Positions 1-32,077 of a DNA stretch of 32,077 nucleotides are shown here, in pieces; within the stretch, counting starts at the first letter, position 1; the number at the start of each line of letters is the position of its first letter. A program made the translations under genes and the position numbers. The notes under the pieces were generated by a model that was given only the letters and a program-made list of their open reading frames with translations, had not been told where the DNA came from and made no database searches. The stretch spans positions 1 through 32,077 of the forward strand of contig CALUWD010000020.1 in assembly GCA_944324385.1 (NCBI GenBank), in the 5' to 3' direction. The DNA comes from Candidatus Gastranaerophilales bacterium. GTDB lineage: Bacteria > Cyanobacteriota > Vampirovibrionia > Gastranaerophilales > Gastranaerophilaceae.

Positions 1-72
1 GTCGAACCGGCACGTGGGGTGAACCACACCAGATTTTGAGTCTGGCACGTCTACCAATTTCATCACACCGGC
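1..72 (-). tRNA. tRNA-Leu(CAA), 3' end cut by window edge
   Basis: Read on the minus strand from 72 down, the acceptor strand is GCCGGTG, followed by a Leu-type D arm (TGATGAAATTGGTAGAC). The anticodon stem CCAGA/TCTGG encloses the loop CTCAAAA, giving anticodon CAA (reads UUG codons). A long variable arm follows, as expected for a class II tRNA, then the T arm begins GCCGGTTCGA and is cut at base 1. The last dozen or so bases, including the 3' acceptor strand, lie outside the window. It lies downstream of gatB on the same strand. Duplicated pieces of its 5' half lie between it and gatB. Confidence 0.93.
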
Positions 73-106
73 AGGTATAAATTAGTCTATTAAATTGTCA
101 ATTTGC
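61..106. repeat. 46-bp direct repeat, copy 1 (tRNA-Leu 5' end plus upstream flank)
   Basis: This segment is repeated at 162-207 with 44 of 46 bases identical (period 101 bp). It covers the first 12 bases of the tRNA-Leu gene plus its upstream flank. On the minus strand the flank contains TTGACA, 16 bases, then TATACC, which resembles a sigma-70 promoter. However, a start site at the usual distance would fall inside the tRNA, so the promoter reading is uncertain. Confidence 0.85.
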
Positions 107-111
107 CAAGA

Positions 112-126
112 TGTGATGAAATTGGT
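112..126 (+). repeat. Inverted tRNA-Leu D-arm fragment
   Basis: The 15 bases TGTGATGAAATTGGT are an exact reverse complement of 53-67, the 5' part of the tRNA-Leu gene, but lie here on the plus strand. The match degrades on both sides. No anticodon stem or T arm follows, so this is a fragment, not a functional tRNA. Confidence 0.75.
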
Positions 127-139
127 CTACATATTCTCT

Positions 140-160
140 AAAACATGCTACGCATGTTTT
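140..160 (-). terminator. Perfect 9-bp hairpin between the tRNA repeats, possible gatB terminator
   Basis: AAAACATGC and GCATGTTTT form a perfect 9-bp stem around a 3-base loop. It is 85 bases beyond the gatB stop. The short T run is part of the stem and is not followed by a longer T tract, so termination is only a guess. It also sits at the centre of a larger imperfect palindrome (about 105-173). Confidence 0.35.
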
Positions 161-161
161 G

Positions 162-207
162 CATCACACCGGCAGGTATAAATCAGTCTATTAAGTTGTC
201 AATTTGC
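162..207. repeat. 46-bp direct repeat, copy 2
   Basis: This is the second copy of 61-106, with two substitutions. It begins with the same 12-base tRNA 5' end, but the sequence after that departs from tRNA at once and enters the 140-160 hairpin. It looks like the head of a second tRNA-Leu copy whose body has been lost or replaced. Confidence 0.85.
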
Positions 208-244
208 TTTTAGCAACTCACAAAACAATAATACCAAAAAAAGA

Positions 245-1696
245 TTATTTTTCCAATTCTTTTTTCAAAATTTCATTAAGCATTTGCGGATTTGCTCTAC
301 CTTTTGTTTCTTTCATAATTTGGCCCACAAAGAAACCAAAAAGCTTATCCCTTCCGCCTTTGTATGCTGCGACCTGTTCAGGATTTGCTTCAACAACTTT
401 TCTTGCAAGTTCTTCAAGTTGGCTAGCATCAGAAAGCACACTCAAGCCTTTTTTCTCAACTAATTGTTGTGCATCTTCGCCTGATTTTAAAATTTCAACT
501 ACAAGTTGCTTCGCAATGTTATTTGAAATTGTACCTTTTTCAAGGAGTGAAAGCAATTTTACGAAATTTTCAACACTAAGTTTTGTTTCACCAATTGAAA
601 CTTTTTCTTCTTTTAAATATGCAGCAATTTCGCCAGTTAAGAAGTTAGAGGCTGTTTTTGGATTTACGCCGCCTTTTAGCGCTTCGTCATAAAATAATGC
701 AATATCCATTTGATTTACAAGTACATTTGCATCATATTCGCTCAAGCCTAACGAAATATACCTTTCAAGCTTTTGCTGAGGTAATTCTGGCATCGATTTT
801 TTGATTTCTTCAATCCAATCCGAGCTGATTTCAAGTGGCATTAAATCCGGTTCAGGGAAATATCTATAGTCATGCGCATCTTCTTTCCCTCTCATGGATG
901 AAGTTGTGCCGCTGTTATCATCCCATAACCTTGTTTCTTGAATAACTTCGCCGCCACTTTCAATTAGGTCTGTTTGTCTTTCAAATTCGTATTCAATTGC
1001 CCTTTGTAAAGCTCTAAAGCTATTCACATTTTTAATTTCAGCCCTTGTGCCAAATTCTTTCTGGCCTCTTGGTCGTACTGAAATATTTGCATCAGCTCTC
1101 ATTGAGCCTTCTTCTAAGTTGCCATCGCATACGCCAATGTATCTTAAAATATTTCTTAACTGCTCAACGTACTCTCTGGCTTCTTCTGATGAGCGCATAT
1201 CAGGTTCTGAAACTATTTCTAAAAGTGGAGTTCCTGCGCGGTTAAGGTCGACAAGTGAGTATGATGACCCGTAAAGACCAGCAGCGCCGGCGTGGACAAG
1301 CTTTCCTGCGTCTTCCTCTAAGTGTGCGCGAGTTATACCGATTTTTTTATTTGAAATTTGTACCCAACCACCAAGGCAAATAGGTTCGTCAAATTGCGAA
1401 ATTTGGTATCCTTTAGGCAAATCAGGATAAAAGTATTGTTTTCTGTCAAATTTACATCTTTTAGGAATTTGAGAGTTTAATGCAAGCCCTGTTAAAATAC
1501 CCATCCTTACAGCTTCTTTATTTAATACAGGCAAGACACCCGGCATGCCAAGTGTAATGGCTGATGTTTGTGTATTTGGTTCTTTGCCAAATTCCGCACC
1601 ATCAGGGGCGAATATTTTTGTATTTGTTTTAAGTTGCGCATGGACTTCAAGCCCAATCACCATTTCATATTTTTCTTTCATATCCTCAAGTGACAT
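245..1696 (-). CDS. gatB: Aspartyl/glutamyl-tRNA amidotransferase subunit B
   Basis: GatB is the tRNA-binding kinase subunit of the cytoplasmic GatCAB complex, which amidates misacylated Glu-tRNA(Gln) and Asp-tRNA(Asn). The N-terminal cradle carries GLEVHAQL, PGVLPVLN, DRKQYFYPDLPKGYQ, EEDAGKL and EGSMRADANISVRP. The C-terminal third, from about residue 325, is the helical/YqeY-type tRNA-binding tail ending in NPQMLNEILKK. At 483 residues it matches the usual family length. The chosen ATG (complement of 1694-1696) has AGGAGAG 5 bases upstream; a longer reading from an upstream TTG would swallow that ribosome site. gatA and gatC are not adjacent, as in many bacteria where the subunits are dispersed. 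The fold and motifs leave little doubt. Confidence 0.97.
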   Translation of the reverse strand: MSLEDMKEKYEMVIGLEVHAQLKTNTKIFAPDGAEFGKEPNTQTSAITLGMPGVLPVLNKEAVRMGILTGLALNSQIPKRCKFDRKQYFYPDLPKGYQISQFDEPICLGGWVQISNKKIGITRAHLEEDAGKLVHAGAAGLYGSSYSLVDLNRAGTPLLEIVSEPDMRSSEEAREYVEQLRNILRYIGVCDGNLEEGSMRADANISVRPRGQKEFGTRAEIKNVNSFRALQRAIEYEFERQTDLIESGGEVIQETRLWDDNSGTTSSMRGKEDAHDYRYFPEPDLMPLEISSDWIEEIKKSMPELPQQKLERYISLGLSEYDANVLVNQMDIALFYDEALKGGVNPKTASNFLTGEIAAYLKEEKVSIGETKLSVENFVKLLSLLEKGTISNNIAKQLVVEILKSGEDAQQLVEKKGLSVLSDASQLEELARKVVEANPEQVAAYKGGRDKLFGFFVGQIMKETKGRANPQMLNEILKKELEK

Positions 1697-1839
1697 GTTC
1701 TCTCCTTGCTTCAAGCTGTTTATTCAAATATATCACAAAAATAATTATTCAAATGTTAATAATTCTTAATATTTTTTCAAATTTAGGCATTTTATATGGA
1801 GCCGTTGAGTTTATTAATATAAGGAAGTGGAGTCTTAAT

Positions 1840-2619
1840 ATGAGTTATCCTTTATATAATCAACAAGCATATATGCCGCAGGCAGTTCCAACTGCGTCAT
1901 GCGGTGCTGTTTCAATAAACATTATGAACCCAACTGTTGGTATGACAAATCCAATGTGTCAACCTTATCAAAATGGTGTATATCAATATCCAACTGCAAG
2001 TTATTATTCTGCTCAACCAATGCAAATGCAATACCCTATGAATTATAACAATAATGTAAATTCTAACTCACTGAATACATTGCCTAATCAGCAAAATGAA
2101 ACACCTACTCCCCCTGCACCTGCTGTAGCTGCTGCTCCTGCTGAAAATAAAGAGGAAAACAAAACAGACGAAAAAAAAGAAGAATTAAAAGAAAAAATTC
2201 CTTTGACGGATGACTACATAAAAACCTTAGAAAATTATTTAAATTCACAAGATGCTAAAGTTAGGCTAATGGCAGCAAAGGATTTGCTTGAAAGATTTAA
2301 AGAAGATTTAAATAGAAAAAATGATGTAGCGTTAACTGCATTATTGAATAAAATTCTTCAAGATCCAAATTCTGCAGTTCGTTTTTTAGGTTTGACAATT
2401 CTTGATGCAGGTTATGCAAAAGGAAATGAGCTAACTCTGCAACTTTTAAAGGCAATACAAGCTGATGGTCAAAAAGAATATGGTGAAGATTCATCACTTG
2501 CATCGCAAATATTGTTAAAACTAAGTGCTGGTGATAAAGTTAAGTTTAAGCCAGAAGAAGGACAAGTGGTTGAGTCAAAAAAAGATGACACAGCCACGAC
2601 AACAAAGGAGGCTAAATAA
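1840..2619 (+). CDS. Tyr/Gln/Pro-rich protein with HEAT-like C-terminal half
   Basis: This 259-residue protein belongs to no family I recognise by name. Residues 1-85 are low complexity, rich in Y, Q, M, N and P, with a short ordered-looking signature GAVSINI at about 22-28. Residues 86-118 are a Pro/Ala then Lys/Glu linker. Residues about 122-232 form paired amphipathic helices resembling HEAT/armadillo repeats (for example KVRLMAAKDLLERF and SAVRFLGLTILDAG). There is no signal peptide or membrane segment. The ATG at 1840 has AAGG/GGAG-type sequence just upstream; an in-frame extension to 1690 lacks this and reads through intergenic sequence. Its stop overlaps the next start (TAATG), so the two are translationally coupled. 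The gene at 3187 has the same architecture and the same signature, so they are paralogues. A scaffold or adaptor role is only a guess. Confidence 0.85.
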   Translation: MSYPLYNQQAYMPQAVPTASCGAVSINIMNPTVGMTNPMCQPYQNGVYQYPTASYYSAQPMQMQYPMNYNNNVNSNSLNTLPNQQNETPTPPAPAVAAAPAENKEENKTDEKKEELKEKIPLTDDYIKTLENYLNSQDAKVRLMAAKDLLERFKEDLNRKNDVALTALLNKILQDPNSAVRFLGLTILDAGYAKGNELTLQLLKAIQADGQKEYGEDSSLASQILLKLSAGDKVKFKPEEGQVVESKKDDTATTTKEAK

Positions 2620-3059
2620 TGAATATTTTAAATATTGCCTCTAAATCATCAGCATTACTTGCAACAGGTGCTTCTTTATATGACATTCATAAACTTGGCG
2701 TAAGAGAAGCTAACATTAAACGTGAAAAAAATTACGCGGATGACTTTATTGCTGATCAAATCGGTTCATCTAAGCTTAATTACCCAAGCGAAAAACACAA
2801 TGCCATGAAAAAATGGTTAATGAATTTTAAATATCCATTGCAAGTTTCTGAAATATGGAATACTGCAACAGGCTACCTCAAGGGCGTAGCAAAAGGAATT
2901 GGTTATAATATAGCTACCCTTGGTTTTTCTGCTTTAGCATTCTTTGCTAAAAAAGACGGAACAAGAAAAGCAGGCATTATTGGTCTTGGTTTGTCTGTAG
3001 CATGGGATTTTATTAAAAACAGCACCAATATATTTGAAAGGAAAGACTATTTGAAGTAG
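2619..3059 (+). CDS. Small hypothetical protein with C-terminal hydrophobic segments
   Basis: The 146-residue product is unrecognised. The first 20 residues (ending GASLYDIHKLG) are mildly hydrophobic, the middle is basic and polar, and two hydrophobic stretches at about 95-110 (IATLGFSALAFF) and 118-132 (AGIIGLGLSVAWDF) could form a membrane hairpin. The ATG shares one base with the preceding stop (TAATG) and has AAAGGAG at 2605-2610, so it is certainly translated with the upstream HEAT-like protein. It sits between two paralogous HEAT-like genes, so it may be their membrane partner; this is inferred only from position. Confidence 0.8.
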   Translation: MNILNIASKSSALLATGASLYDIHKLGVREANIKREKNYADDFIADQIGSSKLNYPSEKHNAMKKWLMNFKYPLQVSEIWNTATGYLKGVAKGIGYNIATLGFSALAFFAKKDGTRKAGIIGLGLSVAWDFIKNSTNIFERKDYLK

Positions 3060-3186
3060 CAAAATCGGGCTTTTTAAGACATTTGTTACAAAACTTAAAA
3101 TTTAGCAAATATTTAGCAATAATTTTTAATCACAAGATTTATAATATCAGATAATAAGAATTTTATTAGAAAAGGAGAAACGTATA

Positions 3187-4383
3187 ATGATACAACCGCA
3201 GTATTTTCAGCAGCAATATCCTCAATCACCATCTGCTGTAAGCATAAATATTTATGAACCAAAAAGTTACGGTTCTGCTCCAAATAATTGCGCACCTTAT
3301 GGTTATACAAATCAACTTTATTCAATGCCTCAAGCATCTGCATGGGCTCAACAACCTCAAAACTTTGCGGTTTCCCCGTATCAACAATACGCAATGAATC
3401 CTGTTGTTCCTCAACAAATTGCAAGTACTCCTGTGGAAGCTGAACAACAAAATAATATGCCAATGCCAAACATGCAAGATACCACTCCTGTAGCACCTCA
3501 AGAAATGCCACAGAGTGCAATTGAGCCACAAGCACAACAACCTCAACAAGCTGAACAAGCACAACAAACACCAATGCCAGAAGTAAAAGAAGGTGAAAAT
3601 GTTCCACAAGTTAATGTTGATGCACTATTGCAAGACTTAAAAAGCAATGATTACGCAGCACAAAAAGATGCGATATCAACAATAGCTAATTTTGTAAATA
3701 CAAATCCAGAATTAGCTCTACAAGCTTCTGTTGATCCAATTAAACAAGGTTTGATTGATATCATTAATACTGATACAAGCTCTTTGCCACAACCCACAGA
3801 AGCACAAATGGCTCTAAAAGCTAAAAAAGACAAAGGCGAGCAATTAACTCCAGAAGAAGAAACTGAATTGAAAAACGGTTCTCAAAAAATTGATGCAGAT
3901 ACAAACAGAATGATAGCATTATTTACTCTTGCAATGTTGCAAAAACTATCAAGAGATAATGAAGCTCAATATGCTCAATTCCAACAAGAACAAGGCAAAC
4001 AAGCTCCAACCCAGCTCGCACTGAAAGATATGATGGGTTATAACGACATTGCAAATGTTATTAAAAATGACCAAAACCCTCAAATAAAATCAGCAGCAAT
4101 TGAAGCTCTTCAATACATGGCAAAACCAGAAGAAAAAGCTGAAGTAGAGCAAATATTACAGCCAGCTTTAAACGACCAAGACCCAATGGTTAAAAGTGTA
4201 GCTGAAAATGCGCTCAACAACTTGAGTGTTGCTCCTGCTGACGCTGCTCAACAAAACGCTGCACCGCAACAAGCTGAACAACCACAACAAGAACAGACTG
4301 CTCAGCCTGAACAGCAAGCACCTGAGGCTCAAGTAGCAGAACAACCAAAAGAAGAACAAGCTCAAGAAGCTAAAGCAGCATAA
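3187..4383 (+). CDS. Gln/Pro-rich protein with HEAT-like repeats
   Basis: This 398-residue protein is a larger paralogue of the product of 1840-2619. Residues 1-135 are Q/P/Y/N-rich with the signature SAVSINIYEP at about 16-25. Residues about 142-345 hold helical repeats of HEAT type, clearest at VNVDALLQDLKSNDYAAQKD and in the last two (NPQIKSAAIEALQYMA and DPMVKSVAENALNNLS). The tail from about 350 is an almost pure Q/E/A/P run. There is no signal peptide or membrane helix. AAGGAG lies about 9 bases before the ATG. A strong terminator at 4430-4466 ends the unit. The low-complexity flanks suggest a flexible, multivalent protein. No enzyme motif is visible. Confidence 0.85.
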   Translation: MIQPQYFQQQYPQSPSAVSINIYEPKSYGSAPNNCAPYGYTNQLYSMPQASAWAQQPQNFAVSPYQQYAMNPVVPQQIASTPVEAEQQNNMPMPNMQDTTPVAPQEMPQSAIEPQAQQPQQAEQAQQTPMPEVKEGENVPQVNVDALLQDLKSNDYAAQKDAISTIANFVNTNPELALQASVDPIKQGLIDIINTDTSSLPQPTEAQMALKAKKDKGEQLTPEEETELKNGSQKIDADTNRMIALFTLAMLQKLSRDNEAQYAQFQQEQGKQAPTQLALKDMMGYNDIANVIKNDQNPQIKSAAIEALQYMAKPEEKAEVEQILQPALNDQDPMVKSVAENALNNLSVAPADAAQQNAAPQQAEQPQQEQTAQPEQQAPEAQVAEQPKEEQAQEAKAA

Positions 4384-4429
4384 TTAACTGAGTAATTCTA
4401 TAATAAGCACAAAATAGTTAACTATATTC

Positions 4430-4466
4430 AAATCCGCATTTATGAGTTTTTTAAATGCGGATTTTT
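4430..4466 (+). terminator. Rho-independent terminator after the HEAT-like gene
   Basis: AAATCCGCATTTA (4430-4442) pairs perfectly with TAAATGCGGATTT (4452-4464) around a 9-base loop and ends in a run of T. It lies 46 bases after the stop at 4383 and separates this unit from the radical SAM pair. Confidence 0.9.
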
Positions 4467-4520
4467 ATTAAAAAATATTAAATCTTTGTAATTTTGCAGT
4501 AGTTATTATTAAATAGTAAT

Positions 4521-4838
4521 ATGAGTAAAATAACTAGATTTGACGCTAAAAATAACAACAAAAAAATTGCACAATTAAAGTCTTACCTAGGTTTTGAGTA
4601 TATAAAACTAAAAAAAGACGTAAATGGACTTGAATTTAACATTGAGCACCTGCTGGAGTATTCAAATAAGAACAGGTACAATATTTCTATAGCCAGAAAG
4701 CTTGAAAACAGCACTTTTGTTTACAATTTCTTTGTGGAAGGTTCAAAATTAAATTTATTCTTTGATGCTTATTTTAATGGTAAGATAGAAGGCGAAATAA
4801 TTGATATCGACAAATTAAAACCGGAAAATCTTGCATGA
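4521..4838 (+). CDS. Small hypothetical protein coupled to radical SAM gene
   Basis: The 105-residue product is not recognised. It is mixed polar, Lys/Asn-rich, without signal peptide, membrane helix or cysteine motif; alternating hydrophobic residues in the last 45 positions (STFVYNFFVEGSKLNLFFDA) suggest a small beta-rich fold. No clear ribosome site precedes the ATG. It begins 54 bases after the terminator at 4430-4466, so it heads a new transcript. Its last codons overlap the next start (ATGA, 4835-4838), which implies coupled translation and a likely role linked to the radical SAM protein. Confidence 0.75.
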   Translation: MSKITRFDAKNNNKKIAQLKSYLGFEYIKLKKDVNGLEFNIEHLLEYSNKNRYNISIARKLENSTFVYNFFVEGSKLNLFFDAYFNGKIEGEIIDIDKLKPENLA

Positions 4839-6616
4839 GTAAATTTTTAGATGAATATGCCTTAATTTTGTCTTCTTGCGAAAGACCTTCGCGCTACATA
4901 GGTGATGAATTTCTAAGTGCAAATAAAGACTTTAATACAGCTAATGTAAAAGTAGCATTTGTTTTCCCTGACAAATATGAAATAGGGATTAGTAATTTTG
5001 GTCATAAAATTTTGTACCATATTGTAAATTCCCATCCATCTTATATGGCGGATAGAGCCTATGCGCCTGACAAAGATTTTCTAGATTTATTAAAGAAATA
5101 TAATAAATCGCTATATGGGCTAGAGTCTAAAGTGCCGCTTAATTCATTTGACTTTTTAGGATTTGCACTGCAATATGAGATGTCTTACACTACAATATTG
5201 AAAATGCTGGAATTCTCAAATGTCCCAGTGCTTTCAGTAGAGAGAAATGATGATGACCCAATTATTTTTGCCGGTGGGCCTTGTGCTTTTAACCCTGCAC
5301 CAATGTGCGATTTTATTGACTTGTTTTTAATAGGTGATGGCGAAGAAGTTGTTATAGAAATTTTAGACAAGTACGACAAAATTAAAACAAAATCACGCTA
5401 TGAAATTTTAGAAGAATTATCTAAAATCCAAGGTGTGTATTGTCCAAAATTTCCCAAAAAGACAACAAAAAGGATATTTATTCCTGATAAAAAATCGCAC
5501 CCTGTAAAGTCGCCTATTTCACATTTTGTGAGTGTACATGATAGAGCCACTGTAGAAATTAGAAGGGGCTGTGGCAGGTTGTGTCGTTTTTGCCAAAGTG
5601 CGCATACTAATTTGCCAGTTCGTGAGAGAAATTCTGATGACATAATTTCACTTACTTGTGATTATGTCAAAAATACTGGATATGATGAGTATTCTTTGCT
5701 TTCGCTTTCTTCTAATGATCACACAAACATTGAACAGATTATAGAAAGGCTAAACGAACATTTTAAAGGTACAGGTGTAAATGTTTCCTTGCCTAGCCAG
5801 CGTGCTGATAAGTTTTCAATAAAACTTGCGCAATTAATGCAGCAAGAGAAAAAGTCTACTATTACAATTGCTCCCGAAGCTGGCAGTCAAAGAATGCGCG
5901 ATGTTATAAATAAAAATTTAACTCAAGAACAAATTATAAATGCTGTTTTATCTTGTGTCAGAAGTGGCTGGGGTAAAATTAAATTTTATTTTATTATTGG
6001 ACTGCCTTTTGAAGAAGATGAAGATGTTCTTGCGATTGCCGATTTAATTAAAAACATTAACTATAATTGCAAAAAAGAAGGGCTAAGACTGCCTTCCATC
6101 ACTTGTTCTATTTCGGTTTTTGTTCCAAAGCCTCACACTCCATTTTGCTGGCATGGTCAAAATTCAATTGAAGAAATTGAGCGCAAGAAGCAGTTGCTGC
6201 TATCAAGAAAGCCAGAAATTAAAAATGCAAAGCTGAATTTTCACTCACCACGGGTTTCTCAGTTGGAAGCTTTTTTGACTCGAGGTGATAAAAATGTTGG
6301 TAAATTTATTTATGAGCTTTATAAAAATGGCTCATACCTTGATTCTTGGGAAGAAAATATTGATTTTGAACTTTACAAGCAAGTTGCACAAAAGTTAAAT
6401 ATTGATTATGCACAAGAAGCCACAAAAACATTTGACACAAGTGAAGATCTGCCTTGGGATATTATAGATTGTGGTCTAAATAAGCAATGGTTAATTAATG
6501 AATATAATCTTGCAAAACAAGCTAAAAACACTATTCCTTGCGAAGTAAAATGCTCAAACTGTGGAGTGTGTAGCAACCTAAAAACACATAAAATTTATGA
6601 TAAAACTATTATTTAG
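4835..6616 (+). CDS. B12-binding-type radical SAM protein, TIGR03960-like
   Basis: This 593-residue protein has an N-terminal segment (about 35-200) resembling the cobalamin-binding-like domain of this family (VAFVFPDKYEIGISNFG, FAGGPCAFNPAP, IGDGEE). The radical SAM core follows, with the [4Fe-4S] cysteines C246, C250 and C253 in GCGRLCRFC, an SAM-site region TIAPEAGSQRMR, and FIIGLPFEEDED. The C-terminus ends with a small cysteine cluster (CEVKCSNCGVC). The family is widespread and its substrate is unknown to me; in other bacteria it is often fused to or followed by a DUF2344 domain (TIGR03936), which is absent here, so the protein stands alone. It is coupled to the 105-residue protein upstream. 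Its 3' end overlaps the convergent receiver gene by 8 bases. Confidence 0.88.
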   Translation: MSKFLDEYALILSSCERPSRYIGDEFLSANKDFNTANVKVAFVFPDKYEIGISNFGHKILYHIVNSHPSYMADRAYAPDKDFLDLLKKYNKSLYGLESKVPLNSFDFLGFALQYEMSYTTILKMLEFSNVPVLSVERNDDDPIIFAGGPCAFNPAPMCDFIDLFLIGDGEEVVIEILDKYDKIKTKSRYEILEELSKIQGVYCPKFPKKTTKRIFIPDKKSHPVKSPISHFVSVHDRATVEIRRGCGRLCRFCQSAHTNLPVRERNSDDIISLTCDYVKNTGYDEYSLLSLSSNDHTNIEQIIERLNEHFKGTGVNVSLPSQRADKFSIKLAQLMQQEKKSTITIAPEAGSQRMRDVINKNLTQEQIINAVLSCVRSGWGKIKFYFIIGLPFEEDEDVLAIADLIKNINYNCKKEGLRLPSITCSISVFVPKPHTPFCWHGQNSIEEIERKKQLLLSRKPEIKNAKLNFHSPRVSQLEAFLTRGDKNVGKFIYELYKNGSYLDSWEENIDFELYKQVAQKLNIDYAQEATKTFDTSEDLPWDIIDCGLNKQWLINEYNLAKQAKNTIPCEVKCSNCGVCSNLKTHKIYDKTII

Positions 6617-6968
6617 TGAGCCTTTCCACTGTTGCTAAAAAATTCATAATGTCGATTGGTTTTGTTATATAGTTATCGCAACCAAGTGCTTTTGCTGTTT
6701 GTTTATCTTTATCCATGGCAAAAGCTGATACAATAAGTGTTTGAGGGCAGTCAATTTTTTCATCTTTGAGTTTTTTTAACAGGGAAAACCCGTCAAGTAT
6801 GGGCAATTGTATGTCTAAAATCATTAAGTCAAAGAAATTTTTTTTAATTTCATTGTACGCTTCAAGCCCATCGTACGCCTTAGTTACAGAGTAACTTTTT
6901 GCTTCTAATATATCTGCAAAAAGCTTCATATTTGTTGGATTGTCTTCCACAATGAGAATTTTTTTCAT
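6609..6968 (-). CDS. Single-domain response regulator (receiver only)
   Basis: This 119-residue CheY/DivK-type receiver has no output domain. The conserved residues are all present: the acidic pair E8/D9, phospho-acceptor D52 in LMILDIQLP, S81 in the switch position and K103 in TKP. The 5' end overlaps the upstream histidine kinase by 4 bases (ATGA), so the two are co-translated and surely partners. Without an effector domain, signal must leave through protein contact or phosphotransfer; the winged-helix protein at 8226-8729 in the same cluster is a possible target. Its 3' end overlaps the convergent radical SAM gene by 8 bases. Confidence 0.93.
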   Translation of the reverse strand: MKKILIVEDNPTNMKLFADILEAKSYSVTKAYDGLEAYNEIKKNFFDLMILDIQLPILDGFSLLKKLKDEKIDCPQTLIVSAFAMDKDKQTAKALGCDNYITKPIDIMNFLATVERLTK

Positions 6969-8176
6969 GCCAGAGCCCCCTTGAGTTGCACTTTAAAAGT
7001 TGTGCCTTTGTTGGGTGCGCTTTCAAGAGTGATTTTGCCCTTGTGTAGTTTTACAAGTTCTTTTGTAATTGTAAGCCCAAGCCCTGTCGAACTTTGACCT
7101 TTTGTGTATAAATTATTAAGGTGGACAAATTTGGTAAAAATCTTATTATGATATTTTTTATCAATACCTATGCCGTTATCTTGTACTTCAAGTATAAAAT
7201 CTTTGTCCTGATTTGATGCTCTAATCTCAACTTTGCCATTTTCAGGAGTAAATTTTATTGCATTACTTAATAGGTTATATAAAATTTGTTGTAATTTTTG
7301 ATAATCTGCCATTATGTTATTTTCACAAGTGTTTATAAATTTCACCTCTATTGACTTTTGTTCAAATAACGGTGTAAGTATATTTATTGCCTCTTGTATC
7401 ACGTTTTGTGGACTAAGTTCGCAAAGTGACACTTTCATAGCCTTTGACTCTATTTTTGATAAGTCTAAAATTTCATTTATCATACCAAGCAGGTGCAAAC
7501 TTGAAATTTGTATGTCTTTAATGTATTCCTCTTGTTTTTGGTTTAAGTCTCCAAAAATTTTGCAACCAAGCGCTTGAGAAAAACCTATAATAGCGTTAAG
7601 CGGTGTCCTTAACTCGTGCGAGATGTTTGCAAGAAATGAATTTTTTGTTTTATCTAGTTCTTGTAATTTTTTATGTTGTTTTTCTATAATTTCGTATGCA
7701 TTATTTTTTTCGATTATATTGTCTTGCAGTGCTTTTAGCTGCATTTTAAATACATCATTAAGCTCGTAATCTTTAATTAAATAAGAAATTACGCTTGCTA
7801 TTGTTTCAATTGCGCTGAGCTCATCAGGGGTGAATTCTTCTTCATTTTCAACTACAAAAATTCCAAATAGTGAATTTCTGATTAAGAGCTTGCTGCAAGC
7901 CCAAAACCCTTGTTTCTTGAATAATACAGTACAATTATTACTATTTGAAATTGTGTCATAAAGTGTTTTGTCATGGGATAAATCAACACTTGTGTCTGGG
8001 TACAATCCTTTTGGTTCAAATTTGTCGGAATTGATAAAATAAACCCCTAATGACTTTGCTTGAATAACGTTATTGATTTCTTTTAATATATTTTTGTAAA
8101 AGTCAATCCTATTAATTTCGTTATTGTTAATTAGCGAAGTGATTAGGGCTAAAATTTCATTTAAATTCTTGTTCAT
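6965..8176 (-). CDS. Soluble GAF-domain sensor histidine kinase
   Basis: The 403-residue protein has no membrane helix, so it senses a cytoplasmic signal. Residues about 25-135 look like a GAF domain. A coiled linker (about 140-178) leads to HisKA with H187 in FLANISHELRTPLNAI. The HATPase domain has the N box QQILYNLLSNAIKFTP (about 296-311), G1 DNGIGID (333-339) and G2 STGLGLTI (363-370). All catalytic boxes look intact. No clear ribosome site is visible at the ATG. It overlaps the receiver gene downstream by 4 bases, and the winged-helix gene lies 49 bases upstream on the same strand. Confidence 0.94.
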   Translation of the reverse strand: MNKNLNEILALITSLINNNEINRIDFYKNILKEINNVIQAKSLGVYFINSDKFEPKGLYPDTSVDLSHDKTLYDTISNSNNCTVLFKKQGFWACSKLLIRNSLFGIFVVENEEEFTPDELSAIETIASVISYLIKDYELNDVFKMQLKALQDNIIEKNNAYEIIEKQHKKLQELDKTKNSFLANISHELRTPLNAIIGFSQALGCKIFGDLNQKQEEYIKDIQISSLHLLGMINEILDLSKIESKAMKVSLCELSPQNVIQEAINILTPLFEQKSIEVKFINTCENNIMADYQKLQQILYNLLSNAIKFTPENGKVEIRASNQDKDFILEVQDNGIGIDKKYHNKIFTKFVHLNNLYTKGQSSTGLGLTITKELVKLHKGKITLESAPNKGTTFKVQLKGALA

Positions 8177-8225
8177 TAATTAATTATAAGACTTTTTTTA
8201 TAATCGGGCAAATTATTATTATATG

Positions 8226-8729
8226 TTATGCATTTAAGCGATAACCGCCCTTTGTAGCATTTTGCAATATGTCTTCATTAATTTTTGTTCTTAGATTTTT
8301 AATATATTTATATACATAATCAGTTGGTAATTCTAGTACTGTTGCTAAATCCTTTGCAAAAACTATCTGATTTTTATTTTTTATGAAATGCTCTAAAACA
8401 GCCTGTTCTCTTTGCGTTAGAGGTTTTTTAAATGTAATCTTTAAGGATTGTGTTAAATCTTTAGTTTTTTCTTCTTTTTTTACCTTTGATTCTTGTAAAT
8501 CAACTGATTTTTTTGCGATTTTTAAAATTTGCTCTTTTGGCTTTTCGTTTTTAATTTCTGAAACTGAAGCTGCAAACTTTTCATTTTTTAGAACAATATC
8601 AACGATATCACGTGTTTGTTTTTCTTCTTTTAGCGTTTTACCCAAGCGCTTTGCATATTCCTCTAAAGTGATTTTTTCTAGAGAACTTCTCCATTGCTTT
8701 ATTTCTTCTTTGCTTAAGTATTCACTCAT
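8226..8729 (-). CDS. Orphan winged-helix DNA-binding protein (OmpR/PhoB-type output domain)
   Basis: Residues about 103-167 of this 167-residue protein match the C-terminal DNA-binding domain of OmpR/PhoB regulators: LTQREQAVLEHF at the start, a recognition-helix region VYKYIKNLRTKI, and the beta-hairpin wing ending KGGYRLN. The N-terminal 100 residues are not a receiver: they are Lys/Glu-rich helices (EEYAKRLGKTLKEEKQ, KVKKEEKTKD) of unknown fold. GAGG precedes the ATG. It lies upstream of the kinase and single-domain receiver on the same strand, so it may be the detached output module of that pathway. That link is inferred from the order and the complementary domains. Confidence 0.82.
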   Translation of the reverse strand: MSEYLSKEEIKQWRSSLEKITLEEYAKRLGKTLKEEKQTRDIVDIVLKNEKFAASVSEIKNEKPKEQILKIAKKSVDLQESKVKKEEKTKDLTQSLKITFKKPLTQREQAVLEHFIKNKNQIVFAKDLATVLELPTDYVYKYIKNLRTKINEDILQNATKGGYRLNA

Positions 8730-8772
8730 TTAAACTGTTCCTCTTTATGTGTTTAATGTCCGTTCCTTATTC

Positions 8773-8781
8773 TTTATAGCA
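8773..8781 (-). promoter_or_regulatory. Extended -10 promoter for the winged-helix/kinase cluster
   Basis: On the minus strand the sequence reads TGCTATAAA, an extended -10 element 44 bases before the start codon of the winged-helix gene. No good -35 is visible, which is normal for extended -10 promoters. Confidence 0.45.
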
Positions 8782-8863
8782 CACAACATGCCCAAAAATC
8801 TGCAAATATTTCATAAAGTAAATTTTTTTTTAAATATTTAAAATTTATCAAAAAAGACTTGAC

Positions 8864-8900
8864 AATAAAAAATGAGCCCTGCATATTGCAGAGCTCATTT
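8864..8900 (-). terminator. Rho-independent terminator of fba
   Basis: AAATGAGC (8870-8877) pairs with GCTCATTT (8893-8900), and CTGC with GCAG inside it, with one mismatch and a 5-base loop. On the minus strand the hairpin is followed by a run of T (8864-8869). It starts 14 bases after the fba stop. Confidence 0.9.
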
Positions 8901-8914
8901 CAACTTCTTATATA

Positions 8915-9874
8915 TTAGTCATCAGCGTGGCCTGCTGTGCCTAATACATCTTTCATTTTATGCATTACCATTTCTTTAACAGCTGTTCTACCTGGGCCCA
9001 TATATTCTCTTGGGTCAAATTTTTCAGGGTGCTCAACAAAGAATTCGCGAATTGTAGATGTCATTGCAAGTCTTAAGTCTGTATCAATGTTGATTTTTGC
9101 AACACCATGTTTTGAAGCGTATGCAAGCATTTCTTCAGGAACGCCGTGAGCATCAGGAAGGTTGCCACCAAATTTATTACATTTAGCAACGAATTCTTTT
9201 GGAACAGAAGATGAACCATGAAGAACGATTGGGTAATCATATCCTACCACATCAAATATTGCTTTTTTGCATTCTGCAAGTCTTTCAAAGTCAAGTTTTG
9301 CTTCACCTTTGAACTTGTATGCACCGTGTGAAGTACCTATAGCAATTGCTAAAGAATCGCAGCCTGTTTCTTTTACAAATCTAGCAGCTTCCTCTGGATC
9401 TGTGTATGTTGCATGTTTTGCATCAACTTTAACATCATCTTCAACACCAGCAAGTTTGCCAAGTTCAGCCTCAACTGAAACACCTCTTGCATGAGCGTAT
9501 TCAACAACTTGTTTTGTAAGAGCAATGTTTTCTTCAAGTGGAAATCTGCTACCGTCTATCATTACAGAAGAAAAACCACCGTCGATACAAGCTTTGCAAA
9601 TTTCAAAGTCTGCACCATGGTCTAAGTGAAGTGCAATTGGAACTGTTGTAGTTGCAAGAGCAGCTTCAACAAGTTTAATTAAGTAAGTTTGGTTAGCATA
9701 TTTTCTGGCACCGGCAGAAACTTGCAATATAATTGGTGAGCGAGTTTCTTCAGCTGCTTCTGCTATACCTTGTAAAATTTCCATGTTGTTAACATTGTAA
9801 GCACCAATAGCATATTTGCCAGCAAGTGCTTTTTTGAACATTTCGCCTGTTCCAACGAGTTTTCTTTCTGTCAT
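8915..9874 (-). CDS. fba: Class II fructose-1,6-bisphosphate aldolase
   Basis: This is the zinc-dependent aldolase that interconverts fructose-1,6-bisphosphate with DHAP and glyceraldehyde-3-phosphate in glycolysis and gluconeogenesis. The 319 residues cover the full TIM barrel. Catalytic D85 and zinc ligand H86 sit in LHLDHG; the other expected zinc ligands are H183 (GTSHGAYKF) and H219 (LHGSSS); E137 is in the VEAELG motif. The NIDTDLR phosphate/DHAP-site motif is present. TGAGGAT lies just before the ATG. It is transcribed alone and ends at the hairpin at 8864-8900. Codon use is more regular than in its neighbours, as expected for a highly expressed enzyme. Confidence 0.97.
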   Translation of the reverse strand: MTERKLVGTGEMFKKALAGKYAIGAYNVNNMEILQGIAEAAEETRSPIILQVSAGARKYANQTYLIKLVEAALATTTVPIALHLDHGADFEICKACIDGGFSSVMIDGSRFPLEENIALTKQVVEYAHARGVSVEAELGKLAGVEDDVKVDAKHATYTDPEEAARFVKETGCDSLAIAIGTSHGAYKFKGEAKLDFERLAECKKAIFDVVGYDYPIVLHGSSSVPKEFVAKCNKFGGNLPDAHGVPEEMLAYASKHGVAKINIDTDLRLAMTSTIREFFVEHPEKFDPREYMGPGRTAVKEMVMHKMKDVLGTAGHADD

Positions 9875-10029
9875 AAAATTATCCTCATTAATGTACCGAA
9901 TACAGCTAAATTTTATAACAAAATTTATTTGAATACAAGAAAAATTATTTTACTTTTCTTAATATTTAATTAAGTTTGTAGGAAAATTTGCTGATAAATT
10001 TATTGTACAAGTGAAAAGGTGTGGACAAG

Positions 10030-11650
10030 ATGAGCAAAGACTTTAGTTTTGACAATTTCTTTAAAATTAATGTACAAAAATGGGGAACTGGTGAAAACGA
10101 CTGTTTGTCAAGAGTTGCACAGACATCTTTAAATAATGCAGGTAAAACAGAAGATGCCGCCCAATGGGCTAAAATAAAGGAACAGCAAGACAAAATTCAA
10201 GAATATAATAATAAAATTGAAGGTCACAAAATTGAAAATGCTGATGTTGTGTATGAAGGGCAAGAAATACTCATTCCGATTGAAGATGCAATAGAAGGCA
10301 TCAAAAACGATTTTGAAACTACAACAAGTGAGTATGATGAACAGCAACAAGAAATTGCTGACTGTACTGATAAGTTAACATCTGCAAATTCTAATGTGTC
10401 AAATACAAAAGCAAGCTATGATCAGACATTAACTGAGTATAATAAAGCAAAAAGTGCTGCTTCAAACAGTGGGGATAGTAATCAAAATTCAAGTGCTATT
10501 GACTCACTAAAGGCTACACTTGATGCTAAAAAGGAAGAGTATACAAAAGCTGTTCAAGAACAAAAGGAAGCTCAAGAGGCACTAAAAGAAGCTCAGGAAA
10601 AAGCAAAAGAAACAAAAGAAAAAATTGAAAATTTAAAAAAAGAGCTGGATGAGTATACTGATAGAAAAGACCAAAAAGAAAAGAAATAGATGATCAACTA
10701 AAAGAAATCGCAGGAAATATAGAAGGTCTTGAAGATGAACTTACGCAAGCTCAAGAAGAATTAGACAAGATGAAACAAGAGCTTGAACAAATGAAATCAG
10801 GCGACAGAGATGAAGGTGAAAACTGGGATACTATTGACAAAAACGCTAAAAAGGCATTGAGTACGTCAAATACTGATCAAAAAATTGCAAAGGCTGATGG
10901 TGTCGAGGTTTCTGATGAAGAAGAAAATCCTAATTACTTTGAAATTAAGCAATTATATGGCAAAATTATAGAAGACGAAGATAATGACACTGTTATTGCA
11001 AGAAGGTATACCTATGATGAAGATGGCAATGAAATAATTATTTCTGAAGATGAATATAAAAACAATCCTAACGAATATGGCACTAGTATAGATAAAGATA
11101 ATTTAATTTCAGAAACAACTTATGAATACCCCTCATCAGATGTTCAAGTTGAAATAGTAAAAACAAAAGATGAAGACGGTGAAGATACCTATGAAGTAAA
11201 TGTTAAGGACGGACAATTAACTCCTGCTCAAATCGACATGTATAACTCAAAATACGGCGTAGAAATGTCTGCAGTTAACAAAGAAGATGTAGATGCAAGT
11301 TATGAAGTAAACAATATTATTGAAAATTCTTCTGACAGTGATAAAAATGATAAGCTCAAGGAGTTTTTCAATGATAGGTACATCGTCCCCAGTACCAGAA
11401 AAGTTCTGATAACTCCAAGGCAAGTGCTTCGCTTGTTAAGGATGTGCTTTACAACCTTGATATTCAACATTGCACTGAAAATGACGTTGAATCAGCCGTT
11501 AGCAAATTAACTTCAGCTTTTGGTTCTTTTGATGCCATGATTGACACTATGACAGATTCTTCTTCCGATATGTCAAATGTTCAACAAAGTATTTATCTCT
11601 CACGCGTTGCGCAATTAATGGAAAGATACGAAGACATCAAAAAAGATTAA
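10030..11650 (+). pseudogene. LysM-like/coiled-coil protein gene broken by two frameshifts
   Basis: Three consecutive open segments in different frames read as one protein of about 540 residues. Segment 1 (10030-10689) starts at an ATG preceded by AAGG; its residues 18-83 look like a LysM domain with an inserted helix (KWGTGENDCLSRVA at the start, VVYEGQEILIP at the end), then a long Lys/Glu/Gln coiled coil. Segment 2 continues the coiled coil in the next frame from about 10683, then an acidic region to about 11390. Segment 3, to 11650, is the C-terminus (YNLDIQHCTENDVESAV). Both shifts have the same sense and fall at homopolymers: A runs at 10673-10686 and CCCC at 11387-11390; one extra base at each restores a single frame. 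It could be a real pseudogene, an assembly error, or less likely recoding. No signal peptide is seen. Confidence 0.7.
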
Positions 11651-11660
11651 CTTAAATATA

Positions 11661-11689
11661 TTTACACACTCCAAAAAAAACTGTATAAT
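11661..11689 (+). promoter_or_regulatory. Sigma-70 promoter of rpiB
   Basis: TTTACA (11661-11666), a 17-base spacer and a perfect TATAAT (11684-11689) lie 31 bases before the rpiB start codon. The element overlaps the long inverted repeat at 11666-11715. Confidence 0.8.
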
Positions 11690-11715
11690 TAAGAAATACA
11701 GTTTATTTGGAGTGT
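11666..11715. repeat. 20-bp inverted repeat across the rpiB promoter and ribosome site
   Basis: The left arm 11666-11686 (ACACTCC, eight A, CTGTAT) pairs with the right arm 11696-11715 (ATACAGTTTATTTGGAGTGT), with one mismatch and one bulged base, around a 9-base loop. The right arm contains the GGAG ribosome site of rpiB and the left arm and loop contain the -10 element. It could be an operator, or a hairpin that masks the ribosome site on read-through transcripts from upstream. Confidence 0.75.
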
Positions 11716-11719
11716 TATT

Positions 11720-12154
11720 ATGGAAAATTTAAAAATTGCAATCGGTTGTGACCATGGCGGATTTCATTTAAAAGAAAAAATTCTTGAGTATTTAGAAGTT
11801 CATCACATAGAATACAAAGATTTTGGTATTTACAATCTTGAACAAAGTGATTATCCCATTGTTGCAAAAGAAGTTGCAAATGAAGTAGCGCAAGGCAATT
11901 TTGATAGAGGTATTTTAGTTTGTGGTACTGGTATTGGCATGTCTATTACTGCAAATAAAACAAAAGGAATTCGTGCCGTTTGTCTTGAAAATACATACTC
12001 TGCACGTGTTTCTCGCGCACATAATAATGCAAATATTTTGTGCTTGGGTGAACGTGTCATTGGTCAAAACCTTGCGCTTGACATAGTTGATGTCTGGTTA
12101 AAAACAGGCTTTGAAGGCGGCAGACATAAACGTAGAATTGATATGATTGAGTAG
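11720..12154 (+). CDS. rpiB: Ribose-5-phosphate isomerase B
   Basis: RpiB interconverts ribose-5-phosphate and ribulose-5-phosphate in the non-oxidative pentose phosphate pathway. The 144 residues match the RpiB/LacAB family: IGCDHGG near the N-terminus (D11, H12), the catalytic cysteine C68 in CGTGIGMSI, and H101 in RAHNNANILCLG. The first half carries the Rossmann-like core. LacA/LacB subunits are the main alternative, but a lone gene with the CGTGIG cysteine favours RpiB. GGAG is 6-9 bases before the ATG, within the inverted repeat. clpC follows on the same strand after about 80 bases, without a visible terminator between. Confidence 0.95.
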   Translation: MENLKIAIGCDHGGFHLKEKILEYLEVHHIEYKDFGIYNLEQSDYPIVAKEVANEVAQGNFDRGILVCGTGIGMSITANKTKGIRAVCLENTYSARVSRAHNNANILCLGERVIGQNLALDIVDVWLKTGFEGGRHKRRIDMIE

Positions 12155-12165
12155 TAAAATAATAA

Positions 12166-12193
12166 TTGAAACTCAAATTTTTTGTTGTAATAT
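12166..12193 (+). promoter_or_regulatory. Possible clpC promoter
   Basis: TTGAAA (12166-12171), a 16-base spacer and TAATAT (12188-12193) lie about 40 bases before the clpC start. No CIRCE or CtsR-type repeat was recognised beside it. Confidence 0.45.
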
Positions 12194-12233
12194 ATGACTA
12201 TAGAATTAGTTAACCATTAGGAAGTTTATAACA

Positions 12234-14687
12234 ATGTTTGAAAGATTTACCGAAAAAGCAATACGTGTAATTATGTTGGCTCAAGAGGAAGCAAGACGTC
12301 TGGGTCATAACTTTGTAGGCACAGAGCAAGTTTTGCTTGGTCTAATTGGCGAAGGCACAGGAATTGCAGCTAAAACCCTTAAGTCTATGGGTGTGACAAT
12401 AAAAGATGCTCGCGCTCAAGTTGAAAAAATAATCGGTCGTGGTAGCGGTTTTGTTGCAGTTGAAATTCCTTTCACTCCACGCGCTAAAAAAGTCTTGGAA
12501 CTCTCTTGGGATGAGGCAAGACAATTAGGGCATAATTACATTGGAACAGAGCACTTGCTTTTGGGTTTGATACGCGAGGGCGAAGGTGTTGCTGCTAAGG
12601 TGCTTGAAAACCTTGGAGTTGACTTGAATAAATGCAGGAGTAATGTTATTAAACTTCTTGGTGAAACAAAAAGTTCTTCTTCAGGTGCTCAAACTGCTAC
12701 TCCTGGTGCATCGCAAAGTAAAGCTAAAACTCCAAGTCTAGATGAGTTTGGTACAGATTTGACCCTTGCAGCTCAGGAGCAGCGACTTGACCCTGTTGTT
12801 GGACGCGAAAAAGAGATTGAACGAGTTATTCAAATTCTTGCAAGGCGTACTAAAAATAACCCAATTTTAATTGGTGAGCCTGGTGTGGGTAAAACAGCTA
12901 TAGCACAAGGTTTAGCACAAAAAATTGTTGACTGTGAAGTTCCTGATATTTTGGAAAATAAAAAAATTATTCAGCTTGATATGGGATTATTAGTTGCAGG
13001 TACAAAATATCGTGGTGAATTTGAAGAACGTTTGAAAAAAATTATGGATGAAATTCGTCAAGCAGGTAATATTATCCTTGTAATTGATGAAATGCACACT
13101 TTAATCGGTGCTGGTGCTGCAGAAGGTGCTATTGATGCTGCAAACATCTTAAAACCTGCTTTATCACGTGGTGAAATTCAGGTTATAGGTGCCACAACGC
13201 TTGATGAGTACAGAAAGCATATTGAAAAAGATTCAGCGCTTGAAAGACGTTTTCAATCTGTTATCGTCGATCAACCTTCAATTGAAGAAACGATTGAGAT
13301 AATCAGAGGCTTAAAGCCAAAGTATGAAGAACACCATAAGCTACACATTTCAGATGAAGCAATTGTTGCTGCTACTGAGCTTTCAAGCAAATTTATAACT
13401 GAGAGATTTTTGCCTGATAAAGCAATAGATATAATTGATGAAGCCAGCTCAAAGGTTCGTTTAAACGTATCAGCATTGCCACCTGAAGGCAGAGAACTTG
13501 AAAAGCAATTAAAAGCAATCATTAAAGAAAAAGAAGATGCAATCAGAAATCAGGAATTTGAAAAGGCATCTGATCTGCGTGATGACGAGGCAAATTTAAA
13601 AGATAAAATTAGAGAAATTCAAGATAAATGGAGAAATGAACAAGACGAAAATAAGCCTACTGTCGGTGTTGAAGAAGTTGCACAAGTAATTTCTACAATA
13701 ACTGGTATACCTGTTACAAAAATAACAGAAGGCGAGTCACAGCGTTTATTAAGGCTTGAAGAAACATTGCATGCACGTGTAATTGGTCAACATGAGGCAG
13801 TAGTTTCTATTTCAAAAGCAATAAGGCGTGCGCGTGTTGGCTTAAAAAGTCCAAATCGACCTATCGGTAGCTTTATATTCTCAGGTCCTACAGGTGTTGG
13901 TAAAACCGAACTTGCAAAAGCTCTAGCAGAGGCTGTATTTGGCTCTGAAGATAACATGATAAGAATAGATATGTCAGAGTTTATGGAAAAACATACAACT
14001 GCAAAACTAATTGGTTCTCCTCCAGGGTATGTTGGTTATGATGACGGCGGTCATATGACTGAGCTTGTCAGAAAAAAACCATATTCTGTAATTCTATTTG
14101 ACGAAATTGAAAAAGCTCATCCGGATGTATTCAACATAATGTTGCAAATACTCGATGATGGTCGTTTGACTGATTCTAAAGGTCGTCATGTAAGCTTTAA
14201 AAATACAATCATCATAATGACATCAAACGTTGGTGCTCATATGATTCAAAATACTGCTAAATTAGGATTTTCTGTAACAAACGATGAGAAAAAGGATAAG
14301 TATGAAAAACTTAAAGAAACTGTTATGGAGGAACTTAAAAAGGCGTTTAGGCCTGAGTTCTTAAACAGAATTGATGACATCATTGTATTTGCTCACTTAA
14401 ACAAAGAAGAAATACGCGAAATTGTCGATTTAATGTTGAATGACTTATTCAAACGTTTAGGTGAACGTGAATTAACTATCGAAGTAACTGATGAAGCGAA
14501 GGATTACCTTGCTAAGGAAGGTTATAGCGAAACTTATGGTGCTCGTCCTTTGCGCAGAGTAATTCAAAAGAATGTTGAAGACGTGCTAGCTGAGGAAATT
14601 TTAACAGGAAATTACCAGCCAAATGACCAGTTAGTTATGGACGTGCGAGATGAAAAAATCGTTATTGAAAAAAAAGTTAAAGCATAA
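12234..14687 (+). CDS. clpC: ATP-dependent Clp protease ATP-binding subunit ClpC
   Basis: ClpC is the Hsp100 unfoldase that feeds proteins to ClpP. The 817 residues hold two Clp-N repeats (about 1-145), AAA+ domain 1 with Walker A GEPGVGKT (214-221) and Walker B VIDEMH, a short middle domain with a UVR-like motif (about 440-455, [12 protein letters not shown]) that distinguishes ClpC from ClpA and ClpB, and AAA+ domain 2 with Walker A GPTGVGKT (551-558) and Walker [11 protein letters not shown]. The ClpP-docking tripeptide LGF is at 677-679. A D2-small domain ends the protein. An AGGAAG ribosome site precedes the ATG. There is no mcsA, mcsB or ctsR nearby, as in cyanobacteria and unlike Firmicutes. 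Confidence 0.97.
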
Positions 14688-14716
14688 TTGTTAATTTTTG
14701 TAAAATTTTAATTTCA

Positions 14717-14749
14717 AAATGCCCACTATAAGCTAGTTTGGGCATTTTT
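14717..14749 (+). terminator. Rho-independent terminator of clpC
   Basis: AAATGCCC pairs with GGGCATTT around an inner ACTA/TAGT pairing, and a run of T follows. It lies 29 bases after the clpC stop. Confidence 0.88.
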
Positions 14750-14808
14750 GTTTAAAAAAATATAAAAGATATTAATTAAAATATGACAACAAATTTTATT
14801 TACCAATT

Positions 14809-14836
14809 TTGTGTTAATGTAAATTAATTTTATATT
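14809..14836 (+). promoter_or_regulatory. Possible promoter of the LuxR-type gene
   Basis: TTGTGT (14809-14814), a 16-base spacer and TATATT (14831-14836) lie 13 bases before the start codon at 14850. Confidence 0.45.
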
Positions 14837-14849
14837 AGAAAGTATTTAC

Positions 14850-15560
14850 ATGTATTGCCAGCCATCCCTAAAACAATCTGTTGATAACAGCAAGAAAAGT
14901 GCCGTATTTATTGTTGAGAGCGATAAAATTGTACGCTCAAATTTACGCGAACATATAAAACGTGTCAATAAGTTTAGATTGGCAGGTGAGATGCCATATA
15001 TTGATAGTATAACTGATGAGCTTGCGCAAGTGTCTCCAAATATAGTTATATTTTCTTCATTCACAGGCTCTGACGAGCAATACATGCAAATTAAAAAAGT
15101 TCATTGTGAACTTCCTTTAATTAAAAAACTTGTTTTATCTAAAAATGTTGACGAATCAGAGTTTTGCAGCACTGTTGTTGCTGGAATAAAGGGCTATTGT
15201 TCAATAGATACTGAAATTAGCGAATTAATTAAAGCTATTGAAATAGTGTCAAGAGGCGGGGCATACTATGACAATAGCATGAGTAATTTTATATACAGAT
15301 TAATAAGTCATATGAACCAAATGCGCCAGCTTCCAATTGATAAACCCATAGAGGAGCAAATAAATTTGACTGATAGAGAGCTCGAGGTAATATCTGTTGC
15401 TGCAACATGTGATGATTACGAGGATATTGCTCGCACATTGCACATATCAAAGCACACAGTTAAAATGCATTTAACAAGTATTTACAGAAAATTAGGCGTT
15501 AAAAATAAATTGCAGGCAATTTTAAAAATTCAAAACAAAATTTATGAATTTAAATTCTGA
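14850..15560 (+). CDS. LuxR/NarL-type regulator with degenerate receiver domain
   Basis: The 236-residue protein has a receiver-like domain (about 17-135) and a GerE/LuxR helix-turn-helix (about 170-232: LTDRELEVISVA, YEDIARTLHISKHTVKMHLT, IYRKLGVKNKLQAI). Aligned with NarL-type receivers, the acidic pair becomes E23-S24, the phospho-acceptor Asp position in IVIFSSF is serine (S69), and the conserved lysine near GYCSID is lost, while S97 remains. It therefore probably cannot be phosphorylated in the usual way and acts as an atypical regulator. No histidine kinase is adjacent. The ATG has only a weak purine run upstream. It lies between the clpC terminator and tRNA-Ser. Confidence 0.88.
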   Translation: MYCQPSLKQSVDNSKKSAVFIVESDKIVRSNLREHIKRVNKFRLAGEMPYIDSITDELAQVSPNIVIFSSFTGSDEQYMQIKKVHCELPLIKKLVLSKNVDESEFCSTVVAGIKGYCSIDTEISELIKAIEIVSRGGAYYDNSMSNFIYRLISHMNQMRQLPIDKPIEEQINLTDRELEVISVAATCDDYEDIARTLHISKHTVKMHLTSIYRKLGVKNKLQAILKIQNKIYEFKF

Positions 15561-15617
15561 TATAGATGTATTATTTACATTTTAATTTGCTTTAGATAAT
15601 ATAACTACATCACTTAA

Positions 15618-15704
15618 GGAGAGGTGTCCGAGTGGTTTAAGGTGCAAACCTGGAACGTTTGTGTGGGGGCAACTCCACCGGGGGTTCGAATCCCCCCCTC
15701 TCCG
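15618..15704 (+). tRNA. tRNA-Ser(GGA)
   Basis: The 87-base class II tRNA has acceptor strands GGAGAGG and CCTCTCC, anticodon stem CAAAC/GTTTG around CTGGAAC (anticodon GGA, reads UCC/UCU), a long variable arm (TGTGGGGGCAACTCCACC) and T arm GGGGGTTCGAATCCCCC. The discriminator base is G and CCA is not encoded. A run of six T follows directly and may end the transcript. The rest of the 15561-15873 interval shows no gene. Confidence 0.97.
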
Positions 15705-15768
15705 TTTTTTATATTATTTTTTATTTAGTTGTTGATATACCTATATTTTGCCAATTTCAAAAGCCTAA

Positions 15769-15788
15769 TGTAACAATATGTAACAAAA
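15769..15788. repeat. 10-bp tandem repeat upstream of the EF-hand-like gene
   Basis: TGTAACAATA is followed directly by TGTAACAAAA. It lies about 85 bases before the start codon at 15874. A reverse-complement copy of the core (TTGTTACA) occurs upstream of the gene at 3187. It may be a protein-binding site, but such AT-rich motifs can recur by chance. Confidence 0.4.
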
Positions 15789-15873
15789 TTGTTGCCATTT
15801 GCTAAACTTTTAAAAACATGTGCCGAATACACTAAAGTAGCGTATTTAAGTATTACTAGTAAAGGATGGCACA

Positions 15874-17760
15874 ATGAGTACAAACATTAATTTATCAGAC
15901 ATCTTGAAAAAGATTGCAAGCGACACAGGTTTTTTGGGTTCAGCTGGCTCTAAATTCTCACAAGGTGAAACTCTTGAAGTTTTATTTGTTTCTGGTGGAA
16001 ACAATCAAGCAGATACACTTGTTTTAAAAGATACAAGCGGTGACAATTATAGTATTTCAGCTCAAAGTCTGCAAGGATATTTATCTGATGATGAATATAA
16101 TGCGCTGATGAATGGTGGCGCAAACAAAGTAGCAGATGAAAATGCTGCTAATAGTGCGACTGAAGTTGTGCTAGGATCAGTTAAAACTGAGGAAACTGAT
16201 AAAACTCAAAATGTTGATAAAGCAGAAAATACACAAGCAACAGATGAAGTTGGCGCAACACAAAATGTAGAATCTACAAAAGATGCTGACGCTATTCAAA
16301 AAGAAATTGATAAGCTGGAGCAACAAAGAGAAGTTAACAGGCAATCAATGGAAACTTTGAAACAGCAAATTGAAGATTTGCGCGGCAAAATTGAACAATC
16401 TATAGCAGATGCACTTGAAGCTATGGAAGAAATTGAAGAAGAGCAAAAGAAAAAAGCTGAAGAAATTGTTGCGCAAGAGCTAAAAAAATACCAAAACTCA
16501 AATGGTGAAATGTCACAAGACCAGTTTAGTGCAAATGTAAAAGCTGCTCTTGCTGAAATTAATCCATCAATGAGTGAAGCATTGACACATATTATGTCAG
16601 CAGATACTGATATGGCTTTGATGGGCAATTTGCTTGACCAATTAAGCCAAAAAGTAGAAATTGATAAACAATTTGACGAACAAATTGATACACAAGAACA
16701 GGCAAAACAAGCTGCTGAAGCAGCTGAAGAAGCTGCAAAATGTTGTGACCCAATTGGCGCAAACTTTGGCGAAAGCTTGGGCGTAGACCTTGATGGTGAT
16801 GGCGATGCTGGCCAAATCCAAATCGACTTTTTCTACGATGAAGACGGTGATGGCAAAATTAACTCACTAAATGACTTTGTTGGTGCAAAATCTGATGCAC
16901 AAGGTCAAGATGGTTGGTCCGAAATGACGGCAATGGACGCAGATGGCGATGGTACAATCACTGGCGATGAAATGGCTGATAAGGATGCTAAAGTAATGAT
17001 AACAGAAATTGACGCAGATGGAACAAAATCGCAACGTGCTATGTCAATTGATGAATTCACCGAACAAGTTGGCAAGGGTGATTTAGAAATAAATGCTCAA
17101 AAACATGATCAAATTAGTAACAATGTTGTTGGTCCATTTGGATTTAATGATAATGCAAATAACCAAATGTTGGGTACATTTGATATAGGATTCAGTAACG
17201 ATGAGAGCGTTGACACAGTTGGTTATCAAACATTGGATGATCAAAACTGGCTAGTTGAAAATTATTCAGGAAATATGGACTTAGAAAGCTTAAAAGAAGA
17301 AGGCGTTGATGTTTCTAACGTTCAAGCTCAAGAAGGCACTGAAGCAACACAAGCAACTGAAATGACACAATTTGAAGAATTTGTTAATGAGTACCGCGAT
17401 ACAGTAATGCCTCAATTGCAAACACAAATTAATGATGTTTATATGCAATTAGGTCTATCGCAAGATGCAATTGATATTTACAAAGATTTAGCACAAGCTA
17501 CAGCTGATCTTGAAGGCCAAAAAATAGCTGATGAACTTGAAGCAAAAGAAAAAGAACAACTTGAAGCTATTGAAAAAGAAGAAGCTGAATCTGAAGAAGA
17601 AAATGTCGAAGGCGCAGAAGAAGAAACTGTTGCTGATGAAACTCTTGAAGAACCTGCACTTGATCCTGAATTTACGGTTGATACACCAGAAACAGACTTG
17701 GCAGATGCGCTTGAAGCTGAAAAAGAATTAATTCTAGAAGAAAAACCTGAAGAAGTGTAG
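15874..17760 (+). CDS. Large acidic coiled-coil protein with EF-hand-like calcium-binding loops
   Basis: This 628-residue protein is not a named family that I recognise. The N-terminal 85 residues form a small mixed domain (FSQGETLEVLFVSGG). Residues 140-205 and 245-290 are coiled coil. Residues 305-395 contain calcium-loop motifs of the DxDxDG type: DLDGDGDAGQIQ (305-316), DEDGDGKINSLN (322-333), DADGDGTITGDE (355-366) and a weaker DADGT loop near 380. Residues 500-570 are again coiled coil, and the tail from 560 is Glu-rich. There is no signal peptide, membrane helix or sorting motif, so any export would be by a non-Sec route. AAAGGATG precedes the ATG. A strong terminator follows, so it is monocistronic. 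Confidence 0.85.
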   Translation: MSTNINLSDILKKIASDTGFLGSAGSKFSQGETLEVLFVSGGNNQADTLVLKDTSGDNYSISAQSLQGYLSDDEYNALMNGGANKVADENAANSATEVVLGSVKTEETDKTQNVDKAENTQATDEVGATQNVESTKDADAIQKEIDKLEQQREVNRQSMETLKQQIEDLRGKIEQSIADALEAMEEIEEEQKKKAEEIVAQELKKYQNSNGEMSQDQFSANVKAALAEINPSMSEALTHIMSADTDMALMGNLLDQLSQKVEIDKQFDEQIDTQEQAKQAAEAAEEAAKCCDPIGANFGESLGVDLDGDGDAGQIQIDFFYDEDGDGKINSLNDFVGAKSDAQGQDGWSEMTAMDADGDGTITGDEMADKDAKVMITEIDADGTKSQRAMSIDEFTEQVGKGDLEINAQKHDQISNNVVGPFGFNDNANNQMLGTFDIGFSNDESVDTVGYQTLDDQNWLVENYSGNMDLESLKEEGVDVSNVQAQEGTEATQATEMTQFEEFVNEYRDTVMPQLQTQINDVYMQLGLSQDAIDIYKDLAQATADLEGQKIADELEAKEKEQLEAIEKEEAESEEENVEGAEEETVADETLEEPALDPEFTVDTPETDLADALEAEKELILEEKPEEV

Positions 17761-17769
17761 CTCATAATT

Positions 17770-17794
17770 AACGCCCCGAAAGGGGCGTTTTTTT
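17770..17794 (+). terminator. Rho-independent terminator of the EF-hand-like gene
   Basis: AACGCCCC and GGGGCGTT form an 8-bp stem with a GAAA tetraloop, followed by five or more T. It lies 9 bases after the stop. The stop codon of the convergent exporter gene overlaps the T tract. Confidence 0.95.
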
Positions 17795-19388
17795 ATATAA
17801 CACCTCTGTGTTTAAATATTCTGTAATAAGCGCGGATAGTCGAAATGACTTTTCTGCGCTTTGGCATTTTAAATAAAAATATAAAAGGTATAGCCAAAAT
17901 GCACATAAGAGCTAAGAGTAGGAATACATCATAAAATGCGCATAGCTTTGACTGCAATAGCATTTGTTTATACAAATAACCATTAGCTTTTTTTGCTGCT
18001 ATGTATGGTGCAAAATAAGTCATAAATTTAGTTTTTAAAACTAATATTTTGTATTGAAAGTTTAAATTTGTTGGCGAAAGGTAGGCCACAAGATAATTTT
18101 GATGTATTTGCGAAACTCTTGTTACAAATGTAGAAACTGCAGAAGTAGAGATAGCGGTAACAATATTTTTAAAGAGCGCATGAAGACCTGCTGCATCAGC
18201 TAGTTTTGTTTTGGAAAGAGTTATAAATGAAAGTGCGCTTACTGGTACAAATGTTACCGCTATACCTATTCCTAAAATTATGTTTGGTAAAATTATATTT
18301 TCTAGTGATGATGTAGTGTTCAATCTTGAAAACATAAATACTGATGTAGCCATAATTAAAAGACCAATAACTGTTAAGAGCCTATTTTCAACCTTGTCTG
18401 CAATTTTGCCCATAATTAAAAGTCCAATAAAACATGAAATGGCCCGTGGGAATACTGAAACCCCTGCAAAAAATGGAGAATAACCAAGCATATTTTGTCC
18501 AAACATAGGTATTAAAAGCAAAGTGCCATATAACATAATGTTAATAAACGAGCTAATAAATGTCCCTACTAAAAAATTCCTGTCCTTGAATACTCTAACA
18601 TCAACAATTGGCTTTTTTGTCTCAAGCTCCCAAACGTAGAAAAATACAAAAGAAACAATTGATGTTAATGTAAGCCAATAAATCCAATATGTATCAAACC
18701 AGTTAAATTGTTCGCCTTTGTCCAAGACTATTTGCATACATGCCATGGCTAGAATTATCGCAACAAGCCCAACGTAGTCCATTTTTCGCTTTGGCGCATT
18801 TTCATTTTTTTCGCCTGAAATAAAAAATTTGATTAATATAAGGCTGATTAAACAGATTGGAATATTCATAATAAAAACCCATTTCCATGAGTAATTATCC
18901 GTTAAATAACCTCCTACAAATGGGCCAAATAGTGGTGAAAACATCGCGGCAAAACCAAAAAATCCCATTGCCACACCTTTTTTCTCAGGCGGAAACGTTT
19001 CAAGCAAAACAGCTTGTGCTAGCGGCAACAATGCACCACCTGCTGCACCTTGAACCACTCTGCAAAGAATAAGCATATGTAAGTCTTTTGACAAAAGACA
19101 AAGAATGCAACCCAAGCAAAATAAGCTAACACTCCAGTATGCAACACTTTTTTTCCCGCTTGTATTCATCCACCAGCCAAAAACAGGCAACATAATACCG
19201 CCGGATATAATATAAGCTGTAATTATACTGTTTGCTTCATATGGTGTTGCGCCAAAATATCCAGCAATATGTGGTTGGCAGACGTTTGTAGCTGAAGATG
19301 CTACCATCGACATAAAAGCTGGTAAAAGTATTGTAATTGCTACTATGTAAGGGTTAACCTTCTTCTTTGTAGTTGTTTGCTTTGGCAT
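17793..19388 (-). CDS. DHA2-family (EmrB/QacA-type) MFS drug/proton antiporter
   Basis: The 531-residue protein has about 14 hydrophobic segments, the count for the DHA2 family. Diagnostic motifs are the loop 2-3 motif GWWMNTSGKKS, RVVQGAAGGALLPLAQA in TM4, and the antiporter motif in TM5 (FSPLFGPFVGGYLTDNYSW). It would export an amphipathic compound in exchange for protons at the inner membrane; the substrate cannot be read from sequence. AAGGTG lies 8 bases before the ATG. It is the last gene downstream of a DtxR-type regulator, so it may export a metal chelate, siderophore or toxic metal complex rather than a drug; this is inference. No EmrA-type adaptor is adjacent, though a TolC-like protein is at 23571. 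Confidence 0.93.
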   Translation of the reverse strand: MPKQTTTKKKVNPYIVAITILLPAFMSMVASSATNVCQPHIAGYFGATPYEANSIITAYIISGGIMLPVFGWWMNTSGKKSVAYWSVSLFCLGCILCLLSKDLHMLILCRVVQGAAGGALLPLAQAVLLETFPPEKKGVAMGFFGFAAMFSPLFGPFVGGYLTDNYSWKWVFIMNIPICLISLILIKFFISGEKNENAPKRKMDYVGLVAIILAMACMQIVLDKGEQFNWFDTYWIYWLTLTSIVSFVFFYVWELETKKPIVDVRVFKDRNFLVGTFISSFINIMLYGTLLLIPMFGQNMLGYSPFFAGVSVFPRAISCFIGLLIMGKIADKVENRLLTVIGLLIMATSVFMFSRLNTTSSLENIILPNIILGIGIAVTFVPVSALSFITLSKTKLADAAGLHALFKNIVTAISTSAVSTFVTRVSQIHQNYLVAYLSPTNLNFQYKILVLKTKFMTYFAPYIAAKKANGYLYKQMLLQSKLCAFYDVFLLLALMCILAIPFIFLFKMPKRRKVISTIRAYYRIFKHRGVI

Positions 19389-19399
19389 GAATTATCACC

Positions 19400-19421
19400 T
19401 TGTGTTATGATGATAACACAA
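19400..19421. promoter_or_regulatory. 22-bp palindrome upstream of the exporter gene
   Basis: TTGTGTTAT, 4 bases (GATG), ATAACACAA: perfect 9-bp arms, 12 bases before the exporter start and between it and the DtxR-type gene. It may be an operator for a second regulator or an mRNA hairpin in the intergenic leader. It differs from the tandem sites at 20898-20937. Confidence 0.6.
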
Positions 19422-19441
19422 AGAAAATTTCATGCAAAACT

Positions 19442-19825
19442 TTATTTATTTATGTAATTTTTCGTAAATTTAATTATTCTCTCTAAAATATCGGCTGATA
19501 TTATGTGCTCAATTGCACATGCATTTTTTTGGGATTCTTCATCAGAAGCACCAAGGACATATTTAAAAAATTCAAAAAGCGAAGTGTGCTTGTTGGCGAC
19601 TTCCTTTGCAAGACTTTCGCCCAAGGGAGTTATTGAAATAGCATCATATCTGCCATAATTAATTAATTTTTTTTGCGCCAATTTTTTTAAAGCTTCAGTA
19701 GTTGACGCGCGGCTTACTCCTAGCTTGCGAGAAATATCAATTGCTTTTACACTATTGTTCTGCTTGATAATTATGTATATTGCTTCTAAATAGTCTTCTA
19801 GGCTTGATGTTAGCTTTTCATTCAT
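19442..19825 (-). CDS. DtxR/MntR-family metal-dependent transcriptional regulator
   Basis: The 127-residue protein has the DtxR-family winged helix (about 7-70: SSLEDYLEAIY, KAIDISRKLGVSRASTTEALKKL, AISITPLGE) and the metal-binding dimerisation domain (about 75-125), without the SH3-like third domain of DtxR, so it has MntR-like length. Candidate metal ligands are D11 and E14, as in MntR, H80, and C103-x-x-E106-H107. The Cys in that last motif matches DtxR/IdeR rather than the Glu of MntR, so the preferred metal (Fe or Mn) cannot be decided. It starts 3 bases after the stop of the membrane protein gene, without its own ribosome site, and is probably translationally coupled. The tandem palindromes heading this operon resemble DtxR-type boxes, so autoregulation is likely. 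Confidence 0.92.
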   Translation of the reverse strand: MNEKLTSSLEDYLEAIYIIIKQNNSVKAIDISRKLGVSRASTTEALKKLAQKKLINYGRYDAISITPLGESLAKEVANKHTSLFEFFKYVLGASDEESQKNACAIEHIISADILERIIKFTKNYINK

Positions 19826-19828
19826 TTT

Positions 19829-20887
19829 TTAATTATGTTGATGAATGTTCGCTTTGTCAAGTTTTGAATATGAATTATTGTTGCGATATCCAATAGCTGC
19901 CCTATATCCAGAAACAAGATACATAACAGGCAGCAGTGGTTCAATCCATTTCACCCCAGATAATACACCTGCAGTTGCTATATCATCTGTATGTAGTGCA
20001 ACATCTAGGACTTCTGGTTTTCTTTCTTCTTTATTTTGAGGATTTTTTGTTTTTGTACATTTATTAATAACAGGATTTATAAAATTATTTCCAAGAAAAT
20101 TTGCAATTTTGCTTCCTCCAAGGACTCCTACTACTAGAATGCCACTTAGTATTGCCAGTGTTTTTTTCATTGGTGATAAATTTTTAATCACTCCTACTTT
20201 ATTTAATTTTTCAGCACTAAATAAAAAAGTACCCGCACCTACATTGCATAAGAATATATTTGCAAAAAATTGATAGATGCCTTCTTTAAGTTTATTTGTA
20301 GCCTTTTCCTTTGTTAAATTGCCACACATTTTATCTGCTACCAATCCACCCATAACACCACTTAAAACTGGTACAAATCCCATTATAGAGAGTTTTGATA
20401 TTTCCTGCAGTATTTTGCCACTTGTTATATTTTCTTTTTCGCTAAATAGAGTTGCTACTAGCTCCTTGGCTTGTTTATTATTTTTAATATCATTTAACAA
20501 GGTATTTGTATCTCTTAGGCTTAGCATTTTACTTCTTGCCTTATTTAAAATATTAAGACAGCTTGGCAAAATATCAGTATTTACCTTTAAAAATTCGTCA
20601 ATAGCTTTGTTTTGTTTTTTTAGTATTTGATTTTTGGGCGTGAACTCTATTAGGTTTTCTCCTTTTATTTTTACCTTTTTTGCAGTAAAAATCGATGCAG
20701 CAACTATGCTTCCTAGTATAATTGCATTTTTAATTGCAGTTTCTTTTCTATCTTTTTTTTCATGTGAATATGTGTCCTTAATGCCATACGCTATTGCACT
20801 GCCTATTAGTATATGTGGCATTTTTCTACTCAATGCGTTTGATAATAACGGTTGATCTAAAAATTTTCCAAGCGTTGAAATATTCAT
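19829..20887 (-). CDS. Membrane protein of unknown function in a DtxR operon
   Basis: The 352-residue product is not a family that I recognise. Hydrophobic segments are seen at about 25-36, 54-69, 168-185, 206-224, 243-258 and 305-330, with a charged helical region between 80 and 160. Conserved-looking glycine patterns (SGVMGGLVADKMCG, SGILVVGVLGGSK) suggest packed membrane helices. The tail ends in IHQHN. The ATG (complement of 20885-20887) follows AGGGG at the proper distance; an upstream TTG in frame lies within the operator and is unlikely. It is the first gene of an operon with the DtxR-type regulator and the DHA2 exporter, so a metal-linked role (transport, storage or stress) is suggested by context only. 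Confidence 0.85.
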   Translation of the reverse strand: MNISTLGKFLDQPLLSNALSRKMPHILIGSAIAYGIKDTYSHEKKDRKETAIKNAIILGSIVAASIFTAKKVKIKGENLIEFTPKNQILKKQNKAIDEFLKVNTDILPSCLNILNKARSKMLSLRDTNTLLNDIKNNKQAKELVATLFSEKENITSGKILQEISKLSIMGFVPVLSGVMGGLVADKMCGNLTKEKATNKLKEGIYQFFANIFLCNVGAGTFLFSAEKLNKVGVIKNLSPMKKTLAILSGILVVGVLGGSKIANFLGNNFINPVINKCTKTKNPQNKEERKPEVLDVALHTDDIATAGVLSGVKWIEPLLPVMYLVSGYRAAIGYRNNNSYSKLDKANIHQHN

Positions 20888-20897
20888 TATTTTTCCC

Positions 20898-20937
20898 CTG
20901 TTAGTTGCACCTAACAATTGTTAGACATGCCTAACAA
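20898..20937. promoter_or_regulatory. Two tandem DtxR-type operator palindromes
   Basis: Two adjacent 20-bp units: CTGTTAG-TTGCAC-CTAACAA (20898-20917) and TTGTTAG-ACATGC-CTAACAA (20918-20937). Each is an inverted repeat with 6- to 7-bp arms and a 6-base spacer. The TTAG/CTAA core resembles DtxR boxes. The upper unit overlaps the -10 element of the promoter at 20934-20962, and the lower unit lies just downstream of it, where a bound repressor would block transcription. Confidence 0.8.
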
Positions 20938-20962
20938 TAGAACAAGAATATTTTTTTGTCAA
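20934..20962 (-). promoter_or_regulatory. Promoter of the membrane protein/DtxR/exporter operon
   Basis: On the minus strand TTGACA (complement of 20957-20962), a 17-base spacer and TATTGT (complement of 20934-20939). The -10 shares bases with the upper operator unit. Confidence 0.75.
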
Positions 20963-20978
20963 TACATTAAAAATACAA

Positions 20979-21007
20979 TTGAAACGTGCGTGACAATTTG
21001 ATATAGT
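20979..21007 (+). promoter_or_regulatory. Promoter of the TPM/LemA operon
   Basis: TTGAAA (20979-20984), a 17-base spacer and TATAGT (21002-21007), 21 bases before the start codon at 21029. It is divergent from the DtxR-operon promoter, with the two -35 boxes about 16 bases apart. Confidence 0.75.
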
Positions 21008-21028
21008 AATAAAGTACTGAGGAGTTTT

Positions 21029-21739
21029 ATGAAAAAAATTATATTAATTTTGCTTGTGTTACTTTTTTCCTCACCGGTTTTTGCTGTTAAAAAGCTCTTT
21101 TTTAATGGATTTGTTTCTGATAACGCGGCAGTAATTTCTGATGACTCGATTAATTATATTAATTCCTTTTTATATGATTTACAGAAAAAAACCGGTACTG
21201 ATATTGCAGTTGTAACTCTATACCGTATTTATAACCAAAGTGTGGAAGATGCTGCGCTAGAGATTGGGCGTAAGTATAAATTAGGTTCTAAAAGTTTAAA
21301 CAATGGCGCAGTAGTTCTTGTTGTTGTTAAAGATAGAGTAATGCGTATTGAAATTGGCTATGGCCTCGAAGGGATAATTACAGATGCCCACGCAGGTAGA
21401 ATTAGGGATGCAATGCTGCCTTATTTTAAAAATGAAGATTACGAGAGTGGTATCTTAAAAGGCACTTATATGCTTGCAAGCGATATTGCCAAAGGTTATG
21501 GTGTTGAACTTTCAAGTGCCCCACCTAAAATTAACCCGTTTAAGGCACCACTTAGCAATCCAAACCTGCTTATGTTTTTGTTAATCTGCTTTATGATATT
21601 TAGGATTTCTTACATATGGAACTCTGCCTTTGGCGTACATTACTATGGCAGTCACACAAGCTTTGGTGGCTTCAGTGGTTTTGGTGGCTTCGGTGGCGGA
21701 GGCGGATTTGGAGGCGGTGGAGCTTCGGGAAGGTGGTAA
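21029..21739 (+). CDS. TPM-domain (YgcG/Psb32-type) membrane protein
   Basis: The 236-residue protein starts with a Sec signal peptide (MKKIILILLVLLFSSPVFA, cleavage near 19-20). Residues about 28-160 form the TPM domain (FNGFVSDNAAVISD, TGTDIAVVTLY, NNGAVVLVVVKDRVMRIEIGYGLEG, ITDAHAGRI), which lies outside the membrane. One membrane helix (about 178-196) follows, then a Gly/Phe-rich tail (GGFGGGGGFGG) typical of bacterial TPM proteins. In other organisms the domain is linked to photosystem repair or to phosphatase activity, but the bacterial role is not settled. TGAGGAG precedes the ATG. The LemA gene downstream is a known frequent neighbour of TPM genes. Confidence 0.93.
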   Translation: MKKIILILLVLLFSSPVFAVKKLFFNGFVSDNAAVISDDSINYINSFLYDLQKKTGTDIAVVTLYRIYNQSVEDAALEIGRKYKLGSKSLNNGAVVLVVVKDRVMRIEIGYGLEGIITDAHAGRIRDAMLPYFKNEDYESGILKGTYMLASDIAKGYGVELSSAPPKINPFKAPLSNPNLLMFLLICFMIFRISYIWNSAFGVHYYGSHTSFGGFSGFGGFGGGGGFGGGGASGRW

Positions 21740-22431
21740 TGTATAGTATTGAAAAATATTTGAATGATTTGAGTACGATTTTTAGCGGTGATTTAAAATC
21801 AGTATTTATATATGGATCTGCTACAAGAAAAGAAACAAAAAACAATATCAATTTAATGATAATTGTAGATAATTTAAGTGGTGAGCGTGTCAGGCTTTGT
21901 ACGACTCCTACAAAAAAATGGATGTTGCTAAAGAACCCTGAGCCTGTTTTTATAACTTATGATGAATGGAAATGTTCAGCGGATACTTACGCGCTAGAGT
22001 ATTCAGACATTGTTGATTTTCATAGGATTATTTACGGTAAGGATTACATTTCTCAAATAGTTGTTAAGCGCGAAGACTTGCGTTTGCAGTGTGAAAGGGA
22101 AATTAAGAGCTTGCTTATGAAGTTGAGAGCTTTTTATATATTAAATTCTAATTCAAAATTTATGCTTAAAAGAATATTTGTGCCTTGTTGTACAACGTTT
22201 ATGGCTATATTTAGAGGAATTTTGCGACTAAATAATGTGACAATAAATAAGGATGATAAGGCAGTAATTAATTCTTGCGCTACAATTTCTGGTTTTTCGG
22301 AAGAAGTATTTCAAGTTTTATTAGACCACAAAATAGGCGTTCAGAAGATAAAAAGTGCACAAGCGCACAAAATTCTCGATAATTTAATTTCAGAGCTAGA
22401 AATATTATTATGTTATGTTAATTCACTGTAA
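21739..22431 (+). CDS. Nucleotidyltransferase-fold protein, active-site Asp replaced
   Basis: The 230-residue protein starts with a segment resembling the polymerase-beta nucleotidyltransferase fold: SVFIYGSATRKETKNNINLM at 21-40, where the usual motif is GSxARGxxxxxSDIDL. The GS pair is kept, but both metal-binding aspartates appear as N36 and N38, so it is probably inactive as an NTase. The remainder is helical and resembles the C-terminal helical region of such proteins, with several Cys (PCCTTF) and no membrane helix. Its ATG overlaps the TPM stop (TAATG), with GGTGG ahead of it, and LemA follows 9 bases after its stop. A function connected to TPM and LemA is implied by this placement but unknown. 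Confidence 0.78.
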   Translation: MYSIEKYLNDLSTIFSGDLKSVFIYGSATRKETKNNINLMIIVDNLSGERVRLCTTPTKKWMLLKNPEPVFITYDEWKCSADTYALEYSDIVDFHRIIYGKDYISQIVVKREDLRLQCEREIKSLLMKLRAFYILNSNSKFMLKRIFVPCCTTFMAIFRGILRLNNVTINKDDKAVINSCATISGFSEEVFQVLLDHKIGVQKIKSAQAHKILDNLISELEILLCYVNSL

Positions 22432-22440
22432 GGAGAGAAT

Positions 22441-23022
22441 ATGAATAGAAATAAAATTCCTGCAATCGGAATAGTTGTCATTGTAATAGTAGTAATTTGC
22501 TTAGCATTTTTGAATTCTTACAATTCGCTGCAAATTTTAGATGAAAACGTTAACTCAAAATGGGCACAAATTGATAACCAATTAAAAAGAAGGAATGACC
22601 TCATTCCAAATTTAGTAGGCACTATAAAGGGTTATGCTGCACATGAAAGTAAAATTTTTACAGATGTTGCAAATGCACGCACAAAACTTTCTAATTCACT
22701 TAATGCTAATGACATTAAGACTGTACAAAAAAACGCAAATGAGTTGAATAGCGCGCTTTCAAGATTGCTTTTAGTGGTTGAAAGGTATCCTGATTTAAAG
22801 GCTGATAAAAATTTTATAGCATTGCAAGATGAACTGGCAGGAACTGAAAACAGAATTGCTGTTGCAAGAATGGATTATAACGAGAGTGTTAAGTCATTAA
22901 ATGCAAAAATCAGAACCTTTCCTACATCCTTAATAGCAAACTTTGCAAATATAAAATCACGCGATTATTTTGAAGTGGATGAGCAAGAAAAAGCAGTTCC
23001 TACTGTTGATTTTACCAAATGA
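22441..23022 (+). CDS. lemA: LemA-family protein
   Basis: The 193-residue protein has one N-terminal membrane helix (about 8-24, rich in I and V) and then the LemA helical bundle: YNSLQILDENVNSKWAQIDN, QLKRRNDLIPNLVGTIKGYA, ANARTKL, LSRLLLVVERYPDLKADKNF, LAGTENRIAVARMDYN, and the C-terminal FPTSLIANF segment. All LemA signatures are present. The family's molecular function is not established; it is commonly encoded beside TPM/YgcG-type proteins, as here. AAGGAGAG lies 6 bases before the ATG. Its 3' end overlaps the glycosylase start by 4 bases. Confidence 0.95.
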   Translation: MNRNKIPAIGIVVIVIVVICLAFLNSYNSLQILDENVNSKWAQIDNQLKRRNDLIPNLVGTIKGYAAHESKIFTDVANARTKLSNSLNANDIKTVQKNANELNSALSRLLLVVERYPDLKADKNFIALQDELAGTENRIAVARMDYNESVKSLNAKIRTFPTSLIANFANIKSRDYFEVDEQEKAVPTVDFTK

Positions 23023-23570
23023 CAAAGTTAAATAGACAATTTTATAACTCACATCCAACAATTGTTGCAAGAAACCTTTTGGGCTGTGTTCTGTGCGTTC
23101 AACAGCCTGATGGGAGTGTTAAAAAAGGTGTGATTGTAGAAACTGAAGCGTATAGGCAAGATGAGGAGTCTTGCCATGCTTTTAGGGGTGTAACAAAGCG
23201 CTCAAAAACTCTTTTTATGAAAGAAGGGACATTATATGTCTATTTTACTTACGGTATGCATTATTGTGTTAATATTGTAACTGAGTGTGAGGGCATTGGC
23301 AGTGCTGTTTTAATAAGAGCCCTTGAGCCAATCTTTGGCGATGACATAAAAATATGCTCAGGCCCTGCTAAACTTTGCAAGGCACTTGGAATAACCACTG
23401 AATTTAATGAAATTGATACATGTGCTGATAATTCATTAGTTTGGATAGAAGCATATAAAAATATTTCTGATAGCAATATTGTGCAGACAACAAGGATTGG
23501 CATAAAAAAAGCTATAGAACTTCCTTGGCGATTTTATATTAAGGATAACAAATCCGTTTCTAAAAAGTAA
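23019..23570 (+). CDS. 3-methyladenine DNA glycosylase, AAG/Mpg family
   Basis: This is a base-excision repair enzyme that removes alkylated and deaminated purines. The 183 residues cover the family core: LARxLLG-like VARNLLGCVL, the active-site motif VETEAY (E43 expected to activate water, Y45 stacking), SCHAFRG, the GTLYVYFTYGMHYCVNIV strand with the intercalating Tyr region, IRALEP, GPAKLCKALGI and a C-terminal RIGI motif followed by LPWRFY. It begins inside the lemA 3' end (ATGA), an unusual operon partner for LemA and TPM, so the placement may be only convenience of translation coupling. Its stop is directly beside the stop of the convergent TolC-like gene. Confidence 0.95.
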   Translation: MTKLNRQFYNSHPTIVARNLLGCVLCVQQPDGSVKKGVIVETEAYRQDEESCHAFRGVTKRSKTLFMKEGTLYVYFTYGMHYCVNIVTECEGIGSAVLIRALEPIFGDDIKICSGPAKLCKALGITTEFNEIDTCADNSLVWIEAYKNISDSNIVQTTRIGIKKAIELPWRFYIKDNKSVSKK

Positions 23571-24869
23571 TTAAAGATTTGCAGTTTGCTCTAGCGATTC
23601 TACGTCAACTTCTCTCAAAAAGTTTATCCAGCAAGAATAATACTGAGAAAGTGCATATGTGTAGCCAAGAATTATTGACCTGTATGATTGTTCAATAACT
23701 ATTAGTGAAGTAAGGTCGGTTTTACCTTCCTCGTAATTCTTTTTAGATGTTTTCATCATTGTTTTTGAATCTTCTATAAGACTATCAGTGTAGTAGTTTA
23801 GGTTCACTCTGGCATTTATTAGTTTTTCATACGCGCTACTTAAATTTGCAAAAGCGTTGTTCTGCGCTGCTGCGTATTTTAATTGTGCTTTTTCTATCTC
23901 TAGTTTTGCATTTTTTATTTCAGGGGAGTAATTGTATAAAATTGGTAAGTTAACAAGGCTTGCGCCAGCATATGCACCATTTAAAAATCTGCCTTCACCA
24001 GACACGCCTATAGGCTGGTACAGATAACCTGCAGTTATTTCAACATCGGGCACTCTTTGGCTGGTTGCTATTTTTAGATTATTTTTTGCTACTTCTATTT
24101 CCTTTTGTGCAATTTTTAAGTCATACCTGTGTTGTTCAGCTAAAGCTAATATATCGTTAAAGGATGGTAATTCCGACTTTGGGGATGGCGTCAAAAGCTT
24201 ATCAAAATTGACATCTTCATCAAATGTCATAACTATCGAATCATATATAGGATCTGTATCCATTATACTGTTAAACTGAAAGCGAGCAGACATAATGCTT
24301 GTTCTTGCTGTATTAAGTTGTGTTCTAACATGATTTAGTGAAATATCAGCCTGTATTACATCAGTTTCAGTTGCATTACCATTTTTATATCTTTGTTTTA
24401 CAAGTTTATTAATTTCGCTTAGTGATTTTTCTTCAATTTCAAGGGATTCTGCAATAGATTTAGCGTTAACAAGATTTATATACGCCTCTCTGACATCCAT
24501 TTTAAGATCAAAATTTTTATATCTTGCGCTCTCTTCGCTTACTTCATAACTTGCAATAGCACTTTTTTTCCTGTGTTTTCTCTTGAATAACTCTACAAGT
24601 TGGGTTATACCTATTGTATGAGGATTGCCAGAACCAGCTTCACCCATGTTCCAATATGTATCTATAGATGGGTTTTGCAGTCTGTTGGCAGCTTTAATTG
24701 TGTTTTTAGCTATTTCGACATTAAGCTTTTGAGTATCAAGCTCAATACTGTTATCAGTAGCGATTTTGAGGGCTTCTTCAATTGTAATTTTTTTTATATC
24801 TTCAATCGCAAGCGCATTTGCGCCTATTGTTAATGTAATTAAAAGTGCTAGCAGAATTTTTAATTTCAC
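23571..24869 (-). CDS. TolC-family outer-membrane efflux protein
   Basis: The 432-residue protein has a signal peptide (about 1-21, ending ANALA) and two outer-membrane efflux protein repeats (about 32-215 and 245-425), each with long alpha-helical hairpins. It would form the trimeric beta-barrel/tunnel of a type I or RND/MFS efflux system, which implies a Gram-negative-type envelope. The start is GTG: a stop (TAA) lies directly upstream in frame, and the signal peptide begins there. No periplasmic adaptor or RND pump is adjacent, so its inner-membrane partner must be elsewhere; the DHA2 exporter at 17793 is the only candidate in the window. The promoter lies in the 88-base divergent gap with the sugar porter. 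Confidence 0.9.
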   Translation of the reverse strand: MKLKILLALLITLTIGANALAIEDIKKITIEEALKIATDNSIELDTQKLNVEIAKNTIKAANRLQNPSIDTYWNMGEAGSGNPHTIGITQLVELFKRKHRKKSAIASYEVSEESARYKNFDLKMDVREAYINLVNAKSIAESLEIEEKSLSEINKLVKQRYKNGNATETDVIQADISLNHVRTQLNTARTSIMSARFQFNSIMDTDPIYDSIVMTFDEDVNFDKLLTPSPKSELPSFNDILALAEQHRYDLKIAQKEIEVAKNNLKIATSQRVPDVEITAGYLYQPIGVSGEGRFLNGAYAGASLVNLPILYNYSPEIKNAKLEIEKAQLKYAAAQNNAFANLSSAYEKLINARVNLNYYTDSLIEDSKTMMKTSKKNYEEGKTDLTSLIVIEQSYRSIILGYTYALSQYYSCWINFLREVDVESLEQTANL

Positions 24870-24957
24870 TTACTACCCATTTGTCCAGTTAACAATATAA
24901 TCTTATCATTAATATTAAGATATAGCATGTTCTTTACAAATCTGTTATTCTTGTAAT

Positions 24958-26316
24958 ATGAAAAAACATGAATTTTGGCTATTTTTTACAGCACTTATGG
25001 CAGCTCTTGGCGGTTTGCTTTCCGGTTATGACACAGGTGTAATATCTGGTGCATTGTTGTATATTAATCAAACATGGAGTTTGAGCGATTTTCAGCAAGG
25101 CTTTTTAGTTAGTTCTGTTTTAATTGGCGCACTACTGGGCGCTGCATCGAATGGCAAACTTGCAGACATTTTTGGTAGAAAAACTATTATAATCGCAACT
25201 GCAATAATGTTTTTTGTAGGTTCAATATTTTGCGCTATAGCACAAAGTCCAATGCAACTTATTTTAGCTAGAATGTTTACTGGCTTTGCAGTTGGTGCTG
25301 TTAACTTTGCTGCACCACTTTATTTGTCAGAAGTTTCTCCAAAAGAAAAGCGCGGCATGTTTGTTTCGCTTTTTCAATTGGCAATTACAGCCGGAATTCT
25401 CTTTTCATATTTAGTTAATTCTTTCTTCTCGCACTTTGAACACACTTGGAGATTGATGTTGCTTGCTGGTGTTGCGCCTGCTGCGATACTTTTTTTGGGA
25501 ATGTTATTCTTAAACGATACTCCTCGTTGGCTTGTTTTAAAAGGGAGAGATAATGACGCCAAAAATGCTTTTATAAAAATTCAGGGCAATATTGATACAG
25601 ATTATGAAATTAATGAAATTAAACATTCGCTAAATACTGATAAAGGCGGCAAATTTGAATTTAAAAAATGGCTAATTATGCCTTTTGTCGTTGGTATTGG
25701 TATTATGTTTGCGCAGATTTGCACAGGTGTAAATACAATAATTTATTACGCGCCCACTATTTTTAAACTGTCAGGTTTTGACAGTAATCAAAGCGCAATT
25801 TATGCAACAAGTTTAATTGGTATTGTAAACTTTTTAATGACATTTGTTGCTATAGCTTATAGTGATAAAATTGGAAGAAAACCATTATTATACATTGGTT
25901 TAACAGGCGTTATGCTGAGTTTAATAATAATGGGATGTGTATTTGCATTTGCACCATATTTAGGTACGCTTGTTAAGTGGTTTGCAGTGGGTAGTTTATT
26001 ATTCTATATTGTCTGCTTTGCCTTTAGTTTAGGGCCTGTTGGCATGACTCTTATTTCTGAAGTATTTCCGCTTCAAGTTCGCGGTGTTGGAATGAGCATT
26101 TGTATGGTTTCAAACTTTGTGTTTAATTTTATAATTACATTTAGCTTTCCTGTTATGCTCAAAAACATAGGCGCAGCGTATACTTTCTGGTTATTTGTCG
26201 TAATTTGTATTATATGCTTGTTTTTCGTTTATTTCTTTGTGCCTGAAACAAAAGGCATTGCCCTTGAAAAAATTGAAGAAAATTGGAAAAACGGTGTTAA
26301 GGCAAGAGATTTTTAA
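24958..26316 (+). CDS. Sugar porter (MFS, XylE/GalP-like)
   Basis: The 452-residue protein has 12 membrane helices and sugar-porter signatures: GGLLSGYDTGVISGALL in TM1, DIFGRK in loop 2-3, LYLSEVSPKEKRG, TPRWL at the end of TM6, CTGVNTIIYYAPTIF in TM7, SDKIGRK in loop 8-9, LGPVGMTLISEVFPLQVRG in TM10, and VPETKG after TM12. It would take up a hexose or pentose with H+ or as a uniporter; the sugar is not predictable. The ATG lacks a clear ribosome site and lies in an AT-rich 88-base divergent gap with the TolC-like gene. Its 3' end overlaps the convergent Memo-AMMECR1 gene by 4 bases. Confidence 0.95.
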   Translation: MKKHEFWLFFTALMAALGGLLSGYDTGVISGALLYINQTWSLSDFQQGFLVSSVLIGALLGAASNGKLADIFGRKTIIIATAIMFFVGSIFCAIAQSPMQLILARMFTGFAVGAVNFAAPLYLSEVSPKEKRGMFVSLFQLAITAGILFSYLVNSFFSHFEHTWRLMLLAGVAPAAILFLGMLFLNDTPRWLVLKGRDNDAKNAFIKIQGNIDTDYEINEIKHSLNTDKGGKFEFKKWLIMPFVVGIGIMFAQICTGVNTIIYYAPTIFKLSGFDSNQSAIYATSLIGIVNFLMTFVAIAYSDKIGRKPLLYIGLTGVMLSLIIMGCVFAFAPYLGTLVKWFAVGSLLFYIVCFAFSLGPVGMTLISEVFPLQVRGVGMSICMVSNFVFNFIITFSFPVMLKNIGAAYTFWLFVVICIICLFFVYFFVPETKGIALEKIEENWKNGVKARDF

Positions 26317-27632
26317 ATATACTCTGTGTAAAATCTGTACGCTTTAAAGCTATTTGAAAAATGCTCAGGGCTTAATCCTGCCTTTTGCTTTAAGGAATAT
26401 AGAAAAATTCTTTTATCTGGCAATTGTTCCCATACACTTGGCAAGTACACTGCCCTTTTGCCTAAGTCTGAAATAATTATTCCGTCTTTGTTTTGCACAA
26501 TTTTTTCAAGCAAATCTTCTTCATCTGTAAAATCAATTTCTACAGGCTCGCTTAAGAGTGATATTTTTATTTCAATTTCACCAATTTCACTTTCTTTAAG
26601 TGGTTGAAATCTTGGGTCTTTGTATGCGCTCATACAGGCGTTGGTGATTAAATCGTCAATTAGCTCTCTATAAGCGACAATTGAGCCAATACAACCTCTT
26701 AAATTGTCATTTTTCTCTAGCGTTACAAAGCTTGCACCAATCTCGTTGAAAACTGCAGGGCAATGTATATTTGACAAATTGCCCCTTGCTTTAATGGAGT
26801 TAAGACAAATTTCTTTAGCTAAGCTTGAGTAGTATTTTTTAATAAAATTATTCTTTTCACCTTCGTATAACATCCAGCTGCCATAACCTACGACATTGTT
26901 TTTATCATTGGTCACAAGGCATGAATTTCGCATATCAAGCCTGATAAAAGAGAAATTTTTTGATTTTGAAAATTCAACAGCACCACAAATCGCGCTTGCG
27001 TTGCATGCCTGCTCTCGATTAAAATTTTCTGATTTGTTGGATTCTATCATCTGCGCTGTTATATTATCAATCTTTTTTGCTTTTTCATCTGTTAAAAAGT
27101 GTGTCAAATCAGTTGAAATTACAAAAGAATTGTTAGAATTTTCATAATAGTAGCTAATTATCTCGTATATGACTCTTGGGTCGCAATTCCCAACTAAAAT
27201 TGGTATGATATTAAAATCATCCTTTAAATATTTTAAAAAAGGCAATTGAACTTCTATTGCATGCTCTGTTTCAAAAGCCTCATCGCAGTAATTTGCATAA
27301 AATTTATCTGCAATTTCTTGAATAATTTCAATATTTACTTGAACTTTACCAAAAGGAGTTTCAAAGTAGTTATAGCTGCAAAGTGCAATACCTTCAACAT
27401 AAACTTTGTGTGCTGGAGCAAATATAAATATATTTTTACCACCCAAATGTTTTAGTGCATAGTATGCGCCAAAACCAGAGTATTTGTAACCAGCATGCGG
27501 GGCAATAACGAGCCTTGAAATGTAGCTGGTATCATTTTTTATATTTAATTCATACTCATTTATTAATTTTACTATTTCATTTTTATCGCTAGGGTAGAAC
27601 ATACCTGAAACAGCCATATTTTTAATTTTCAA
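26313..27632 (-). CDS. Memo-AMMECR1 fusion protein (AmmeMemoRadiSam system)
   Basis: The 439-residue protein joins two domains that are usually separate or fused in this system. Residues 1 to about 262 are the Memo domain, related to LigB-type dioxygenases (MAVSGMFYPSD, VIAPHAGYKYSG with H46, FAPAHKVY with H75, THFL, GAV). Residues about 268-439 are the AMMECR1 domain, with the hallmark LRGCIGS. The start codon is taken as TTG at 27632 because GGAG is six bases upstream; an ATG five codons later (27617) lacks a properly spaced ribosome site. It is divergent from the radical SAM partner with only 51 bases between. The family is defined by this gene trio, but the product is unknown to me. Confidence 0.94.
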   Translation of the reverse strand: MKIKNMAVSGMFYPSDKNEIVKLINEYELNIKNDTSYISRLVIAPHAGYKYSGFGAYYALKHLGGKNIFIFAPAHKVYVEGIALCSYNYFETPFGKVQVNIEIIQEIADKFYANYCDEAFETEHAIEVQLPFLKYLKDDFNIIPILVGNCDPRVIYEIISYYYENSNNSFVISTDLTHFLTDEKAKKIDNITAQMIESNKSENFNREQACNASAICGAVEFSKSKNFSFIRLDMRNSCLVTNDKNNVVGYGSWMLYEGEKNNFIKKYYSSLAKEICLNSIKARGNLSNIHCPAVFNEIGASFVTLEKNDNLRGCIGSIVAYRELIDDLITNACMSAYKDPRFQPLKESEIGEIEIKISLLSEPVEIDFTDEEDLLEKIVQNKDGIIISDLGKRAVYLPSVWEQLPDKRIFLYSLKQKAGLSPEHFSNSFKAYRFYTEYI

Positions 27633-27683
27633 TAGTTACTCCATATATTACTAAAATCCATAAAATAAATTATAATATATTTT

Positions 27684-28691
27684 ATGGAATATTTTACTAA
27701 ACTTGATGATAATGTTTTAATTTGTGAAGTTTGTCCACGTCGGTGTCACCTAAAAAAGGGGCAAAGTGGTTTTTGTCATATAAGAGTTAACAGTGGCAGT
27801 AAAATTGAATTTTTATCATATGGTCACATTACAGGTCTTGCAATTGACCCTATTGAAAAGAAACCTCTTTTTCATTTTTTCCCATCAACAGAAATACTGT
27901 CATTAGGGACTTATGGGTGCAATATGGGCTGTAAGTTTTGCCAAAACTTTACTACAACTAAAACAAAGTTAAATCCTTTTGATTTGCCCTTTGTTGCGCC
28001 AAAAGAAGTAGTTCGCGCCGCAAAAGATAATAACTGTAAAAGCATTGCATTTACCTATAATGACCCTGTTGTGTTTTTCGAGTATGCTTTGGATGTAGCG
28101 CGCTTAGCTAAAAATGAGGGTATCAAAACAGTAGCAGTTAGCGCAGGTTATGCTCAAAGCGAAATTCGCAAAAGACTTTTCTCTAATATGGATGCTGTAA
28201 ATATTGATTTAAAAGCTTTTTCTGATGATTTTTACAGAAAAAACTGCGCAGCAAAACTTGATGTTGTGCTTGATACGCTAAAATATATTAAACATGAAAC
28301 AAGTGCATGGCTTGAGATTACCACACTTTTAATTGAGGGTGAAAATGACTCTGAAGATGAGATTTTTGAGATGTGTGAGTGGATTGTTAATAATTTGGGC
28401 AAAAACACTCCGCTACATTTTAGCGCATTTCACCCTGCATATAAAATGCTAAATAAACCAAGAACATCATTTGAAACACTCAAAAGGGCATATACCATAG
28501 CAAAAGATTGCGGTATAAGCTATGTCTATCTAGGAAATGTTCGCGATATTTTAACCTCATCCACTTACTGCAAAAAATGTGGAACACTTTTAATTGAACG
28601 TGATTGGTTTAAAGTTACAAAGTATAATTTAGACAAATTTGCACGTTGTAAAAATTGTCACACACTTTGCGATGGGTTTTTTATTAAGTAG
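27684..28691 (+). CDS. amrS: Radical SAM enzyme of the AmmeMemoRadiSam system
   Basis: This is a 335-residue radical SAM protein. The N-terminal extension carries four cysteines (C14, C17, C21, C31: CEVCPRRCHL and FCHIR) typical of AmrS. The [4Fe-4S] cysteines are C79, C83 and C86 in GCNMGCKFCQN. TYNDPVVFFEYA and VNIDLKAFSDDFYRKNC are strong family motifs. A zinc-ribbon-like tail follows (CKKCG and CKNCHTLC). Pairing with the Memo-AMMECR1 fusion across a 51-base divergent gap is the signature of the system. The substrate is unknown to me; the similarity to pyruvate formate-lyase activating enzymes is in the core only. The 3' end overlaps the convergent acyl-CoA synthetase gene by 8 bases. Confidence 0.94.
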   Translation: MEYFTKLDDNVLICEVCPRRCHLKKGQSGFCHIRVNSGSKIEFLSYGHITGLAIDPIEKKPLFHFFPSTEILSLGTYGCNMGCKFCQNFTTTKTKLNPFDLPFVAPKEVVRAAKDNNCKSIAFTYNDPVVFFEYALDVARLAKNEGIKTVAVSAGYAQSEIRKRLFSNMDAVNIDLKAFSDDFYRKNCAAKLDVVLDTLKYIKHETSAWLEITTLLIEGENDSEDEIFEMCEWIVNNLGKNTPLHFSAFHPAYKMLNKPRTSFETLKRAYTIAKDCGISYVYLGNVRDILTSSTYCKKCGTLLIERDWFKVTKYNLDKFARCKNCHTLCDGFFIK

Positions 28692-30369
28692 CAATCATTT
28701 CTTTAAGTTTATTTCTCTTAACCTTTCTTGTTGTAGTTCTAGGTAGTGGGTCTTTAACAACAAAAATGCTTGTAGGTCTTTTGTAAGGTGCAAGACGTGA
28801 TGATAGAACTTTAAGCTCATTTCTAATAATTTTTTCACAATCAACATTCTGTGCAATTGTGTCATTTGGTAAAATTGCAATGGCAACTTCTTCGCATCCT
28901 TCTTTAGAGCCTTGAGTTTTTGAATATCCAAATACGCAAAGTTCTTTAAACAACTCGGATTTTTCAAGTATCGCCTCAACTTCTTCTGGAAATACCTTTT
29001 TTCCACCTGATAAGACAATCATATTTTTAATTCTGCCTGTTATGTATAAAAATCCACGTTTATCAATTTTTGCCATATCGCCGGTGTGTAGCCAGCCATC
29101 TTTATCTATTACTTGCCCTGTCAGGTCATCTCTGTTATAGTAACCTTTCATGACACTAAGTCCTCTAAGTAGTAGTTCGCTTGTCTGAGGATCAATTTTA
29201 GCTTCGAAACATTTTAGTGGTCTACCAACCGAGGCTAAATTTTTTCTATCATCACAATTAACGCTCACAACAGGGCTTGTTTCTGTTAGTCCGTAGCCGT
29301 TGTATATTTCAATTCCAATTCTTTCAAAAAACTTGCCAACTTCAATATCCAAAGGCGCACCACCTGTGATACAGCCTTTGAAATTTCCACCAAATCTTTT
29401 GTGGATATTTTTAAAAAGCAGCCTTTTTAAACAAGTAAAAGGTATAAACTTTGCAATGCGATATGCGATTTTAAATGAAAGTTTTGTAATAGGTGATGCT
29501 GTATTGATTTTACTTTCTATACTTGTTTTTAGCAGTTTTAAAAATGCAGGAACTACAATCATAAATTTTATATTTTTCTCGCACATCATGTTTAAAATAT
29601 CATTTGGTCTTAGGCTATTCGTGTAATAAATGCTCAATCCCCAGTTCATAAAGAGTGTAAAGCCCACAGTTAGTTCAAATAAATGGTTCATAGGTAAAAT
29701 TGATAGCACTGCAATGTCAGTTTTATCATATTCAGGAAAAACTACATCGCGTACCCACTCGAGCGATTCTAGCTGGGTCAGCATGTTTAAATAGCTTATT
29801 TCAACACCTTTTGGTGCGCCTGTTGTACCTGATGTGTATATTAAAATCGCGGTTGAGCGTAGGTGTGGACGTCTAAATTTACCTTCATAATTGTTATTAA
29901 GACTATAAATAGTAGCAAAGCCTGATTTAGATGGAGATTCATCAATTAAAATGACATGTTTAATAAAATCAAGCTCATTTCTTAAGATTAACGCTTGCTC
30001 AAAATACTGATTACTTACAAAAAGTACTTTTGGTTTGCAGTCAGTAAGTATTATCCTTAGCTCATGTAAAGTTAGTTTTATATCAAGAGGGGTAAAAATT
30101 GCGCCACATAGAACTGATGCAAAAAAACATGCGCCGAACTCAGGTTTGGATTCGCAAAGTATTGCCACCCTGTCGCCTTTTGAAAGTTTTATTTCGTTTA
30201 TCATCCAGTTGGCAATTTTTCTTGATAAAAGTCCAATACCCTTGTAAGTAAACTCTTTCCAGCCATACTGAACTTTTGTACTTAGAGCAATTTTATTTTC
30301 AAAATTTTGTGTTTTATCTTCTAAAAACGTTAATATATTTCTTGTTTTTACTTTTTTACATTTACTCAT
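28684..30369 (-). CDS. Long-chain fatty acid-CoA ligase (AMP-forming)
   Basis: The 561-residue protein activates fatty acids through an acyl-AMP intermediate. It has the P-loop TSGTTGAPKG (179-188), the A5 motif YGLTETSP, the GWLHTGD motif, YITGRIKNMIVLSGGKKV and the C-terminal catalytic lysine region (TRKVKRNKL). The ATG at 30369 has TTTGGAG 5 bases upstream; an in-frame GTG 8 codons earlier is inferior and lies in the operator-like repeat. It is related to FadD/LCFACS by motif order, but other AMP-forming ligases such as acyl-ACP synthetases are hard to exclude. The gene lies downstream of the hydrogenase gene, with a possible promoter and operator between them, so it probably has its own control. 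Confidence 0.92.
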   Translation of the reverse strand: MSKCKKVKTRNILTFLEDKTQNFENKIALSTKVQYGWKEFTYKGIGLLSRKIANWMINEIKLSKGDRVAILCESKPEFGACFFASVLCGAIFTPLDIKLTLHELRIILTDCKPKVLFVSNQYFEQALILRNELDFIKHVILIDESPSKSGFATIYSLNNNYEGKFRRPHLRSTAILIYTSGTTGAPKGVEISYLNMLTQLESLEWVRDVVFPEYDKTDIAVLSILPMNHLFELTVGFTLFMNWGLSIYYTNSLRPNDILNMMCEKNIKFMIVVPAFLKLLKTSIESKINTASPITKLSFKIAYRIAKFIPFTCLKRLLFKNIHKRFGGNFKGCITGGAPLDIEVGKFFERIGIEIYNGYGLTETSPVVSVNCDDRKNLASVGRPLKCFEAKIDPQTSELLLRGLSVMKGYYNRDDLTGQVIDKDGWLHTGDMAKIDKRGFLYITGRIKNMIVLSGGKKVFPEEVEAILEKSELFKELCVFGYSKTQGSKEGCEEVAIAILPNDTIAQNVDCEKIIRNELKVLSSRLAPYKRPTSIFVVKDPLPRTTTRKVKRNKLKEMIAT

Positions 30370-30387
30370 ATATACTCCAAACACGCC

Positions 30388-30411
30388 TAACACTAATATT
30401 TTATAGTGTTA
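30388..30411. promoter_or_regulatory. Operator-like inverted repeat and promoter of the acyl-CoA ligase gene
   Basis: TAACACTA (30388-30395) and TAGTGTTA (30404-30411) are perfect 8-bp arms with an 8-base spacer. On the minus strand the spacer and one arm contain a TATAAA-type -10, with TTGCCA about 17 bases further upstream as a possible -35. No T tract follows, so it is not a terminator for the hydrogenase gene. A fatty-acid-responsive repressor is a natural guess, unproved. Confidence 0.55.
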
Positions 30412-30436
30412 TAGCATGTCTGGCAAATATATTAAA

Positions 30437-31882
30437 TTACACAATTGGCTTTGAATCTTTAGTAAACTCGTTAATTGCTTTTGTAGCTGTTCTAACGTTG
30501 TTCAAGCAGTCATTTCCGCCCACACAACCACCTTCACAGCACATAACTTCAATTAAGTTTCCGCAATCGCATTCGCCTTTTTTGGCAAAGTTTTTAAGAG
30601 CACGTATAGATTCTTTATTTATGCCGTTTACAAGGTGTGGTTTTATTTCGCTTTTACCGTTATCAGCAACTTCTACAGATTTTGCAACACCACCTGTTAT
30701 ACCAAAATTTCTGCCTTCGCGCGATGATTCAATTTCATATGGTGTTTCTTCTAATTCTGATAACTCAATTTTATGAGCTACGAACAGGGCACCTAATTCT
30801 TCGTAGTTCATAACGTAATCTACATTTGGATTCTTTTGCGCTTCGCTTTTCTTAGCTACACAAGGTGAAACAAAAACAGTTACAGCATCTGGATATTTTT
30901 CTTTGCAAATCTCAGCTATGTAGTACATAGGTGTTTTTGTTTCTGATCTAAATGGCGCAATTTCATTTAAATGTTTATCCACAAGATTGTTGTAACCAGC
31001 ACAGCAGGATGTTGTCATGAATTTTTGACCTTCGCTCATGCGCTCTGCAAATTCTTTTGCCTCATTTTTAGCAGTAACATCAGCACCTTGAGCAACCTCA
31101 AGAACGTCGCTAAAGCCGCATTTTAGCATTGCTGTCTTTAGTTGGTAAATATTGCAAGGCAATTGACCTGCAATTGATGGAGCAATAAGGGCAACAACTT
31201 TTTTGCCTTGCTTGATTTTAGTTAAAATGTCTATAATTTGACTTTTTTCATGGATTGCACCGAATGGACATGCGCTAACACATTTGCCACATGTAATGCA
31301 TTTATCAAAATCAATTCTTGCATGACCTTGTTCATCTTTCGAAATTGCATCAACAGGACATGCGCTTTCGCAAGGAACAACAATTTTTACAATTGCATGG
31401 TATGGGCAAACTTGGATACATTTAGTACAGTTTTTGCATTTAGAGCTGTCAATTTGTGATTTGCCGTTAACAATTGATATAGCTCCAAATTTACAGTTTT
31501 CAATGCAAGGTCTTGCAACGCAGCCTTGGCACAGGTCTGTAACAAAAATTCTGTTTGGAACACAACCTTTGCAAGCAGACTCTAGCACAGTTAGTGTGTG
31601 TTCGTCCGGTTTTTCGCGCTCTTGAGCCCATTTTGCATAGTTAGAAAGCAAAATCCTCTCATCACAACCTTCAATTGGGAACCCAAGTGTAGCAATGATT
31701 CGATTTCTTAGAATTTCTCTTTCTTTGTATATACAGCAACGATAAGGTACTTCAGAACCCTTTGGTCGCATTTCAAAAGGTATTAACCTCGTATTTTCGC
31801 CGAAATCGTCCGACAAAAATGCTTTTATTGTTTTAATTAAAATCTCTTTTTTTAAATGATTTGCTTGATTATTCTTGTCCAT
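30437..31882 (-). CDS. [FeFe] hydrogenase, group B-like, with N-terminal ferredoxin-like clusters
   Basis: The 481-residue protein has an N-terminal region with about twelve clustered cysteines for 4Fe-4S clusters (C104-x2-C107, CQGCVARPCIENC 118-130, CKNCTKCIQVCP 149-160, CESACPVDAI, CITCGKCVSACP 195-206) and the H-cluster domain. L1 is TSCCAGY (C293, the likely proton-relay Cys, and C294), L2 is PCVAKKSE (C341), and L3 is EVMCCEGGCVGGND (C449 and C453). All four H-cluster cysteines are present; Ala for Pro in L1 and ND at the end of L3 differ from group A. It overlaps the 3' end of a thioredoxin-like ferredoxin gene by 14 bases. Maturases HydE, F and G are not in the window. The role is H2 evolution or uptake, direction unknown. 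Confidence 0.9.
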   Translation of the reverse strand: MDKNNQANHLKKEILIKTIKAFLSDDFGENTRLIPFEMRPKGSEVPYRCCIYKEREILRNRIIATLGFPIEGCDERILLSNYAKWAQEREKPDEHTLTVLESACKGCVPNRIFVTDLCQGCVARPCIENCKFGAISIVNGKSQIDSSKCKNCTKCIQVCPYHAIVKIVVPCESACPVDAISKDEQGHARIDFDKCITCGKCVSACPFGAIHEKSQIIDILTKIKQGKKVVALIAPSIAGQLPCNIYQLKTAMLKCGFSDVLEVAQGADVTAKNEAKEFAERMSEGQKFMTTSCCAGYNNLVDKHLNEIAPFRSETKTPMYYIAEICKEKYPDAVTVFVSPCVAKKSEAQKNPNVDYVMNYEELGALFVAHKIELSELEETPYEIESSREGRNFGITGGVAKSVEVADNGKSEIKPHLVNGINKESIRALKNFAKKGECDCGNLIEVMCCEGGCVGGNDCLNNVRTATKAINEFTKDSKPIV

Positions 31883-32077
31883 TGTTTAACTTTCCATCTA
31901 TTGCTTCTAAAACTTTTTCTACAGTTGCTTTGCTTATTACGTCGTAATCTACCATAACATAGGGAGCCTGTGACTCTTCGCTGGATGAGCAAAAATCCAG
32001 ACACGTTGATGCTACGACTTCTACCTTGTCACCATATTTTTCAGGGATAATATCCGATAACTCTTGTAGTTCAGATG
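31869..32077 (-). CDS. Thioredoxin-like [2Fe-2S] ferredoxin domain protein, 5' end beyond the window
   Basis: A partial open reading frame runs from the window edge to a TAA at 31869-31871. The 68 C-terminal residues read SELQELSDIIPEKYG, then STCLDFCSSSEE, PYVMVDYDVISKATVEKVLEAI and a polar tail. The CxxxC and the following strand-helix (P-x-V-M-V-D) match the second half of NuoE/HydC-type thioredoxin-like ferredoxins, which carry electrons to or from hydrogenases. It overlaps the hydrogenase start by 14 bases, so the two are coupled. The N-terminal cysteine pair is outside the window. Confidence 0.8.
   Translation of the reverse strand, partial: SELQELSDIIPEKYGDKVEVVASTCLDFCSSSEESQAPYVMVDYDVISKATVEKVLEAIDGKLNNGQE

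Follow-up and report, generated by a model that had tools for sequence, protein, structure and literature searches.

Gene order and promoter of the operon

The window analysed here, a stretch of 32,077 nucleotides, makes up contig 20 of a genome of 1.69 Mb and 99% completeness from the Gastranaerophilales, which are widespread uncultured gut relatives of the Cyanobacteria; Candidatus Galligastranaerophilus is found among the close relatives labelled Candidatus Gastranaerophilales. Three genes follow a single promoter on the reverse strand, the first of them encoding a membrane protein that we refer to as MEM:

20962-20957, reverse strand: -35 element TTGACA, read from the sequence; a perfect copy stands at this exact distance from the operator in 71/81 homologous loci
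20939-20934, reverse strand: -10 element TATTGT, after a 17-bp spacer, overlapping the distal operator; read from the sequence, with conserved architecture
20918-20937, no strand assigned: distal operator TTGTTAG-acatgc-CTAACAA, with perfect palindromic arms (0/14 mismatches)
20898-20917, no strand assigned: proximal operator CTGTTAG-ttgcac-CTAACAA, with 1 mismatch, directly 3' of the probable transcription start
20887-19829, reverse strand: MEM, a membrane protein of 352 aa whose family has no name, with an ATG start and an AGGGG Shine-Dalgarno sequence; putative core target of the regulator
19825-19442, reverse strand: DtxR/MntR-family regulator of 127 aa (PF01325 and PF02742)
19388-17793, reverse strand: DHA2/EmrB-type MFS exporter of 531 aa, the third gene, assigned by TIGR00711 (369 bits; cut-off 230)

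The two operators abut without a gap, and the proximal copy reaches to the Shine-Dalgarno sequence. A sequence-only reading had described a three-gene operon in which the -10 element overlaps one of a back-to-back pair of TTGTTAG-N6-CTAACAA palindromes, and all of these features were confirmed in the sequence.

The regulator and its operator

The regulator joins an N-terminal winged helix-turn-helix domain (PF01325, E 4.8e-13, 49.6 bits against a cut-off of 26) to a metal-binding and dimerisation domain (PF02742, E 2.4e-12, 47.1 bits against a cut-off of 27), with no C-terminal SH3 or FeoA domain. Its ligand set comprises D11, E14, H80, C103, E106 and H107; H80 was read from the sequence, and the other five had been named correctly in the earlier reading. 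E14, C103, E106 and H107 are present in all 56 regulator orthologs and D11 in 54 of them. D11 and E14 are MntR-like, and the C103-x2-E106-H107 arrangement is DtxR-like. The nearest solved chains are those of MntR, and the best NCBIfam matches are likewise MntR models, but no MntR/DtxR model in that collection reaches its curated cut-off (82.2 against 153, 75.5 against 138 and 58.1 against 350 bits for the MntR equivalogs). The invariant Cys103 stands at the aligned position of MntR Glu99, so that the MntR glutamate is missing, and the protein also departs from the long DtxR/IdeR subtype, as it ends after the dimerisation domain and its D11 is aligned to M10. The mixture of MntR and DtxR ligands pointed out in the earlier reading is not unusual: the same set is present in PgMntR from Porphyromonas (Asp19, Cys108, Glu111, His112), a protein that bound both manganese and iron; in vitro, Mn(II) enhanced its binding to DNA and Fe(II) diminished it (PMC4805248). 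Judged by its residues, the ligand set alone would leave the metal ambiguous.

The regulon scan consisted of pattern searches of the genomes and of fetched regions. Across the 1.69-Mb genome, the two tandem operators are the sole sites with one mismatch or fewer, matches with two mismatches do not exceed the reversed-sequence control, and the four sites in the window with up to three mismatches equal the chance expectation, so that within this genome the case for the operators rests on two near-perfect tandem copies. The comparison with relatives is more decisive. A box is found at the MEM ortholog in all 14 other genomes of the genus; 13 of these have GTTAG-N6-CTAAC twice without any change, and in the remaining one (G009) the second copy is altered at one position. 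MEM occurs at 275 loci in the GTDB collection, of which 80 were fetched; a GTTAG-N6-CTAAC box stands in the MEM promoter at each of the 81 Gastranaerophilales loci examined, with 0 mismatches (of 14) in 20 loci, 1 in 14, 2 in 42 and 3 in 5, as compared with 1.8% of shuffled MEM promoters that contain a site with three mismatches or fewer. TTGACA lies exactly 25 bp upstream of the box in 71/81 loci, and because this distance is fixed the box always overlaps the -10 element. Tandem pairs are present in 27 loci, among them every one of the 15 from this genus, and the box is retained at MEM even where dtxR is located elsewhere. Within 935 kb around 80 MEM genes, 119 strong matches fall within MEM promoters and 22 outside them, and almost all of these 22 precede either a DUF2023 gene or one gene of the TolC family. 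This conservation in the genus and the order therefore removes doubt about the operators. Further boxes were seen inside genes or with no clear downstream gene (L264, L265, L267, L279-L281).

The regulated metal and the make-up of the regulon

To score the box in relatives we used a matrix derived from the MEM promoters. The box precedes feo operons in G032, G050, G060 and G071, a dtxR-feoA-feoB operon in G079, and dtxR genes; in G062 and G076 a related palindrome, GTTCGG...CCGTAC, stands before dtxR-feo, and G077 has a mixed form. In G062 the genes dtxR, feoB and MEM are consecutive, while G080 has an uninterrupted row of dtxR, two small genes, MEM, DUF2023, a small gene and flavodoxin. In another clade a TolC-family gene has tandem boxes. 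The best regulon test available here is an internal control within DUF2023: the box is present at 14 of 20 genes of the HHIYE type versus 0 of 26 of the other type. The window's own genome has only the other type, with no box. In iron-starved Bacteroidetes, DUF2023-flavodoxin operons are among the most induced genes, with increases of up to some hundred-fold (PMC10434189). MEM has ferritin as a neighbour in 15 of the 81 loci, and Fur and rubrerythrin in two. The motif scan that the earlier reading had named as its own refuting check thus favoured that reading, as the motif in relatives precedes feoAB, dtxR and DUF2023. The contrast drawn earlier between this locus and the importer and storage content of DtxR regulons fails, given that in relatives the box also stands before feoAB, and ferritin is an adjacent gene. 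No box was detected before ZIP genes in the upstream stretches examined, and no manganese transporter was found under the box in relatives. Iron is most likely the regulated metal, because the box marks feoAB and DUF2023 and because flavodoxin and ferritin are neighbours in relatives.

A sensor of manganese, of the MntR type, with MEM as a manganese importer or exporter, would agree with the closest solved relatives and the sub-cut-off NCBIfam matches being MntR, with D11 and E14 as in MntR, with the Mn-responsiveness in vitro of PgMntR, which has the same ligands (PMC4805248), and with a genome that has no Nramp or ZnuA-type manganese importer. Against this, C103 replaces the MntR glutamate by a DtxR-type ligand, and in relatives the regulon brings together iron genes (feoAB, DUF2023 and the MEM-adjacent flavodoxin), with no manganese transporter found under the box, such that we regard a manganese sensor as unlikely.

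Given the gene order, the promoter and operator architecture, their conservation and the regulon make-up observed in relatives, we consider the locus to be, probably, the local copy of an iron-responsive DtxR regulon of the Gastranaerophilales that acts by repression and controls its own regulator. When Fe(II) is plentiful, it would be bound by the regulator via D11, E14, H80, C103, E106 and H107, and iron-loaded dimers on each of the two 20-bp operators would keep RNA polymerase off, since the distal operator covers the -10 element and the proximal one the transcript start. When iron is short, the repressor would come off a strong promoter, leading to production of MEM, of more regulator and, in this genus, of the DHA2 exporter. 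MEM would be the constant target throughout the order, and would most likely help the cell to acquire or handle ferrous iron when iron is scarce. Autoregulation had been suggested before and is supported in this genus by the place of dtxR as second gene of the operon. The proposal that metal controls the promoter through tandem DtxR-type operators lying on its -10 element likewise gains support, both from operator conservation and from the iron genes under the box in relatives. Overall, the metalloregulation reading is partly supported: the metal and the unit have been refined, and the points on the exporter and on ligand novelty weakened.

An opposite sign of control has also to be weighed, as MntR activates manganese exporters. 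If the regulator were similarly an activator, MEM could protect from excess iron or export it, a role for which its His-rich tails would suit a metal sink, and ferritin and rubrerythrin/Fur genes do adjoin MEM in some genera. However, a box placed on the -10 element and the transcript start, behind a near-consensus -35 element, in nearly all loci fits repression, and the co-regulated feoAB and DUF2023 are genes of starvation and not of excess; we therefore hold this scenario to be improbable.

Among the 81 loci compared, the DHA2 gene is part of the operon only within this genus, and in G009 it has decayed to fragments with MEM and dtxR retained. It is accordingly no part of the conserved module but a local addition in one genus, and the core consists of MEM, the regulator and the operator. 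A TolC-family gene adjoins the operon in this genus. Joint secretion of an iron chelator by MEM and the DHA2 exporter could draw on the exporter's position within the operon, and on the TolC-family genes, one with tandem boxes in the other clade and one adjoining the operon here. Yet the exporter is absent in other genera and decayed in G009, where MEM and dtxR persist, and the genome has no match to IucA/IucC, an NRPS condensation domain or the Fe-siderophore binding protein family Peripla_BP_2. The chelator-export idea thus finds no support among biosynthesis genes, and we consider metallophore export very improbable. The preferred reading is that of an iron regulon, most likely following ordinary DtxR logic, around an uncharacterised core protein; its novel part is MEM, and not the exporter or the mixed ligand set.

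MEM as the core protein and its comparison with known systems

A search of 98 relatives detected MEM in 65 (E <=0.001), the weakest matches being a shorter paralog family. The regulator gene adjoins it in 52 of 81 loci, preceding MEM in most genera and following it in this one, and within the order 51 of the 54 genomes with MEM also have DtxR (Fisher p 1e-6, uncorrected for phylogeny). Across 65 sequences, 61 of the 352 positions are invariant, including H299, D301, D302, E292, D295, E202 and C214, and many members have His-rich loops or tails (e.g., GDKHHHHKS, QHHHHKFHKECCGK, KDHHRHACHHTNC). Profile searches with MEM (P0002) gave no Pfam or NCBIfam match, and hence none to Nramp, ZIP, VIT1 or any other metal-transporter profile in Pfam; none of 26 family members matches the FeoB_N GTPase, Gate or FeoB_C, and the only metal-transporter match in this tally is Cad, in one member at E 0.01. 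A MEM profile retrieved only unrelated proteins from the PDB sequences, at E about 0.4. The AlphaFold2 model is helical and confident (pLDDT 84.7, pTM 0.82), with a soluble helical insert at ~85-148, and the earlier six-helix label is fair because the model has five long helices and a shorter C-terminal one. Neither the whole model nor residues 150-338 gave a Foldseek match at E 0.001 or better, and the best VIA scores (Z 6.9 and 8.0) are at noise level for helical bundles. Searches of the PDB with the model and its conserved half, and of BFVD with the whole model, returned nothing confident, although the absence of a listed fold is no proof of a new fold. Two individual candidates, ZnT3 (8xn1) and 4u9l ("Structure of a membrane protein"), each at Z 6.0 and the latter with 3.4 A over 103 residues, were rejected as they stand amid many unrelated helical proteins.

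The inventory of uptake genes frames the possible functions. FeoB_C and Nramp are absent from all 15 genus genomes in profile searches, and the window's genome has no FeoB, ZnuA or Peripla_BP_2, the last of these being one of three siderophore profiles searched together with IucA/IucC and the NRPS condensation domain. A ZIP transporter is present in 13 of the 15 genomes, including that of the window. We considered MEM as a replacement for FeoB on the basis of presence and absence, which gave p 0.03 within the family, a phylogeny-confounded value, and 0.61 in the order minus this genus, with several genomes having both; the anticorrelation of ZIP with FeoB is far stronger (p 1e-5). As ZIP, and not MEM, mirrors the loss of FeoB, such a replacement is not claimed. 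ZIP could supply iron in this genome, and is the main competitor to MEM in this role.

We are fairly confident that MEM is an iron-starvation protein of some kind. Iron uptake is the best guess for its activity, because FeoB, Nramp, ZnuA and all the siderophore-related families tested are missing from the genome, and an importer fits as MEM would be derepressed without iron, is membrane-borne and has conserved acidic and His residues. That it is an iron transporter is nevertheless the weakest step of the explanation, and we put it forward tentatively, at less than even chances; still somewhat more doubtful is the full proposal of a new ferrous-iron (or Fe/Mn) transporter with its own fold, providing the main DtxR-controlled uptake route in FeoB-less Gastranaerophilales. 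MEM could equally be an accessory to another importer, or a membrane iron chaperone.

The literature searched held nothing on iron sensing or uptake in the Gastranaerophilales, and a regulon with a sharp operator consensus is now testable in this order. Its constant and probably iron-regulated gene belongs to a family, found in most of the order, with no annotation or recognisable fold. For genomes without FeoB, Nramp or siderophore systems, MEM provides a concrete candidate for iron entry, with ZIP as the main competitor, and DUF2023, an unknown strongly induced by iron starvation in Bacteroidetes, would now be wired to iron control in a second phylum.

Compared with known systems, the regulator shares with MntR of Bacillus subtilis and PgMntR of Porphyromonas gingivalis a two-domain DtxR fold, as judged by sequence, and the D/E...H...x-x-E-H ligand frame, and with PgMntR in particular the Asp/Cys/Glu/His set. 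It differs from MntR in having C103 in place of Glu99 and in that the genes under its box in relatives are iron genes, and, unlike both PgMntR with its twin FeoA domains and DtxR, it has no FeoA/SH3 tail. With DtxR/IdeR of the Actinobacteria it has in common palindromic TTAG...CTAA-type operators on iron-gene promoters, autoregulation (here predicted) and the Cys-x2-Glu-His arrangement; however, the operator here is GTTAG-N6-CTAAC in a 20-bp unit, often two abutting, and the core target is an uncharacterised membrane protein in a genome where no siderophore genes were found. The link to Feo lies in feoAB being under the same box in relatives and in the dtxR-feoB-MEM row of G062, whereas MEM has no GTPase, Gate or FeoB_C and FeoB_C is lacking from 15/15 genus genomes. 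A further parallel is the troABCDR operon of Treponema, in which the TroR gene ends its own operon and the promoter has an operator with dyad symmetry, subject to Mn- and Fe-dependent repression (PMC2628430). A DtxR-family gene ending the operon that it controls and a dyad operator at the promoter are thus features of both systems, but where tro encodes an ABC cation importer, the operon described here leads with a single uncharacterised membrane protein.

TolC-family genes near MEM

One or two boxes (GTTAG-N6-CTAAC, the putative operator of the DtxR-type regulator) were found upstream of a TolC-family outer-membrane gene (PF02321) in locus L197 and in its relatives (L137, L147, L157, L159, L174-L176, L178 and L189). 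Judged by these motifs, the gene is a further predicted target in one clade; a second TolC-family gene lies in the window.

L197:9053-10537, (-), TolC-family gene (PF02321); distance to MEM, the gene for the 352-aa membrane protein, about 4.7 kb
Window 23571-24869, (-), second TolC-family gene

In most other genomes of the genus, the ortholog of the second gene adjoins MEM and shares its strand, so the product of this gene may be a partner of the DHA2 exporter. No HlyD adaptor gene is present within the MEM-dtxR-DHA2 operon.

Boxes away from MEM

Boxes were also evident at three loci in genomes of relatives.

L266 (G069 contig 1, 155755), strong box 49 bp upstream of a pyruvate formate-lyase gene
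L274 (G032 contig 19), peroxiredoxin gene on one side and large, divergently oriented gene on the other, with two boxes between them
L278 (G045 contig 84), tandem boxes immediately upstream of dtxR

The position of the tandem boxes in L278, from a genome that lacks MEM, predicts direct autoregulation of dtxR.

Other genes of the window

Window 21029-23022, TPM-domain protein, 271-aa protein without a Pfam match and LemA protein, divergent from the MEM operon
Window 26313-28691, AmmeMemoRadiSam genes: fused B+A protein (-) and, divergent from it, a radical SAM enzyme
Window 30437-31882, (-), monomeric group B1 [FeFe] hydrogenase (TIGR04105), an enzyme with high iron demand

MEM paralogs and a Fusobacterium label

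A family of shorter MEM paralogs is present in many relatives, one member following feoB (genome G077).

L261:1564-2256 (G000 contig 8), paralog of 231 aa

The L261 paralog shows about 31% identity to MEM residues 159-332, and its gene carries no box. In FR900472.1 (L172), labelled Fusobacterium sp. CAG:439, MEM is accompanied by dtxR and ferritin; this label is probably wrong, and the locus resembles the MEM loci of Gastranaerophilales.
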